Source of the DNA: Bradyrhizobium algeriense
GTDB lineage: Bacteria; Pseudomonadota; Alphaproteobacteria; Rhizobiales; Xanthobacteraceae
DNA length: 64,000 bases
Reading direction: 5' to 3'
NCBI RefSeq assembly: GCF_036924595.1
Contig: NZ_JAZHRV010000001.1
Span: forward strand, 992,001 to 1,056,000
Shown: positions 1 to 64,000 of the stretch, piece after piece
How positions within the stretch are numbered: position 1 is the first letter of the stretch
How the letters are laid out: each line of letters starts with the position of its first letter
Program-made: the position numbers and the translations under genes
The notes under the pieces: model-generated
The model's database searches: none
Told to the model about the DNA's origin: nothing
Seen by the model: the letters and a program-made list of their open reading frames with translations, nothing else

Positions 1-1573
1 CGTCGATCGCCTGTTCCAGCGCAAACGCCATCGGCGGCCCGCCGGGTCCGCGGAACGGAGCGCCGGCCGGCAAATTGCTGATGACGTCGAAATCGGCGAG
101 CTCTTTTGCTTCCGCCGGATAGATCAGGCGCGCCAGTGCGGCGATGGTCGAATTGGTCGCGGCGCCGGTGTCGGCATAGGCGGTTAGCGACAGCGCTTTC
201 AATTCGCCTTGCTCGGAAGGCAGTAGTGCGATCTTCATTTCCGTCGCCGGCCGATAGCCGGTCACCGAAAGTTCCTCGTGCCGGTCGTAGGCTATTCTGA
301 CCGGCGCCTTCGCTTCGCGCGCCAGTTCGATCGCGGTGGTCGTTTCCACGCCGAGTGCTGCCTTCGAACCAAAACCGCCGCCGACATGATCGGCAATCAC
401 GCGTACCTTGTCGTGGCCGAGCTTGTAGCGCTTGGCGATCAGCTCCATCACATGAAACACCGCCTGCGTCGAAACATGCACGGTCAGCCGGTCGCCGTCG
501 AAACGCGCCACCGCCGCATGCGGCTCGAGGCAGGCATGCTGTTGCGTGCCGGTGCGGAAGATAGCCTCCACCAGCAGCGGATTATTCGCCGCGCGTGCGC
601 CCTCGACCCAGCTCCGCACCTTCTTCGGCTTTTTGGAAAAAGCTGCCGACGGTCCGCGGATGTTGCCTTTCCAGGAGGCCGGCGCGCCGCCGCCTTCGGA
701 GACGTTGCCGGCCATCTTGCGCGCGGATTTTTCGAATACGACCGGCGCATCGGCCTTGCGGGCTTCGTCGAGCCCGATCGCCGACGGCAGGCGTTCGCTG
801 CCGAGTTTGATGGCGGCGATCGCGGCCAGCGCGGTCTTGCGGTTCTTTGCTGCGACGGCGGCGATCGGTTCGCCGACATAGCGGACGATGCGATCGTCGC
901 GGAGCAGCGAGATCACAGCGCTCACCCCCGGCATCGCGCGCGCCGGCGCCAGGTCGAGTTCGCTGATGCGCGCATGCGCGAACGGCGAACGCAGGATCAC
1001 GCCTTCGAGCTGGCCGTCATGATGGATGTCGACGGTATACTTCGCCGATCCCGTCACCTTGTCGCGCGCTTCCATGCGCGGTGGCAGGATATCGTTGCCG
1101 TCGAAGCGGCCGGCACAGGCATCCGCCACGGCGCGGAAGATGCCGTCATAGGCGCCGCAGCGGCAGAGATGGCCCGACAGCGCCGCGCCGATTTCCTCGC
1201 GCGACGGCACGGCTGTCCCCTTTGCCGCCCTCCAGGAATCGTGAAACGCCGCGGCCTCGACGATGAAGCCCGGCGTGCAGAAGCCGCATTGCAGGGCATC
1301 GTGCGCCATGAAGGCCTTCTGCACCGGGTGCAATGCCTTGGCGCCGATGCCCTCGACAGTTGTGATCGACTTGTTCGCAGCCGATCCCGCCGGCATCAGG
1401 CAGCTCACGGCGGGCTCGCCATCGACCAGCACGGTGCAGGCGCCGCAGACGCCGGCCCCGCAGACCAGCTTGGTGCCGGTAAGGTCGAGCGCGTCGCGCA
1501 CGACGTCGACCAGCAGCGCATCGGGATCGTCGGGGAGGGGAGCAAGCTTGCCGTTGATCGTCATCGTGCTCAT
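1..1573 (-). CDS. Molybdopterin-dependent oxidoreductase, fused [2Fe-2S] and large subunit (aldehyde oxidoreductase/xanthine dehydrogenase family), 3' end cut by window
   Basis: The minus frame is open from an ATG at 1573 to the window edge, about 524 residues. The N-terminus has a plant-type [2Fe-2S] domain (CGAGVCGAC then a further Cys, about residues 38-60) and the second cluster domain (CGFCTPG and CRCG, about 95-140). It then runs without a break into the molybdopterin large-subunit fold (KVTGSAKYTVDI, later GGGFGSK and APFRGPGGPP). The order Fe-S, Fe-S, Mo with no FAD domain is that of Desulfovibrio Mop-type aldehyde oxidoreductase, so the electron acceptor is probably not NAD. The substrate cannot be told. 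Its ATG overlaps the stop of the upstream TetR gene (ATGA), so the two are likely translationally coupled. The C-terminal active-site Glu region lies outside the window. Confidence 0.85.
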   Translation of the reverse strand, partial: MSTMTINGKLAPLPDDPDALLVDVVRDALDLTGTKLVCGAGVCGACTVLVDGEPAVSCLMPAGSAANKSITTVEGIGAKALHPVQKAFMAHDALQCGFCTPGFIVEAAAFHDSWRAAKGTAVPSREEIGAALSGHLCRCGAYDGIFRAVADACAGRFDGNDILPPRMEARDKVTGSAKYTVDIHHDGQLEGVILRSPFAHARISELDLAPARAMPGVSAVISLLRDDRIVRYVGEPIAAVAAKNRKTALAAIAAIKLGSERLPSAIGLDEARKADAPVVFEKSARKMAGNVSEGGGAPASWKGNIRGPSAAFSKKPKKVRSWVEGARAANNPLLVEAIFRTGTQQHACLEPHAAVARFDGDRLTVHVSTQAVFHVMELIAKRYKLGHDKVRVIADHVGGGFGSKAALGVETTTAIELAREAKAPVRIAYDRHEELSVTGYRPATEMKIALLPSEQGELKALSLTAYADTGAATNSTIAALARLIYPAEAKELADFDVISNLPAGAPFRGPGGPPMAFALEQAID

Positions 1574-2229
1574 CTGCGATCTCCAGATTTGCGAGGAGTG
1601 GATTTCCTTGCCGGCTTCGGCTTCGCCGCGGGCTTCCGCGGCGCCGGGCTCACCGCGCCAGCCACCAGCGTCCGCAGCATGATCTCCAGATCCCTCAGGA
1701 AAGCGCCGGCCGGCTGCAGCGCCGGATAAGCGGATTTGGTGCCGTTAATCGCCATCTCGATGTGCCGTGCAAAATCACGCGGCGTCGTGGCATTGAGCGT
1801 GAGGTCCTGTTTGCGGCAGACGCGCGTGATCGTTTCCGCGAGCTGCTCGGTATAGGCGGTGGTGTATTTCTGGTAGAGGTCGCGGGCCTGCAGCAAATGT
1901 TCGGAGAACAGTTCCTCGACATGGGGCGAGCCATCGAGCGAGGCGGCCAGTTGCCCGAGCTTGGCGCTGACCGAAGCGACGAGGATGTCGGCGAGGCTGC
2001 CGCCCTCGTTCTCGGCGGCGCTGGCCGCGGCAATCTCGGCGGCAAGGGCCTCCTCATGCAGCCGTTCGATGACGGCGCGGAACAGCGCTTCCTTGGACTC
2101 GAAATGATGGTAGAGCGCCTGCCGCGTCAGGCCCGCGGCCTCTGCCGCCTGCTCGATCGACGAGCGCCGGAAACCCTGCCGGCGGAACACCAGCATTGCG
2201 GCATCGAGAATGCGGGTGCGCGGACTCAT
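1570..2229 (-). CDS. TetR/AcrR family transcriptional regulator
   Basis: 219 aa. An N-terminal TetR helix-turn-helix is clear: ILDAAMLVFRRQGF, then SIEQAAEAAGLTRQALYHHF and KEALFRAV, about residues 7-55. The C-terminal ligand domain is divergent and ends in a Lys/Arg/Pro-rich tail. The last four bases overlap the start of the molybdenum oxidoreductase gene, so it is probably the local repressor of that enzyme and of itself. A perfect 7-bp inverted repeat (TTTGACA and TGTCAAA, 13-bp spacer) just upstream is a candidate operator. The ligand is unknown. Confidence 0.88.
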   Translation of the reverse strand: MSPRTRILDAAMLVFRRQGFRRSSIEQAAEAAGLTRQALYHHFESKEALFRAVIERLHEEALAAEIAAASAAENEGGSLADILVASVSAKLGQLAASLDGSPHVEELFSEHLLQARDLYQKYTTAYTEQLAETITRVCRKQDLTLNATTPRDFARHIEMAINGTKSAYPALQPAGAFLRDLEIMLRTLVAGAVSPAPRKPAAKPKPARKSTPRKSGDRR

Positions 2230-2237
2230 TTGACGAT

Positions 2238-2264
2238 TTTGACAAAAACAGAAGAAGTGTCAAA
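2238..2264. promoter_or_regulatory. Candidate TetR operator and promoter
   Basis: Perfect 7-bp arms TTTGACA/TGTCAAA separated by 13 bp, 9 bp upstream of the TetR start. Read on the minus strand the upstream arm also supplies a TTGACA -35-like hexamer. A role in autorepression of the TetR/oxidoreductase pair is inferred. Confidence 0.4.
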
Positions 2265-2311
2265 TAACGAGATCGCGAACAGGAGCCGATGCCGCGACGG
2301 GAGGCCCGATG

Positions 2312-2662
2312 TCACTGATCAGACAGCACTTTATCTGTGCGGCAGTCATACGGCCCGTTCCCGTCACGGCCGGCCGCCTTGATGTTGGCGTTGAAGAACT
2401 GGCCCATCGAGGGCGCGTTCAGAAACGCATCGAGCGTGTCCTTCGGCAGATCGCAATATTGGTGGTAGGCCGCGTGGCGCTGCACGAGCATGCGACGGCT
2501 TTTGGCATCGTAGCAGACCCGGCTGATGACGCTGCTCCGGGTGACGTCCTGACAGTTGAACGGCTTGAGATCGACCGCTCCCCGATCTTTCACGTCAACA
2601 ATCTCGGCTTCTTCCCAGGGCGCGGTGAAGAGCAAAGCGAGGATGAAAGCAAGACGGGTCAT
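2312..2662 (-). CDS. Small exported KTSC-domain-like protein
   Basis: 116 aa with a short hydrophobic N-terminus (LAFILALLFTA), likely a signal peptide. The rest matches the KTSC domain pattern: RVCYDAKSRRMLVQ, YHQYCDLP, then a helix ending APSMGQFFNANIK and a final YDCR. Four Cys residues (Cys41, Cys50, Cys70, Cys106 approximately) could form disulfides. KTSC proteins are small and of unsettled biochemical role. It is co-oriented with the TetR gene, 82 bp upstream of it, but the candidate TetR promoter lies between them, so an operon is not certain. Confidence 0.7.
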   Translation of the reverse strand: MTRLAFILALLFTAPWEEAEIVDVKDRGAVDLKPFNCQDVTRSSVISRVCYDAKSRRMLVQRHAAYHQYCDLPKDTLDAFLNAPSMGQFFNANIKAAGRDGNGPYDCRTDKVLSDQ

Positions 2663-3188
2663 GGCGTTTGCACCGGCAAGGGCGCAGGCAATCTGCGCCT
2701 TCAGCGAGGAGGCAGCAAGCGCCTGCGCCCGTCAGGCTACACGAACTTGACGCCGATCACGTCGCCCTTTTTCCAGACGACCTTGCGGCCTGCCGGTTGC
2801 GGACAGTTTTGATTGATCCGGGCCTCGGGCAGCATTGGCGGGTTAGCGAAGCCTTGGCAACGGGCTTCGCATTGCGCTCAAATAGCGCCCGCATCTTCAA
2901 TCATCCGATCCGGCGCTTCGCTCGCCGTGACGTGGAAGGGTTGCGTGCGAATAGCCGTGCATGACGGACGTCGACGATTGCAAGGCTCGCCGTGTTCTCG
3001 CATGACGTCATTTGATTAGACCAATACTAATTCTAAATTTCGTCCGGCGGCTGCAAGTCGTCTGCTTGGACAAATACTAATTCTAAACGCGTGATTACAC
3101 GCCGATTACATATCGTTGTATCCTTCACGCACTTCATCGCAGTGGTCGCGCTTGTTACTGGTCCCGCGCGAAGCGATGAGGACTGGAA
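2663..3188. other. Intergenic region with possible small ORF remnant and TonB-receptor promoter
   Basis: No full gene seen. On the minus strand 2737-2835 could encode a 32-residue peptide (starts MLPEARINQN, ends GDVIGVKFV), with the same frame open about 15 further codons upstream. It may be a tiny gene or the 3' remnant of a lost one. The right half holds two copies of a 15-bp AT-rich repeat (3023-3037 and 3073-3087) ahead of the TonB receptor. Confidence 0.4.
3023..3087. promoter_or_regulatory. Two direct repeats with TTCTAAA half-sites before TonB receptor (candidate iron control element)
   Basis: The 15-mer AATACTAATTCTAAA occurs exactly at 3023-3037 and 3073-3087, 50 bp (about five helix turns) apart, 100-165 bp upstream of the receptor start. 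Each ends in TTCTAAA, half of the TTTAGAA/TTCTAAA inverted repeat associated with the Irr iron control element in Bradyrhizobium. The other half is poorly matched, so assignment to Irr is inference. Confidence 0.4.
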
Positions 3189-5441
3189 ATGAATGCAAGT
3201 TTGAAGACCGCGGGATGGCTCGGCGCCGCGCTGCCGATGCTCGCCGCGATGATCGACGTGACGCCGGCGCAAGCGCAATCGTCCGCGCGGGAATTACCGG
3301 CAGTTGTCGTCGACCAGCCCTCACGTCCGCCGGCTGCGCGGTCGCGCCCCGCACCCAGTCGGCAATCTGCGTCGGCCGCCAGCCGTCGCGCTGCTCAGCG
3401 CGCGCAGACGGCGCCTGATGCCGCGGCGACCGCGGGTGCGCGCGCTGAAACGGCGACCGGCCCGGTGCGCGGTTATCTCGCCAACCAGAGCGGCACCGGC
3501 ACCAAGACCGACACGCCGCTGCGCGAAACCCCACAATCGATCACGGTGGTCACCGCCGACCGCGTCACCGATCAGGGCGCGCTCACCGTGCAGGAATCGC
3601 TGCGTTACGTGCCGGGTGTGTTCGCCGACGCCTATGGTCCGGATTCGCGCGGCGACTATCCGCGCATTCGCGGCCAGGATCCGAACATCTATCTCGACGG
3701 CACCCGCGTGGTGAACACGTGGCAGTTCAACGAATGGCGGCCCGATCCTTTCACGCTGGAGCGCATCGAGGTGCTGCGCGGTCCGGCATCGGTGCTGTAT
3801 GGCGACACCTCGACGGCAGGCCTCTTGAACCTGGTCTCGAAGCGTCCGCAGGCGGAAGCATTCAACGAGATCGGCGTGCAGTATGGCAGCTTCAACCGCA
3901 AGCAGGTGCAGCTCGACTCGACCGGCAAGCTGACCAAGGACGGCGAGTGGCTGTATCGTTTCATCGGCGTGTTCCGCGACAGTAACACACAAACCGATTA
4001 CGTTCCGGACGACCGCATTGTGCTAGCGCCGTCGCTGACCTGGCGGCCGACCAACAACACCAACTGGACCGTGCTCGGCACCTATCAGAAGGATACGACC
4101 GGCTCGTCGACGGCATTCCTGCCGCATGAGGGCACACTGTTTCCCGGCCCCAACGGCCTTGTTCCGGTGCGGAGATTCGTCAGCGAGCCGGGCTTCGACA
4201 AATACCAGACCGAAACCGGCGCGGTCTCCAGCCTGTTCGAGCACAGCTTTGGCGATGGCCTGAAGATCCGGCAGAACATGCGCTACGCCCATGTCGAGGG
4301 CATCTACCGGACCATGTATCCGGACTGGAGTTCAAACCCGGCCGATCCGTTTCTCGATCATCCCCAGCACCGCACCGTGGCGCGCTGGTTCTCAAGCCGG
4401 CAAACCACCAAGGACAGCTTCACCTCGGACTCCAACGCCGAGTTGAAGTTTGCCACCGGCGCGATCACGCACAAGGCGCTGTTCGGCGTCGACTATCGCG
4501 CCCTTGGCGAACGCGCGTCGTCCTCCGGCGAGATCCTCGATCCCAGGCCATTCGATCTCTATGCCCCCGTCTACAATGGCATCGTCGCGCCGCTGCTGTC
4601 GCCCGAGCCGGACCTGCGGCAAAGCCAGCTTGGGCTCTACGCGCAGGACCAGATGCGGCTCGGGCCGTGGCTGGCGGTCGTCGGCCTGCGCCAGGATTTT
4701 GTCAGCAACAACGTGCAGGGAGCTCCGGCGGAGGACACCAGGGCGACCACCGGCCGCGCCGGACTGATGTACGAATTGCCGTTCGGCCTGACGCCCTATG
4801 TCACCTATGCGCAATCCTTCACGCCGATCTTCGGCTCCGGCATCTGCGTCGGCGGCACCTGCAAGGCACAGCAGGGCGAAATGGTGGAACTGGGCTTCAA
4901 GTACAATCCAATGCCCGGCACGGCGATCAACGGTGCGATCTTCGACACGACAGAGAAGAACCGGCTGGCGAGCAGCCCCAGCGCTTTGCTCTCAGTCCAG
5001 ACCGGGCAGGTACGCATTCGCGGCGCCGAGCTCGAACTGATCAGCCGCGTGACGCCGGATCTCGATCTGATCGGCGCCTATTCCTATCTCAACGCCACGG
5101 TGGAAAGCGGCGACAATGCCGGCAAGCGTGTCGAAACCGTCCCCGAACATCAGGCCTCGCTATGGGCGAAGTACCGCCTCACGGCGTTCGGCCTGCAGGG
5201 CGTCACGATCGGCGGCGGCGTGCGCTATATCGGCGAGTCATGGGACGGTACCGATACCATCCGCACACCTGATTACACGTTGTTCGACGCGATGATCCGC
5301 TACGAGACCGGCCCGTGGCGGTTTCAGGTCAACGCCAGCAACCTTGCCGACAAGCGTCATGTCACCACCTGCCTCGCGCGCGGCGACTGCTTCTTCGGTC
5401 TCGGCCGCACCGTGCTCGGGAGCGCGACGTACAGGTTCTAG
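3189..5441 (+). CDS. TonB-dependent siderophore receptor (ferrichrome/FhuA-like)
   Basis: 750 aa outer-membrane receptor. A signal peptide ends near residue 29 (PAQAQ). An Ala/Pro/Arg-rich linker (about 35-95) precedes the plug domain: DTPLRETPQSITVVT, VQESLRYVPGV, then YPRIRGQDPNIYLDG and RIEVLRGPASVLYGD. The beta-barrel follows and the chain ends in Phe, as outer-membrane barrels do. The spacing and motifs match the TIGR01783-type siderophore receptors that import Fe(III)-hydroxamates with TonB-ExbBD. The exact siderophore is not determined. It appears monocistronic, with a convergent TetR gene 28 bp downstream. The upstream 15-bp repeats suggest iron regulation. Confidence 0.9.
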   Translation: MNASLKTAGWLGAALPMLAAMIDVTPAQAQSSARELPAVVVDQPSRPPAARSRPAPSRQSASAASRRAAQRAQTAPDAAATAGARAETATGPVRGYLANQSGTGTKTDTPLRETPQSITVVTADRVTDQGALTVQESLRYVPGVFADAYGPDSRGDYPRIRGQDPNIYLDGTRVVNTWQFNEWRPDPFTLERIEVLRGPASVLYGDTSTAGLLNLVSKRPQAEAFNEIGVQYGSFNRKQVQLDSTGKLTKDGEWLYRFIGVFRDSNTQTDYVPDDRIVLAPSLTWRPTNNTNWTVLGTYQKDTTGSSTAFLPHEGTLFPGPNGLVPVRRFVSEPGFDKYQTETGAVSSLFEHSFGDGLKIRQNMRYAHVEGIYRTMYPDWSSNPADPFLDHPQHRTVARWFSSRQTTKDSFTSDSNAELKFATGAITHKALFGVDYRALGERASSSGEILDPRPFDLYAPVYNGIVAPLLSPEPDLRQSQLGLYAQDQMRLGPWLAVVGLRQDFVSNNVQGAPAEDTRATTGRAGLMYELPFGLTPYVTYAQSFTPIFGSGICVGGTCKAQQGEMVELGFKYNPMPGTAINGAIFDTTEKNRLASSPSALLSVQTGQVRIRGAELELISRVTPDLDLIGAYSYLNATVESGDNAGKRVETVPEHQASLWAKYRLTAFGLQGVTIGGGVRYIGESWDGTDTIRTPDYTLFDAMIRYETGPWRFQVNASNLADKRHVTTCLARGDCFFGLGRTVLGSATYRF

Positions 5442-5469
5442 CCGGGGTCCGGAATAGGGGAGGCCGGTC

Positions 5470-6111
5470 TTACGCCGGCTTCGCCCGGTACGTCTGCAGA
5501 AACAGCCGCGTCGCGCTGTCAACCACGCGCGCGATGCGCTCCGCCGACGGCGCCGGCTCTGCCTGAAACACGAACGGCAGGAACAGCGTCGCCTGGCACA
5601 TCTGCAGGAACTGCGCAGCGGCCAATCCGCAATCGTCGATGGCAAGATCGTCCGGCCCGACACGGGCCTGCAGATAATCGGCGAGACGGTTGATCGTCTG
5701 AGCCAGCACGTTCTCGTAGAACCGGCGTCCGACCTCCGGCATCCGCTCGGCGATCGCCATCACCGTGCGGATCGACGATCCGCCGCCTGGCCGGCATATC
5801 GAACCGATGTAGGTCTGGCCGAACTCCCGCAGCGTGGTTTCGACATCGCGTTTGGGATCGAGATTGTAGGCGATCTTGCCCCTTTCGAGCGCTTCGTCCT
5901 CGACGATGGCTTCGAAAAGCCGGCTCTTGTCGGCGAAGTAAACGTAGAGCGTACCCTTGGAGACGCCGGCGGCGCGCGCGATCTCGTTCATGCTGGCGCC
6001 ATCAAAGCCCAGATCCATGAACACCTTTCGCGCGCCGTCCAAAATCTGGCGGCGCTTCGAACTGTCTTCCTCGCCAAAGGGATGAATGGTGTTTGATGTG
6101 GATGCAACCAT
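5470..6111 (-). CDS. TetR/AcrR family repressor of the adjacent efflux pair
   Basis: 213 aa. The HTH region is typical: RRQILDGARKVFMDLGF, ASMNEIARAAGVSKGTLYVYF and KSRLFEAIV, about residues 19-66. The C-terminal part fits the AefR-like/TetR_C family, with RPGGSSIRTVMAIAERMPE near the middle. It is divergent from the EmrA/EmrB-type genes. The 187-bp gap holds a perfect 21-bp palindrome, so it very likely represses both itself and the pump until a toxic ligand binds. Confidence 0.9.
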   Translation of the reverse strand: MVASTSNTIHPFGEEDSSKRRQILDGARKVFMDLGFDGASMNEIARAAGVSKGTLYVYFADKSRLFEAIVEDEALERGKIAYNLDPKRDVETTLREFGQTYIGSICRPGGGSSIRTVMAIAERMPEVGRRFYENVLAQTINRLADYLQARVGPDDLAIDDCGLAAAQFLQMCQATLFLPFVFQAEPAPSAERIARVVDSATRLFLQTYRAKPA

Positions 6112-6197
6112 TGGTTTATCTTCTCAGGAAAGAATTCAACCCGGGATACAGGCCTGCATCCGTTTTCGCTTTATGGTCTATGCTCTGGATTGATATG

Positions 6198-6218
6198 TTG
6201 ACCGAACCGTTCGGTCAA
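6198..6218. promoter_or_regulatory. Perfect 21-bp TetR operator
   Basis: Arms TTGACCGAAC and GTTCGGTCAA are exact reverse complements around one central base. It lies between the divergent tetR and emrA-like starts. TTGACC can also act as a -35 element, so bound repressor would block RNA polymerase. The family consensus TGACCG...CGGTCA is common for AcrR-type regulators. Confidence 0.8.
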
Positions 6219-6297
6219 TGCTACATTTTGTCTCGCGGCGCCCGTGCAGCGAGGTTCAGGCTGGCTGGCGCCGCGACATTGTATGGGGAGGGTGGTC

Positions 6298-7581
6298 ATG
6301 GCCGCAGCGAGAGACCAGGCCGCACGCATCGTTCGCGCCGAATCGGAAAAGGCGCAGGATGAAGCTGCGCCCGAGTCCGCCGCGCAGCTTGCGGAGCAGT
6401 TGCGGACTCACGTTGAGGAAACCAGACGTCGCACCGCGGAGGCGCCCGGCACCGAGCGGCCGGCCGGCGTCGCCGAAGCAGCGGCGGCGAAACCGGGCAA
6501 GCGCAAGTTCATCATGATCGGTGCGCTCGGACTGCTCGCGCTGGCCGCGATCGGTTACGGCGTCCACTTCGTCCTGGTCGGGCGCTTCTATGTCTCGACG
6601 GACGATGCTTACGTTCGCGCCAACAACACCACGCTTGGTGCCCGGGTATCGGGCCATGTCGCGGCAATCCTGCCCCGCGACAATTCGATCGTTCGCGCCG
6701 GCGACGTGATTTTCAGGATCGATGACGGCGACTATCGCATCGCAGTGGATGCCGCGCGGAGCAAGATCGCGACCCAGCAAGCCACCATCGACCGCATCGG
6801 CCGTCAGGTCACGGCGCTCGAAAGCGCCGCGGAGCAGGCCAAGGCGCAGCTCGCTTCCGCGGACGCGGCGCTGAAGCGCGCCGGTCTCGACTTCGATCGC
6901 CAGCAGACGCTGAGCACCAAGGGTTTTGCCTCGCGCGCCGCCTTCGAGGTTTCCGAGGCCGGCCGCGACCAGAGCGTTGCCGCGGTGAAGTCGGCGCAGG
7001 CCGCCTATGATGCCGCGCGCGACAATGTCGAGGTGACGAAAGCGCAGCAGGCCGAGGCCCGCGCGCAGCTCGCGGAGTTGCAGACCCAGCTTGCCAAGGC
7101 GGAGCGCGACCTCGCCTTCACCTCGGTGCGCGCGCCCGTCGACGGCACCTTCTCCAACCGCCTCGTCAATGCCGGCGATTTCATACAGGCCGGGCAGCGG
7201 CTCGCCAACGTGGTGCCGCTGAACGACGTCTTCATCGACGCCAATTACAAGGAAACCCAGCTCAAGCGCATCCGTCCCGGCCAGCCCGTGAAGATCTCGG
7301 TCGACGCTTACGGCCATCGCAAGTTCGCCGGAATCGTCGACAGCATTTCACCGGCGGCAGGATCGGTATTCACGCTGCTGCCGCCTGATAACGCGACCGG
7401 CAATTTCACCAAGATCGTGCAGCGGCTGCCGGTACGCATTCGCGTGCCGAAGGAAGTCGCGAAGCAGAACCTGCTGCGCGCCGGCATGTCGGTCTATATC
7501 ACCGTCGACACCCGTGAGGGTGCGGCCGACGCCGACAGCGAGGCCGACCTCGATGCGCCCGGGGCGGTTCAACCGCAGTAG
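6298..7581 (+). CDS. HlyD/EmrA-family membrane fusion protein of a multidrug efflux system
   Basis: 427 aa from ATG 6298, chosen because GGGGAGGG lies 6-7 bp upstream; longer in-frame starts give an unlikely tail. A charged cytoplasmic N-terminus (about 1-63) is followed by one membrane segment (IMIGALGLLALAAIGYGVHF). Next are the barrel-sandwich motif (YVSTDDAYVRANNTTLGARVSG), an Ala/Gln-rich coiled-coil hairpin, and the second lipoyl half (LAFTSVRAPVDGTFSNRLVNAGDFIQAG). It would link the inner-membrane pump encoded 50 bp downstream to an outer-membrane channel. No TolC gene is in the window. Confidence 0.92.
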   Translation: MAAARDQAARIVRAESEKAQDEAAPESAAQLAEQLRTHVEETRRRTAEAPGTERPAGVAEAAAAKPGKRKFIMIGALGLLALAAIGYGVHFVLVGRFYVSTDDAYVRANNTTLGARVSGHVAAILPRDNSIVRAGDVIFRIDDGDYRIAVDAARSKIATQQATIDRIGRQVTALESAAEQAKAQLASADAALKRAGLDFDRQQTLSTKGFASRAAFEVSEAGRDQSVAAVKSAQAAYDAARDNVEVTKAQQAEARAQLAELQTQLAKAERDLAFTSVRAPVDGTFSNRLVNAGDFIQAGQRLANVVPLNDVFIDANYKETQLKRIRPGQPVKISVDAYGHRKFAGIVDSISPAAGSVFTLLPPDNATGNFTKIVQRLPVRIRVPKEVAKQNLLRAGMSVYITVDTREGAADADSEADLDAPGAVQPQ

Positions 7582-7631
7582 TTTTCCCCTAGTGCCCCGG
7601 GCGCAAGCCCGGCGCCTGTTCCGAGCTGATC

Positions 7632-9221
7632 ATGGCCGACGCCACCGCCGCATCGCCGTCCGCGATGAACGCCGCGACCAACGCCGCCGAGCGCATCCCG
7701 CCGCGGCGGCTGTTTGCGTTTCTGATCATGGTGTTCGGGATGTTCATGTCGATCCTGGACATCCAGGTCGTCTCGGCATCGCTGTCGGAGATCCAGGCAG
7801 GCCTTTCGGCCAGCTCCAGCGAAGTATCGTGGGTGCAGACCTCCTACCTGATCGCTGAGGTGATCGCGATCCCGCTGTCCGGTTTCCTGTCGCGCGCCTT
7901 CGGCACCCGTCTGCTGTTTGCGATTTCCGCTTCCGGTTTCACCGTCGCGAGCTTCTTCTGCGGCTTTGCCTCGACCATCGAGCAGATGATCCTGTGGCGC
8001 GCGATCCAGGGATTTTTGGGCGCGGGTATGATCCCCACCGTGTTCGCGTCCGCCTATACGGTGTTTCCGCGCTCGAAGTTCCACATTGTCGGCCCGATCA
8101 TCGGCCTGGTCGCGACGCTGGCGCCGACCATCGGGCCGACGGTCGGCGGTTACATCACCGGCATGATGTCCTGGCATTGGCTGTTCTTCATCAACATCGT
8201 GCCCGGCATCGGCATCACGATCGGCGTCCTCGCGCTGGTCGACTTCGACCGCCCGAATTTCGCGCTGCTCGAGCTTTTCGACTGGTGGGGGCTTCTGTTC
8301 ATGGCGGGCTTTCTCGGCACCCTCGAATATGTGCTGGAAGAGGGGCCGCAATCTCAATGGCTGGAAGACACCTCCGTGGCTATCTGCGCGGCGATCTGTG
8401 TGGTCTCGGCGATCGCCTTCTTCTGGCGTGTGCTCAGCGCACGGGAGCCGATCGTCGACATCAGGACGTTTACCGACCGGAATTTCGGCGTCGGTTGCCT
8501 GATCTCGTTCTGTGTCGGCATCGGGCTGTACGGCCTGACCTATATGTATCCGCGCTATCTGGCCGAAGTGCGAGGCTACAGCGCGTTGATGATCGGCGAG
8601 ACCATGTTCGTCTCGGGCATTACCATGTTCCTCGCCGCGCCGATCGTTGGCAGGCTGATGACCAAGGTCGACATGCGCTACCTCATTGCCTTCGGTCTCT
8701 GCACGTTCGCGCTCGGCTCCTACCAGATGACCTGGATCACGAAAGAATATGATTTCTTCGAATTGCTGATCCCGCAGATCCTGCGCGGCGTCGGCATGAT
8801 GTTCGCAATGGTGCCGACCAACACCATCGCGCTCGGAACGCTGGCGCCGGAGCGGGTGAAGAACGCCTCGGGCCTGTTCAACCTGACGCGCAATCTCGGC
8901 GGAGCGGTCGGTCTCGCGCTCATCAACCAGGTGCTGAACGAGCGCACCGACCTGCACATCTCGCGTCTGCACGACCGCGTCAATTGGGGCAACGCCACCG
9001 CGGTCGAAACGCTCAACATGTTCACGCAACGCCTGCAGGGCATGGGCGATGCCGCGCTGATGGCGATGAAGCAATTGTCGCAGATCGTGCACCGCCAGGC
9101 CGTGGTGATGGGCTATGGCGACGCCTTCTTCATGCTGGCGGTGTTCTATTTCGGCCTGAGCCTGCTTGTCCTGGTTCTGAAAAAGCCTTCGGCAATGGTG
9201 GCCGGGGGCGATGCGCATTAG
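7632..9221 (+). CDS. DHA2-family MFS drug efflux permease (EmrB/QacA type)
   Basis: 529 aa with about 14 hydrophobic segments, the DHA2 pattern. The first helix has LDIQVVSASLSEIQ in place of the usual LDxTIVNVALP motif, a variant seen in EmrB/FarB-like pumps. Motif C-like TIGPTVGGYITGMMSW marks the fifth helix as a drug:H+ antiporter. It lies 50 bp after the membrane fusion protein gene and shares its operator. Together they form a proton-driven extrusion pump, probably for hydrophobic toxins or plant phenolics (inference). Confidence 0.92.
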   Translation: MADATAASPSAMNAATNAAERIPPRRLFAFLIMVFGMFMSILDIQVVSASLSEIQAGLSASSSEVSWVQTSYLIAEVIAIPLSGFLSRAFGTRLLFAISASGFTVASFFCGFASTIEQMILWRAIQGFLGAGMIPTVFASAYTVFPRSKFHIVGPIIGLVATLAPTIGPTVGGYITGMMSWHWLFFINIVPGIGITIGVLALVDFDRPNFALLELFDWWGLLFMAGFLGTLEYVLEEGPQSQWLEDTSVAICAAICVVSAIAFFWRVLSAREPIVDIRTFTDRNFGVGCLISFCVGIGLYGLTYMYPRYLAEVRGYSALMIGETMFVSGITMFLAAPIVGRLMTKVDMRYLIAFGLCTFALGSYQMTWITKEYDFFELLIPQILRGVGMMFAMVPTNTIALGTLAPERVKNASGLFNLTRNLGGAVGLALINQVLNERTDLHISRLHDRVNWGNATAVETLNMFTQRLQGMGDAALMAMKQLSQIVHRQAVVMGYGDAFFMLAVFYFGLSLLVLVLKKPSAMVAGGDAH

Positions 9222-9524
9222 CCGCGCTTGATGATGCCCATCACGCGGTTGTCATGTTGCAAATCACCCGCGATGCATTTATAAGCAGCGCATTGTCGCT
9301 CGAACCGGGGAGATTTGCATGATTTCGATGTATTCGCAGATCGTACCCTCGCGTCCGATGCCCGTGCTGGATTTTCGGTCGCTTTGCTGACCGCGATCAC
9401 TGCCAGCCCTGATCGGGCCTGACGTCCCGATCATCAAGCTTCCCAACGACTTAACGATATTTTTCAACGACGTTCGCGTTCGGCCCGAGGTCGGCTCGCG
9501 CGTCAATTCAGATGGAGCCGGCGT
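9222..9524. other. Intergenic region with a possible 23-residue leader-like ORF
   Basis: No annotated-size gene. An ATG at 9319 with GGGGAG about 8 bp upstream opens a 23-codon frame (starts MISMYSQIVPSRP, ends FRSLC) stopping at 9390. It could be a small protein or leader peptide of the ABC transporter gene, but no attenuator hairpin is obvious. Confidence 0.3.
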
Positions 9525-11354
9525 GTGCGCCAAGCGCAGCCGGATGACGCCATGACCGCTCTTAAAGACAAACGTCCCGCGGCAATACGCGTGGTGATCC
9601 CGTTCGTGTTCCGCCACTGGCTGCAGCAGCCCGGCCGCGCCGCAGTCGTTGCCGGCGGCCTGCTTGGCGCGACGGCGGCCGACCTGTTCATGCCGATCTT
9701 CTCCGGCCGCCTGGTCGATGCGCTGACCCTGGGCGCCTCGGACGCGGCGGCGCGGCATGCCGCGTTCGCAGCCTTCGGCGGGATCGTGGCGCTCGGCCTG
9801 ATGTCGATGGTGCTGCGGCTGACCGGCCTGCAGGCGATCGTGCCGTTCACGCTGAAGACCATGTCCGACGTGTCGCGGGACGCGTTCGCGCGCGTGCAGC
9901 GTTTCTCGACCGACTGGCACGCCAACTCATTTGCCGGCTCGACCGTGCGCAAGGTTACGCGCGGCATGTGGGCGCTCGACCTGCTCAACGACACCATTCT
10001 GATGGCGCTGTTGCCGTCGCTATTGGTGCTGGTGGGCTCGATGATCCTGCTCGGGCTGCACTGGCCGGTGCTGGGCGCGGTGATCGCCGTCGGCACGGTG
10101 ATCTATGTCTCGATGACGATGGCGTTCTCGGTGAACTTCATTGCGCCGGCCGCGCGCGTCTCCAATGCATGGGACACCAAGGTCGGCGGCACGCTGGCGG
10201 ATGCCCTGACCTGCAACGCAGTGGTGAAATCCTTTGGCGCGGAAGCGCGCGAAGATGCGCGGCTGGCCGGCGTCATCGGCCGGTGGCGCACGCGCGTGCG
10301 GCGGACGTGGTACCGTTACAACTACACCTCGACGGCGCAGCTCGCGGTGTTGTTGTGCTTCCGCGCATCCGTGATCGGCGGCGCGGTCCTGCTGTGGATC
10401 GCGGGCCGCGCCACGCCGGGCGACGTCACCTATGTGCTGACCAGCTACTACATCATCCACGCCTACCTGCGCGATGTCGGCATGCACATCAACAATCTGC
10501 AGCGTTCGGTCAACGACATGGAGGAACTGGTCGCGATCCACGCCGAGCCGATCGGCATTGCGGATGCGCCGGACGCAAAACCGATCGACATCCAGGGCGG
10601 CCGCATCGTGTTCGACGACGTGACGTTCCATTATGGCGGCCATCGCGCGCCGCTGTATGACGGCCTGTCGGTGGAGATCCGCGCCGGCGAGCGGGTCGGC
10701 CTGGTCGGCCGTTCCGGCTCCGGCAAGACGACCTTCGTCAAGCTGGTGCAGCGGCTGTACGACGTCAGTGGCGGAAAAATCCTGATCGACGGTCAGGACA
10801 TCGCGCAGGCGACGCAGCATTCGCTGCGCAGCCAGATCGCGATCGTGCAGCAGGAGCCGATCCTGTTTCACCGCACGCTGGCCGAGAACATCGCCTATGG
10901 CCGGCCGGGCGCCAGCATGTCGGCGATCGAGCAGGCGGCGCGGCTTGCCAACGCGCACGACTTCATCCTGCGGCTGCCCAAAGGTTATGGCACGCTGGTC
11001 GGCGAACGCGGCGTCAAGCTGTCCGGCGGCGAGCGGCAGCGCGTCGCGCTGGCGCGTGCGTTCCTGGCGGACGCGCCGGTCTTGATCCTGGACGAGGCGA
11101 CCTCGAGCCTCGATTCGGAATCGGAAGGCCTGATCCAGCAGGCGATGGAGCGGCTGATGAAAGGGCGCACCTCGATCGTGATCGCGCACCGGCTGTCGAC
11201 AGTACGCAGCCTCGATCGGATCCTGGTGTTCGACCGCGGTGAAATCGTCGAGCAGGGTAACCATGCCACACTGACGACGCGTCCCGGCGGTGTCTACCGC
11301 GGGCTGTTCGAACTGCAGGCCACGGAGTTCGGCCGCGTCTCGGCGGCGGAGTGA
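9525..11354 (+). CDS. ABC transporter, fused permease/ATPase (Atm1/MsbA-like exporter)
   Basis: About 609 aa. The N-terminal half has six hydrophobic helices (about 30-320). The C-terminal ATPase has Walker A GRSGSGKTT, Q-loop VQQEPILF, signature LSGGERQR, Walker B VLILDEATSSLD and H-loop IAHRLST. A half-transporter of this layout works as a homodimeric exporter; the substrate cannot be told. The start is uncertain: GTG 9525 has GGAG 7 bp upstream, while ATG 9552 (600 aa) has a weaker site. It stands alone apart from a small ORF just downstream. Confidence 0.88.
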   Translation: MRQAQPDDAMTALKDKRPAAIRVVIPFVFRHWLQQPGRAAVVAGGLLGATAADLFMPIFSGRLVDALTLGASDAAARHAAFAAFGGIVALGLMSMVLRLTGLQAIVPFTLKTMSDVSRDAFARVQRFSTDWHANSFAGSTVRKVTRGMWALDLLNDTILMALLPSLLVLVGSMILLGLHWPVLGAVIAVGTVIYVSMTMAFSVNFIAPAARVSNAWDTKVGGTLADALTCNAVVKSFGAEAREDARLAGVIGRWRTRVRRTWYRYNYTSTAQLAVLLCFRASVIGGAVLLWIAGRATPGDVTYVLTSYYIIHAYLRDVGMHINNLQRSVNDMEELVAIHAEPIGIADAPDAKPIDIQGGRIVFDDVTFHYGGHRAPLYDGLSVEIRAGERVGLVGRSGSGKTTFVKLVQRLYDVSGGKILIDGQDIAQATQHSLRSQIAIVQQEPILFHRTLAENIAYGRPGASMSAIEQAARLANAHDFILRLPKGYGTLVGERGVKLSGGERQRVALARAFLADAPVLILDEATSSLDSESEGLIQQAMERLMKGRTSIVIAHRLSTVRSLDRILVFDRGEIVEQGNHATLTTRPGGVYRGLFELQATEFGRVSAAE

Positions 11355-11365
11355 GGTGTGCAACG

Positions 11366-11593
11366 ATGGATTGCATGATCGACGCGGGCAAGCACACACG
11401 ACGAGCTCTCAACGCTGATCAAAGGCGTGCCTTAAAGGCGGCGACCGTGAGCGTGTTTCTGCGGCAGTACGGACGAAAAGCTCAACGCGGCGTAGAGCCG
11501 AACGATCGCCGTTATAGTCGGGAGGTGGAGAAAGCCCTGAAGCAATTGAAACCTGAAGTGCTGGATGCACTCATGCGAGATGACGAAGAATAG
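11366..11593 (+). CDS. Small hypothetical protein
   Basis: About 75 aa, Arg/Lys-rich and probably all-helical (RALNADQRRALKAATVSVFLRQYGRKAQRG, here split: RALNADQRRALKA and TVSVFLRQYGRKAQR), with a C-terminal EKALKQLKPEVLDALMRDDEE-like acidic helix. GAGGTG lies about 7 bp before ATG 11366 and just spans the ABC transporter stop, so co-translation is plausible. No family is recognised. It has the look of a small cytosolic accessory protein. Confidence 0.55.
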   Translation: MDCMIDAGKHTRRALNADQRRALKAATVSVFLRQYGRKAQRGVEPNDRRYSREVEKALKQLKPEVLDALMRDDEE

Positions 11594-11663
11594 CGAGTTC
11601 GGCGCGCTATCCGCTCGGAAAGCTGCAAGCCGAACTGGTTGCCGGACATCCGAAGCTGATCGA

Positions 11664-12596
11664 TCAGGATGCTGCCAACTGAGGCGGCTCGCGATCGCGT
11701 TGCGGCGGCGCAGGCGCCGCCCTAGCGCGCGTCCGCGTCGAGATCGCGACCGTCACCACGACGGCTGTGGCGAACAGCAGGATTTGCAGCGTGATGGTCT
11801 CGTCGTTGAAGAACGCCGCGAGCGCAAAGGTGACGAAGGGTTGCAGCAATTGGATCTGCGACACCCGCGCGATGCCGCCCATTGCGAGGCCGGCGTTCCA
11901 TGCGAAGAACCCGATCCATTGCGAGAACAGCGCGACATAGAGCAGCCCCAGCCATGGCCTCACGGCGATGTGGGCGATGTCGGCAGGCATGGTCAGCACG
12001 GTCGCAGGGATCGAGAGCGGCAGCGCGATCACCAGCACCCAGCTGATCACCTCCCAGCCCGGCATCTGCAAGGTGAGCCGGCCCGAGAATGCATAGCCGA
12101 TCGCGGCCACAGTGACGGATGCGAACAGAAACAGGTCGCCTGCCGCGAGCGCCCCGCCGCCTTGACGCAAGGCAAACGTGATCACCAGCGCGGCGCCGGC
12201 GACGGACGCGAGCCAGAACAGCGGCCTCGGCCGCTCATGGGTGATGGCAACCGCAACGAGCGCGGTGGCGATCGGAAGCACGCCCAGCACCACGCCGCCA
12301 TGCGACGCGTCGACCCGCTGCATCCCGAGCGACATCAGCAGCGGAAACAGGATGGCGACGCAAAGCATGGTGACCACCAGTTGCGGCCAAAGCGCGCGCG
12401 GCGGCAGCTTGCGGCGCAACACCAGCAGAAGCACGAGCGAGCATAGCCCGGCGATCACGGTGCGCAGCGAGGTCAGTGCAATCGGATCAATTTCCGTAAC
12501 CGCAATCCGCGTCGCCGGCAGCGTGCCGCCGAAGATCGCCATGCCGACGAAGCCCAGCAGCAGACCGAGACGCTCGCGTGACGAAGGAGGGCTCAT
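11664..12596 (-). CDS. EamA/DMT-family transporter
   Basis: 310 aa with ten hydrophobic helices in two EamA repeats. Repeat 1 contains AIFGGTLPATRIAV and LRTVIAGL; repeat 2 contains GYAFSGRLTLQMPGWEVISWVL and ends QIQLLQPFVTFALAAFF(N)DE, the classic DMT end motif. Such permeases export metabolites or amino acids across the inner membrane. The C-terminus is a Pro/Arg-rich tail. The start at 12596 gives MSPPSSRERLGLLLGFV, which fits the family. Neighbours give no substrate clue. Confidence 0.88.
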   Translation of the reverse strand: MSPPSSRERLGLLLGFVGMAIFGGTLPATRIAVTEIDPIALTSLRTVIAGLCSLVLLLVLRRKLPPRALWPQLVVTMLCVAILFPLLMSLGMQRVDASHGGVVLGVLPIATALVAVAITHERPRPLFWLASVAGAALVITFALRQGGGALAAGDLFLFASVTVAAIGYAFSGRLTLQMPGWEVISWVLVIALPLSIPATVLTMPADIAHIAVRPWLGLLYVALFSQWIGFFAWNAGLAMGGIARVSQIQLLQPFVTFALAAFFNDETITLQILLFATAVVVTVAISTRTRARAAPAPPQRDREPPQLAAS

Positions 12597-12668
12597 GACG
12601 CGACTGGTTAGCGGCTTTGCCGGTCAGCGTACAGCAATCTACTCGGTGCACATGGCGGCCATGCGCCG

Positions 12669-13412
12669 CTATCTCGGAGCAATGCTGCTCCACACCAATC
12701 CCAGTCCGGACAGGAACAGGAGAGCCAGCACGACGTCGTAGAAGTTTCGGTCGTTGAGGGCTCGATAGGTGCGCATGCCGAGGCGGGCGCCGATCAGCGT
12801 GCCGGGCATCGCCAGCAACGCCAGCCAGAAGACGTTCAGCTTCACGAAACCGGTGGCGGCTTGCAGGATCAGCGCGGCGCCGAGAATGGTGCCATTGAAT
12901 ATCTGGAAAACGCCGCGGCGCTGATCCTTGGTCCAGCCGCGTATGCTGGCCCACAGCGTCGGAAGCGGGCCCGACAGCCCGGCAAGGCCGCCGAGAATGC
13001 CGCCGGCGAATCCGACGCCGGCATCCGCGATGCGGCCGCCGAAACGAAAGGCCATCGGCTTGCGGATGAAATAGAGCGCGGCCGGAAACACCAGCAGCAT
13101 CACGCCGACGCTGAGCTTGAAAGTCTGCGGGTCGGCGCGCGCGACCAGCAGCGCCCCGATCGGCATGCCGAGGAGTCCGCCGGCCACAAACGGCAGAGCC
13201 AGCTTGAAGTCGAGGAGCTTCCACATCGACGGCAATGTCGAGATCTGCGAGCTGACCGAACAGATCAGCACCAGCGGCACGGCAATCGCGGGCGGCAGGA
13301 TGTAAAGCCAGATCCCCAGCGCCATCAGCGCCGTGCCGAAACCAGCAAGGCCGGAGACGAAACCACCGGCGAGCGCGCCGGCAAGCAGGATCGCGTAGGT
13401 AGCGACGTCCAA
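12669..13412 (-). CDS. TauE/SafE (TSUP) family permease
   Basis: 247 aa with about eight hydrophobic segments. The two TSUP signatures are visible: GALAGGFVSGLAGFGTALMA near the N-terminus and VGFAGGILGGLAGLSGPLPTLW in the second half. TSUP proteins move small anions such as sulfite, sulfoacetate or other organic acids. It is transcribed in the same direction as the EamA gene 72 bp downstream. No sulfur-metabolism genes are nearby, so substrate is open. Confidence 0.88.
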   Translation of the reverse strand: MDVATYAILLAGALAGGFVSGLAGFGTALMALGIWLYILPPAIAVPLVLICSVSSQISTLPSMWKLLDFKLALPFVAGGLLGMPIGALLVARADPQTFKLSVGVMLLVFPAALYFIRKPMAFRFGGRIADAGVGFAGGILGGLAGLSGPLPTLWASIRGWTKDQRRGVFQIFNGTILGAALILQAATGFVKLNVFWLALLAMPGTLIGARLGMRTYRALNDRNFYDVVLALLFLSGLGLVWSSIAPR

Positions 13413-13425
13413 TCTTCTTTCCCCC

Positions 13426-13500
13426 CGTCATTCCGGGGCGCGAAGCGAACCCGGAATTTCGAGATTCCGGGTCTGTCCTTCGGACCATCCCGGAATGACG
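13426..13500. repeat. REP-like palindrome (CGTCATTCCGGG type)
   Basis: CGTCATTCCGGG at the left edge is mirrored by CCCGGAATGACG at the right edge, with further internal symmetry. This is one of the common Bradyrhizobium intergenic palindrome types. Confidence 0.75.
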
Positions 13501-13591
13501 ATATTGAAATTTGCGGCGACGTTTACACGATGGAACAGACAGGTACTATCGCAATCCAAGCCTTCAACAACATCATCATGGAAACGGCCCG

Positions 13592-14308
13592 ATGAGTACA
13601 GCTCCTTCGAAAACCTTTCTCGTCTGTCACGGTGCCTGGTCCGCAGGCTGGGCCTGGAAGAAGATGCACCCGCTGATGCAGGCGGCCGGGCATCGTCTGC
13701 TGACGCCTACCTATACGGGTCTCGGCGAGCGTGCGCATCTGGCCAACCCTTCGATCGACCTGGATTCGCATATCGAGGACGTGCTGAACGTCATCAGGTA
13801 CGAGGACCTGCGTGACATCGTACTGGTCGGCCACAGCTATGGCGGCATGGTTGCTACCGGAGTTGCAGACCGTGCGCGCGACAAGGTCAAGCAGTTGATC
13901 TACGTCGATGCCTTTGTGCCCAACGATGGACAGTCGCTGCTCGATTTGTACGAGGCGGACCGGCCGCGGATACAGGAACTGTTGAAGAGTGGCGACGGCT
14001 GGCGGGTGCCGCCGAATCCGACGCCGCCGGATACTTCGCCTGCGGACGTCGAATGGCTGACGGCGCGTCGCGTCAACATGCCGATCAAATGTTTCGAGAC
14101 CAGGCTTAAGCTGCAGGGCGGGCCGCTGACCTTGCCACGTAGCTACATCTACGCCACGCGTATCGCGCCGGCTGACACGTTCGGACCGTTCGCCAGGATG
14201 ACGAAGAACGACCCCGCCTGGAGCTATTACGAGATCGACGCCAGCCATTCGCCGAACGTCACCGCGCCGGAAGCGTTGATGGCGCTGTTGCAAGAGATCG
14301 CTGCGTAG
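13592..14308 (+). CDS. Alpha/beta hydrolase (EstC/pyrethroid-hydrolase-like)
   Basis: 238 aa from ATG 13592; the longer frame adds an unlikely low-complexity tail that runs into the upstream repeat. The fold is clear: oxyanion region VCHGAWSAGWAWKK, nucleophile elbow VGHSYGGM (Ser near residue 84), YVDAFVPNDGQSL, and a C-terminal His in IDASHSPN. The family includes salicylate esterases, hydroxynitrile lyases and EstC-type carboxylesterases, acting on small esters. A paralogue lies 2 kb downstream on the other side of an AraC regulator. Confidence 0.85.
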   Translation: MSTAPSKTFLVCHGAWSAGWAWKKMHPLMQAAGHRLLTPTYTGLGERAHLANPSIDLDSHIEDVLNVIRYEDLRDIVLVGHSYGGMVATGVADRARDKVKQLIYVDAFVPNDGQSLLDLYEADRPRIQELLKSGDGWRVPPNPTPPDTSPADVEWLTARRVNMPIKCFETRLKLQGGPLTLPRSYIYATRIAPADTFGPFARMTKNDPAWSYYEIDASHSPNVTAPEALMALLQEIAA

Positions 14309-14320
14309 TTGCGTCGCTCT

Positions 14321-14443
14321 GTAGCCCGGATGGAGCGCAGCGAAATCCGGGACCGGTGCCAGTTACGGATGCCGTGTCAAGTATGGCCATTGAGCTGGCC
14401 GCGCGCTCAGATCCCGGATTGCGCTGCGCTCCATCCGGGCTAC
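14321..14443. repeat. REP-like palindrome (GTAGCCCGGATGGAGCGCAGC type)
   Basis: GTAGCCCGGATGGAGCGCAG at the left edge pairs with CTGCGCTCCATCCGGGCTAC at the right edge, about 120 bp apart, with an internal ATCCGGGA/TCCCGGAT pair. It fills most of the gap between the hydrolase and the AraC gene and could act as a terminator. Confidence 0.8.
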
Positions 14444-14534
14444 GAGGTGTCACCGCCGCCCGCATGCCGATTGACTCTCCGCCATCCGCCCAACAAGCTG
14501 GTGGTGGTCGACGTCGATCGCGGAGGGCAGGGCC

Positions 14535-15500
14535 ATGGCGGCCAGAACGACGGCAGGCATCGAGACGTGGTCGACTGGCTCGGTCGAGCCGGAACGGCGC
14601 CTCGACTATTGGATCGGCGCCGTCTGCGAGTGCTTTCTCGAAATGGATATCACGACGCAGATTCGATCGGGCTTCGACTGCTCCGTTCAGCGCGGGCAAC
14701 TCGACACCATCGGCATCAACCGCGTGCAGGGATCGGCGCAGCATGTCTACCGCCGCAAAGCCAGTGTCGCGCGCAGCGCGGCCAACTACTATTACCTGCT
14801 GTGCAAGACCGACAACGACTGGACCGTCATGCAGAACGGTCACGCGTCGCGGATGCGGCCGATGGATCTGGTGCTGCTGGATTCCCGGCGCTGCTATGAA
14901 TTCAACTTTGCGGTGACCGCGGATACGCTGTCGCTGGAGCTGCCGATCGCCTGGGTCGAATCGTGGATCACCGATCCCGAACGGCGCATCGGGCAGCGCA
15001 TCGACGGACGCGCCGGCTGGGGCGCGGCGCTCAGCGCATTTGCCTGCCAGCTAACTCCCCAGCTCGCCACGGACCGGCCGCTGCCGGCGCGGGTGCTGAC
15101 CGACCAGCTCGGCGCACTGCTGGCGCTTGGGTTCGACAGCGAGATTCCGGCCACGCCCGCCGAGCAGCGCGACGCCGCAAGACTTCTGGACCAGATCGGC
15201 TGTGCCATCAGGCTGCGCTACGCCGAGCCGGGACTGACGGCGGTGGCGGTCGCGGAGGAGTTGTGTGTCTCGGAGCGGACCTTGCACCGCTGCCTCAACA
15301 AAGCGGGCCTGACGTTCAGCGGGCTGCTCAACGATTGCCGGATGGCGGCGGCGCGCAGGATGCTGAGCGAGCCGCGGTTCGATCGCATCAGCGTTGGCGG
15401 CATCGGGCTGCGCGTCGGCCTGTCCGACCCATCCCATTTCATCCGCCAATGCCGCAGGTATCTCGGCATGACGCCTGGAGCGTTCCGGCGGCAGCGCTAA
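14535..15500 (+). CDS. AraC family transcriptional regulator
   Basis: 321 aa. The N-terminal half (about 30-190) is an AraC_binding_2/FeaR-type sensor domain (DYWIGAVCECFLEMD, MRPMDLVLLDS). The C-terminal AraC HTH pair is clear: LTAVAVAEELCVSERTLHRCL and, in the second HTH, ISVGGIGLRVGLSDPSHFIRQ followed by the family end YLGMTPGAFRRQR. It lies between two paralogous alpha/beta hydrolases in the same orientation, so it probably controls one or both, likely sensing an ester or aromatic effector (inference). Confidence 0.9.
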   Translation: MAARTTAGIETWSTGSVEPERRLDYWIGAVCECFLEMDITTQIRSGFDCSVQRGQLDTIGINRVQGSAQHVYRRKASVARSAANYYYLLCKTDNDWTVMQNGHASRMRPMDLVLLDSRRCYEFNFAVTADTLSLELPIAWVESWITDPERRIGQRIDGRAGWGAALSAFACQLTPQLATDRPLPARVLTDQLGALLALGFDSEIPATPAEQRDAARLLDQIGCAIRLRYAEPGLTAVAVAEELCVSERTLHRCLNKAGLTFSGLLNDCRMAAARRMLSEPRFDRISVGGIGLRVGLSDPSHFIRQCRRYLGMTPGAFRRQR

Positions 15501-15617
15501 AGCCTTGTTGTAATCCCCTTGGCGTAAATCGCCGATGACGGTGGCCGGATCCGGCCATCGGGGCCGAGATGCCGTCTCTATCAAGGTTCGATTTTCCGAA
15601 ATCGAGGGGAGACGGGA

Positions 15618-16346
15618 ATGGCAAATACTTACGTACTGGTTCACGGCGCGTGGCACACCGGCGCCGAAATGGAAGCGGTAGCCGGGCATCTTCGCAAGAG
15701 CGGCCACGCCGTGCATTGCCCGACGCTGGCCGGCAACAACAAGGATGACGATCGCGAGACGATCGGGCTCGAGCAGGCGATCTCGTCGGTTGTCACTTAC
15801 ATCGAAGCGAACAATCTGCGCGACATCCGTCTGGTCGGCCATTCCTATGGAGGCATGGTGATTTCGGGCGTCGCCGACCGCCTGACGGACAGGATCAAAC
15901 GCCTCGTCTATGTCAACGCCTTCGTGCCGCTGGACGGGCAGTGCCTCAACGACATGGTGCCACCGCATTATGTCGGCCTGTTCGACGCGGTGGCCGCCGC
16001 CAACAAGGGCGCCGTCATGCTGCCGTTCGAAATCTGGCGCGATGCCTTCATCAACGACGCCGACCTCGAACTGGCAAAATCCGCCTTCGCCAAACTCAAT
16101 TTGCATCCGTACAAGACATTCACGGACAAGATCACGCTGAAGCAAGCGTTGGCGGAACTGCCGATCGGCAAATCCTACGTCAATTGCCGGCAGGACATCG
16201 CGCTGCCGCACGGCATGCCATGGCATCCGCGGTTGTCGGAACGGCTCGGGCTATTCCGGCTGGTCGAGTGCGACGGCAGCCACGAGATGTTCTTCAGCAA
16301 TCCGGCGCGGCTGGCGCGGGCGATCGGAGAGGCCGGGCGCGACTGA
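15618..16346 (+). CDS. Alpha/beta hydrolase, paralogue of the 13.6 kb hydrolase
   Basis: 242 aa with GGGGAGACGGG upstream of the ATG. Motifs are YVLVHGAWHTGAEM, VGHSYGGM (Ser near 80), RLVYVNAFVPLDGQCL and a C-terminal ECDGSHEMFF giving the catalytic His. It shares the VADRxxDxxKxLxYVxAFVPxDGQ block with the upstream hydrolase, so the two are diverged members of one esterase family. The lid region (about 120-190) differs strongly, suggesting a different substrate. Confidence 0.85.
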   Translation: MANTYVLVHGAWHTGAEMEAVAGHLRKSGHAVHCPTLAGNNKDDDRETIGLEQAISSVVTYIEANNLRDIRLVGHSYGGMVISGVADRLTDRIKRLVYVNAFVPLDGQCLNDMVPPHYVGLFDAVAAANKGAVMLPFEIWRDAFINDADLELAKSAFAKLNLHPYKTFTDKITLKQALAELPIGKSYVNCRQDIALPHGMPWHPRLSERLGLFRLVECDGSHEMFFSNPARLARAIGEAGRD

Positions 16347-16364
16347 GTTTGTTGCGCGAATGGC

Positions 16365-16395
16365 GAGGGGTCCGGCGCGTTACGCCGAACCCCTC
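16365..16395. terminator. Bidirectional terminator-like hairpin between hydrolase and rnpB
   Basis: 13-bp stem GAGGGGTCCGGCG/CGCCGAACCCCTC with one mismatch and a 5-base loop, placed between convergent transcripts. There is no long T tract, so efficiency is uncertain. Confidence 0.5.
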
Positions 16396-16404
16396 ATTCT
16401 CAAA

Positions 16405-16834
16405 GCATCAGCCAGCCTGTAAGCCGGGTTCTGTAGGGCACCATTCTTGCGAATGGTACGTGACGGCCATTCCTCTGGGACCATGTTTGCACATGGCCTC
16501 GAGCAACCTACCCGGACGGCGAGCCTGACATCGCCCTGCGGAGTTATCGCCCGAAAGCGAACTGTCCGCGTTGCCGTCCCTATTCGGTTTTGCTCCCGGT
16601 GTGGTTTGCCATGCCGTTTCCGTTGCCGGATACGCGGTGCGCTCTTACCGCACCTTTTCACCCTTGCTCGCCCCCTCCCTTTCGGGTGGGGGAAAGCGGT
16701 TCATTCTCTGTGGCACTTTCCCTGGGGTTGCCCCCGCCGGACGTTATCCGGCACCGTATGTCGATGGAGCCCGGACTTTCCTCCCCCGCAGCCTTTCGAC
16801 CATAGCGGGAGCGGCCGTCCGGCCGACTGACGCC
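16405..16834 (-). ncRNA. rnpB: RNase P RNA (class A)
   Basis: About 430 nt on the minus strand. Read 5' to 3', it begins GGCGTCAGTCGGCCGG, soon shows the conserved GAGGAAAGTCCGGGCTCC block, then a GGGTGAAAAGGTGCGGTAAGAGC-like core (split: GGTGAAAAGGTGCGG, TAAGAGCGCACC) and ends with the universal ACAGAACCCGGCTTACAGG element before the pairing 3' end. This is the catalytic RNA that trims tRNA 5' leaders together with RnpA. Ends are set by P1 pairing and are good to a few bases. Confidence 0.95.
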
Positions 16835-16960
16835 TTACGCATGGGGATTTCGGTGCGCCGCGTCAAGGGAAAGCGATGGTTAATCGGGTTCCAAATGCGC
16901 AATTTTGACAGAAGCGGCACGGCGGCATTTGATGCTGCGGATGAGCAGCGGTGAGGCGCG

Positions 16961-17050
16961 ATGAAAATTCCTGCAGGTCTTGGTGAAGCATTGCTGCACA
17001 GCGCCTCCGACGCGATCATCGCGACTGATCGGAACGGGCGCATCACGTGA
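16961..17050 (+). pseudogene. Truncated PAS-domain remnant
   Basis: An ATG at 16961 opens a 29-codon frame ending ASDAIIATDRNGRIT and then TGA. This is the start of a PAS sensor domain (normally continued by a WNxGAExIFG-like block), of which nothing further is seen downstream. It is most likely the 5' scrap of a deleted sensor gene next to rnpB. Confidence 0.45.
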
Positions 17051-17180
17051 ATTGCGAAGTCGTCGCTCCCGGCGCGACCGCCCGGCCACCGCCAAAATAA
17101 ATTTCCGGGACGATGTCGTTTTGCGGAAGGCCCGTTCGACTGGGTGTCGGCGATCCAGCCGATCAAGAGGAGTTTTCGAA

Positions 17181-17531
17181 ATGCAGTATCTGTTGATGAT
17201 CTATCGGAGCGAGGCCGAGTTTGGCAAAATGGACGCCGCGGCGCGCAAGGCGAAGACGGCGGAATACGGCGCGTTTACCCAGTCCATCATCCAGAGCGGC
17301 CATTTCAAGGCCGGTGACGGCTTGCAGCCGACCACGACGGCAACCACCGTGCGCGTCCGCGACGGCAAGACCCTGACGACGGACGGTCCGTTCGCGGAGA
17401 CCCGCGAACAGCTTGGCGGCTATTATCTGATCGAGGCCAAGGATCTCGACACCGCGCTGGCGATCGCCGCGCGGATTCCCGAGGCCACGATCGGTTCGAT
17501 CGAGGTGCGGCCGGTCATGGTTTATGATTGA
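17181..17531 (+). CDS. YCII-related DGPF-domain protein
   Basis: 116 aa from ATG 17181 with AAGAGGAG 8 bp upstream. The YCII fold is shown by MQYLLMIYRSEAEF, then KTLTTDGPFAETREQLGGYYLIEA with the DGPF signature at residues 68-71 (given here in parts) and the end GSIEVRPVM. The function of DGPF proteins is unclear, but they are encoded next to ECF42 sigma factors in many bacteria. Here the sigma gene starts only 6 bp after the stop, so the pair is one transcription unit. Confidence 0.9.
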   Translation: MQYLLMIYRSEAEFGKMDAAARKAKTAEYGAFTQSIIQSGHFKAGDGLQPTTTATTVRVRDGKTLTTDGPFAETREQLGGYYLIEAKDLDTALAIAARIPEATIGSIEVRPVMVYD

Positions 17532-17537
17532 CGGTGC

Positions 17538-18782
17538 ATGACGCCCGTCGAAATTGAAAAAGTCTTTCGCGACGAGGCGGGGCGGGCGCTGGCCACGCTG
17601 ATCCGCCTCGTCGGCGATTTCGATCTGGCGGAAGATGCGTTGCAGGATGCGTTTGCGGTGGCGCTGGCGCGGTGGCCCAACGCCGGCGAACTGCCGTCCA
17701 ACCCCCGCGCCTGGCTGGTCAATGTCGGCCGCAACAAGGCGGTTGACCGCGTTCGCCGCCATGTTTCGTTTCGCAGCAAACAGCAGCAACTGACATATGA
17801 GCTGCTGCTCAACGCGTCCGCGCCATGCGAGGACGCGGACAACGCGCTCGACGACGACATGCTGCGGCTGATCTTCACCTGCTGTCATCCGTCCTTTGCC
17901 GCCGAGGTTCAGGTCGCGCTCACGCTGCGTACCGTCTGTGGCCTCACGACTGCGCAGGTCGCGCGCGCGTTCCTCGCAGGCGAAGACGCGATGGCGCAGC
18001 GCCTGTTGCGGGCCAAGCAGAAAATCCGTCTCGCCGGCATTCCCTATGAGGTGCCGGAGCGCGACGCGCTGGAGCCGCGGCTGCGCGGCGTGCTCGCCGT
18101 GATCTATCTCGTGTTCACCGAAGGCTATGCGGCGACATCAGGCGAAGATCTGATGCGGCCTGATCTGGCGCGCGAAGCCATCCGGCTGGCGCGGCTGCTC
18201 GACGCGCTGATGCCGGGACGCGGCGAGATCAAGGGGTTGCTCGCCCTGATGCTGCTGCACGATTCGCGCCGCGCCGGCCGCGAGACCGCGGGCGGCGACA
18301 TCGTGCTGCTCGAAGAGCAGGACCGGATGCTGTGGGATCGCGGGCAGATATCGGAGGGTTTGCAACTCGTCGAAGAGGCGCTGCGGATGCCGGGGCGGCC
18401 GCAATCCTATGCGGTGCAGGCGGCCATCGCCGCGCTGCATGCGCGTGCGGCCAACTATGAGGACACTGACTGGCGGCAGATCGCCGGCCTCTATGAAGTG
18501 CTGCTGCGGATCAGCCCGTCGCCGGTGATCGAACTCAACCACGCCGCCGCAGTGTCGATGGTCGACGGGCCGGCGCGGGCGCTCGACCTGATCGATGCGC
18601 TGGAGGTGCGCGGCGGGCTGAAGGGTTATGAGCTGCTGCCGGCGGTACGCGCCGATCTGTTGCGGCGTCTCGACCGGCGCGACGCGGCGCGTGAGGCGTA
18701 TCAGGCGGCGACCGCAGCGACGCAGCTTGAACCGTTGCGGCGGTTTTATGCGCGGCGGATTGCGGAGATGGACCACAATTAG
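17538..18782 (+). CDS. ECF42-type RNA polymerase sigma factor with C-terminal extension
   Basis: 414 aa, about twice a normal ECF sigma factor. Region 2 is [20 protein letters not shown] to [18 protein letters not shown], and region 4 is [19 protein letters not shown] then [13 protein letters not shown] (about 1-170). The rest is the long helical, TPR-like extension (DUF6596) typical of ECF42, with [11 protein letters not shown] and [10 protein letters not shown]. No anti-sigma gene is present; in this group the extension and the DGPF partner are thought to replace it. It would redirect polymerase to a small regulon that includes its own operon. Confidence 0.9.
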
Positions 18783-18787
18783 TTCTC

Positions 18788-18936
18788 CGTCATTGCGAGC
18801 CAACGGGTCGCGCGAATGCGCGCCCGATGACAGGCTCCGCGAAGCAATCCATCTCTCCTCACGTGCGGAGAGATGGATTTGTTTCGTCACTTCGCTCCCT
18901 TGCGCAAACGCTTCGCGTTTGTCGCAGGCAATGACG
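18788..18936. repeat. REP-like element (CGTCATTGCGAG type) with nested 46-bp block
   Basis: The outer arms read CGTCATTGCGAG and GCAATGACG, enclosing a pair of inverted segments around GGAGAGATGGATT. Positions 18797-18842 are identical to 58687-58732 inside a different palindrome family. It fills the gap between the sigma factor and amidase genes. Confidence 0.7.
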
Positions 18937-18943
18937 GGGCAGG

Positions 18944-19732
18944 CTACCTCGCCGCGACCACCGTCGTCATCGCTTCCGGCGGCAGGCTCGACAGCAGCGC
19001 GTGCAGCGTGCTGATGGTCGAGTGATCGGCGATCCCGTCGACGCGCTCGGGACGGAAGTGGCGCTGAAATGCGGTGACCACTTCCATGGTCGGGCCGTCA
19101 AACTTGCCGTGGGTCGGGATCTTGTAGCCGTATTTGGCAAGCGCCGCCTGTAGCCCGGCGACGTCGTCGCTGATGCTGCCGAGCTTGAGCGTTTCGCTGC
19201 GCACGATCGGCGCCGGCTGCACCCAATGGCCGACGCCGGAATTGGCCAGCGAATGCCACGGAAACTTTTCGCCGGGATCTCTTTTGCGCGCCGGGGCGAC
19301 ATCGGAATGCGCGAGCACGCGATGCGATTGTATCTTGCGGCGGAGCATGATGCCGCGGCACAGCGCGATCACGGCGGCGATCTGGCGCAGCGGGAAATCC
19401 GGATAGCCCCAGTCGTGACCGCGATTGATGATCTCGATCCCGATCGAGCAGGAATTGATGTCTTCCTCGCCGGCCCAGGAGGATACCCCGGCGTGCCAGG
19501 CGCGCTTGGCTTCCGGCACGCATTGCACGATGCGGCCGTCCTCCAGCACGATGTAATGGGCCGACACGTCGGTGCCGGGGGTGCAGAGCTGGGCGATCGC
19601 GCCCTCCACATCCGGCATGCCGGTATAGTGCAGCAGGATCATGTCGGCGAGGCGGCCCTTGTTGCGGTCGCCATGGTTCGGGGACGGAATGACGTCGGAT
19701 GCGATCGAGGAATCCGGGGTAAAGGTCTTCAT
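18944..19732 (-). CDS. N-acetylmuramoyl-L-alanine amidase (AmiD-like, Amidase_2 plus peptidoglycan-binding domain)
   Basis: About 262 aa from the Met of MKTFTPDSSIASDV; an upstream in-frame ATG at 19813 would add 27 residues that do not look like the family. The Amidase_2 zinc site is visible: ILLHYTGM, YIVLEDGRIVQ, RAWHAGVSSW, and SHRVLAHSDVAPARKRDPG. A C-terminal PG_binding_1 domain follows (DDVAGLQAALAKYGYKIP, FDGPTMEVVTAFQRHFRP). It cleaves between MurNAc and L-Ala in wall fragments, so it acts in recycling or turnover. No signal peptide is evident, which suggests a cytosolic or unconventional location. Confidence 0.9.
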   Translation of the reverse strand: MKTFTPDSSIASDVIPSPNHGDRNKGRLADMILLHYTGMPDVEGAIAQLCTPGTDVSAHYIVLEDGRIVQCVPEAKRAWHAGVSSWAGEEDINSCSIGIEIINRGHDWGYPDFPLRQIAAVIALCRGIMLRRKIQSHRVLAHSDVAPARKRDPGEKFPWHSLANSGVGHWVQPAPIVRSETLKLGSISDDVAGLQAALAKYGYKIPTHGKFDGPTMEVVTAFQRHFRPERVDGIADHSTISTLHALLSSLPPEAMTTVVAAR

Positions 19733-19972
19733 GTCGGCGTTGGCCCTGGGCACGGGAAGGGCGCGTTGACGCTTCGAATCAATACCAGCAGATGCGAACG
19801 AACCAGAAGCCATTTTTTAAACTCAAACCGGGCAAGGGAATGGCAACATGATGTCTTAAGCGACAATGCCATTTACTATTCCTTTACCTTGCGCCCGCGC
19901 AATGCGATGGCCGGGTACCATCTCGCATTTTGAGCGAGTGTGTGCAGCGCGCATCACCGATATTCAAGTGTA

Positions 19973-20074
19973 TAGAGCTTCGGTTCTGATTGAATCAGAA
20001 CCGAAGCTCTAGATTCTTGTTTTGACGCGTTTTCTTCACGCGAACCGGTACCCACTTCGCTCGAAAACGCTATA
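19973..20074. repeat. Composite palindromic repeat upstream of the dcw cluster
   Basis: The first part is a perfect 39-bp palindrome (19973-20011; arms of 19 bp starting TAGAGCTTCGGTTCTGATT, one central base). It is followed by a second imperfect one with GCGTTTTC and GAAAACGC arms around a CGCGAACCGGTACCC core. The same GAAAACGCTATxG end appears alone at 35643 between ftsW and murG. This is a dispersed rhizobial repeat rather than an operon-specific signal. Confidence 0.75.
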
Positions 20075-20378
20075 GAAGCGCACAAAACTCGCAGCCGATC
20101 ATCAACGCTTTCTTAACGCTAAGTGCCGTTACTAAGTGGTGAAGAGCCGAACCGGGTTGGGGACGGCCGAGGCCCTCTTTCGCGCTCGAAATGCCATGGC
20201 AACCCAGCAAATTCCGTCCGGAAATGAGGGGAAGCGAGGCCGGGCTCGATGCGGCAATCGTGCCTGTTCGCGGCTTTTTGGCCGGAAAAGCCCGGCGAAG
20301 CGCAAAGATTTGAGGCGCAATGGGCCCGTTCGCGTCCATCTTCCATTTTGCAGGCTGGAATACGCTGGAGGACGGCGC
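20075..20378. other. dcw upstream region without mraZ
   Basis: The stretch between the composite repeat and rsmH was read in all frames for an MraZ-like protein and none was seen. The in-frame extension of rsmH from 20136 encodes a basic, unstructured-looking sequence and is judged non-coding. A dcw promoter presumably lies here. Confidence 0.45.
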
Positions 20379-21374
20379 ATGAGCCCGGCTGCGCCACGCC
20401 ATATCTCCGTTCTCGGCCACGAGGCGGTCGAAATGCTCGCTCCGCGTGACGGCGGCATCTATGTCGACGCGACCTTCGGCGCCGGCGGCTACAGCCGCGC
20501 GATCCTCGCTGTCGCGGGAACCCGGGTCATCGGCATCGACCGCGACCGGTCGGCAGTTACCGGCGGATTCGATCTGGTCGACCAATCGGCCGGCCGGCTG
20601 ACCCTGGTCGAGGACCGATTCTCCAACCTTGCGGACATCTGCACGGCGCAAGGCATAGCCGAAGTGGACGGCGTCATGATGGACGTCGGCGTTTCCTCGA
20701 TGCAACTCGACCAGGCCGAGCGTGGCTTCTCGTTCCGGCTCGGCGGCCCGCTCGACATGCGGATGGGCCATGACGGGCCGACAGCGGCGGATGTCGTTGC
20801 GAAGGCCTCCGAGGCCGATCTCGCCAACATCATCTATATCTTCGGCGAAGAGCGCCATTCCCGCGCCGTCGCGCGCGCCATCGTGGCGGCGCGGAAGGAA
20901 GCGCCGATCACGACCACGCAAGCGCTGGCCGATATCGTCGGCAAGGTGGTGCGCAGCAAGCCGAACGAGATTCATCCGGCGACGCGCACGTTCCAGGGCT
21001 TGAGAATTTTCGTCAACGCGGAACTCGACGAACTGCATCTGGCGCTCGTGGCAGCCGAGCGCGTGCTCAAGCCCGGCGGGCGGCTGGTGGTCGTGTCGTT
21101 TCATTCGCTGGAAGACCGCATCGTCAAGGATTTTTTCAACGCGCGCGGCAAGACCGGCGGCGGATCGCGGCATTTGCCCGAACTGGCGCAGGCCGCGCCG
21201 AGCTTTCAGATTCTGACCAAGCGTCCCATTACGCCCGGCGAAGCCGAAGTGTCTGCCAATCCACGCGCGCGCTCCGCAAAATTGCGCGCTGCCGAGCGCA
21301 CCACAGCGCCCGCTCATGCGGCAGACCGCCTGCCAGCCTGGCCCGTTCTTACTGATGTGATGAGGGGAGGCTGA
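20379..21374 (+). CDS. rsmH: 16S rRNA (cytosine(1402)-N(4))-methyltransferase
   Basis: 331 aa from ATG 20379, chosen for CTGGAGGA 7 bp upstream and the family start [13 protein letters not shown]. MraW motifs: [15 protein letters not shown] (SAM binding), [20 protein letters not shown], then [23 protein letters not shown] and [13 protein letters not shown]. It methylates C1402 of 16S rRNA. The gene opens the dcw cluster and is separated from ftsL by two bases, so the operon clearly starts here. Confidence 0.96.
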
Positions 21375-21376
21375 CC

Positions 21377-21769
21377 ATGCGGATCATCCACTTCCTCGTC
21401 ATCGGCGTGCTGGTGTTCGCGGCCGCCTACGTCTACCGGATCAAGATGGAATCGACCGCGCGCGTCGAGCGCGTGCTGCGGCTCAACGCAGAGATCCGCG
21501 AGCAGCGCGACGCCATCGCGGCGCTGCGCGCGGAATGGGCCAAGCTCGATGCGCCGCTGCGGCTGCAAGGGCTCGCCGAGCGCCATCTCGGCCTGAAGCC
21601 GCTCAACGCCACGCAATATGATCAGTTGAAGAATTTGCCGGAACGGCCGCCGGCCTTTGCAAGGCCCGGTGCGCCCGATCCGATCGGCGCGATGATCAAT
21701 ACCATCGAGGCCAGCGCTGATGCGCCGCCCACAACCGGGTCGGTGCCCGCGCCGGGAGATCGGCAATGA
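21377..21769 (+). CDS. ftsL: Cell division protein FtsL
   Basis: 130 aa, recognised by position and architecture. One N-terminal membrane segment (IIHFLVIGVLVFAAAYVY, residues 3-20) is followed by a periplasmic coiled coil (RVERVLRLNAEIREQRDAIAAL) and the HLGLKPLNATQY tail block. A Pro-rich C-terminus ends the chain. FtsL joins FtsB and FtsQ to recruit and activate FtsWI. The stop overlaps the ftsI start by four bases. Confidence 0.88.
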   Translation: MRIIHFLVIGVLVFAAAYVYRIKMESTARVERVLRLNAEIREQRDAIAALRAEWAKLDAPLRLQGLAERHLGLKPLNATQYDQLKNLPERPPAFARPGAPDPIGAMINTIEASADAPPTTGSVPAPGDRQ

Positions 21770-23517
21770 CCGGCCGGGCGCTCACCAACATCAAGCGGCC
21801 CGCGGAGCCGTGGCGGCAGCGGCTGATCCGCAGCCTGCTCTACGGGCGCAATGTCGATCGCGCCGTCAAGGCGCGGGCCCGGGTAGGATTGGCCATCCTG
21901 CTGTTCGCGGCGATCTATGCGGTGCTGGCCGGACGTCTGGTGATGTTCGCGGTCGGCGCCGACAGCCACGGCGCGCGCCGCGCCGGCTCGCAGGACGCGA
22001 TTGCGACCGCGCGGCCCGATATCGTCGACCGCAATGGCGAGGTGCTCGCCACCGACGTCAAGGCGCCGAGCCTGTTCGGTGAGCCCAGGCGCATCATCGA
22101 CAAGGACGAGGCGATCGAACTTCTGACCGCGGCGCTGCCGGACCTCGACACAATAGAGGCGCGCACACGCCTGTCGTCGCGCAAGGGTTTTGTGTGGCTG
22201 AAGCGCGAGATCACGCCGAAGCAGCAGCACGACATTCACAAGCTCGGCATTCCCGGCATCGGCTTCCTGCGCGAGAACAAGCGGGTCTATCCGACCGGTG
22301 CCGCGGTCGCGCATCTGATCGGGCTCGTCAACATCGACAACGCGGGCATCGCCGGGATGGAGAAGTGGCTCGACAATAACGGTCTGGCCGATCTGCACCG
22401 CGCCGGCTTTGCCACCGACCGCCTGCAGCGCCCGGTGGAGCTGTCGATCGACCTGCGCGTCGAACATGCGCTGCGCGACGAGCTGTTGAAGGCGAAGGAA
22501 AAATACAAGGCCAAGGCGGCGTCCGGCCTCGTCTCCAACGTCCGGACCGGCGAGATCGTGGCGCTGGTGTCGCTGCCGGATTTCGATCCCAACAATCCGA
22601 AAGAGGCGCACGACCCCGAGCGCATCAACCGCCTGACCACGGGCGTGTTCGAAATGGGCTCGACCTTCAAGGCGCTGACGCTGGCGATGGCGCTGGATTC
22701 CGGCAAGGCCAACCTCAACACGCTCTATGACGGGCGCGGGGTGCTGAAGTTCGGCAAGTTCACCATTCACGACACCCACCCCGTAGGCCGCTCGATCACG
22801 CTGTCGGAAGTGTTTACGTTTTCCTCGAACGTCGGCGCGGCCAAGATCGCGCTGGCGCAAGGCGTCGAGGCGCACAAGGCGTTCCTGAAGAAGCTCGGCC
22901 AGATGGACCGGTTGCGCACCGAACTGCCTGAAAGCGCCTCGCCGATCGTGCCGAAGCGCTGGACCGAACTCAACACCATCACGGCTTCCTTCGGTCACGG
23001 CATCGCGGTGGCGCCGCTGCAGGCGGTGATGGGCATCAATGCCTGCATCAATGGCGGCCTCCTGATTCCCCCGACCTTCCTCAAGCGGTCGGAAGAGGAG
23101 GCCAGGGCCATGGCCAGGAAGGTGCTCCGAACCGAAACCTCCGACAAGATGCGCTATCTGATGCGGCTGAACGCCGAGATCGGAACCGCCAAGAAGGCCG
23201 ACGTGAAGGGTTACTATATCGGCGGCAAGACCGGCACCTCGGAAAAGGTGGTCAACGGCCGCTATTCCAAGAAACAGGTGCTGAACTCCTTCACCGCGAT
23301 CATTCCGGCCGACAATCCGCAGTACCAGCTGCTGGTCATGCTGGACGAGCCGAAGGCGCTGCCGGAAACCCACGGCTTCATCACCTCGGGCTGGAACGCG
23401 GTGCCGACCGGCGGCAAGGTGATCGCCCGCATCGGGCCGCTTCTGGGCATCGAGCCGCGCTTCGATCTGCCGCCGTCCGACCGCCTTATTCTTGCGGCAT
23501 CGAGGACAACCCAGTAA
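21766..23517 (+). CDS. ftsI: Peptidoglycan DD-transpeptidase FtsI (PBP3)
   Basis: 583 aa class B penicillin-binding protein. A membrane anchor lies at about 45-65 ([20 protein letters not shown]). The dimerisation domain starts [15 protein letters not shown]. The transpeptidase motifs are STFK with Ser299, SSN at 353-355 and KTG at 488-490. It crosslinks septal peptidoglycan in complex with FtsW. Its start overlaps ftsL (ATGA), so translation is coupled, and murE follows 51 bp later. Confidence 0.96.
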
Positions 23518-23568
23518 GGCGTAATATCACGCACGCGCGCCTCACTGCGCCGGCCGGACTGGAACACG

Positions 23569-25029
23569 ATGAAACTTCGCGACCTCTTCAGCGATGACGC
23601 TGCGATCGAGCCGCAGGCGGAAGCTGTCGATGTGAAAGGCCTTAGCGTCGACAGCCGCGCGGTGAAACCGGGCGACCTGTTCTTTGCCATTGCCGGCAGC
23701 AAGACCGACGGTTCGCGCTTCGTCGATTCGGCGATACAGGCGGGTGCGGTCGCGGTAGCCGGTGACCATGCGCCGCCCGGCGGCCTCCGCGTGCCGTTCG
23801 TCGTCGCGCCAAATCCGCGCCGCGCGCTAGCGCTGGCGGCGGCGCGATTTTATCCGCGCCAGCCCGCGACAACAGCGGCGGTGACCGGGACCAGCGGCAA
23901 GACGTCGGTCGCCGCCTTCACGCGCCAGATCTGGGAACGGCTTGGCCATGCTTCCGCCAGCATCGGCACCATCGGCCTCGTTTCGCCGAAGCGCACGGTC
24001 TACGGCTCGCTGACGACCCCGGACCCGATCGCGCTTCACAAGCAGCTCGACGAAATCACGGGCGACGGCGTCACGCATCTGGCCTTCGAGGCATCCTCGC
24101 ACGGGCTCGACCAGTTCAGGCTCGACGGCGTGCGCATTGCCGCCGGTGGTTTTACCAATCTGACGCGCGACCATATGGATTATCATCCTGACGTCGCGCA
24201 TTACCTCGCCGCCAAGCTGCGGCTGTTCCGTGAGCTGGTGGCGCCGGACGGTGCAGCCGTTATTTCGGCCGATCATGATTGCTCACTGGAAGTGATCGAA
24301 GCGGCGCGGGTTCGGGGCTTGCGGATCATCGCCGTCGGCCGCAGTGCTGATGAGGCACGCGAGGGCATTCGTCTCGTCGATGCCGCGGTCGAAGGTTTTG
24401 CGCAAAAGCTCACGCTCGAATATCGGGGGCGCAAGCGTATGATCAAGCTGCCGCTGGTCGGCGAATTCCAGATCGAGAACGCGCTGGTTGCCGCCGGGCT
24501 CGCGATTGGCACCGGCAGCGAACCGAACGCTGTGCTGGCTGCGCTCGAACATCTCGAAGGCGCAAAAGGGCGGCTGGAGCGGGTCGGCGAACATAATGGC
24601 GCGCCGATCTTCGTCGACTACGCGCACAAGCCAGACGCGCTGGCGAAGGCGCTGCAGGCGCTGCGGCCTTATGCCAAACGCAAGCTCGTCGTGATCTTCG
24701 GCGCCGGTGGCGACCGCGATGCCGGCAAGCGCCCGATCATGGGCGCGATTGCGGCCGAGAATGCCGATCAAGTCATCGTCACCGACGACAATCCGCGCAG
24801 CGAGAATCCGGAAACAATCCGCGCCGCCATTCTGGCCGCGGCAAAGGGCGCAACAGACATCGGCGATCGCACTGAAGCGATCAGGGCAGGGATAGCGGCG
24901 CTGCAGCCCGGCGACGCGCTCCTGATCGCCGGCAAAGGGCACGAGACCGGCCAGATCGTCGGCGACAAGGTTTTGCCGTTCAGCGATCACGAGGCGGTGG
25001 CCGCCGCGCTGGCAGCGAGGGTGGCATGA
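23569..25029 (+). CDS. murE: UDP-MurNAc-L-Ala-D-Glu:meso-diaminopimelate ligase
   Basis: 486 aa. The Mur ligase P-loop is TGTSGKTS (106-113). The DNPR motif at 407-410 ([10 protein letters not shown]) is the known meso-DAP selectivity signature, so the third stem residue is meso-DAP, as expected of a Gram-negative. An invariant YAHKPDAL lies near residue 350. Acts in the cytosol, third amino-acid step of the UDP-MurNAc-pentapeptide pathway. It overlaps murF by four bases. Confidence 0.96.
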
Positions 25030-26423
25030 GCGCGACGCCATTGTGGACCATTGCCGAAGTCGCGCGCGCGCTCGGGCTATCGGGGGAATTTGCCGATACG
25101 CCGATTGATTTCGTCACGCAGGACAGCCGCCTGGTGAAACCGGGCTGCCTGTTCGTGGCGTTGAGCGGCACGCCAAGCGGCGGCTTTATTTCCAGCTTCG
25201 CCAGCGCGCGCGACGGCTGGGAATTCGCCGACAAGGCGGAAGCGGCCGGCGCGGTCGCGATGATCGTTCCGCATCGGATCGACGGCGTCAGCATTCCGCA
25301 GTTGATCGTCAAGGATACGCTGATCGATGGCCTGTGGCGGTTGGCGCGCGCCGCGCGGGCGCGGTTTGCCGGACCGGTGATCGGCCTGACCGGCAGCGCC
25401 GGCAAGACCAGCACCAAGGAATTCCTTGCCGCGTATCCTGCCGCCTATGCCAGCCCGAGCAGTTTTAACAATTTCTGGGGCGTGCCGCTGACGCTGTGCA
25501 ATGCCAGCCCCGAGGCGAGCGTGTGGGTCGTCGAAATGGGCATGAACCAGACCGGCGAGATCGCGCGCCTCAGCGAACTGACCCAGCCTACGGTCGCACT
25601 GGTCGTGAACGTGCAGCCGGTGCATCTGGAAAAGCTCGGCAGCCTGGAAGCGATCCGGCGCGAGAAGGTAAGCATCGCGCAAGGCTTACTAAGACAAGGC
25701 CTGCCAAAGGACGGCGTGCTGGTGCTGCCCGGGGATGTCGAGGCGCCGGAATGGAACGGCAAGGTCGTTCGCTTCGGCGAGGGATCCGGGGTACGGGAAC
25801 TGAAGCATGCAGCCGAGGGCGAGAGCTGGAACGTCGCCGCAGAGGTGAACGGCAAGCAAGTCGAGTTCGGCTTGACGCCGGGCGCGCCGCACCGTCTGCA
25901 GAATGCATTGGCGGCGCTGGCGTCTATTCATGCCGCCGGGCTTAATGTGGCGGCGCTGGCCAAAGAGCTCGGCCATGTCGGCATCATGACCGGCCGCGGC
26001 GTCGAACAAACCGCCGATGGCGTCACCGTGATCGACGACAGTTTCAACGGCAATCCGGCCAGCATGGTGGCCGCGCTCGGCAGCCTGAAGGCGCGGCCGG
26101 TGAAGGCCGGCCGGCGCATCGCCATTCTCGGCGACATGCTGGAACTGGGCGCCGATGCGCCTGCCTATCACGAGAAGCTCGCCGGCGACCTCCCGGGCAT
26201 CGACGGCATTTACTGCGTCGGTCCGCTGATGCGCCATTTATATGGTCTGGTGCCGGCGGAGCGGGCGCTCGGCTGGCATGAAGACCCGGCCACGCTCGAT
26301 CCCCAGGAAATCGCCGCCTTGCTGCGGGACGGGGATGTGGTGGTCGTCAAGGGCAGCAAAAAGATGTTCTGGGTGAACAAGTTTGTGCCGAGGCTGCTGG
26401 CCGCCCTGCAGGCAAAGGCGTAA
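25026..26423 (+). CDS. murF: UDP-MurNAc-tripeptide:D-Ala-D-Ala ligase
   Basis: 465 aa. The P-loop LTGSAGKTSTKE is near residue 121. VWVVEMGMNQTGEIARL and DDSFNGNPASMVAAL are typical MurF blocks. It adds the D-Ala-D-Ala dipeptide made by Ddl (encoded 18 kb downstream in the same cluster) to complete the pentapeptide. The start overlaps murE. A 184-bp gap with a short tandem repeat (AAGGCGTTCCCGGA twice, 26535-26563) separates it from mraY. Confidence 0.96.
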   Translation: MSATPLWTIAEVARALGLSGEFADTPIDFVTQDSRLVKPGCLFVALSGTPSGGFISSFASARDGWEFADKAEAAGAVAMIVPHRIDGVSIPQLIVKDTLIDGLWRLARAARARFAGPVIGLTGSAGKTSTKEFLAAYPAAYASPSSFNNFWGVPLTLCNASPEASVWVVEMGMNQTGEIARLSELTQPTVALVVNVQPVHLEKLGSLEAIRREKVSIAQGLLRQGLPKDGVLVLPGDVEAPEWNGKVVRFGEGSGVRELKHAAEGESWNVAAEVNGKQVEFGLTPGAPHRLQNALAALASIHAAGLNVAALAKELGHVGIMTGRGVEQTADGVTVIDDSFNGNPASMVAALGSLKARPVKAGRRIAILGDMLELGADAPAYHEKLAGDLPGIDGIYCVGPLMRHLYGLVPAERALGWHEDPATLDPQEIAALLRDGDVVVVKGSKKMFWVNKFVPRLLAALQAKA

Positions 26424-26607
26424 ACTGGCCGTATTTGGCGGGTGCGTTGTTTCCGCGTGGCATGATTCGTCAATACCCCATGCATGACCAAGATTTGCTT
26501 GGTTTGACGATGAAAACGATTATCAAGGCGTTCCCGGAACGAAGGCGTTCCCGGAGCGCTTCCCGCCAAAGACGGCGTAACCAAGCCGCGTGATAGGGCC
26601 GACCTGA

Positions 26608-27714
26608 ATGTTTTACTGGCTGATCGAGCTTTCCAACACCGTCCCGGGTTTTGGCATCTTCCGCGGCTTCTTCAACGTGTTTCGCTACATCACCTTCCGC
26701 ACCGGCGGGGCGATGGTGACGGGCGCGCTGTTCGTATTCCTGTTCGGGCCCTGGATCATCGATCATCTGCGGCTCCGGCAGGGCAAGGGCCAGCCGATCC
26801 GCACCGACGGCCCGCAATCGCATCTGATCACCAAGAAGGGCACGCCGACGATGGGCGGGCTGATGATCCTCTCGGGCCTCGTGGTCTCGACGTTGCTGTG
26901 GGCCAATCCGCTCAACCCCTACGTCTGGATCGTGCTGGCGGTGACGCTCGGCTTCGGCTTCGTCGGTTTCTACGACGACTATCTGAAGGTGACGAAACAG
27001 AGCCATAGTGGCTTCGCCGGCAGGCTGCGGCTGTTGATCGAAGCGGTGATCGCGATCGCGGCCTGCTACGCGCTGGTGCGGCTCGGCCGCGATGCGACCT
27101 CGACCTCGCTTGCGGTACCCTTCCTGAAAGACGTGGTGATCAATTTCGGCTGGTTCTTCGTGATCTTCGGCGCGTTCGTCATCGTCGGCGCCGGCAACGC
27201 GGTGAACCTGACCGACGGTCTCGACGGGCTTGCGATCGTGCCGGTCATGATCGCCGCCGCGAGCTTCGGCATGATCTCGTATCTGACCGGCAACGCGGTC
27301 TTCTCGGACTACCTGCAGATCAGATATGTGGCCGGCACCGGCGAGCTCGCGGTGCTGTGCGGCGCGGTGCTTGGCGCCGGCCTCGGATTCCTCTGGTTCA
27401 ATGCGCCGCCGGCTTCGATCTTCATGGGCGACACCGGCTCGCTGGCGCTCGGCGGCATGCTTGGTGCGACGGCGGTTGCGGTCAAGCACGAGATCGTGCT
27501 GGCCGTGATCGGCGGATTGTTCGTGCTGGAAGCCGTCTCCGTGATCGTGCAGGTGGCCTCGTTCAAGCTGACGGGAAAACGCGTGTTCCGGATGGCGCCG
27601 CTGCATCATCATTTCGAGCAGAAGGGCTGGACCGAGCCGCAGATCGTGATCCGGTTCTGGATCATCTCGGTGATGCTGGCGCTGGCCGGCCTCTCCACGT
27701 TGAAGCTGCGGTGA
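26608..27714 (+). CDS. mraY: Phospho-MurNAc-pentapeptide transferase (MraY)
   Basis: 368 aa with ten membrane helices. Family motifs: [11 protein letters not shown], the catalytic DDYLK ([15 protein letters not shown]), [14 protein letters not shown], and the C-terminal [23 protein letters not shown] histidine block (quoted in parts: [12 protein letters not shown]). It transfers phospho-MurNAc-pentapeptide to undecaprenyl phosphate, making lipid I. It is followed by murD 10 bp downstream. Confidence 0.97.
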
Positions 27715-27724
27715 GCCGCGCGCG

Positions 27725-29125
27725 ATGATCCCCGTCACCTCTTTTGCGGGCAAGGCGGTCGCCGTCTTCGGCCTCGGCGGTTCCGGCCTTGCGAGCTGCC
27801 ACGCGCTGAAGGCCGGCGGCGCCGAAGTGATCGCGGGCGACGACTCTGCCGACAATGTCGCCAAAGCGGCGCAGGCCGGTTTCACCACCGCCGATCTGCG
27901 CACGGTGTCGTGGTCGAATTTTGCGGCGCTGATTTTGACGCCCGGCGCGCCGCTCACCCATCCGGCGCCGCATTGGTCGGTGCTGATGGCGCGGCAGGCC
28001 GGCTGTGAGGTGATCGGCGACATCGAATTGTTTTGCCGCGAGCGCCGCCGTCACGCGCCGGACGCGCCGTTCGTTGCCATCACCGGCACCAACGGCAAGT
28101 CGACCACAACAGCGCTGATTGCGCATCTGATGAAGGTCGCCGGCTACGACAGCCAGATGGGCGGCAATATCGGCACCGCGATCCTGTCGCTGGAGCCGCC
28201 GCGCATGGGGCGCGTGCATGTGGTCGAAATGTCGTCGTACCAGATCGATCTGGCGCCTTCGCTCGATCCGTCGGTGGGGATTCTCCTCAATGTCAGCGAA
28301 GACCATATCGACCGCCACGGCACGCTGGAGCATTACGCCGCCGTGAAGGCGCGGCTGGTTGCTGGCGTGCAGCCGAAGGGTACCTCCATCGTCGGCGTCG
28401 ATGACGGCTGGTGCCGCAACATCGCCGACCGGCTCGATCAATCAGGCAAGCGCGTGGTGCGGATCTCCGTGAAGAACCCGCTGCCCGACGGCGTCTACGT
28501 CGAGCGCGAAACCATCGTGCAGGCCTCCGGCGGCGCGCGTCGCGAGATCGCAAGGCTGGGCGGCATCGGTTCGTTGCGCGGCCTGCACAATGCGCAGAAC
28601 GCGGCCTGCGCGTCGGCCTGCGCGCTGGCGATGGGCATCTCGATCGATATTTTGCAAAACGGCCTGCGCAGCTTTCCAGGGCTGGCACACCGCATGGAGC
28701 AGGTGGGACGTCGCGGCAACGTGCTGTTCGTCAACGATTCGAAGGGCACCAACGCCGATGCCGCCGCACACGCGCTGTCGTCCTTTGCCGACATCTTCTG
28801 GATCGCCGGCGGCAAGCCGAAGCAGGGCGGCATCACGGGGCTATCTGAATATTTCCCGCGCATCCGCAAAGCCTATCTGATCGGCGAAGCCGCGCAGGAG
28901 TTTGCGGGGACCCTGGGCGAGCGCGTGCCGCACGAGATTTCGGAGATGTTGGATGTCGCCGTTGCGAATGCCGCACGCGACGCCGAAGCGTCCGGGCTTG
29001 CCGACCCCGTGGTGCTCTTGTCGCCGGCCTGCGCCTCGTTCGACCAGTACCGCAATTTCGAAATCCGCGGCGCCAAGTTCCGCGATTTGGTGACGGCATT
29101 GCCGGGCGTCAAGCCGGTGGTGTGA
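27725..29125 (+). CDS. murD: UDP-MurNAc-L-Ala:D-Glu ligase
   Basis: 466 aa. An N-terminal Rossmann-like domain ([17 protein letters not shown]) is followed by the ATP P-loop [12 protein letters not shown] near residue 120, [12 protein letters not shown] and [13 protein letters not shown]. It adds D-Glu to UDP-MurNAc-L-Ala. In other rhizobial dcw clusters ftsW follows directly; here the next 5.3 kb are occupied by two IS elements and one other gene, beginning only 15 bp after the murD stop. Confidence 0.96.
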
Positions 29126-29340
29126 GGATGCGGATCGCGTAGGACCTCCTAGGGCTTGGTCAAGGGGCTTTCGTTCTTTGGGTGACAAGCGTAGCGCCGT
29201 GCTCGCCGCCGTCCAGGACGCTTCGCGCCGGCTACGCCGGTGCCGATGGCATCCTGGACAGCGGCTGTGCGCGGCGCTGTTGGGTTCGGCAGGTCGGGAC
29301 GAAGGAATGGTCGCAAGCGGCCGAACAAAGGAATGAGGCT

Positions 29341-30600
29341 TTACGGCGTGGCGACGGTCTGAGCACTCCTCTGGTCTGCCTCATACAGGGTCCGGTGGGT
29401 GAGCGTCGCGCACAGGGCGGAAAGCAAGCGATCAGCCACACCACGCAAAGCACGCGCATGGCCATGGCCGCGCTGCCGCAAGGCGTCGTAGCGTCGCCGA
29501 GCGGCTGCGTCGCGCTGGATGGCGACGCGTGACCAGTGATGGACCGCAGTCTGCAGCCGCTTGTTGCAGGCGAGGCGCCGGATCACGAAGCGTTGCTTGC
29601 CGCTTTGCCGTGTTACCGGAGCAACCCCTGCCAGAGCACGCAAGGCGTGATAATCTCGTGCCTGCAGCGGTTGCGCTGCTTCGGTGAGCAGTGTGGCGAG
29701 AACAATCCTGCCGATTCCCGGCCAGGAGCGCAGGATTGCCACGTCACACTGCTCATGGCTCTGCCCCGACGAGTTCTCCTCATCCTGTGCTGCGAGGCTG
29801 TCGCAAAGGCCGTCCAGGGCGGCGCCGGCTTCCTTGATCTGCTGATTGATCAGGTGCATGCGCGCCACAAGACTGCGGATATGGACGCACGCGGCCTCCC
29901 TGGTACCTGGTGCGACGAACAAGGCCGCCTTGCGCAAGGTCTGCAGCACGGTGGTGGCGTCGAGACGGCGGATGCGATGCTCCTTGAGGATGCGCGCAAT
30001 CGCCTTCTCCGATACCTTGGCGGCCGCAGCGGGGGTCGGCACCTTCTGCCACAGCGCCAGGAACCAATCATCTGCGACATCGTCGGTCAGTTCGGCCGCT
30101 TGCGGATAATAACGCCATAGCTGCTGGCGCAGGCGATTGGCCAGACGCGTCCGTTCCTGCAGCAGTTCATCCATAAGGCGCGACCACTCGCGCAGTTCGA
30201 TCACCGTCGGATCGTCGGTGGCAAGCTGCCGGAAGGCTTTCCGATCGGTGCGCAACGAGTCGCCGAGGACAAGAGCGTCACGGCTGTCATCCTTGGCGCC
30301 TGCGACCGTGAAGCGATCACGGAAGCGATCGAGTTGCTTGGGATTGATGGCAAAGACCGTAAACCCGTGCTCGAGCAGCATCTCCACCACGGGACCGTGC
30401 GGCATCTCGATCGCGACGGCGATCCGCCCCGGCGCGGCCTTGGTCTTCTCAAGCAGCCAGTCTCGCAGCTCCGTCAAGCCGGCTCCGCCATGGACGAACT
30501 CCCGCTCGCCCACGCGTCTTCCTTCGGCATCCAACAGGCAAACGCGATGGTTCTGCGTTGCCCAGTCGATCCCGACAAACCAATGCACATCCTCGACCAT
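29341..30600 (-). CDS. IS110-family transposase (DEDD recombinase), left copy
   Basis: 419 aa. The N-terminal RuvC-like DEDD domain shows FVGIDWATQNHRV (first Asp), AVAIEMPHGPV (Glu) and AGAKDDSRDALVL (Asp pair). The C-terminal Transposase_20 domain contains ILRSWPGIGRIVLATLL and RALAGVAPVTRQSGK, with the Ser-bearing segment typical of IS110. The reading frame is intact, so the enzyme may be active. It is about 88% identical by eye to the right copy, so the two are not a fresh duplication. IS110 recombinases use a bridge RNA from the element's own end. Confidence 0.93.
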   Translation of the reverse strand: MVEDVHWFVGIDWATQNHRVCLLDAEGRRVGEREFVHGGAGLTELRDWLLEKTKAAPGRIAVAIEMPHGPVVEMLLEHGFTVFAINPKQLDRFRDRFTVAGAKDDSRDALVLGDSLRTDRKAFRQLATDDPTVIELREWSRLMDELLQERTRLANRLRQQLWRYYPQAAELTDDVADDWFLALWQKVPTPAAAAKVSEKAIARILKEHRIRRLDATTVLQTLRKAALFVAPGTREAACVHIRSLVARMHLINQQIKEAGAALDGLCDSLAAQDEENSSGQSHEQCDVAILRSWPGIGRIVLATLLTEAAQPLQARDYHALRALAGVAPVTRQSGKQRFVIRRLACNKRLQTAVHHWSRVAIQRDAAARRRYDALRQRGHGHARALRGVADRLLSALCATLTHRTLYEADQRSAQTVATP

Positions 30601-30824
30601 TGCTCGACCTCCTCGCTTGCGAAGCGGGCCACTGCGATCCCGATCGATCCCTGTACTGGCGCTCTTGGCGCAAACCTCCTAGTGGATCTCGATCGCAGCC
30701 GCTCCACCGGGGCGCGGGTCCTACGCAGGTGCTCATGGCACAGATGGGTCAGGCGGCTCCCGGCGGATCGGCCCGTGCGACCAGTCTACATCTCCAGACT
30801 AGTGCCGAACGCTCAAAAGGGTAC
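30601..30824 (-). ncRNA. Candidate bridge RNA of left IS110 copy
   Basis: This 224-nt leader precedes the recombinase gene. Read in transposase sense, a first loop region carries ACCCATC (30743-30749) and GCGTAGG (30720-30726). They match the left and right arms of the REP target ACCCAT-CCT-ACGC. A second region carries CTAGGAGGT (30674-30682) and GTACAGG (30650-30656). They match the element's own right end and the complement of its left end, with a GCGC/GCGC hairpin between. This is the target loop plus donor loop layout of the IS621 bridge RNA. Exact ends are not known. Confidence 0.6.
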
Positions 30825-30898
30825 AGGATGGGTAGAGCGCAGCGAAACCCATCGCTGCGGTGCCGGTGATGGGTTTCGCTGCGCTCTACCCATCCTAC
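30825..30898. repeat. REP-like palindrome flanking the left IS
   Basis: AGGATGGGTAGAGCGCAGCG on the left is mirrored by CGCTGCGCTCTACCCATCCT on the right. The left edge is the IS insertion point. It lies 27 bp upstream of the DUF5107-like gene. Confidence 0.8.
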
Positions 30899-30924
30899 AT
30901 CCTGCTCCTTCGAGGGCGTCGTAA

Positions 30925-32373
30925 ATGGCAATTCATGCTCCCTCACGTAACCTTGTTCGTTTCTCGGTTGCGGTGCTTTCGGCGACCGTTGCGCTTCATG
31001 CCGTCGCAGGTACGGCTTCGCTGGCGTCTGATGGCGTGTCGCTCAGGGAGTCGACGATTTCGTGGAGCACTGTCAAATACGCGACCTCTGCGGAGAACGG
31101 ATTCGTCGGCGGGTCGCTCGACAAGAAGACCATCGTCGATCGCACGTTCAAGACCCACGTGCTCGAGAATCGTTATCTGAAGGTAACGCTCGTGCCCGAA
31201 TTCGGCGGTCGCATTCTTTCCATCGTCTACAAGCCGACCGGCCACGAACAACTTTATCGCAACGAGGTCGGCGTCCCCTATGGCATGAGCGCCGGCGTCT
31301 TTTATTACGACTGGCTGATGGTGTATGGCGGCATCTTCCCAACCTTCCCGGATCCCGAGCACGGCAGGACGTGGCTGAAGCCGTGGGATTTCAAGGTCGT
31401 GAAGGAGAGCGCCGGCGAAGTGACGGTGTCGATGTCGATTAAAGATGATTTCGCGTATCCCGCAGCGCCGACGCAGTTTTTCAAGGAGGTGACGGGTATC
31501 GAAGCGACTTACTACGTCACGCTGAAAGCCGACCGCGCCGCGCTCGATGCGCGCGTGGTGCTGAGAAATCCGCAAGCCCGGACGATCGACTACGAGTACT
31601 GGACGTGCACGACGCTCGCGCCGGGATCGGACCCGAACAACCCCAAGACGACCGGCGGCGCCGAGATCATCGCGCCGATCCAGGCCTACAGCACGCCCCG
31701 CTGGTCGGCCAATCTGTCCGAAGGCGACGAGAGTGCAGGCGCGGGCAGGAGCCGTTTCGAAAAACTGCGCCACTTCAGGAACTGGCCGACGATGGGCATC
31801 GCATACGCGGCGCCCGATATGCAGGGCGGGAATTTCTGGGGTGTGATCAACCACGACAACGAGGAGGGGATCATCCGCATCGCCGACAACACGGTCACAC
31901 CGGGCCTGAAGATGTGGACGTGGGGATTTCCGTCGTTCACGAACGAAACGGACGCCCGCAAGGACCCGAACGAAGCGCGGCCCTACGTCGAATTGTGGGC
32001 GGGCGTGTCGGACCAGTTTTTCCACCGCGCCCAGCTGCCCGCGCAGGGAGAGGTATCTATCCCGGAGACCTACAGCCCGACCGTCGGCATGAGCAATGTG
32101 ACGGCCGCGAACGAGAATATCCTGATCAATCTCTCGGCTGAGGCAGCGAGCGTGAATCTTCAGTTCTTCAGTATCGAACCGGCCATGCTGTTGCGCGTCA
32201 GGTTGAGACGCGGCGATGCGATATTGTTCAACGACGCCGTGACAGCCGACCCGAAAAACGGAAATCGCATTTCCGTAGGGGTTCCCGCCGGCGGCAGCGG
32301 CGAGCAGGTGCGGCTGACGATCACGACCCCGGAAGGCAAAGAGCTGATCGCGGCCGAGACAAAGATAAAGTGA
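30925..32373 (+). CDS. Exported DUF5107-like (aldose-mutarotase-fold) protein
   Basis: 482 aa with a signal peptide (hydrophobic 12-30, likely cleaved near TASLAS). The core resembles DUF5107: ENRYLKVTLVPEFGGRILS, GHEQLYRNEVGVPYG, YDWLMVYGGIFPTFPDPEHG and RTIDYEYWTCTTLAPG. Such domains have the galactose-mutarotase-like beta-sandwich and are linked to carbohydrate processing. No TPR part, often fused to it, is present. It is the only non-IS gene between murD and ftsW, bounded by REP-like palindromes. A periplasmic sugar-related role is inferred; no catalytic residues can be named. Confidence 0.7.
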   Translation: MAIHAPSRNLVRFSVAVLSATVALHAVAGTASLASDGVSLRESTISWSTVKYATSAENGFVGGSLDKKTIVDRTFKTHVLENRYLKVTLVPEFGGRILSIVYKPTGHEQLYRNEVGVPYGMSAGVFYYDWLMVYGGIFPTFPDPEHGRTWLKPWDFKVVKESAGEVTVSMSIKDDFAYPAAPTQFFKEVTGIEATYYVTLKADRAALDARVVLRNPQARTIDYEYWTCTTLAPGSDPNNPKTTGGAEIIAPIQAYSTPRWSANLSEGDESAGAGRSRFEKLRHFRNWPTMGIAYAAPDMQGGNFWGVINHDNEEGIIRIADNTVTPGLKMWTWGFPSFTNETDARKDPNEARPYVELWAGVSDQFFHRAQLPAQGEVSIPETYSPTVGMSNVTAANENILINLSAEAASVNLQFFSIEPAMLLRVRLRRGDAILFNDAVTADPKNGNRISVGVPAGGSGEQVRLTITTPEGKELIAAETKIK

Positions 32374-32471
32374 ATGGTTGCCAACCGGAAATCGGGCGTT
32401 TCGGTGCCGTTGCGAAACCGATCACCTCATAAACGCCAATTGATAGGTTCGCTCGCTCCGTCCAAAGAGCT

Positions 32472-32573
32472 GTCGTCACCCGCGAAGGCGGGTGATCCAG
32501 TATTCCAGAGGCGTCAGCGATAGAACCGAAATGCCGCGGCGTACTGGATACCCGCCTTCGCGGGTATGACGAC
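32472..32573. repeat. REP-like palindrome (GTCGTCACCCGCGAAGGCGGG type)
   Basis: GTCGTCACCCGCGAAGGCGG and the mirrored CCGCCTTCGCGGGTATGACGAC frame a CCAGTATTCCAGAGGCG/CGCCGCGGTATTT-like centre (quoted loosely; the exact shared centre is TCCAGTATTCCAGAGGCG). The same family occurs at 56222-56321 and, diverged, at 36819-36906. Confidence 0.75.
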
Positions 32574-32658
32574 TACTCGTGAGGAGCCACTACGCTGTCA
32601 TAAATGATAATGGTCCTCATTAACGCTTTCTCGACGCTGGCCATTTCTCAACCAAACT

Positions 32659-32689
32659 TGATGGGTATCGCTTTCGCTCCACCCATCCT
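32659..32689. repeat. REP-like half element at the right IS insertion point
   Basis: TGATGGGTATCGC followed by GCTCCACCCATCCT matches the 3' half of the palindrome at 58675-58794. The right IS follows immediately after CCT (32687-32689), and its far end is again CCT followed by ACGC. Confidence 0.65.
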
Positions 32690-32914
32690 GTACCCTTCTG
32701 GCGTTCGGCACCAGTCGTTGATGTAGACTGGCTGCACGGGCCGATCTGCCGGGAGCTGCCTGACCCACCCGTGCTATGAGCCACCTTCGTAGGACCTGCG
32801 CCCCGGTGGAGCGGCTGCGATCAATATCCACTAGGAGGTTTGCGCCAAGAGCGCCAGTACAGGGATCGATCGGGATCGCAGTGGGCCCGCTTTGAGAAGC
32901 GAGGAGGTCCAGTA
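32690..32914 (+). ncRNA. Candidate bridge RNA of right IS110 copy
   Basis: 225-nt leader. The donor-loop signals are exact: CTAGGAGGT at 32831-32839 equals the last bases of the element's right end (34361-34369), and GTACAGG at 32857-32863 is the complement of CCTGTAC at the left junction. GCGC-CAAGA-GCGC forms a hairpin between them. The target-loop candidates are ACCCAC (32763-32768, one mismatch to ACCCAT) and CGTAGG (32788-32793, complement of CCTACG at the target). Mature ends are unknown. Confidence 0.6.
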
Positions 32915-34174
32915 ATGGTTGAGGATGTGCGTTGGTTTGTCGGGATCGATTGGGCAACACAGAGCCACCGCGTTTGCCTGCTTGATAGCGAAGGAGGACG
33001 CATGGGCGAGCGGGAGTTCGCCCATGGCGGAGCCGGACTGATGGAACTGCGAGATTGGTTGCTGCAGAAGACCGGGGCTGCGCCGGGGCAGATCGCCGTC
33101 GCGATCGAGATGCCGCATGGTCCCGTGGTGGAGATGCTGCTCGAGCACGGGTTTGTGGTCTTTGCCATCAATCCCAAGCAGCTCGATCGTTTCCGCGATC
33201 GCTTCACAGTCGCAGGCGCCAAGGATGACAGCCGAGACGCCCTTGTCCTTGGAGACTCACTGCGTACCGATCGGAAAGCCTTCCGGCAGCTTGCGATCGA
33301 CAATCCGGTGGTGATCGAGCTGCGCGAGTGGTCGCGCCTCGTGGACGAGTTGCAGCAGGAACGGACGCGTCTGGCCAATCGTCTGCGTCAGCAGCTGTGG
33401 CGCTACTATCCGCAGGCGACCGAACTAGCCGATGATGTCGGGGACGACTGGTTCCTGGCGCTGTGGCAAAAGGTGCCGACCCCCGCCGCCGCCGCGAAGG
33501 TAACGGAGAAGACGGTTGCGCGCATCCTCAAGGACCACCGCATCCGGCGTCTCGATGCCGCCACCGTGCTGCAGACCTTGCGCAAGACGGCCTTGTTCGT
33601 CGCCCCAGGCACGACGGAGGCCGCTTGCGTGCATATCCGCAGTCTCGCGGCGCGCATGCACCTGGTCAATCAGCAGATCAAGGAAGCCCACAACGCCCTG
33701 GACGGCCTCTGCGCCGGGCTCGCGGCACCGGACGAGGAGAGCCCGTCGGGGCAGAGCCGTGAGCAGTGTGACGTGGCAATCCTTCGCTCCTGGCCGGGAA
33801 TCGGCAGGATTGTTCTCGCCACACTGCTCACCGAGGCAGCGCAGCCGCTGCAGGCCCGAGATTATCACGCCTTGCGTGCGCTGGCAGGGGTTGCTCCGGT
33901 GACGCGGCAAAGCGGCAAACAACGCTTCGTGATCCGCCGCCACGCCTGCAACAGGAGGCTGCAGACCGCCGTTCATCATTGGTCGCGCGTTGCCATCCAG
34001 CACGATGCTGCCGCGCGGCGCCGCTATGATGCCTTGCGGCAGCGCGGCCACGGCCATGCACGTGCGTTGCGTAGCGTGGGCGATCGCCTGCTCTCGGCTC
34101 TATGCTCGACCCTCAAGAGCCGGACCCTGTATGATGCCAACCGCGGGAGTTCGCAGATCTCCGTCAAACAGTAA
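32915..34174 (+). CDS. IS110-family transposase (DEDD recombinase), right copy
   Basis: 419 aa from ATG 32915, with GAGGAGG 7-8 bp upstream; the longer frame runs into the bridge-RNA region. It has the same DEDD domain (FVGIDWATQSHRV, AVAIEMPHGPV, AGAKDDSRDALVL) and Transposase_20 domain (RSWPGIGRIVLATLL) as the left copy, with scattered substitutions and a different C-terminal 15 residues. The frame is intact. Divergence from the left copy means separate arrival, or an old pair. Confidence 0.93.
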   Translation: MVEDVRWFVGIDWATQSHRVCLLDSEGGRMGEREFAHGGAGLMELRDWLLQKTGAAPGQIAVAIEMPHGPVVEMLLEHGFVVFAINPKQLDRFRDRFTVAGAKDDSRDALVLGDSLRTDRKAFRQLAIDNPVVIELREWSRLVDELQQERTRLANRLRQQLWRYYPQATELADDVGDDWFLALWQKVPTPAAAAKVTEKTVARILKDHRIRRLDAATVLQTLRKTALFVAPGTTEAACVHIRSLAARMHLVNQQIKEAHNALDGLCAGLAAPDEESPSGQSREQCDVAILRSWPGIGRIVLATLLTEAAQPLQARDYHALRALAGVAPVTRQSGKQRFVIRRHACNRRLQTAVHHWSRVAIQHDAAARRRYDALRQRGHGHARALRSVGDRLLSALCSTLKSRTLYDANRGSSQISVKQ

Positions 34175-34411
34175 GCCTCATTCCTTGGTTCGGCCGCTTG
34201 CGACCATTCCTTCGTCCCGACCTGCCGAACCCGACAGCGACGCGCGCAGACGCTGTCCAGGATGCCATCGGCACCGGCGTAGCCGGCGCGGAGCGTCCTG
34301 GACGGCGGCGAGCACGGCGCTACGCTCGTCATTCAAGGACGCCCAGCTCCTTGACGAAAGCTAGGAGGTCCTACGCACCGTCGCCCGATCCCTCAAAAGT
34401 TACCGTCCCCA

Positions 34412-34427
34412 TTAACCCCCCGTAAAC
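34412..34427. promoter_or_regulatory. Near-consensus CtrA box before ftsW
   Basis: TTAA-N7-TAAA followed by C, one base from TTAA-N7-TTAA. It lies 40 bp inside from the right IS end and about 50 bp before ftsW, so the IS left it intact. CtrA binding is inferred. Confidence 0.35.
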
Positions 34428-34475
34428 CATCCTGCTCCACCAATGGGCGTTACCTCTGCCATTTTGGGGACGCCC

Positions 34476-35627
34476 ATGCTCGCCCGTGACCAACGCACGC
34501 CGTTTTCGGACTGGTGGTGGACCGTGGATAAGCTGCTGCTCGGCGCGATCATGGCGCTGATGCTGGGTGGCGTCATCCTGTCGCTCGCGGCGAGCCCGCC
34601 GGTGGCGACGCGGATCGGGCTCGATCCCTTCCATTTCTTCGGCCGGCACGTGCTGTTCCTGTTGCCGTCCTTGATGGTGCTGATCGGGGTGTCGTTCCTG
34701 TCACCCAAGCACATCCGCCGCCTCGCGTTGCTGGTGTTCGTGGTCTCGATCCTGCTGATCGTGGCGACGCTTGTCTTCGGCGCCGAGGTGAAGGGATCGC
34801 GGCGCTGGATCACGCTGCTCGGCGTCAACATCCAGGCCTCCGAATCCGCCAAGCCTGCCTTCGTGGTGATGGCGGCGTGGCTGTTTGCGGAATCGACCAA
34901 GCGGCCGGAAATGCCGGCGACGTCGATGGCGATCGTGCTGTTGCTGACGCTGGTGGCGCTGCTGGTGATGGAACCGGATTTCGGCCAGACCATGCTGATC
35001 CTGATGGTGTGGGGCGCGCTGTTCTTCATCGCGGGCATGCGGATGATCTGGGTGGCCGGCCTTGCCGGCGTCGCGGCGGCCGGATTGTTCGGCGCCTATC
35101 TTCTGGTCCCGCACGTCGCGGGCCGCATCAAGCGCTTCATCAATCCGGCCTCCGGCGACACCTTCCAGGTCGACATGGCAATGGAAGCCTTCTGGAACGG
35201 CGGCTGGTTCGGCCTCGGACCCGGCGAGGGCATTGCAAAACGCAGCCTGCCGGACAGTCATACCGACTTCGTGTTCGCGGTGGCCGCCGAAGAGTTCGGC
35301 ATCATCCTGTGCCTGGCGCTAGTTTCGCTGTTCGCCTTCGTCGTGATCCGGACGCTGACACGCGCCTATTCGAGCGAGGACATGTTCGCGCGCTTTGCGG
35401 CGTCGGGGCTTGCGATCCTGTTCGGCGTGCAGGCCGCGATCAACATGGCCGTCAATCTGCAACTGATACCTGCCAAGGGCATGACGCTGCCCTTCATCTC
35501 CTATGGCGGCTCGTCGATCATCTCGCTGGCTTACGGCGTCGGCATGATGCTGGCGCTGACACGGCAACGCCCGCGTACCGAGGTGGAATCGATGAACGCG
35601 GCCGGCGTGTCGCGCGGTTACGCCTAG
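34476..35627 (+). CDS. ftsW: Septal peptidoglycan glycosyltransferase FtsW
   Basis: 383 aa from ATG 34476 (GGGGAC just upstream; MLARDQRTPFSDWWW fits the family better than the 11-residue extension from 34443). A SEDS protein with about ten helices: FGAEVKGSRRWI, EPDFGQTMLI, DTFQVDMAMEAFWNGGWFGLGPGEG (quoted in part: WNGGWFGLGPGEG), LPDSHTDFVFAVAAEEFG and LPFISYGGSSI. It polymerises lipid II at the septum with FtsI. The two IS elements separate it from murD, so it needs its own promoter. Confidence 0.95.
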   Translation: MLARDQRTPFSDWWWTVDKLLLGAIMALMLGGVILSLAASPPVATRIGLDPFHFFGRHVLFLLPSLMVLIGVSFLSPKHIRRLALLVFVVSILLIVATLVFGAEVKGSRRWITLLGVNIQASESAKPAFVVMAAWLFAESTKRPEMPATSMAIVLLLTLVALLVMEPDFGQTMLILMVWGALFFIAGMRMIWVAGLAGVAAAGLFGAYLLVPHVAGRIKRFINPASGDTFQVDMAMEAFWNGGWFGLGPGEGIAKRSLPDSHTDFVFAVAAEEFGIILCLALVSLFAFVVIRTLTRAYSSEDMFARFAASGLAILFGVQAAINMAVNLQLIPAKGMTLPFISYGGSSIISLAYGVGMMLALTRQRPRTEVESMNAAGVSRGYA

Positions 35628-35692
35628 AACCTCATCGATTCTGAAAACGCTATGGGGCGTGACTAGCCTCGCCGCGTCGGCTATTTGAAGCC

Positions 35693-36793
35693 ATGGACAA
35701 CGCACCTCTCATTCTACTTGCCGCGGGCGGCACCGGCGGTCATCTGTTTCCCGCCGAAGCGCTCGGCGTCGAACTCATCAAGCGCGGCCTGCGGGTGCGT
35801 CTGGCAACCGACGACCGCGCGCTGCGCTACAGCGGCCTGTTCACCCGGGATAATATCGATGTGGTGCCGAGCGAGACCGTGCGCGGCCGCTCGCTGGTGG
35901 CGCTGGCGCGCACCGTCTACACGCTTGGTTACGGCACGCTGGTTGCTGCCAGGCTGGTGCGGCGGCTGAAACCTGCCGCCGTGGTCGGCTTCGGCGGCTA
36001 TCCGACGCTGCCGCCGCTGATGGCGGCAAGGCTGCTCGGCGTGCCCGGCATCATTCACGACGCCAATGCCGTGCTCGGCCGCGCCAACCGCTTTCTCGCC
36101 CGCCGCGTCAACGCCATTGCCACCTCGCTGCCGGGCGTGCTCGATCGCGATCCTGATCTCGCGGGCAAGACGGTGACCGTCGGCACGCCGATGCGGCCCG
36201 CGATCCTCACGGCCGCCGCCGTGCCGTTTGCCTCTCCCGAACCGAACGGGCCGCTGCGCCTGCTGGTGGTGGGCGGCAGCCAGGGCGCGCGGGTTATGAG
36301 CGATATCGTGCCGGGCGCCATCGAAAAGCTGGAGCCGATGCTGTGGAGCCGCCTGGTTCTCACTCAGCAGGTGCGCAAGGAAGACATGGGGCGGGTGCGC
36401 GCGATCTATGAGCGGCGCAGGATCAATGCCGAACTCGCGCCGTTCTTTTCCGACCTGCCGGCGCGGCTGGCATCCAGCCACCTCGTGATCTCGCGCTCCG
36501 GCGCCGGCACGGTGGCGGAACTCGCCGCGATCGGCCGGCCCTCGATTCTGGTGCCGCTGCCCGGCGCGATCGACCAGGACCAGTTCGCCAACGCCGGCGT
36601 GCTGGCCCAGGTGGACGGCGCGCTGCGAATTCCGCAAGCAGAGTTCACGCCGGACCGTCTGGCCGCGGAAATCTCAGCCTTCGCCGCCGAACCCGCTCGG
36701 CTTACCGCGATGGCATCAGCCGCACGCAGTGTCGGCAGGCTTGATGCTGCTGAGCGGTTGGCCGATCTGGTGATGAAAATGGCCGGAATCTAG
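35693..36793 (+). CDS. murG: UDP-GlcNAc:lipid I N-acetylglucosaminyltransferase
   Basis: 366 aa GT28 enzyme. Motifs are LAAGGTGGHLFPAEAL (glycine-rich lipid-I loop), VVGFGGYPTLPPL, VVGGSQGARVMSD and SGAGTVAELAAIGRPSILVPLP, the latter with the UDP-GlcNAc site. It makes lipid II from lipid I on the inner leaflet. It follows ftsW by 65 bp, where a fragment of the dispersed GAAAACGCTATGG repeat lies. Confidence 0.96.
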   Translation: MDNAPLILLAAGGTGGHLFPAEALGVELIKRGLRVRLATDDRALRYSGLFTRDNIDVVPSETVRGRSLVALARTVYTLGYGTLVAARLVRRLKPAAVVGFGGYPTLPPLMAARLLGVPGIIHDANAVLGRANRFLARRVNAIATSLPGVLDRDPDLAGKTVTVGTPMRPAILTAAAVPFASPEPNGPLRLLVVGGSQGARVMSDIVPGAIEKLEPMLWSRLVLTQQVRKEDMGRVRAIYERRRINAELAPFFSDLPARLASSHLVISRSGAGTVAELAAIGRPSILVPLPGAIDQDQFANAGVLAQVDGALRIPQAEFTPDRLAAEISAFAAEPARLTAMASAARSVGRLDAAERLADLVMKMAGI

Positions 36794-36818
36794 GCCGTTG
36801 CGTGCAAAATTGCCCCTT

Positions 36819-36906
36819 GTCATGCCACGCGAAAGCGGGGCATCCAGTACCCTGCGGCGCCTGATTTGAGCCTCGGCTTCGCGGGATACTGGATCATCCG
36901 CTCCCG
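36819..36906. repeat. Diverged REP-like element between murG and murC
   Basis: TGTCATGCCACGCGAAAGCGG on one side and CGGCTTCGCGGGATACTGGAT on the other form an imperfect palindrome related to the CCCGCGAAGGCGGG family. Confidence 0.6.
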
Positions 36907-36951
36907 TGCGCAATTGCGCACAAGGCGGATGATGGCGATAGGGAATAATCC

Positions 36952-38355
36952 ATGAGACTGCCGCGCGAGATCGGACCCATTCACTTCGTCGGGATCGGCG
37001 GCATCGGCATGAGCGGCATCGCCGAGGTCTTGAGCAATCTCGGCTATACCGTGCAGGGCTCGGACGCCTCCGAGAGCGGCAATGTCGCGCGGCTGCGGGA
37101 GAAGGGGATTACGGTTTCGGTCGGCCACAAGGCCGAGAATGTCGACGGCGCCGACGTGGTGGTGGTTTCGACCGCGATCAAGCGCGACAATCCCGAATTG
37201 ATGGCGGCCCGCGCCCAGCGCATTCCGGTGGTGCGCCGGGCCGAAATGCTCGCCGAACTGATGCGGCTGAAAAGCTGCGTCGCGATTGCCGGCACCCATG
37301 GCAAGACCACGACGACGACGATGGTGGCGACCCTCCTCGATGCCGGCGGTCTCGATCCGACCGTGATCAACGGCGGTATCATCAATGCCTATGGCTCCAA
37401 CGCGCGGCTGGGCGCGGGCGACTGGATGGTGGTCGAGGCCGACGAGAGCGACGGCACGTTCCTGAAGCTGCCGTCCGATGTCGTGATCGTCACCAACATC
37501 GATCCCGAACATCTCGATCACTTCAAGACTTTCGAGGCGATCCAGGACGCATTCCGCAATTTCGTCGAGAACGTCCCGTTCTACGGCTTTGCCGTAATGT
37601 GCACCGATCATCCCGTGGTGCAGAGCCTCGTCGGCAAGATCGAGGACCGCCGCATCATCACCTATGGCGAGAATCCGCAGGCCGACGCGCGGCTGGTCGA
37701 CCTGACGCCGACCGGCGGCGGCTCGACATTCAAGGTCGTGTTCCGCAACCGCAAGACCGACGCCACCCATGAGATATCAGACCTCATGCTGCCGATGCCG
37801 GGGCGGCATAACGCCTCGAATGCCACGGCGGCGATCGCGGTGGCGCATGAGCTCGGCATGTCCGACGAGGCGATCCGCAAGGCAATGGCAGGTTTTGGCG
37901 GCGTCAAGCGGCGCTTTACCCGGACCGGGGAGTGGAACGGCGTCACCGTGATCGACGATTACGGCCATCACCCCGTCGAGATATCAGCCGTCCTTAAAGC
38001 GGCGCGTGAATCCACCAACGGCAAGGTCATCGCCGTGGTGCAGCCGCATCGCTTCACCCGCCTGCAATCGCTGTTTGAGGAATTCTGTACCTGCTTCAAC
38101 GACGCCGATGCGGTCGTGGTCGCCGAGGTCTATCCGGCCGGCGAGGCGCCGATCGAGGGCATCGATCGCGATCATTTCGTGCTCGGTCTGCGCGCCCACG
38201 GCCATCGCGAGGTGATCCCGCTGCCGAATGCGGGCGAACTCGCCAAGGTGGTTCACGGTCTCGCCGGCACCGGCGACCTCGTCGTCTGCCTGGGCGCCGG
38301 CAACATCACCCAATGGGCCTACGCCCTGCCGGGCGAGCTGAAGGCGTTGGGGTGA
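36952..38355 (+). CDS. murC: UDP-MurNAc:L-alanine ligase
   Basis: 467 aa. N-terminal [16 protein letters not shown], the P-loop [13 protein letters not shown] near residue 115, [13 protein letters not shown], and [16 protein letters not shown] are all MurC hallmarks. It starts the peptide stem on UDP-MurNAc. In other rhizobial clusters murB follows closely; here a 4.7-kb divergent gene group intervenes, and the first gene of that group converges on murC with an 11-bp gap. Confidence 0.96.
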
Positions 38356-38366
38356 TGGCCGGTCTG

Positions 38367-39746
38367 TCAGACAACCGATAATGCCTGGTGCGCGCCGGCA
38401 TCGACGATCGATTTCAGCGTATTCAGTGCTTGGTCGAGCCGAATGATTGACTCGGCGGCGCCCAAGCATATCCGGACGCCGTTGATAGGATGATGGCCGA
38501 CGATGACAGCCTCGGTGGGCGTGATCGTAATTCCGTGACGCTTCGCCGCTGCCACGAACTCGGAAGCTCGCCACCGCTCCGGCAAATCGAGCCAGACATG
38601 ATAGGTCGCCTTCGGCAAAGCGAATATGTTCTTTCCGAACAGCTTGCGCACGAGAGCCACCCGCGCGATGGCTTCCTGCCTTTTTGCCTCGATGAGCGAG
38701 TCGGCCGTGCCGTCCTCGATCCACCGGCTGATGATTTCCGCCATCATGGGCGTCGCCATCCATGCGGTCGCCCTTACGCCTGACACCATACGATCCATGT
38801 ATTGAGGGGGTGGCGACACGAAGCCGATGCGTAAACCCGGCGCCAGGCTCTTCGAGAAGCTCCCGACGTAGAAGGTCCGCTCCCGGGCGTATTCGGCGAT
38901 CGGATCCAAGCGCTTGTTCAAGAGGAAATCGTACACGTCTCCTTCGATCAGGTGGAGCGCATGCCGCTCCATGATGTCCGCTATCGCTCGCCTGCGGGAT
39001 TCCGGCAAAACCGTCGCCGACGGATTCTGCAAATTCGGAATGAGATACAACACGCGGGCGCGCGTCTTCTGGACAAGTTCCTCCAGCTTCTCGGGAATGA
39101 CACCATCACGATCCAGCGGCGCGCCGACCAGACGCAATTGTGCGAAGTTAGCCAAAGCCTTAATCCCGGCATAGCTCATTGACTCGCATATGACGGTATC
39201 GCCGGGTTTGGTCAGCGCGGCGATGGCCAAGGCCATTGCGTGTTGTGCGCCCTGCGTCAGAACCAGACAATCCGGGTCAACGTGACTGCCCTTCCACCAT
39301 TTGGCGATTGCCTGCCTATGTCTCGCGAGCCCGCTGTGAGGCAAGTACTGCATGAGCTGGGAAAGATCGTCCGTCTTCGACAAATCGGAAAGCGCCTTCT
39401 TCAAGGCGGCCTCGGACCGACCTGTCGGCGGCAGGTTAAGGCTAAGATCGATTGATCCAAGATCGCCGCGCCCATCCCCGTAGAAGCGAGCGTCCGACTT
39501 GTCGGGTGTCCGTACAAAACTACCGCGACCGACTTCGCCAGAAATGAGACCACGCTTCTGCGCAGTCTGATAAGCGCGAGTAACGGTCCCAACGCTGATT
39601 CCGAGCTGATACGCGAGTTCGCGCATTGGCAAAAGCCGCATACCGGGCTCCGCGCGACCGGTCTGGATGTCCCGCTCCAGCGCATTAACGAGCGCTTCAT
39701 ACCGCGGCCCCTGGGAAGAGATCTGCTTAGGGATCCAAATTGCCAT
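38367..39746 (-). CDS. MocR-type regulator (GntR HTH fused to PLP aminotransferase domain)
   Basis: 459 aa from ATG 39746; an upstream ATG at 39806 would add 20 residues. The GntR winged helix is at about 15-75 (YEALVNALERDIQTGRAEPG, LRMRELAYQLGISVGTVTRAYQTA in parts). The aminotransferase-like domain follows, with TQGAQHAMALAIAAL, YLIPNLQNPSATVLP and the PLP lysine segment YVGSFSKSLAPGLRIGF. MocR proteins sense PLP or amino compounds and control neighbouring, usually divergent, genes. It therefore probably regulates the peroxiredoxin operon. Confidence 0.92.
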   Translation of the reverse strand: MAIWIPKQISSQGPRYEALVNALERDIQTGRAEPGMRLLPMRELAYQLGISVGTVTRAYQTAQKRGLISGEVGRGSFVRTPDKSDARFYGDGRGDLGSIDLSLNLPPTGRSEAALKKALSDLSKTDDLSQLMQYLPHSGLARHRQAIAKWWKGSHVDPDCLVLTQGAQHAMALAIAALTKPGDTVICESMSYAGIKALANFAQLRLVGAPLDRDGVIPEKLEELVQKTRARVLYLIPNLQNPSATVLPESRRRAIADIMERHALHLIEGDVYDFLLNKRLDPIAEYARERTFYVGSFSKSLAPGLRIGFVSPPPQYMDRMVSGVRATAWMATPMMAEIISRWIEDGTADSLIEAKRQEAIARVALVRKLFGKNIFALPKATYHVWLDLPERWRASEFVAAAKRHGITITPTEAVIVGHHPINGVRICLGAAESIIRLDQALNTLKSIVDAGAHQALSVV

Positions 39747-40089
39747 AAGATAATGTCTCTGTTGTCTTGCTAATACAATGTTGCCAGCCCTTACTGCGCT
39801 TTTCAACGGGCGCTGCGCCGGCCACGGCGATCGAAGTTGAAGCTGATGCAGCGAGCCCCCGCGCCCCGTCGCGTGAGATTCATCGTGAGCGCTTCACCGT
39901 GGCCAACATTGATTCGGGATGCGCCCTTCCGCAGACTGAGCGGACCGCCAAAATCCAAAACCGCTGAATCGTGCGATGCGAACAGGAAACGGTGCGGCGT
40001 GGCAGATTGTACTAGCGCAATGTAACAATTGCTTCATGAAGCAATATGCGCATAGTTCGTGAAGTTCTTCCAGAGAGGGAAATTCGAGC
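39747..40089. promoter_or_regulatory. Divergent promoter region with 18-bp perfect palindrome
   Basis: This 343-bp gap separates the MocR gene from the peroxiredoxin operon. A perfect palindrome ATTGCTTCATGAAGCAAT lies at 40028-40045, about 45 bp before the peroxiredoxin ATG. TTGTAC and TGTAACAA-type half-sites sit just upstream (40014-40030). GAGAGGG at 40072-40079 is the ribosome binding site. The palindrome is a candidate MocR operator. Confidence 0.5.
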
Positions 40090-40668
40090 ATGAATGCACC
40101 ACAGGCGGACCGGCTGAAATTGCAAATTCAAACCGGCCAATATGGCGGCGTCCAAAAAACCCATCCGAGGACCAATTCGAGGCCCGGCGACCAACTTCCC
40201 CCGCTTGAACTGTGCTCGACCGCTGGGAACACGGTTCACCTCGATCAGCAAGCGCGAAGCAGTCACCTGGTTCTGTTCTTCTATCCAGGGGACCTCGAGG
40301 GCCTTCGGTATCCGGAGATGTCGGGATGTACGCCCGAGGCCTGCAGCTTCCGCGACAGCGTGACTGATCTGCGCAAACTTGGTGCGGAAATTTTCGGCGT
40401 CAACTTCCACGCCACGTCACGCCAAAAAAGTTTTGTTGCAAGAGAGCATCTCAACTTTCCATTGCTGTCGGACGAAGCCGAGCAATTGACGGTGGCACTG
40501 GGGATTCCTGTGTGGACTACGGAACACGGCGAGCGCTTCGTTACGCGGACCACCGTGATCGTCAGGAAGGGAGGCACGATCGCAGAAATCTTCGACGACG
40601 TGCGACCAGACGGGCACGTTGCGGCTGTGTTGGCCGCCGTCGAGAAACTCTCGACTGATGGAGCCTGA
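40090..40668 (+). CDS. Peroxiredoxin, BCP/PrxQ-like variant
   Basis: 192 aa thioredoxin-fold protein. VLFFYPGDLEGLRYPEMSGC then TPEACSFRD places the peroxidatic Cys at 80 and a likely resolving Cys at 85, the CxxxxC spacing of PrxQ. Compared with the usual YPxxxTPGC motif, about seven residues are inserted and the Thr three before Cys80 is Met, so peroxide chemistry may be altered. The first 33 residues are an extra polar tail. The next gene, a thioredoxin-reductase-like enzyme 4 bp away, would be the obvious electron donor. Confidence 0.85.
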   Translation: MNAPQADRLKLQIQTGQYGGVQKTHPRTNSRPGDQLPPLELCSTAGNTVHLDQQARSSHLVLFFYPGDLEGLRYPEMSGCTPEACSFRDSVTDLRKLGAEIFGVNFHATSRQKSFVAREHLNFPLLSDEAEQLTVALGIPVWTTEHGERFVTRTTVIVRKGGTIAEIFDDVRPDGHVAAVLAAVEKLSTDGA

Positions 40669-40672
40669 CTCC

Positions 40673-41665
40673 ATGGACGACTCAGCCGTCGAGCGCGTCT
40701 TGATTCTGGGGGCGGGGCCCGCCGGCTACACCGCCGCGGTTTACGCCACCCGCGCAAACCTCAGTCCGCTGTTGCTGACGGGTAGTCAGCCCGGTGGTCA
40801 GCTGACTACGACAACCGAAGTTGAGAACTGGCCATCGGAAGTCTCCATCTCAGGTCCTGAACTGGTAGAGCGGATGTACAAGCAGGTGGAGCATCTCGGC
40901 GCCCGCATTGTCGTGGATTCCGTGACTTCGGTCGACCTGACCCGGCGTCCTTTCACCTGCGTGGGGGAAAGCGGAACGAACTACCGAAGTGACGCGCTGA
41001 TCATCGCGACGGGCGCGCGGGCCAGGCTGCTCGGGTTGCCAAGTGAGAGCGAATTTTTCGGGTACGGCGTATCCGCATGCGCCACTTGCGACGGCTTCTT
41101 TTACCGAGGCAGGCGTGTCGTAGTGATAGGCGGCGGAAGCGCAGCGGTCGAAGAAGCTCTCTATCTCACCAAACATGCCTCGAGGGTGATCCTCGTCCAC
41201 CGCCGCGGGACGCTGCGAGCGGAAAAGGTGCTGCAGGCGCGGCTGTTCAACCACCCGCAGATCGAGGTCATCTGGAATAGCGTCGTGGAGGAAGTGATTG
41301 GCAGGAAGAGTCCCAGTGCCGTCACCCATGTTAGGCTTCGCAATGTCGATACCCAGGCGCGACAGGATATCGCGACGGATGGAGTGTTTGTCGCCATCGG
41401 CCACGATCCGGCCACCGACCTGTTTGCAGGCCAACTCGCCCGCGATGACCACGGTTATCTCATCACCAAGCCAGACTCGACTGCAACCGCAATCCCCGGT
41501 GTCTTCGCTGCGGGTGATGTCAAGGACAGGATATTCCGACAAGCCGTAACTGCCGCCGGAATGGGATGCATGGCGGCGATCGAAGCCGACCGCTTTTTGT
41601 CGGTGGAACGGGCAAGCCGTGATGCGAACTCCGGAAGTGTCGGGTCGCAGTACTGCTTCGTCTGA
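40673..41665 (+). CDS. Thioredoxin-reductase-like NAD(P)H/FAD oxidoreductase
   Basis: 330 aa from ATG 40673 (GGAG 9 bp upstream). FAD site LILGAGPAGYTAAVYATRA, redox motif CATC at 136-139 (ACATCDGFFYRG), NADPH site VVIGGGSAAVEEALYLT, and the C-terminal FAD block GVFAAGDVKDRIFRQAVTAAG (quoted in part: FAAGDVKDRIFRQ). It would pass electrons from NADPH to the peroxiredoxin directly, or through a thioredoxin encoded elsewhere. It is a second-copy type enzyme; a housekeeping trxB probably exists outside the window. Confidence 0.9.
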   Translation: MDDSAVERVLILGAGPAGYTAAVYATRANLSPLLLTGSQPGGQLTTTTEVENWPSEVSISGPELVERMYKQVEHLGARIVVDSVTSVDLTRRPFTCVGESGTNYRSDALIIATGARARLLGLPSESEFFGYGVSACATCDGFFYRGRRVVVIGGGSAAVEEALYLTKHASRVILVHRRGTLRAEKVLQARLFNHPQIEVIWNSVVEEVIGRKSPSAVTHVRLRNVDTQARQDIATDGVFVAIGHDPATDLFAGQLARDDHGYLITKPDSTATAIPGVFAAGDVKDRIFRQAVTAAGMGCMAAIEADRFLSVERASRDANSGSVGSQYCFV

Positions 41666-41711
41666 CCACACGGAACGATTTGGATTATCCAACATCTCAA
41701 CGGAGGCGCGC

Positions 41712-42992
41712 ATGACTGACACGAAAGCAATTGAAGTTCGAGTATCGCCTGTTGGCAAAGCTGAAGATGGCCGGTGGTCCATCTTCGAGCGCGCGCCCGG
41801 TCTGTTGAACGGGCTTCGCTCGCTGTCAGGCGACCTGACGATAGGGACTATCGGGCAGGGACTTGTTGCGGGAATATTCGGAACGGCCGTTTCACTCGTT
41901 ATCCTCAATGGCGCGACCAAGGCTGGTCTCGGTCCAACAGAAGCGACGTCATGGATTTTCGGCGTCTACTTCATCGGAGGACTCGTAACCATTCTCGTTG
42001 CGTTGATCTACAGGCAGCCGATTTCCTTCTCGTGGAGTATTCCCGGGACAGCGCTCGTCGTTGCGGCCCTGAAGGACTATTCGTTCGCTCAGCTTATAGG
42101 GGCGTATTTGATCGTGGCGGCCCTTGTCACGACGATTGCCTTGACGGGCGTTGTAGGAAGAATCGTCAAATACCTTCCGTTTCCGATCGTCGTGGCCATG
42201 ATCGGTGGCATCCTCCTGCAATTCGCCATCGGCGTCGTCGGCGCCAGCCAAGCGCAGCCCGTAATCGTTGGTGCTGCGATCATTGGCTATTTTCTGACGG
42301 CGAAGGTCCTAAAGAAGGTGCCCGGCGTGCTCGGCGCTCTCGTCTTCGGAGCCGCTGCTGCATTCCTCGCAGGGAAGCTCAATTTCGGATCGATCGAGCT
42401 GCATCTCGTGATGCCAACTGCTACTGCTCCGGGCTGGTCGTCATCGGTGATTCTCTCAGTTGCCGTTCCTCTCGCGCTTCTTATCATCTGCGCCGAAAAC
42501 ACGAAGGGCGTCGGTATCCTGTTGTCGGCCGGATATGTGCCTCCGACCAACAGCATGCTTTTCGCCAGCGGGATCGGAACGCTTTTCAGCGGAATGTTCG
42601 GGGGACATAATCTCAACGTTGCGGGTCCGATGACGGCGATCTGCTCGAGCCCGCAAGCCGGAAACATCGGCACGCGATATGCTGCGTCGGTGGTTCAAGG
42701 TGTCATTTACGTCGCGTTCGGACTGGTTGCGAGCATGGCAGTGAGTACCGTCCGGGCGTTGCCTTCAGAACTCGTCGGGGCGGTCGCTGGGCTGGCGATG
42801 ATCACACCGCTGGTTGTCGCGCTGAACGCTGCGTTTGCCGCCAGGAAATTCCAAGTTGGCGCTCTCGTTTCGCTGGTGGTCGCGAGCACGAGCTTGACGA
42901 TTTTCGGAATTGGAGCCCCCTTATGGGCGCTCGCAATCGGGACGCTGGCTTCGTGGATAGTCGAGCCAGATTCGTTCCGGGCCGAAACTTAG
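41712..42992 (+). CDS. BenE-like membrane transporter (benzoate/H+ symporter family)
   Basis: 426 aa from ATG 41712 (AACGGAGG 8 bp upstream). About 12 hydrophobic helices; FSWSIPGTALVVAAL, GAYLIVAALVTTIALTG and LPFPIVVAMIGGILLQF match the BenE pattern, and FGGHNLNVAGPMTAICSS is its conserved loop. The cytoplasmic N-terminus is long (about 35 residues). BenE members import aromatic acids with protons, but the real substrate is unknown. It is the last gene of the peroxiredoxin operon, followed by a strong terminator. Confidence 0.82.
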   Translation: MTDTKAIEVRVSPVGKAEDGRWSIFERAPGLLNGLRSLSGDLTIGTIGQGLVAGIFGTAVSLVILNGATKAGLGPTEATSWIFGVYFIGGLVTILVALIYRQPISFSWSIPGTALVVAALKDYSFAQLIGAYLIVAALVTTIALTGVVGRIVKYLPFPIVVAMIGGILLQFAIGVVGASQAQPVIVGAAIIGYFLTAKVLKKVPGVLGALVFGAAAAFLAGKLNFGSIELHLVMPTATAPGWSSSVILSVAVPLALLIICAENTKGVGILLSAGYVPPTNSMLFASGIGTLFSGMFGGHNLNVAGPMTAICSSPQAGNIGTRYAASVVQGVIYVAFGLVASMAVSTVRALPSELVGAVAGLAMITPLVVALNAAFAARKFQVGALVSLVVASTSLTIFGIGAPLWALAIGTLASWIVEPDSFRAET

Positions 42993-43238
42993 ATTTATTG
43001 CCGTCGGAGCGGAAGCCCGGGACGCTCGCGCAAGCCATTGAAATCTCGTTTCGATGCGTTCCCTGCCGCCGCCATCCTTTGTGGATGGCGGCCAATTTTT
43101 GTCGCGCAGAATTTTGACCGTCATCCGTTATTGTCAGGTGCACATCGGTTCGTCACAAAGCGTTATTGTGCTGGAACAGGAGTTCGCTTAAAAAAATCGC
43201 GAAAATGGCTCTTCTAAATAGTTGGTGTCGGTGAAGAA
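42993..43238. other. Intergenic region between the inserted operon and murB
   Basis: It holds the terminator at 43068-43100 and a small inverted repeat CACAA-N7-TTGTG at 43154-43170. No gene is seen. A promoter for murB must lie here or just downstream. Confidence 0.4.
43068..43100 (+). terminator. Rho-independent terminator after the BenE-type gene
   Basis: Perfect 10-bp stem GCCGCCATCC/GGATGGCGGC with a 5-base loop, then CAATTTTT. It closes the inserted operon and prevents read-through into murB. Confidence 0.8.
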
Positions 43239-43352
43239 ATGGGGTCTGAATTTGAGCCGCTACAATGCACCCGGCCTGCAAAGGAAGGGAACGAAGTGGA
43301 CAGGCCCGGCGGTGACCAAATTGGTAGGCCGCGACATACCGAGGACGTTTAG
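43239..43352 (+). CDS. Possible 37-residue ORF immediately upstream of murB
   Basis: ATG 43239 to TAG 43352 encodes a polar peptide (starts MGSEFEPLQC, ends RPRHTEDV). The stop is directly followed by the murB TTG, so it could couple translation of murB. No family, weak ribosome binding site; it may be chance. Confidence 0.2.
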   Translation: MGSEFEPLQCTRPAKEGNEVDRPGGDQIGRPRHTEDV

Positions 43353-44276
43353 TTGACCTTCCCCGACATCACACCCGATCTCAAGACCGCGATGCCGCAA
43401 CTGCGCGGGCGGTTGCTGGCGAACCAGTCGCTGGCGGAGCTGACGTGGTTTCGCGTCGGCGGGCCGGCGCAGGTGCTGTTTACGCCGGCGGATGAAGACG
43501 ATCTCGCGTACTTCTTAAAGCTGCTTCCGAAGGCATTGCCGGTCTATGTCGTCGGCGTCGGCTCCAACCTGATCGTGCGCGACGGTGGTATGGCGGGGGT
43601 GGTGATCCGGCTGTCGCCGCGGGCGTTCGGCGAGACATCTGCGTCGGGCGATATCGTCAGCGCGGGCACGGCCGCGCTCGACAAGCGCGTGGCGGAGACC
43701 GCGGCTGCCGCCAACATCGGCGGCATGGAATTTTTCTTCGGCATTCCCGGCACCATCGGCGGCGCGTTGCGGATGAATGCCGGCGCCAATGGCGGCGAGA
43801 CCAAGGACGTTCTGATCGAAGCTGTCGGCATCGGTCGCGACGGCACCAGGCATGTCTTCAGCAATGCCGACATGAAGTTCGTCTACCGCAACAGCGGCGT
43901 CGATCCTTCCGTGATTTTCACCTCTGCGCGTTTCCGCGGCGCCATCACGGACGCTGAAGCCATTCGCGCGCGGATGAACGAGGTGCAGACCCATCGCGAA
44001 ACCGCTCAGCCGATTCGCGAAAAGACCGGAGGATCGACCTTCAAGAACCCGCCCGGCAACAGCGCCTGGAAACTGATCGACGCCGCCGGCTGCCGCGGCT
44101 TGCGCGTCGGCGGGGCGCAGGTCTCGGAAATGCACTGCAATTTCCTCATCAACACCGGTAATGCTACCGGGCATGATATTGAAACGCTGGGTGAAACCGT
44201 GCGCGAGCGGGTTAAAGCGAATTCTGGAATCGAGCTACACTGGGAAATCAAGCGGATCGGAATCGAGCGAGGCTGA
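43353..44276 (+). CDS. murB: UDP-N-acetylenolpyruvoylglucosamine reductase
   Basis: 307 aa starting at TTG 43353 with GAGGA 8 bp upstream; no ATG fits. MurB motifs: [58 protein letters not shown] (quoted in part: [17 protein letters not shown]), and [12 protein letters not shown] with the catalytic Ser. It reduces the enolpyruvyl ether to MurNAc using NADPH and FAD. Its last base is shared with the ddl ATG. Confidence 0.95.
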
Positions 44277-45268
44277 TGCGGACGACCATTCTCTTTGGCG
44301 GCACCAACAAGGAGCGGCTGGTTTCGGTCGCGAGCGCTCAGGCGCTGCATCGCGCCTTGCCGGAAGCCGATCTCTGGTTCTGGGACGTTGCCGATACCGT
44401 GCATGAGGTTGCGTCGCAGAAGCTGCTCGAGCATTCGCGTCCGTTTGAGGATGAATTCAAACCCGGCAACCGCGGCTTGTCGCTCGAAGCCGCGCTCGAC
44501 AAGGCGAAGTTCGAGGATCGCGTGCTGGTGCTCGGCCTGCATGGCGGCCGGGCCGAGAACGGCGAATTGCAGGCGATGTGCGAACTGCGCGGGATTCCCT
44601 TCACCGGCTCCGGCTCGGCGTCGTCGAATCTCGCTTTCGACAAGGTGGCGGCAAAACGCTTTGCGGCCTATGCGGGCGTCACAGCGCCGGCCGGCGTCGC
44701 CCTGGAAGAGCTCGACACGGCGTTCGCCGAATACGGCAGGCTGATCGCAAAGCCGGCGCGGGATGGATCGAGCTATGGCCTGATCTTCGTCAATGCGAAG
44801 CAGGATCTCGTCGCCGTGCGCAACGCCGCCAGAACAGAGGAATATCTGATCGAGCCGTTCGTGTCGGGCGTGGAGGCGACCTGCGGCGTGCTGGAGCGGC
44901 CCGACGGCTCGGTGCTTTCACTGCCGCCGATCGAAATCGTTCCGGCGGAAGGCGCGTTCGACTACACGGCGAAGTACCTGCTCAAATCTACCCAGGAGAT
45001 CTGTCCGGGACGATTTTCGCCCGAGATCAGCACAGCCCTCATGGACCAGGCGCTGCGGGCGCACCGGGCGCTGTCGTGCAGCGGCTATTCCCGGACCGAC
45101 TTCATCGTCTCGGCGAAGGGGTTGGTTTACCTGGAAACCAACACGCTGCCGGGCCTGACCGCCGCATCGCTCTACCCGAAGGCGCTGAAGGCGCAGGGGA
45201 TCGAATTCCCGGATTTTCTGCGCGACCAGATCGCGCTGGCCGAACGGCGCAACCGGGAACGGGTTTGA
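44276..45268 (+). CDS. ddl: D-alanine:D-alanine ligase
   Basis: 330 aa ATP-grasp enzyme. The N-terminus is divergent: LFGGTNKERLVSVASA in place of the usual GGxSxEREVS, and LGLHGGRAENGELQ in place of HGxxGEDG. The catalytic parts are kept: KPARDGSSYGL, FDYTAKY, SGYSRTDF and LETNTLPGLTAASLYP. It makes the D-Ala-D-Ala dipeptide used by MurF. The start overlaps the murB stop by one base, so the pair is coupled. Confidence 0.88.
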   Translation: MRTTILFGGTNKERLVSVASAQALHRALPEADLWFWDVADTVHEVASQKLLEHSRPFEDEFKPGNRGLSLEAALDKAKFEDRVLVLGLHGGRAENGELQAMCELRGIPFTGSGSASSNLAFDKVAAKRFAAYAGVTAPAGVALEELDTAFAEYGRLIAKPARDGSSYGLIFVNAKQDLVAVRNAARTEEYLIEPFVSGVEATCGVLERPDGSVLSLPPIEIVPAEGAFDYTAKYLLKSTQEICPGRFSPEISTALMDQALRAHRALSCSGYSRTDFIVSAKGLVYLETNTLPGLTAASLYPKALKAQGIEFPDFLRDQIALAERRNRERV

Positions 45269-45579
45269 CCGGCCGACCGGCCAGTTAACAGGCCGTTAAC
45301 CCGGAACTAACCTCGCCACGAGAATTGTTGCTAAAATCCTAAGAATTACCCGGCAAACCACTCAAAAGACGCGTCAAAACGCGTCACCGGCGCCCCGAAT
45401 TTACACTTTGTTTACCAGGAAGTCCGAAGGTTAACGCTGGCGGCGCATGTGGCGCTTGGCTGCCGGGGCGTGCGCTGTTCCGACTTCAGATCAGCACCAA
45501 GTCCGGCAAAACCGAGGCGTCACATGGGCCGGAACCCGCAAAAACGCTTGCGGGAACAACACTTGGACAGGCTCGTGCA
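45269..45579. other. ftsQAZ promoter region
   Basis: A 311-bp gap with no gene. It contains a full CtrA box (45285-45300), a further GTTAACG half-site at 45432, and a CGCGTCAAAACGCGTCAC direct repeat near 45371. A promoter here would drive ftsQ, ftsA and ftsZ separately from the mur genes. Confidence 0.5.
45285..45300. promoter_or_regulatory. CtrA-type binding site
   Basis: TTAACAGGCCGTTAAC has the TTAA-N7-TTAA form of the alphaproteobacterial cell-cycle regulator CtrA. In Caulobacter CtrA controls ftsQA and ftsZ transcription; the placement before ftsQ here fits the same logic. Confidence 0.65.
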
Positions 45580-46566
45580 ATGGATGGTGCAGGACGCCTC
45601 GCTCGGTCGCTGAGATCGCTGGGGCCCCAAGCTGACCTGAAAGCGGCTGCTATTGGAGCGGCCGTGCTGCTGCGCGAGCGGATGGGCCTTCGTGCCCGCG
45701 TCCCGGCAAGGCCCGTGATCGATCGCGAACCGTCGAATCGCCTGGTCCTGCTGGTCGAACGTTACCTTCCGAACCGCGCAGGCGTCGCCTTGACCGTGCT
45801 GATGCTGCTCGGCAGCGCAGGCCTGGGCATCGTCAAGGGCGGCCATGTCGACGACTTCATGGTGGCGCTTGACGATACCCGCAATGCGCTGGCCAATTCG
45901 GCCGGATTCCGCATCACCACGGTTGCCATCAACGGCCGCAAGCAATTGAGCCAGGACGAGGTGCTCGCGATCGGCGGCGTCAACGGCCGTTCCTCGCTGT
46001 TGTTCCTCGACGCCGCCACCGTGCGCGACAGGCTCAAGGCCAATCCGTGGATCGCTGATGCGACCATCCTGAAGCTTTATCCCGGTCAGCTGCAGATCGA
46101 CATCGTCGAGCGTACGGCGTTCGCGTTGTGGCAGCAGGAGGGCCGGCTGTCCGTGATATCGGAGGACGGCGTGGTGCTGGAGCCCTACGTGTCGCGCCGC
46201 TTCGTGACGCTGCCGCTGGTGGTGGGCAAGGGCGCCGACGTCAAGGCCCGCGATTTCCTCGCGCTGCTCGACCGCTATCCGCAGGTTCGCATCGCGACCA
46301 AGGCTGCGATCCTCGTCGGCGAACGGCGCTGGAATCTGCGGCTGAAGGACGGCCTCGACATCCGCCTGCCGGAGAACGACGTCGGCAATGCGCTTGCCGT
46401 GCTGAGCAAGCTGGACAAGGACGACCGGCTGTTCTCGCGCGACATCGTCGCGGTCGACATGCGCCTGCCGGACCGCTTGACGGTGCAATTGTCTGATGAC
46501 GCGGCCAAGGCCCGCGAAGAACTGTTCAAGGACAAGAAACCCAAGAAAAAGGCCGGTGACGCATGA
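45580..46566 (+). CDS. ftsQ: Cell division protein FtsQ
   Basis: 328 aa. The cytoplasmic N-terminus (1-58) is basic, followed by one membrane helix (GVALTVLMLLGSAGLGIV, about 66-85). The POTRA domain is FRITTVAINGRKQLSQDEVLAI and the FtsQ domain begins NPWIADATILKLYPGQLQIDIVER (quoted in part: NPWIADATILKLYPGQ). The end is Lys-rich. FtsQ links FtsL/FtsB to FtsA in divisome assembly. The stop overlaps the ftsA start by four bases. Confidence 0.93.
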   Translation: MDGAGRLARSLRSLGPQADLKAAAIGAAVLLRERMGLRARVPARPVIDREPSNRLVLLVERYLPNRAGVALTVLMLLGSAGLGIVKGGHVDDFMVALDDTRNALANSAGFRITTVAINGRKQLSQDEVLAIGGVNGRSSLLFLDAATVRDRLKANPWIADATILKLYPGQLQIDIVERTAFALWQQEGRLSVISEDGVVLEPYVSRRFVTLPLVVGKGADVKARDFLALLDRYPQVRIATKAAILVGERRWNLRLKDGLDIRLPENDVGNALAVLSKLDKDDRLFSRDIVAVDMRLPDRLTVQLSDDAAKAREELFKDKKPKKKAGDA

Positions 46567-47882
46567 CCGGCCTCGATCGCAACCAGACCCCGAAGACGCG
46601 CCCCGTCGACCACAAGCGCACCGCGCTGGTGGCGTCGCTCGATGTCGGCACCAGCAAGATCGCCTGCATGATCGCGCGGCTGAAGCCGTCGCCAGCGAAC
46701 GACGCGCTGCGCGGCCGTACCCATGCGGTGGAACTGATCGGCTACAGCCAGATCCAGTCGCGCGGCGTCAAGGCCGGCGCCGTGGTCGATCTCGCCGAAT
46801 GCGAACAGGCGGTGCGGCAGGCCGTGGCGCTGGCCGAGCGCATGGCCAAGGTCCGCGTTGAGTCAGTATTGCTGTCGGTTTCCGGCGGCCGGCTGCAGGG
46901 CCAGCTGGTCGAGGCTGCCGCCGATATCAGGGGCGGCGCCGTTACCGCCGATGACGTCACCCGGGTGACTTCCACCGGCATGCGCCACGCCACCGGCGAG
47001 GGCCGCACCGTGCTGCACGCGCTGCCGGTCGGCTACGCGCTGGATGGCGTCAAGGGCATCCGCGACCCCCGCGGCATGGTGGCCCGGCAGTTCGGCGTCG
47101 ACATGAACGTGGTGACGGCGGATGCCACCGTTGCCCGCAACCTGATGCTGGTGGTCGAGCGCTGCCATCTCAATGTCGAAGCCATGTCGGCGAGTCCTTA
47201 TGTCGCAGGCCTTTCCGTGTTGACCGACGACGAGGCCGATCTCGGCGCCGCCGTGGTCGAAATGGGCGCCGGATCGACCACGATTGCGACCTATTCCGCC
47301 GGCCGCTTCGTTCATGCATCAGGATTTGCGCTCGGCGGACAGCACGTGACCATGGATCTTGCACGCGGCGTCGGCGCATGCATTGCGGATGCCGAGCGAA
47401 TCAAGACTTTATACGGGACCGTGCTGACCGGCGGGTCCGACGCGCGCGAGTTGATGTCTGTTCCGACTGCAGGTGAGGAACACGATGCACCGCAGATCGT
47501 CTCGCGCGCCACGATCGCGAACATCGTCCGGCATCGTGCCGAGGAGATTTTTGAAATGGTCCGGGACCGGCTCGCGGATTCCCCCTTTGCGGCAGAGCCG
47601 CGTGCGCGGGTTGTCTTGAGCGGCGGCGCGTCCCAGCTCACCGGCACCGTCGAACTCGCCACCCGCATTCTCAACCGGCCGGTCCGGATCGGCCGGCCGC
47701 TCGGTTTCGGCCGGCTGCCCAACGAGGCCAAGAGCGCCTCGTTCGCGGTGCCGACCGGTCTCCTAGTCTATCCGCAATACGCTCATCTGGAACACGTCGA
47801 ACCGCGGCATACGCGGCAGCTCAGGACAGGGACTGACGGCTATTTCGGAAAGGTCGGACGATGGCTTCGCGAGGGCTTCTGA
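46563..47882 (+). CDS. ftsA: Cell division protein FtsA
   Basis: 439 aa actin-like ATPase. Motifs: [17 protein letters not shown] (phosphate 1), [15 protein letters not shown] (phosphate 2), [18 protein letters not shown] (adenosine). The C-terminal end VGRWLREGF is the amphipathic membrane-targeting helix. It tethers FtsZ to the inner membrane. It is coupled to ftsQ by an ATGA overlap and is followed 88 bp later by ftsZ. Confidence 0.95.
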
Positions 47883-47970
47883 TGACCGATCCAGTGACCA
47901 AACGATTTTCACCAAATGCCGCGGCCGCCGGCCGGGGCGAACCAAAGCGCGCGTCGTAAGAGAGGCAACC

Positions 47971-49788
47971 ATGGCACTCAATCTGACCCCCCCTGACATC
48001 AGCGAGCTGAAACCGCGGATTACCGTCTTCGGCGTCGGTGGAGCAGGCGGCAATGCCGTCAATAACATGATCACTGCCGGGTTGCAGGGCGTCGATTTCG
48101 TCGTCGCCAACACCGACGCGCAGGCGCTGACCATGTCGAAGGCGCAGCGCATCGTGCAGATGGGCACACAGGTGACGCAGGGCCTCGGCGCGGGGTCCCA
48201 GCCTGATGTCGGCGCGGCGGCGGCGCAGGAAGTCATCGACGAACTTCGCGACCACCTCTCGGGCGCCAACATGGTGTTCGTCACCGCCGGCATGGGCGGC
48301 GGCACCGGCACCGGCGCAGCCCCCGTCATCGCCAAGACCGCGCGCGAAATGGGCATCCTCACCGTCGGCGTGGTGACCAAGCCGTTCCACTTCGAAGGCA
48401 TGCGCCGCATGCGCACCGCCGAGTCCGGCATCGCCGAACTGCACAAGGTGGTCGATACGCTCTTGATCATCCCGAACCAGAACCTGTTCCGGGTCGCCAA
48501 CGAAAAGACCACCTTCGCCGACGCCTTCGCGATGGCCGATCAGGTGCTCTATTCGGGCGTTGCCTGCATCACCGACCTGATGGTCAAGGAAGGCCTGATC
48601 AACCTCGACTTCGCCGACGTGAGGGCGGTGATGAAGGAGATGGGCAAGGCGATGATGGGCACCGGCGAAGCCACCGGCGAGAAGCGCGCGCTGACCGCGG
48701 CCGAAGCTGCGATCGCCAACCCGCTGATCGACGACTCATCGATGAAGGGGGCCCGCGGCCTGCTGATCTCGATCACCGGCGGCAAGGACCTCACCCTGTT
48801 CGAAGTCGACGAAGCCGCCACCCGGATTCGCGAGGAAGTCGACCAGGACGCCAACATCATCGTCGGCGCCACCTTCGACGAGACGCTCGACGGCATCATC
48901 CGCGTCTCCGTCGTCGCCACCGGCATCGAGCAGGCGCAGATCGCGCGCAATGCCGCCGCCGCCCCGGCGGCCGCGACCACTGCCACTGCCGGCGCCACGT
49001 CCTCGCCCGACAACCGTCTGGCCGAACTGACCGCTCGCCTCCGCGCCGACAATGCGCGGCTGGCCGAACGCGCCCAGAAGCTCGAGCCGGCGCCCGCGCC
49101 GCAGGCGATTGCTCCGGCTCCCGCGCAGGCCTCTGCCGTCGCGTCGGCGCAACGTCAGGCCAACAATGTCGAGCGTGCAGCGCTTGCTGCGATCGCAGCT
49201 GCGGTTGATACGCCGCAACAGGCTCCGATCCAGCCGGCTTCCTATGGCGATGTCACGGTCCGCCCGATCGCGCAGAAGCCGACCCTGTTCCCGGATCATA
49301 ACGAGGCCGCCCGCATCGAGCCCGAGCAGCCTGCGACCCCCGAAACCTTCATCCCGCAGGCGGCCGAACGAGCGCCGGCGCGCTCGCCGCGGATGCCGAA
49401 ATTCGAGGATCTGCCGATGCCGGCGCAGGCCGAAATCCGGCAGGCCCGCGGTGAAGCCGAGGAGGAGCACCCGCAGAAGTCCAAGCTCTCGCTGTTGCAG
49501 CGGCTCGCCAATGTCGGGCTCGGCCGCCGCGACGAAGAGGCCGAGCCGCCGATCGCGGCCCGCGCCTCCGGTCCAGCGATGGCCCCGCTGCCACCGCTGC
49601 CCGATCGCAAGCCGCAGCGGACCGTCGCCCAGCAAATGGCGGCGAATCATGAACCGGTATCGGAGTACGCAAAACGCCCGGCGCCGCAAGGTTTGGACGT
49701 CCATGGCCGCCCGGCACCTGTTGCCTCAACGCCACAGGGCGACGATCATCTTGATATCCCGGCCTTCCTCCGACGCCAGGCCAACTGA
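47971..49788 (+). CDS. ftsZ: Cell division protein FtsZ with long C-terminal linker
   Basis: 605 aa, far longer than the 380-400 of E. coli FtsZ. The tubulin-like GTPase is in the first 320 residues ([14 protein letters not shown], the signature [12 protein letters not shown] at 108-119, [18 protein letters not shown] T7 region). Residues about 325-590 are a long Ala/Pro/Glu-rich linker. The conserved C-terminal peptide [15 protein letters not shown] binds FtsA. It polymerises into the Z ring. AGAGAGG is the ribosome binding site. It is closed by a strong terminator. Confidence 0.97.
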
Positions 49789-49815
49789 GCTTTTGTAACA
49801 ATTAAGGCGACCCAA

Positions 49816-49850
49816 GGGGCCCCGGCTGACCCAGCCGGGGCCCTCTCTTT
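49816..49850 (+). terminator. Rho-independent terminator after ftsZ
   Basis: 13-bp GC-rich stem (GGGGCCCCGGCTG paired with CAGCCGGGGCCCT, one G-T pair) with a 3-base loop, then CTCTTT. It ends the dcw transcription unit. Confidence 0.8.
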
Positions 49851-50139
49851 GGCTGGGTACCGAGGCGCGGTTGGTCGGTCAAGCAACTGATTTTAAATGA
49901 TTAATTATTCATTCCGTGATCAGCTATTGCGGCTGAAACGGCCTTCGGCCGTGCCGGAATTTGGTTAACCCTTGGCGCGATTGCGGCAGAGATAGGGTAA
50001 CAATCCGTAAAGAAGCGTGAGTTGGCGCGCTTTGGGAAATAGTTATGGTCTGCCGTGACTTGGGGATGCCTAGAACGCGAATCGCCACTTACGCGCGGTT
50101 CCCGTCTTTGGGTTAAGTCAGGGTAGTGGGCAGTTATCG
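49851..50139. other. ftsZ-lpxC intergenic region
   Basis: An AT-rich stretch (TGATTAATTATTCATT near 49900) and GGTTAACCC (49962-49970) may hold the lpxC promoter. No gene is seen. Confidence 0.4.
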
Positions 50140-51099
50140 ATGAAATTCAGCCGGCAAACCACGCTTCGGTCGCAAGCCACCGTAACGGGCGTTGGCGTTC
50201 ATTCCGGTTTACCTGTCAGCCTGACGCTTGGACCTGCTCCTGTGGATGCGGGTTTTATTTTTGTCCGCACCGGCCTTGATGAGGCCGACCGCGAAGTTCC
50301 CGCCATCGCCGAATCCGTAACCGCCACCGATCTTGCAACCGTTCTCGGCGACCGCGAAGGCCCGCTGGTTTCCACTGCGGAACATGTCCTCGCTGCCTTG
50401 CGCGGCATGGGCGTCGACAACGCCATCATCGAAGTCGACGGTCCCGAAGTTCCGATCATGGACGGCAGCGCGGCGGCCTTCGTCGCCGCCATCGATCAGG
50501 CCGGCATTGTCACCCAGTCGGCCTCCCGCCGCTTCATTCAGGTGCTGAAGCCGGTGCAGGTTGCGATCGGCGACAGCTTCGGCGAGTTGCGGCCGCATGC
50601 AGGCGGGTTCCGCGTCGAGATCGAGATCGACTTCGCCAATCCCGTGATCGGCCGCCAGAATTTCTCGCTCGATCTCAATCCTGAAAGCTTCCGCCGCGAG
50701 GTTTCCCGGGCCCGGACCTTCGGCTTCATGAACGATGTCGCGCGGCTCTGGAGCGCCGGTTTTGCGCGCGGCGCCTCGTTTGAGAATACAGTGGTGCTCG
50801 ACGACGCCCGTCTGCTCAACACCGAAGGCCTGCGCTTTTCCGATGAATGCGCCCGCCACAAGGCGCTGGACGCGGTTGGCGATCTGACCCTGGCCGGCTT
50901 GCCGCTGCTCGGCGCCTATCGCTCAGTGCGTGGTGGCCACAAGCTGAACCACGCCGTACTGACGGCCCTGTTGGCCGATCCCAGCGCCTGGCGGGTGGTC
51001 GAGGCCGAACCGGCACGCCGTACCCGCGGCCATGTTGAGGCCGGCGCAGGCATGGTGGGCGGTTTGATCGCCCCAGCCTATGGTCCGGATGTGTCCTGA
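50140..51099 (+). CDS. lpxC: UDP-3-O-acyl-N-acetylglucosamine deacetylase
   Basis: 319 aa. Zinc ligands and active site are visible: TAEHVLAALRGMGVDN, IMDGSAAAFVAAI, RTFGFMNDV, and RHKALDAVGDLTLAG followed by GGHKLNHAV. It commits UDP-acyl-GlcNAc to lipid A. The position after ftsZ is the usual one. The stop codon sits inside the first unit of a 24-bp tandem repeat. Confidence 0.96.
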   Translation: MKFSRQTTLRSQATVTGVGVHSGLPVSLTLGPAPVDAGFIFVRTGLDEADREVPAIAESVTATDLATVLGDREGPLVSTAEHVLAALRGMGVDNAIIEVDGPEVPIMDGSAAAFVAAIDQAGIVTQSASRRFIQVLKPVQVAIGDSFGELRPHAGGFRVEIEIDFANPVIGRQNFSLDLNPESFRREVSRARTFGFMNDVARLWSAGFARGASFENTVVLDDARLLNTEGLRFSDECARHKALDAVGDLTLAGLPLLGAYRSVRGGHKLNHAVLTALLADPSAWRVVEAEPARRTRGHVEAGAGMVGGLIAPAYGPDVS

Positions 51100-51162
51100 C
51101 TTTCGCTTTGCGAAATGTCCTGACTTTCGCTTTGCGAAATGTCCTGACTTTCGCTTGTGAAA
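51092..51162. repeat. 24-bp tandem repeat, about three units, over the lpxC stop
   Basis: TGTCCTGACTTTCGCTTTGC plus GAAA is repeated at 51092 and 51116 exactly, and in shortened form at 51140. Unit length is a multiple of three. The first unit holds the lpxC TGA (51097-51099). Confidence 0.8.
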
Positions 51163-51461
51163 TCCACTGACCTCGGCTTGCGAAAGGCCGGGCTTTTTGT
51201 GCCGTACACAGACGCGTTTTCCGTAGTAACCACAATTGGTAACGATGCCCGTTCCGCCGCCTTAATCCGGGCGAATTGGCTGCGTATTCGGTTGGTTGAG
51301 GACCATTTTTCGGCTACAGAGGCTCGCGGTTGCACGACAAGCGCTACGGGCCTCTGAGGAATTACGCATTGGGCACGGGAAATATGGCTTCCATGACCGC
51401 GGTTCATGGGCAGGCGGGCTCCAGTCATCAACCGCATCAAAGGCGTCAGGTCACAGATTCA
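51163..51461. other. Upstream region of bamD
   Basis: No convincing gene. The bamD frame is open from 51330, but the extra 44 residues lack signal-peptide character and are judged untranslated leader. Confidence 0.4.
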
Positions 51462-52343
51462 ATGTCGGCACAGCGTATGACGCTTGAACCACGCAAATCA
51501 CTACGGTTGCTGCGGCTGGCGGCGGGCCTGATTGCGCTCACCATTCCCTTAAGCGGATGCGGCACCGGCGCGCTCTGGGACAAGTTCACCGCCAAGGACG
51601 ACACCTTCAACGAGGAACCGGCGGACAAGCTCTACAATGAGGGCTTGTACCTGATGAACCAGCGCAAGGATAACAAGGCGGCCTCGAAGAAATTCGAGGA
51701 AGTCGATCGCCAGCATCCCTATTCGGACTGGGCGCGCAAATCGCTGCTGATGTCGGCCTATTCCTTCTACAATTCCGGCGACTACGACAGCTGCATTGGT
51801 GCTGCGACCCGTTACGTCACGCTGCATCCCGGCAGCCCGGATGCGGCTTATGCGCAATATCTGATCGCGGCCTCGCATTACGACCAGATCCCGGACATCT
51901 CCCGCGACCAGGGCCGCACCGAAAAAGCGATCGCGGCGCTGGAAGAGGTGATTCGCAAATATCCGACCTCGGAATACGCCAACTCCGCCAAGGCCAAGCT
52001 CGAAGGCGCGCGCGACCAGCTCGCCGGCAAGGAATTGGATGTCGGCCGCTATTATTTGGATAAGCGCGACTTCACTCCGGCGATCAACCGTTTCAAGACC
52101 GTGGTCACGCGCTATCAGACCACCCGCCACGTCGAGGAAGCGCTCTACCGCCTCACCGAGGCCTATATGGCGATCGGCATCGTCGGCGAGGCGCAGACGG
52201 CGGCGGCCGTACTTGGGCACAACTTTCCTGACAGCCGGTGGTACAAGGACGCCTATAATCTTGTAAAGTCGGGCGGTCTCGAGCCGAGCGAGAACAAGGG
52301 TTCCTATATTTCCAGGGCCTTCAAGAAGATGGGTCTCGGCTAG
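51462..52343 (+). CDS. bamD: Outer membrane assembly lipoprotein BamD
   Basis: 293 aa from ATG 51462, chosen because it places a basic, hydrophobic signal (LRLLRLAAGLIALTIPLSGC) with lipobox LSGC at residues 25-28. The mature part is TPR-like (YNEGLYLMNQRKDNKAASKKF, HPYSDWARKSLLMSAYSFY in parts). It is the essential partner of BamA in outer-membrane protein insertion. The next gene, recN, begins 13 bp later. Confidence 0.93.
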   Translation: MSAQRMTLEPRKSLRLLRLAAGLIALTIPLSGCGTGALWDKFTAKDDTFNEEPADKLYNEGLYLMNQRKDNKAASKKFEEVDRQHPYSDWARKSLLMSAYSFYNSGDYDSCIGAATRYVTLHPGSPDAAYAQYLIAASHYDQIPDISRDQGRTEKAIAALEEVIRKYPTSEYANSAKAKLEGARDQLAGKELDVGRYYLDKRDFTPAINRFKTVVTRYQTTRHVEEALYRLTEAYMAIGIVGEAQTAAAVLGHNFPDSRWYKDAYNLVKSGGLEPSENKGSYISRAFKKMGLG

Positions 52344-52356
52344 GAATTTACTTCGC

Positions 52357-54042
52357 ATGCTGGCGCGTCTGTCGATCCGTGACATCGTCCTGATCGAACG
52401 GCTCGATATCGAATTCTCCCGTGGCCTCGCGGTGCTGACCGGTGAAACCGGCGCGGGCAAATCCATCCTGCTCGATGCCTTCGCGCTGGCGCTTGGCGGC
52501 CGCGGCGATTCGGGCCTGGTCCGCCACGGCGCGGAGCAGGGCCAGGTGACGGCCACTTTCGACGTCCCCAAGGACCATCCGGCGGCAAAGATTCTGTCCG
52601 AGAACGGCCTCGACGATGCGAGTTCTGAAGAATCCTGCGAAATGATTCTGCGCCGTGTGCAGCTCGCCGACGGCCGCACCCGCGCCTTCATCAACGACCA
52701 GTCGATCAGCGTGCAGACCCTGAAAGCGGTCGGCGCTGTCCTGGTCGAGATCCATGGCCAGCATGACGAGCGCGCGCTGGTTGACGCCTCGACGCACCGG
52801 CAGTTGCTCGATGCCTTTGCCGGGCTGGAGAAAGAGGTCGCGGCGCTGGAAACGCTATGGGAGGCGCGGCGCACTGCGAATCAAGCGCTCGACGCGCATC
52901 GCGCCAGCATGGAACGCGCCGCGCGCGAGGCGGACTATCTGCGCCACGCCGCCGACGAGCTGAAGACGTTGAAGCCGAAGGAGGGCGAGGAGACCGCGCT
53001 CGCCGGACGCCGCACCATCATGATGCAGGGCGAGAAGATCGCAAGCGACCTGCGCGAGGCGCAGGAGGCGGTCGGCGGCCCCCATTCGCCGGTGCCGGCG
53101 CTGGCCGCCGCAGTACGCCGTCTCGAACGCCGCGCCGCCAATTCGCCCGCGCTGGTCGAGCCGGCGGTGAAGGCGATCGATATCGCGATCAACGCGCTGG
53201 AAGAGGCCGACCAGCATCTCAGCGCAGCCTTGGTCGCGGCCGATTTCGATCCCGCCGAGCTGGAGCGCATCGAGGAGCGGCTGTTTGCGCTTCGTGCCGC
53301 CTCGCGCAAATATTCGACGCCAGTCGATGGGCTGGCGGCGCTTGCCGCCAAATTCGTCGCCGACGTGGCACTGATCGATGCCGGCGCGGATCAGTTGAAG
53401 AAGCTGGAAGCCGCCGCTGATGAAGCCGACCAGCGCTACGGCGCGGCGGCGACCAAGCTGTCTGCTGCCCGCAATAAGTCCGCCGAGAAGCTCAACAAGG
53501 CGGTTAACGCCGAACTCGCGCCGCTGAAACTCGAGCGCGCAAAATTCACGACGCAGGTCGAAACCGACGCGAATTCGCCGGGGCCGCAGGGCATCGACCG
53601 GGTCGAGTTCTGGGTGCAGACCAATCCGGGGACCAAACCGGGGCCGCTGATGAAGGTCGCCTCCGGCGGCGAGCTGTCGCGGTTCCTGCTGGCGCTCAAG
53701 GTGGTGCTGTCCGACCGCGGCTCGGCGCCCACGCTGGTGTTCGACGAAATCGATACCGGTGTCGGCGGCGCGGTGGCGGACGCGATCGGCGCGCGGCTTT
53801 CGCGGCTGGCCGGCCAGGTCCAGGTGATGGCGGTGACGCATGCGCCGCAGGTCGCCGCACGGGCCAGCACGCACCTGCTCATTTCCAAGGATGCGCTCGA
53901 CAAGGGCAAGCGCGTCGCCACCCGCGTCAACGCGCTCGCCGCCGACCACCGCCGCGAGGAAATCGCCCGCATGCTGGCCGGCGCCGAGATCACGGCGGAA
54001 GCGAGGGCGGCGGCGGAGCGGCTGTTGCGCGCGGCGAGCTAG
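52357..54042 (+). CDS. recN: DNA repair protein RecN
   Basis: 561 aa SMC-like ATPase. N-terminal [20 protein letters not shown] and Walker [12 protein letters not shown] (about 28-38). Two long coiled coils flank the hinge. The C-terminal half has the signature [13 protein letters not shown], Walker [13 protein letters not shown] and [11 protein letters not shown]. It acts with RecA in double-strand break repair. It sits between bamD and ligA in one direction. Confidence 0.96.
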
Positions 54043-56199
<2,157 letters not shown>

Positions 56200-56221
56200 G
56201 GCGGGCGCCGCATATTCCGTT

Positions 56222-56321
56222 GTCGTCACCCGCGAAGGCGGGTGACCCAGTATTCCAGAGGCGGAAGTGGCAGATCGAGAAGCCGCGGCGTACTGGATCG
56301 CCCGCCTTCGCGGGCGATGAC
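56222..56321. repeat. REP-like palindrome (GTCGTCACCCGCGAAGGCGGG type)
   Basis: Same family as 32472-32573: CACCCGCGAAGGCGGGTGA, then CCAGTATTCCAGAGGCG, then GCCCGCCTTCGCGGGCGATGAC. It sits 23 bp after ligA and could form its terminator. Confidence 0.75.
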
Positions 56322-56418
56322 AGCAGACAATGAGGCGCTGACGTCGTGGATTGCTCTCTCAGCATCCCGACTCTTCCTCCTCCGTCTGCTCGATCAATTC
56401 CTCACAAGTGTTCAGCCG

Positions 56419-57024
56419 TCAGTTGAATTCGAGCTGCTGATATTTCTCCCACGATCGGAAGGGCGAGACCACACGTCCCCTGCGGTCGATGCGTCCCCAT
56501 TGTCCGCCCACGTACCAGCTACGCTCGCCTTCAGTGACAGTGCGGTCATATTCAATAGTGCAAGCCGTGCAGACAACAGCAACTCCATCCCTGAATGGAT
56601 AGGCTCCGTCATACCTCGCCGGGATCACGAGATTGAGTTTGCGGTCGATGTATCCAATCTTGCCGCCGACCCGCGACCGCGCGAGACCATCCTCGAAATA
56701 GTCCGGGCCGTTGTCCATTGATTCAACCGGCACTGGGATGACGCCACGTCGAATGTAGAACCATTGGGCTTTTCGTTTGTCAGTCCCACCGAACAACAAG
56801 ACCGAAGCCAGCCCATCACGGTCATATCGAAGTCGAGCCAAATAGGATCGCTTCAAGCGCGGCCGCCCGTCGGGGCCGGTTGCCGCACATTGCTTGAACG
56901 TGCGCTCCGGCTCCCAGCAATCGAAGACGCCTGGCGCAACCGTGCCTTGATCCATTGCCACGACCGGTTTTGACGAGAGTGTGAGCAGGGCGCTCAGCGC
57001 AAGAATCTTGAGAAAATCAGGCAT
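56419..57024 (-). CDS. Exported WG-repeat-like protein
   Basis: 201 aa from ATG 57024; the longer frame to 57168 is translated REP sequence (the telltale REAKQS... DCFATLAMT) and was rejected. A signal peptide (FLKILALSALLTLSSKPVVA) is followed by a Cys-containing region (FDCWEPERTFKQCAAT) and a WG-type beta segment, GKIGYIDRKLNLVIPARYD then FRDGVAVVCTACT, with a second part WGRIDRRGRVVSPF. WG repeats are often surface or stress-linked; a precise role is not known. Confidence 0.7.
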   Translation of the reverse strand: MPDFLKILALSALLTLSSKPVVAMDQGTVAPGVFDCWEPERTFKQCAATGPDGRPRLKRSYLARLRYDRDGLASVLLFGGTDKRKAQWFYIRRGVIPVPVESMDNGPDYFEDGLARSRVGGKIGYIDRKLNLVIPARYDGAYPFRDGVAVVCTACTIEYDRTVTEGERSWYVGGQWGRIDRRGRVVSPFRSWEKYQQLEFN

Positions 57025-57045
57025 GATGCATGCGTTCGTTCCAAC

Positions 57046-57148
57046 CGTCATTGCGAGCGTAGCGAAGCAGTCCAGTGCGGCGTAACAAAGTATGGATTGA
57101 TTTCCCTTGTGCGGCGAGGTGGATTGCTTCGCTTCGCGCGCAATGACG
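57046..57148. repeat. REP-like element (CGTCATTGCGAGCGTAGCGAAG type)
   Basis: CGTCATTGCGAGCGTAGCGA at the left edge and TCGCTTCGCGCGCAATGACG at the right edge are imperfectly complementary. It lies between the WG-repeat gene start and the MFS gene stop. Confidence 0.75.
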
Positions 57149-57169
57149 GGGGCGGCAACTTCGCGCATC

Positions 57170-58447
57170 TCACAACATTCCCGATTCTTCCTCCTCCGCC
57201 TTCTTCACCAGCTCCTCGCTGACCACGACACTTCGCCGCGGCACGATGAAGAACATCACCGAGATGCAGGCGATCGACAGTGCGAAGATCGCCGCCGTCA
57301 GCGGCAGCGTGGTTGTGGAGTGGCCGCCGAGATAGGCGCCGAATTGCGAGACCAGCGCGCCGATGCCCTGTTGCAGAAAGCCCATCGCTCCGGAGGCGGT
57401 GCCGGCGGCCTCGGGACGCGCGCTGATGGCGCCGGCCGCGGCGTTGTTCATCACGAAGGCGTTGGCGACCATCACGATCATCTGGGTGCCGAACAGCCAG
57501 AGCGGCGCCTGGTTGATCCCAGCAATGCTCAAGACGAGGTTCAAGAGGGCGCCGCCGAATTGCACCGCGAGTCCGAACCAGATCAGCTTCTCCAGCGAAT
57601 GCCGCGGCGCGAAACGGACGCAGAACACATTGCCGATCAGATAGGCAAATCCCGTCGTCGCGAACCACGCGCCATATTCGGCCGTGGTTCGGCCCATCTG
57701 CGTCACCACAATGTAAGGTCCGCCGCCGGCAAACATGAAAATAATCTGGGAAGCCAGGACCTGGCACAGCACATAGCCGATGAAGGCGCGGTTGCGGATC
57801 AGCTTGCCGACGTCGCCGCGGAAGCTGCTGCTCTCGCTGCGTTCGCCGCGCGTCTCGGGCAGCGCCAGCGCGATCAGGACCGCGACGCTGAGCGAAGCCG
57901 CCGTGATGAAATAGAAGATGGCGCGCCAGCCGAACGCGGTCTCCAGGAGGCCGCCGACCAGCGCGCTGAGCATCTGCGCCATCATCATGACGGCAATCAC
58001 GAGGCTGATCATGGAGCTGATGCGGTCGCGGCTGTAGAGGTCGCGGATGATGGCGCGGCTCACCACCATGCCGGTCGCGCCACCCAGCGCCTGCAGGAAA
58101 CGCGCGGCAATCAGTTGCGGCAGTGTCTGCGCCAGCGAGCAGCCAACGCTCGCCGCCACCATCAGGGCAAGGCCTGCGAGCAGCACCGGGCGGCGTCCGA
58201 ACTTGTCCGACAGCGGCCCCATGATGAGCTGCGAGCAGGCGATGCCGACCATGTAGAGCGACACCGTCATCTGCGCGACGGAAATGTCACCACCGAACGT
58301 CGTCGCCAGCACGGGAAGCGCCGGCACCAGCATATAGAGCGAGATCGGCGCGACGCCGGTCATCGCCACCAGCATCAGCAGCATGATCTTGGAGGTCGCG
58401 ACGGCGCTCGCCGCCGCGTCGGGCGGCTTGCCCACGACGCCGTGCAT
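57170..58447 (-). CDS. Bcr/CflA-family MFS drug efflux permease
   Basis: 425 aa with 12 hydrophobic segments. The start region ISLYMLVPALPVLATTFGGD and motif A GPLSDKFGRRPVLLAGL are those of DHA1 Bcr/CflA pumps. ALGGATGMVVSRAIIRDLY is the conserved fourth-helix block with the R needed for proton coupling. The C-terminus is acidic. It exports compounds such as bicyclomycin or chloramphenicol in relatives; the substrate here is open. Confidence 0.9.
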   Translation of the reverse strand: MHGVVGKPPDAAASAVATSKIMLLMLVAMTGVAPISLYMLVPALPVLATTFGGDISVAQMTVSLYMVGIACSQLIMGPLSDKFGRRPVLLAGLALMVAASVGCSLAQTLPQLIAARFLQALGGATGMVVSRAIIRDLYSRDRISSMISLVIAVMMMAQMLSALVGGLLETAFGWRAIFYFITAASLSVAVLIALALPETRGERSESSSFRGDVGKLIRNRAFIGYVLCQVLASQIIFMFAGGGPYIVVTQMGRTTAEYGAWFATTGFAYLIGNVFCVRFAPRHSLEKLIWFGLAVQFGGALLNLVLSIAGINQAPLWLFGTQMIVMVANAFVMNNAAAGAISARPEAAGTASGAMGFLQQGIGALVSQFGAYLGGHSTTTLPLTAAIFALSIACISVMFFIVPRRSVVVSEELVKKAEEEESGML

Positions 58448-58674
58448 TCAGTTCAGATCCTGTTTTGCTTGGATTGGACTTTTAACCAGATGGTTCAGCA
58501 CGAACAGGGACGTTTTGGCATGCGGCCATGCTGAATTGGGGAGGCGGGTACGAGACTGGGCCGCTGGATTCTACTTTGCATGGGGTTGTTTTCGCGGTTT
58601 TTGTGTCCGGCGCCCGCGCCGTATCGCTCTAGGGGTACCGGATCCTCCGCCGTCGCCGGGGCGACTGGTGGAAA
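58448..58674. other. Intergenic region upstream of the MFS gene
   Basis: No gene seen. It presumably carries the MFS promoter near 58450-58500; the rest is GC-rich filler up to the REP-like element. Confidence 0.3.
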
Positions 58675-58794
58675 GTAGGATGGGTGGAGCCAACGGGTCG
58701 CGCGAATGCGCGCCCGATGACAGGCTCCGCGATACCCATCGTCTCACCACGCGCACCGGCATTGATGGGTATCGCTGCGCTCCACCCATCCTAC
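58675..58794. repeat. REP-like palindrome (GTAGGATGGGTGGAGC type) with nested 46-bp block
   Basis: GTAGGATGGGTGGAGC at the left edge pairs with GCTCCACCCATCCTAC at the right edge. It is an uninterrupted member of the family used as target by the two IS110 copies. The internal 58687-58732 is identical to 18797-18842. Confidence 0.8.
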
Positions 58795-58809
58795 GGCTTT
58801 AGTCAACGA

Positions 58810-60645
58810 TTAAAGCGGCAGCATCGCCGCCGTCGCCTCATCGAGCCACAGCTTCGTGGCGTTGTCGTCGAGATGCGGGCGCACCGCGCGATTGACACGC
58901 TCATGGTAATCGTTCAGCCATTTCAGCTCTGTCGGGCTGAGCATGTTCACATCGATCAGGCGGCGGTCGATCGGCGCCAGCGTCAGCGTCTCGAAGGCAT
59001 TCACCGGCTTGTCGGCACCTGGCACGTCGGTGCCGATGACGAGTTCGAGGTTCTCGATCCGGATGCCATAGGCGTCGGTCTTGTAATAGCCGGGCTCGTT
59101 GGAAAGGATCATGCCGCGCTTCAGCGGCGTGGTGCCGAGTTTTGAAATCCGCGCCGGGCCTTCATGCACCGAGAGATAGCTGCCGACACCATGGCCGGTG
59201 CCGTGCTCGAAATCGAGGCCGGCCTGCCACAAAAATTGCCGCGCAAAGGAATCGATCTGCGCGCCGGTGGTGCCGTCGGGAAAGATCGCGCGCGCGATCG
59301 CGATGTGTCCGCGCAGCACGCGGGTGAAGCGGTCGCGCATTTCATCGGTGGGATTGCCGATCGCGATCGTGCGGGTGACGTCGGTGGTGCCGTCTTCATA
59401 TTGCGCGCCGGAATCGATCAGCAGGAGATCGCCGGGCGAAATCCGCCGGTTGCTCCTGCGGGTGACGCGGTAATGCACGATCGCGCCGTTCGGCCCGGTC
59501 CCGGCGATGGTCGGAAACGAAACATCCTTCAGCGCGCAGGTCTGGCGCCGAAAGGTTTCCAGCGCCTCGACGGTGTCGATCTCCGTCAGCGCGCCGGACG
59601 GCGCCTCGCGGTCGATCCAGGCGAGAAAGCGTGTCAGCGCCACCGCGTCGCGCTGGTGCGCGGTCCGCGTGCCCTCGATTTCGGTGCTGTTCTTCACCGC
59701 CTTCAGCAGGCTCACCGGATCGTTGCCGCTCACCGGTTTTCCGCCGGCGCCCGCGATCAGGCGGCTGAGCGCATCGGCGGCCGTGGCGCTGTCGAGGGCG
59801 ATCGCGGCGCCGCTGCGCGCGAGCTCGGTCAAATCGGGCACCAGCGCGTCGGGATCCCGGACGTCGGCTGATTGTTCGAGATGGTCGCGCGTCAGGTTGG
59901 AAAGCTTGCGGTGGTCGATGAAGATGGTGGGGCGGCCGTCCTTCGGCACCAGCGCGTAGGACAAAGGCAGCGGCGTGTGCGAGACGTCGGCGCCGCGGAT
60001 GTTGAAGGTCCAGGCCACCGCGTGGCTATCAGACAGAACCAACGCCTCGGCCCCGAGCTTGCTGATCTCAAGCCGGATCCGCCTGAGTTTTTCGGCTTCG
60101 ATCTCGCCGGAAAACTGCACGCCATGAACGGAAACGGGGCCGAGCGGCGGCGCCGGGCGTTCGGTCCACACTTGGTCCAGCGGGTTGTTGTCGACCGCGA
60201 TCAGCTCCGCGCCCGCCTTGGTACAGGCAGCGGCCAGACGCTCGGCTGCCGCGGAAGTGTGCAGCCACGGGTCAAAACCGAGGCGGTCGCCGGCCGAAAG
60301 GTGCTTGGTCAGCCAGTGTTCCGGCGGCGGATCGGCCAGTGGCTCGATGTGCCAGGCCTTGCGGTCGACCTGCTTGGCGGCCTGCAGCGTGTAGCGGCCA
60401 TCGACGAAAACGGCGGCCTCGCGCGTCAGGACGATCGCCACGCCGGCCGAGCCGGTGAAGCCGCTCAGCCAGGCCAGCCGCTCTTCGGAGGCTGCGACAT
60501 ACTCGTTTTGCTGCTGATCGGCGCGGGGAATGACGAATCCCGTCAACTTCCGCCGTGCCAGCTCCTCGCGAAAGCGGGCCAGCCGTGCGGTCAGCGCCAC
60601 GCCGCCTTCGGGTTCTTCGAATGTCTGGAAATGGGCTTCGAACAT
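58810..60645 (-). CDS. Xaa-Pro aminopeptidase (M24B family, long form)
   Basis: 611 aa, the size of eukaryote-like aminopeptidase P with an extra N-terminal domain. N-terminal creatinase-like part: LTGFVIPRADQQQNEYVAASEERLAWLSGFTGSAG (quoted in parts: IPRADQQQNEYV, RLAWLSGFTGSAG). Metal ligands appear in LLIDSGAQYEDGTTDVTRT, GTGHGVGSYLSVHEGP and MILSNEPGYYKTDAYGIRIEN. It removes N-terminal residues before proline. It is monocistronic by appearance. Confidence 0.94.
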   Translation of the reverse strand: MFEAHFQTFEEPEGGVALTARLARFREELARRKLTGFVIPRADQQQNEYVAASEERLAWLSGFTGSAGVAIVLTREAAVFVDGRYTLQAAKQVDRKAWHIEPLADPPPEHWLTKHLSAGDRLGFDPWLHTSAAAERLAAACTKAGAELIAVDNNPLDQVWTERPAPPLGPVSVHGVQFSGEIEAEKLRRIRLEISKLGAEALVLSDSHAVAWTFNIRGADVSHTPLPLSYALVPKDGRPTIFIDHRKLSNLTRDHLEQSADVRDPDALVPDLTELARSGAAIALDSATAADALSRLIAGAGGKPVSGNDPVSLLKAVKNSTEIEGTRTAHQRDAVALTRFLAWIDREAPSGALTEIDTVEALETFRRQTCALKDVSFPTIAGTGPNGAIVHYRVTRRSNRRISPGDLLLIDSGAQYEDGTTDVTRTIAIGNPTDEMRDRFTRVLRGHIAIARAIFPDGTTGAQIDSFARQFLWQAGLDFEHGTGHGVGSYLSVHEGPARISKLGTTPLKRGMILSNEPGYYKTDAYGIRIENLELVIGTDVPGADKPVNAFETLTLAPIDRRLIDVNMLSPTELKWLNDYHERVNRAVRPHLDDNATKLWLDEATAAMLPL

Positions 60646-60830
60646 CGCCTTGTCACTTTAGGGTTCGGTGGAACGGTCCGCAATGCAGCGGGGCTGGCCA
60701 CAATTTGGCATAATCCGTGCTTCATTATATCCGTCCGTTTTAGTCGGATGGAACGGTTTTGCGGTGCTGTTCGGCTCAGGATACCGGGAGGCCCGAGGAG
60801 TGTTTCAACTCAACGAAGAGGGGATACACC

Positions 60831-61019
60831 ATGCCTGCTTTCACGTTTGAGAAGATTTCGCCGCCGGCCGACCGCGGCCCGGTTCCGCCGGTGGCTAACA
60901 AGAAACAGCGCGGCGTCATCGTCCAAATGCTGGACCGGTTCGCTGAAGCGCGGGTCAAACGGACGTTGAAGGCAGAGAAGGGCGTGATCGCCCGCAACCC
61001 GCGCAAAACACCCGAGTAG
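60831..61019 (+). CDS. Small basic hypothetical protein
   Basis: 62 aa from ATG 60831 with GAAGAGGGG about 9 bp upstream. It starts MPAFTFEKISPPADRGP, has a helix VQMLDRFAEARVKRTLKAEKG and ends RNPRKTPE. No domain is known. It is well placed with a good ribosome binding site, convergent with prmA and 5 bp from its stop, so it is probably a real gene. Confidence 0.6.
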   Translation: MPAFTFEKISPPADRGPVPPVANKKQRGVIVQMLDRFAEARVKRTLKAEKGVIARNPRKTPE

Positions 61020-61024
61020 AGTTT

Positions 61025-61915
61025 TCAATTCACCTTGCGCAGCAACAGGCTGCTCCAGCCCTCGATGCGAAGGTGCCGCACCGGCACCAGCCCGCGGGCG
61101 CGGTAGGCGGCGATGACCGCGGGCGCCTGAGGCGTTAGCAGGCCCGACAGAATGACCAGCGCCGATGGCGCCAGATGTCGCGTCATGGGCGCTGCCAGTT
61201 GCCGCAACGGATTGGCAAGAATATTCGCCAGCACCAGGTCGAACGGCGCGGCATCAGCAAATTGCGGCGCCGCGAAGCCGGTGGCACGGATCGCCTGCAC
61301 CAGATGCCCTGACACGTTCAGCCGCGCATTTTCGCGGGCGACCTGCACCGAGGGCGGATCGATATCGCTCGCCAGCACCTTGTCATGCAGCGCCTTGGCG
61401 GCGGCGATCGCCAGCACGCCGGTGCCAGTGCCGAGATCGAGCACGCGGCGTGGACGCCAGGCTTTCAGGACATGGTCGAGCAGCAGCAGGCAGCCGCGCG
61501 TGGTGCCGTGGTGGCCGGTGCCGAACGCCAGCGCCGCCTCGATTTCGATGCCGATCTTGTTGGGTGCGATCCGCTCGCGATCATGCTGGCCGTGGACGAT
61601 GAAGCGTCCGGCCGGCACGGGAACGAGGTCTTCGAGGCTGGCCTTGACCCAATCCTTGGCCTCGACCGTGTCGAAGGCGATGCCCTCGGCGATATCAGCG
61701 CCTGCGGCATTGGCCACGAGTTCGCGCACCAGCGGCTGATCGGGCGGCTCGGCGAAATGCACCGTGACGTCCCATCGGCCATCCGGCCGCTCGAACGCGG
61801 CGATCGCGGCCTGGCCCTCAAAAAAAACTTCGGTCAGGGCATCGACGACGCTCTTGGCTGCGTGCTCGTCACCGATGGCAAAGCTGACGCGGTGCGTAGG
61901 GGCGATGGAAGTCAT
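61025..61915 (-). CDS. prmA: Ribosomal protein L11 methyltransferase
   Basis: 296 aa. The N-terminal substrate domain is divergent, as in alphaproteobacteria. The SAM site VLDLGTGTGVLAIAAAK, LASDIDPPSVQVAREN and LVLANILANPLRQLA are PrmA hallmarks, together with GTGHHGTTRGCLLLLD upstream. It trimethylates L11 at several positions. Alternatives such as a generic class I methyltransferase are less likely given the NPPY-equivalent ANILA block. Confidence 0.92.
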   Translation of the reverse strand: MTSIAPTHRVSFAIGDEHAAKSVVDALTEVFFEGQAAIAAFERPDGRWDVTVHFAEPPDQPLVRELVANAAGADIAEGIAFDTVEAKDWVKASLEDLVPVPAGRFIVHGQHDRERIAPNKIGIEIEAALAFGTGHHGTTRGCLLLLDHVLKAWRPRRVLDLGTGTGVLAIAAAKALHDKVLASDIDPPSVQVARENARLNVSGHLVQAIRATGFAAPQFADAAPFDLVLANILANPLRQLAAPMTRHLAPSALVILSGLLTPQAPAVIAAYRARGLVPVRHLRIEGWSSLLLRKVN

Positions 61916-62119
61916 TGAAGAACCTGGAGAAAGTGGAGCGAGGCGAACGAGAAGGAAATGACGCTTGATTCAAATTTGAGCAAATTTCATGTCGTACTAC
62001 TCGGAAAAGCTGCACCATTACCATTAGGACAACCTTAGATTCATCTTCGTGGGTTCCCGGACGGGAACTGCAGAGGCATCCTCAGTTCCAGGAACACAAA
62101 CCCAGGTCGGAACCAGCCA

Positions 62120-62281
62120 ATGTCGATCATTAGGTCATTTCTTAGGGACGAATCCGGAGCCACCGCCATCGAGTATGGCCTGATTGCAGCCGGGATTGCG
62201 ATCGCAATCATTACCGCCGTGCAGGGTGTCGGTAGCAAGCTCAGCAGCAACTTCAACGACATCAGCACGTCGCTGAAATAA
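62120..62281 (+). CDS. Flp/Fap family pilin
   Basis: 53 aa. The type IVb Flp pattern is clear: ESGATAIEYGLIAAGIAIAI, with the prepilin cleavage region before the hydrophobic helix and the invariant Glu-Tyr pair. The end is NFNDISTSLK. The major Flp pilin is assembled by Tad/Cpa machinery, but no tad or cpa gene is within the window. A strong terminator follows 23 bp later, so it is a one-gene unit. It is likely a secondary pilin used by a Tad system elsewhere. Confidence 0.9.
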   Translation: MSIIRSFLRDESGATAIEYGLIAAGIAIAIITAVQGVGSKLSSNFNDISTSLK

Positions 62282-62304
62282 CCGCCCTCAGTGGGGCATT
62301 CTGG

Positions 62305-62338
62305 GGACCAGGCGCGCCAAGCGCCTGGTCCTTTTTTT
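62305..62338 (+). terminator. Rho-independent terminator after flp pilin
   Basis: Perfect 11-bp stem GGACCAGGCGC/GCGCCTGGTCC, 5-base loop, then seven T residues. Confidence 0.92.
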
Positions 62339-62610
62339 GGGGCGGATTGGTCTGCGCGTAATTTGCACCGGCCATCCACAGGCGAACGGGAGTGTTGCCA
62401 ACCCGGTTATTCGCGGAAGCACATGGTGTCTTCCACAGCCGCTGCGGCGAGTTTTCGACAACTAGTCCACAGGCTTTTCCCGTCGTTGCCCGCCGGCCTT
62501 ACACACATTGTCCACACCCGGCGCGCGCACGAGTGCCCAATGCGAGCGGGAGGGAGCTGGTTAAGATGACGTGAGCAGCGTCATGCTGGCGTTGCGCCTT
62601 TGCTCTCAGC
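62339..62610. other. Intergenic region with four DnaA-box-like sites
   Basis: No gene. Four same-strand sites resemble TTATCCACA: CCATCCACA (62372), TCTTCCACA (62429), TAGTCCACA (62463) and TTGTCCACA (62508), with one to two mismatches each. Confidence 0.4.
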
Positions 62611-64000
62611 CTATCCAAATAGCGCGCGGTGATCGCCCAGGATTGTCCGCGCGGCGTTGTGGCCGGGGGCGCCGGTGACGCCGCCGCCGGGGTGGGCGCC
62701 TGAGCCGCAATGGTAGAGGCCCTTCAGCGGCCCGCGATAGTCGGCATGGCCCAGCATCGGCCGCGCCGAGAACAATTGATTGAGCGTCAAGGCGCCATGG
62801 AAGATGTCGCCGCCGAGCAGGCCGAACTGCCGCTCAAGATCGAGCGGCGACAGCATCTGGCGGCCGATCACGCTTGTCCCAAAGCCCGGCGCGAATTTAT
62901 CCACCGTCGCGATCATGAGATCGGCGACCTCCTCGCGATGGTCGTCCCATGATTTCCCGTCCGGCAATTCCGGTGCGACATGCTGGCAGAACAGGCTCGC
63001 GACATGTTGGCCTTCCGGCGCGAGCGAGGAGTCGAGTGTCGAGGGGATCAGCACTTCCACCACGGGCTCGCGGCTCCAGCCGTAGCTGCGCGCATCCTGC
63101 CAGGCGCGATCCATGTAGCCTAAGCTCGGCGCGAGGATGATGCCGGCGGTGAGATGGTCGCCGGCGCCCGGCAATGCGGTGAAGGAGGGCAGGGCGCTCA
63201 ACGCGACGTTCATCCGAAAAGTGCCGGAGGCGTTGCGCCAGCGCGAGATCCGTTCGAGGAATTCCGGCGCCAGCGCGCCCGACGGCACGAGCCGCGTATA
63301 CAGCAATTTCGGATTGACGCCGGAGACGACGTATTTCGCGCGGATCGTCTCGCCATTGTCGAGGATGACGCCCGCGGCGCGGTCGCCTTCGACGATCACC
63401 TCGCGCACGCCGGCCTCGGTTTCGATTTCGGCGCCATGCCCGCGCGCCGCGCGCGCCATCGCTTGCGTGATCGCGCCCATGCCGCCGATCGCGTGGCCCC
63501 ACACGCCCTTCTTGCCGTTCACCTCGCCGAACGCATGGTGCAGCATGACGTAGGCCGAGCCGGCGGCGTAGGGGCTGGCGTAATTGCCGACGATGGCGTC
63601 GAAGCCGAACAGCGCCTTCACCAGGTCGTTCTCGAAACGCTCGTCCAGCATCTCGCCGGCCGAGCGCGTGAACAGGTCGAGCAGATTGCGCTGCTGCTCC
63701 AGTGAAAGCTTGCGCAGGATGCCGGCGGTGCCCAACGCATTGAAGGCTTCGCGGATCGCGCCGATCCCAAATCCCTCGACAATGTTCGGCGGCGCGCGCA
63801 GCACGAATTGCCGCAGCACGTCGGCGATGGCCTCCAGCTCGCGCGAGAAGGCATCAATAGCGGCCGCATCGTGCTGGCTGAGTTTCTCGACCGATTGCGT
63901 AGTGCGGCCCTCGCCGGTCAGGAGATAGCTACCGTCGGGCGCGGGCAGGAAATTTTGCGCACGGCGCTCGACGATGCGCAGGCCGTGATCGGCGAGCTTC
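62611..64000 (-). CDS. CrtI-like NAD(P)/FAD oxidoreductase (phytoene dehydrogenase family), 5' end cut by window
   Basis: At least 463 residues; the frame stays open to the window edge, so the N-terminal FAD-binding GxGxxG motif lies outside. Visible parts: ANIVEGFG-like NIVEGFGIGAI, WGHAIGGMGAITQAMARAARGHGAEIETEAGV (in parts: IGGMGAITQAMA, GHGAEIETEAGVREV), VVSGVNPKLL, and the C-terminal GLYHCGSGAHPGGGVTGAPGHNAA FAD block (quoted in part: CGSGAHPGGGVTGAPG). The family has human PYROXD2-type members; the substrate is unknown. Confidence 0.85.
   Translation of the reverse strand, partial: KLADHGLRIVERRAQNFLPAPDGSYLLTGEGRTTQSVEKLSQHDAAAIDAFSRELEAIADVLRQFVLRAPPNIVEGFGIGAIREAFNALGTAGILRKLSLEQQRNLLDLFTRSAGEMLDERFENDLVKALFGFDAIVGNYASPYAAGSAYVMLHHAFGEVNGKKGVWGHAIGGMGAITQAMARAARGHGAEIETEAGVREVIVEGDRAAGVILDNGETIRAKYVVSGVNPKLLYTRLVPSGALAPEFLERISRWRNASGTFRMNVALSALPSFTALPGAGDHLTAGIILAPSLGYMDRAWQDARSYGWSREPVVEVLIPSTLDSSLAPEGQHVASLFCQHVAPELPDGKSWDDHREEVADLMIATVDKFAPGFGTSVIGRQMLSPLDLERQFGLLGGDIFHGALTLNQLFSARPMLGHADYRGPLKGLYHCGSGAHPGGGVTGAPGHNAARTILGDHRALFG

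Follow-up and report, generated by a model that had tools for sequence, protein, structure and literature searches.

In this study, we found that the right of two IS110 elements in a Bradyrhizobium algeriense window (the whole stretch of 64,000 nucleotides that was analysed) is very likely an IS110-group insertion sequence, probably recently active, with a leader that encodes a predicted bridge RNA. The guides of this RNA, its fold, a promoter motif at the joined ends, the target preference of a sister element called type B and the empty site of one copy are all supported by computation.

The host genome is a single contig of 8.10 Mb. The two IS110 elements in the window have opposite orientation and are 87-95% alike over three matching stretches. 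The right element, of type A (32687..34369, plus strand; ends placed by junction logic), is 1683 bp long including one core copy. The left one, of type B (29144..30827, minus strand; placed from its sequence and from an exact empty site in the conspecific genome G004), is 1684 bp long. This inverted pair (29144-34369) flanks a DUF5107 gene (30925-32373), and the two leaders face each other across that gene. A Mur ligase gene (27725-29125) lies on the left copy's side and an FtsW/RodA-type gene (34443-35627) on the right copy's side. When all of the 35 candidates in this genome were scored, ten IS110 copies were obtained, four of type A and six of type B, and the recombinases of the two types are 88% identical as proteins. 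Three type A copies (L001, L002 and L003) are identical across 1683 bp and L004 has 3 differences; five type B copies are identical and the sixth has 1 difference. Because the copies within each type are near-identical, both types have probably moved recently.

The recombinase of the right copy (32915..34174, plus strand) has 419 amino acids. It matches Pfam PF01548 and PF02371, and NCBIfam NF033542 (IS110 transposase) above the cut-off. In a sequence search of the PDB, the only match was IS621 (E 1.9e-5, weak per stretch). IS621 also came first in a Foldseek search (E 2.1e-12, TM 0.53/0.67) with an AlphaFold model of pLDDT 81 and pTM 0.64, whose confidence is low around S333. In the PDB sequence match, D12, D105, D108 and S333 align with IS621 residues, and E65 is one gap from an IS621 Glu. 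This Glu and the IS621 residues aligned with D12, D105 and D108 are presumably catalytic. A separate protein alignment left out L043 for its split frame. The residue aligned with S333 is S241, the catalytic residue reported for IS621 (PMC11208158). Sequence and modelled fold together point to a recombinase with DEDD RuvC-like and Transposase_20 parts and a predicted catalytic serine.

The search for relatives gave matches in 11 of 265 genomes of the genus and in samples of the family (9/391), order (4/397) and class (2/385); the own genome is counted in all four tallies and the samples overlap. Since 4-6 candidates were scored per genome, distant copies may be missed. Further relatives came from genome contigs (8 loci) and from plasmids (9 records, 5 fetched, H4-H7 left out). 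The test set comprised 20 non-redundant elements and 36 copies with a left target, in three groups that we named clades: I (like the right copy), and the more distant II and III. Before the guides were counted, we dropped L017, L021, L023 and L025-L027 (right halves only; five of them supplied the right targets of the element 'man'), L028 (the same sequence as L014), L029 and L037 (left end lost), L038 (a leaderless match) and L041 (decayed). In L029 and L037, the left end seems to have been cut away beside a palindromic repeat, and the guides are still there. Meanwhile, L018, L040, L042, L043 and L047 carry about 60-160 extra bases between the left end and the target loop, and by eye their targets are C-runs.

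The guides covary with the ends and targets across these homologous copies, as the first-pass annotation had demanded. L042 has no left target guide and L040 no right end, so the four arms have n = 19, 19, 19 and 20. With relatedness inside clades remaining in the permutations, the own match was 0.773 against a permuted mean of 0.519 for the left target (n = 19), 0.800 against 0.568 for the right target (n = 19) and 0.988 against 0.788 for the left donor (n = 19), and none of 20,000 permutations was as high in any of the three; for the right donor it was 0.993 against 0.947 (n = 20, P = 0.0005). When guides were permuted within clades only, P was 0.002 for the left target guide, 0.0003 for the left donor guide and a borderline 0.052 for the right target guide, and the right donor guide showed no variation inside clades. 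Furthermore, a leader-wide scan of the 20 elements, which presumes no guide position, recovered the four proposed guides as its best windows, each on the strand needed for pairing. These windows start at 32762 on the plus strand for the left target (0.82; next on either strand 0.54), 32787 on the minus strand for the right target (0.87; next 0.63), 32831 on the plus strand for the left donor (0.99; next 0.55) and 32857 on the minus strand for the right donor (0.99; next on that strand 0.63). On the plus strand, the right donor end matches itself trivially, and a further window, at 32854, has a score of 0.79.

The left donor guide CTAGGAGGT (32831..32839, plus strand) recurs at 34361-34369, directly before the right junction. 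The right donor guide GTACAGG (32857..32863, plus strand) is the reverse complement of CCTGTAC at the left junction (32687-32693), and a GCGC...GCGC hairpin lies between the two words. These three readings of the first-pass annotation stand, and each word is also the top window of its leader-wide scan. When the leader (32690-32914) was shuffled 20,000 times with its dinucleotides preserved, 18 shuffles contained the 9-mer and 281 the 7-mer, and none contained both words in order within 60 nt. Elements of clade III have the guide GAACAGG with CCTGTTC ends, and in L036 the guide GTAGGAAGT matches its own GTAGGAAGT. Mismatches were found on the left in L011 and L042 and on the right in L040.

The right copy lies between a left target half, CACCCAT (32680..32686, plus strand), which is the end of a REP-like palindrome, and a right target half, TACGCA (34372..34377, plus strand). 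Its left target guide is TGACCCACC (32761..32769, plus strand; the top scan window has 8 bases) and its right target guide is TTCGTAGG (32786..32793, plus strand; the top window has 7 bases, on the complementary strand). The site reads CCACCCATC, then CCTACGCA, and the full guides match it at 6/9 and 7/8 positions. The hexamers ACCCAC and CGTAGG, put forward earlier as the target guides, both lie inside them, with one mismatch over ACCCAC, but the guides are longer than six bases. Relatives follow the same pairing: L012, L013 and L015 combine the guide TTGCCCACC with the target TTGCCCACC, and L036 combines TGGCCCACC with TGGCCCACC. Left target matches are poor in five clade II elements (3-7 of 9) and in L016 (5/9). 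The right target guides of L011-L016 and L036 fit poorly past CCTACG (4-7 of 8). In the own genome, 8 of the 10 copies have CCCATC as the left target. REPs of Bradyrhizobium with a GTAG tag have been described (PMC3733652); because the end of the target palindrome is GTAG, we infer from its sequence that it is one of them. The term IS110 is absent from the part of that paper available to us.

The trinucleotide CCT, which had been placed between the target halves, is indeed shared by both junctions of the right copy (32687-32689 and 34370-34372), but the core is probably CC, as judged from relatives (left core 32687..32688, right core 34370..34371, both plus strand). In clade I, CCT is common to donor and target, so both CC and CT fit there, and two C's in the donor are shown by the empty site of the left copy. 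Outside clade I, the donor T after the C-run corresponds to a C in the target in 11 of the 29 copies whose right end can be read. All 11 belong to clades II and III, and a CT core is excluded in them. Thus, the core of the element is probably CC and not the CT of IS621, with one base of play left by the C-runs and an empty site known for clade I. We had initially assumed a CT core, but clades II and III argue against one.

The handshake bases are consistent with this core. In the target loop, an A (32794, plus strand) found in 17/17 leaders faces donor position 7, which is T in 29/29 copies with a right end. In the donor loop, a G (32864, plus strand) faces target position 7, and this contact, counted with a CC core, is a Watson-Crick pair in 26 of the 36 copies and a G-U pair in 9, with 1 copy showing neither. 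Counting G-U, the bases fit in 35/36 copies (permutation P = 0.007). For example, the contact is A-T in L011 and T-A in L045, and it fails in L044. The handshake resembles the pairing described for IS621.

In the predicted fold of the right copy's leader, a 5' stem-loop (32708..32735, plus strand), which was observed by folding the clade I set, is followed by the target-binding loop with its stem (32742..32813, plus strand) and then by the donor-binding loop with its stem (32814..32882, plus strand). With RNAalifold on 17 leaders (the alignment, A2, did not include L040, L042 and L047), each of the two stems was recovered with a hairpin, and 15 of the 36 pairs are changed on both sides. The two-loop fold proposed for 32690-32914 therefore exists and is conserved through compensatory changes. 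In the consensus fold, 97.7% of cells were paired, against 91.1% in shuffled alignments and 30-46% in slid versions, which are at a disadvantage, since this very alignment had supplied the structure. Double changes occurred in 54 cells against 18.7 in shuffles; further pair types were not above shuffles (112 of 500). The stability of the single-sequence leader fold was not above shuffles (z +0.70), and single-leader stability is not informative. The leader had no match in Rfam.

In addition, four invariant A's precede the guides (32754, 32779, 32824 and 32850; 17/17 leaders each). The left target guide of 9 bases begins at +7 from its A, or at +8 in four elements; +7 is also the start of both donor guides, and the last base of the right target guide is at +13, or at +14 in type A. 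The corresponding offsets given for the four A's of IS621 are +7, +7, +7 and +13 (PMC11208158), so that the guides here lie at similar distances. A hand count that assumes a CC core puts the right guides on the DNA positions that are paired in IS621, and the start of the left guides 1-2 positions further left. In IS621, the fifth base after each flipped-out A is a conserved syn-G. At these protein-contact positions, the base here is C at all four A's (32759, 32784, 32829 and 32855; 17/17 leaders at all four).

The left copy has an exact empty site in G004, where the site is intact and joined as predicted; this shows a scarless insertion at a short core. G004 contains no intact copy among the best 6 of 17 candidates, and one right-end fragment was found. 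The site of L003 is also empty, with one base changed in the target half. For the right copy, a search for an exact empty site found only similar palindromes in the same intergenic region.

The right end of the right copy carries a -35-like motif, TTGACG (34351..34356, plus strand), which in a circle would be completed by a -10-like motif, TACCCT, in the left end (32691..32696, plus strand). In 15 of the 19 joined ends, the best arrangement was a TTGAC-like box, 17 bases and then a TACCCT- or TCCAAT-like box; the best spacing at the type B junction is 16. The mean promoter score of 18 junctions was 7.67 of 12 against 6.46, and none of 300 mononucleotide shuffles was as high. A sigma-70-like scan of 32400-34500 gave a single site, which lies within the gene; the leader had none.

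The two types in this genome share identical donor guides and differ in their target guides. The guides of the left copy (minus strand) lie at 30743-30751 (left target), 30720-30727 (right target), 30674-30682 (left donor) and 30650-30656 (right donor), and the type B target guides read CCCATC on the left and are made for TACGCA on the right. There are 130 free CCCAYCCTACG[ACG] sites in the own genome, 20 with CCCAT and 110 with CCCAC, and 4 of the reversed pattern. All six type B copies lie in the rarer CCCATC sites, against 20/130 free sites (P = 2.9e-5). Furthermore, C follows CCTACG at 5/6 type B copies and at 0/20 free CCCAT sites (P = 9.1e-5); the base after CCTACG in these 20 is A or G, and C or T in none. 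Genome G090 has 6 CCCAT and 190 CCCAC sites, and the one copy found there has the guide CCCATC and lies in CCCATC. Type A, with the guide CCCACC, showed no site preference, with 2 of its 4 copies in each kind of site. L014 has the guide CCCACC, yet it is located in CCCATC.

The site of the right copy matches the target guides of type B at 15/15 bases and its own type A guides at 13/15, the first two bases of the left guide being left out of this comparison. Because the right copy fits the type B guides better, the RNA of its sister may have pasted it into its site, and such pasting in trans by a type B complex would be possible because types A and B share their donor guides. Insertion under its own mismatched guides, with the mismatches tolerated, is a rather probable alternative to this pasting alone, since zero to two mismatches are reported as usual in natural IS110 targets (PMC11208160). 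Across the 10 copies, own guides did better than sister guides in 7, equally well in 2 and worse in 1 (the right copy), and this assignment is borderline, as 13 of 210 type A/B labelings do as well and the label test alone is weak. The perfect type B fit of the site and the identity of the donor guides speak for trans pasting and against own-guide insertion. The joint reading, in which the right copy came from cross-pasting in trans and belongs to a CC-core lineage whose RNA has C in place of G at all four recombinase contacts, is one that we put forward tentatively.

We also considered a depletion of targets in the own genome. Free CCCATCCTACG sites followed by C or T number 0 there, and G004 has 13 with C and 1 with T. 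These 14 sites lie in 13 stretches, of which two match flanks of own IS copies and 7 are unplaced. For the four sites on contig C110 of G004, all 4 loci were found in the own genome, with the palindrome absent or replaced, and the idea of site exhaustion was dropped for that reason.

Three further explanations can be set against a guide RNA. Repeated end sequences inside elements can be protein-binding sites, and the matching words might be DNA binding sites of the recombinase repeated in the leader. We regard this as highly improbable: the left guides match one strand and the right guides the other, as pairing requires, the segments lie in the loops of a fold kept by compensatory changes, and sites for the element's own ends do not explain internal copies of the target halves. 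It is still less probable that the leader RNA only regulates transposase expression and that its matches to ends and targets arose as a by-product. Such regulation by small RNAs is reported for ISPpu9 (PMC8450116), and the leader here is directly upstream of the gene and able to fold, but a regulatory role leaves both the covariation with targets and ends and the site choice of type B within one genome unexplained. A spread of the copies between palindromes by homologous recombination instead of transposition is equally remote. The copies are near-identical and located in repeats, as such a spread would have it, but the flanks past the target differ at each copy, and at the left copy's empty site in G004 the element alone is missing.

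A bridge RNA thus remains the preferred reading, and the IS621-like donor-loop logic claimed at the outset is borne out by fold conservation and guide covariation. On this reading, the recombinase would excise the element as a circle, whose joined ends would build the promoter TTGACG-17-TACCCT. From this promoter, an RNA of about 180 nt would start near 32703. The donor loop of this RNA would pair with the joined ends of the circle, and the target loop would pair with the two strands of the REP-like palindrome at its GTAG end. Two recombinase dimers, presumably bound to the RNA, would then exchange strands at the core, probably CC.

IS110 bridge RNAs, circle-junction promoters and REP targets have been published (PMC11208160, PMC11208158, PMC11187229, PMC1525189). 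Like IS621 of E. coli, the right copy has a predicted leader-encoded RNA with a 5' hairpin, target and donor loops and four guides, as well as handshake bases, a circle-junction promoter (here a motif), a REP target and a DEDD plus Ser recombinase. Unlike IS621, its core is probably CC instead of CT, its right donor guide is contiguous, the right target guide of type B seems to read one base past CCTACG, and the recombinase has 419 amino acids, whereas the IS621 chain has 328 residues. Clade I elements further differ from IS621 by a large hairpin in their right end. This conserved long hairpin (34237..34320, plus strand; z -4.06 for 34228-34320) has 33 pairs, 6 of them changed on both sides among 10 relatives, and 34228-34320 had no Rfam match up to E 1.

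The predicted RNA is also like the seekRNA described for IS1111/IS110 elements such as ISEc21 and ISPa11 (PMC11187229), where an RNA from a noncoding region guides target choice; in the IS110 type, it is reported upstream of the gene, as the guides are here. IS1111 members are described as having the RNA usually downstream and longer subterminal inverted repeats (PMC11208160), 7-17 bp being the criterion for that group. Unlike the IS1111 group, the four guides here are in the left end, upstream of the gene, in a scan that covered the leader. ISRm19 of Sinorhizobium meliloti is likewise a rhizobial IS110-family element in REPs (4/4 there; PMC1525189), and guides are not mentioned in the part of that report available to us. 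Within our partial library, no literature was found on the IS110 elements or palindromes of this lineage, or on its core dinucleotide or bridge RNA.

The own genome offers a natural two-guide experiment, in which sister recombinases share their donor guides but not their target guides, and some 130 unoccupied candidate sites serve as the comparison. This makes it testable whether sister elements use each other's RNAs. If true, the cross-pasting of sister circles would be a natural case of bridge-RNA action in trans. In addition, the results point to bridge systems in which the core is CC and the RNA-protein contacts form a different set, and both features would bear on the engineering of such recombinases.

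Two other features of the window were seen. A second palindromic repeat at 32470-32570, with the ends GTCGTC...GACGAC, may belong to the CGTC-tagged REPs that have been described in Bradyrhizobium (PMC3733652). Meanwhile, a gene for RNase P RNA of bacterial class A lies at 16404-16830 on the minus strand.
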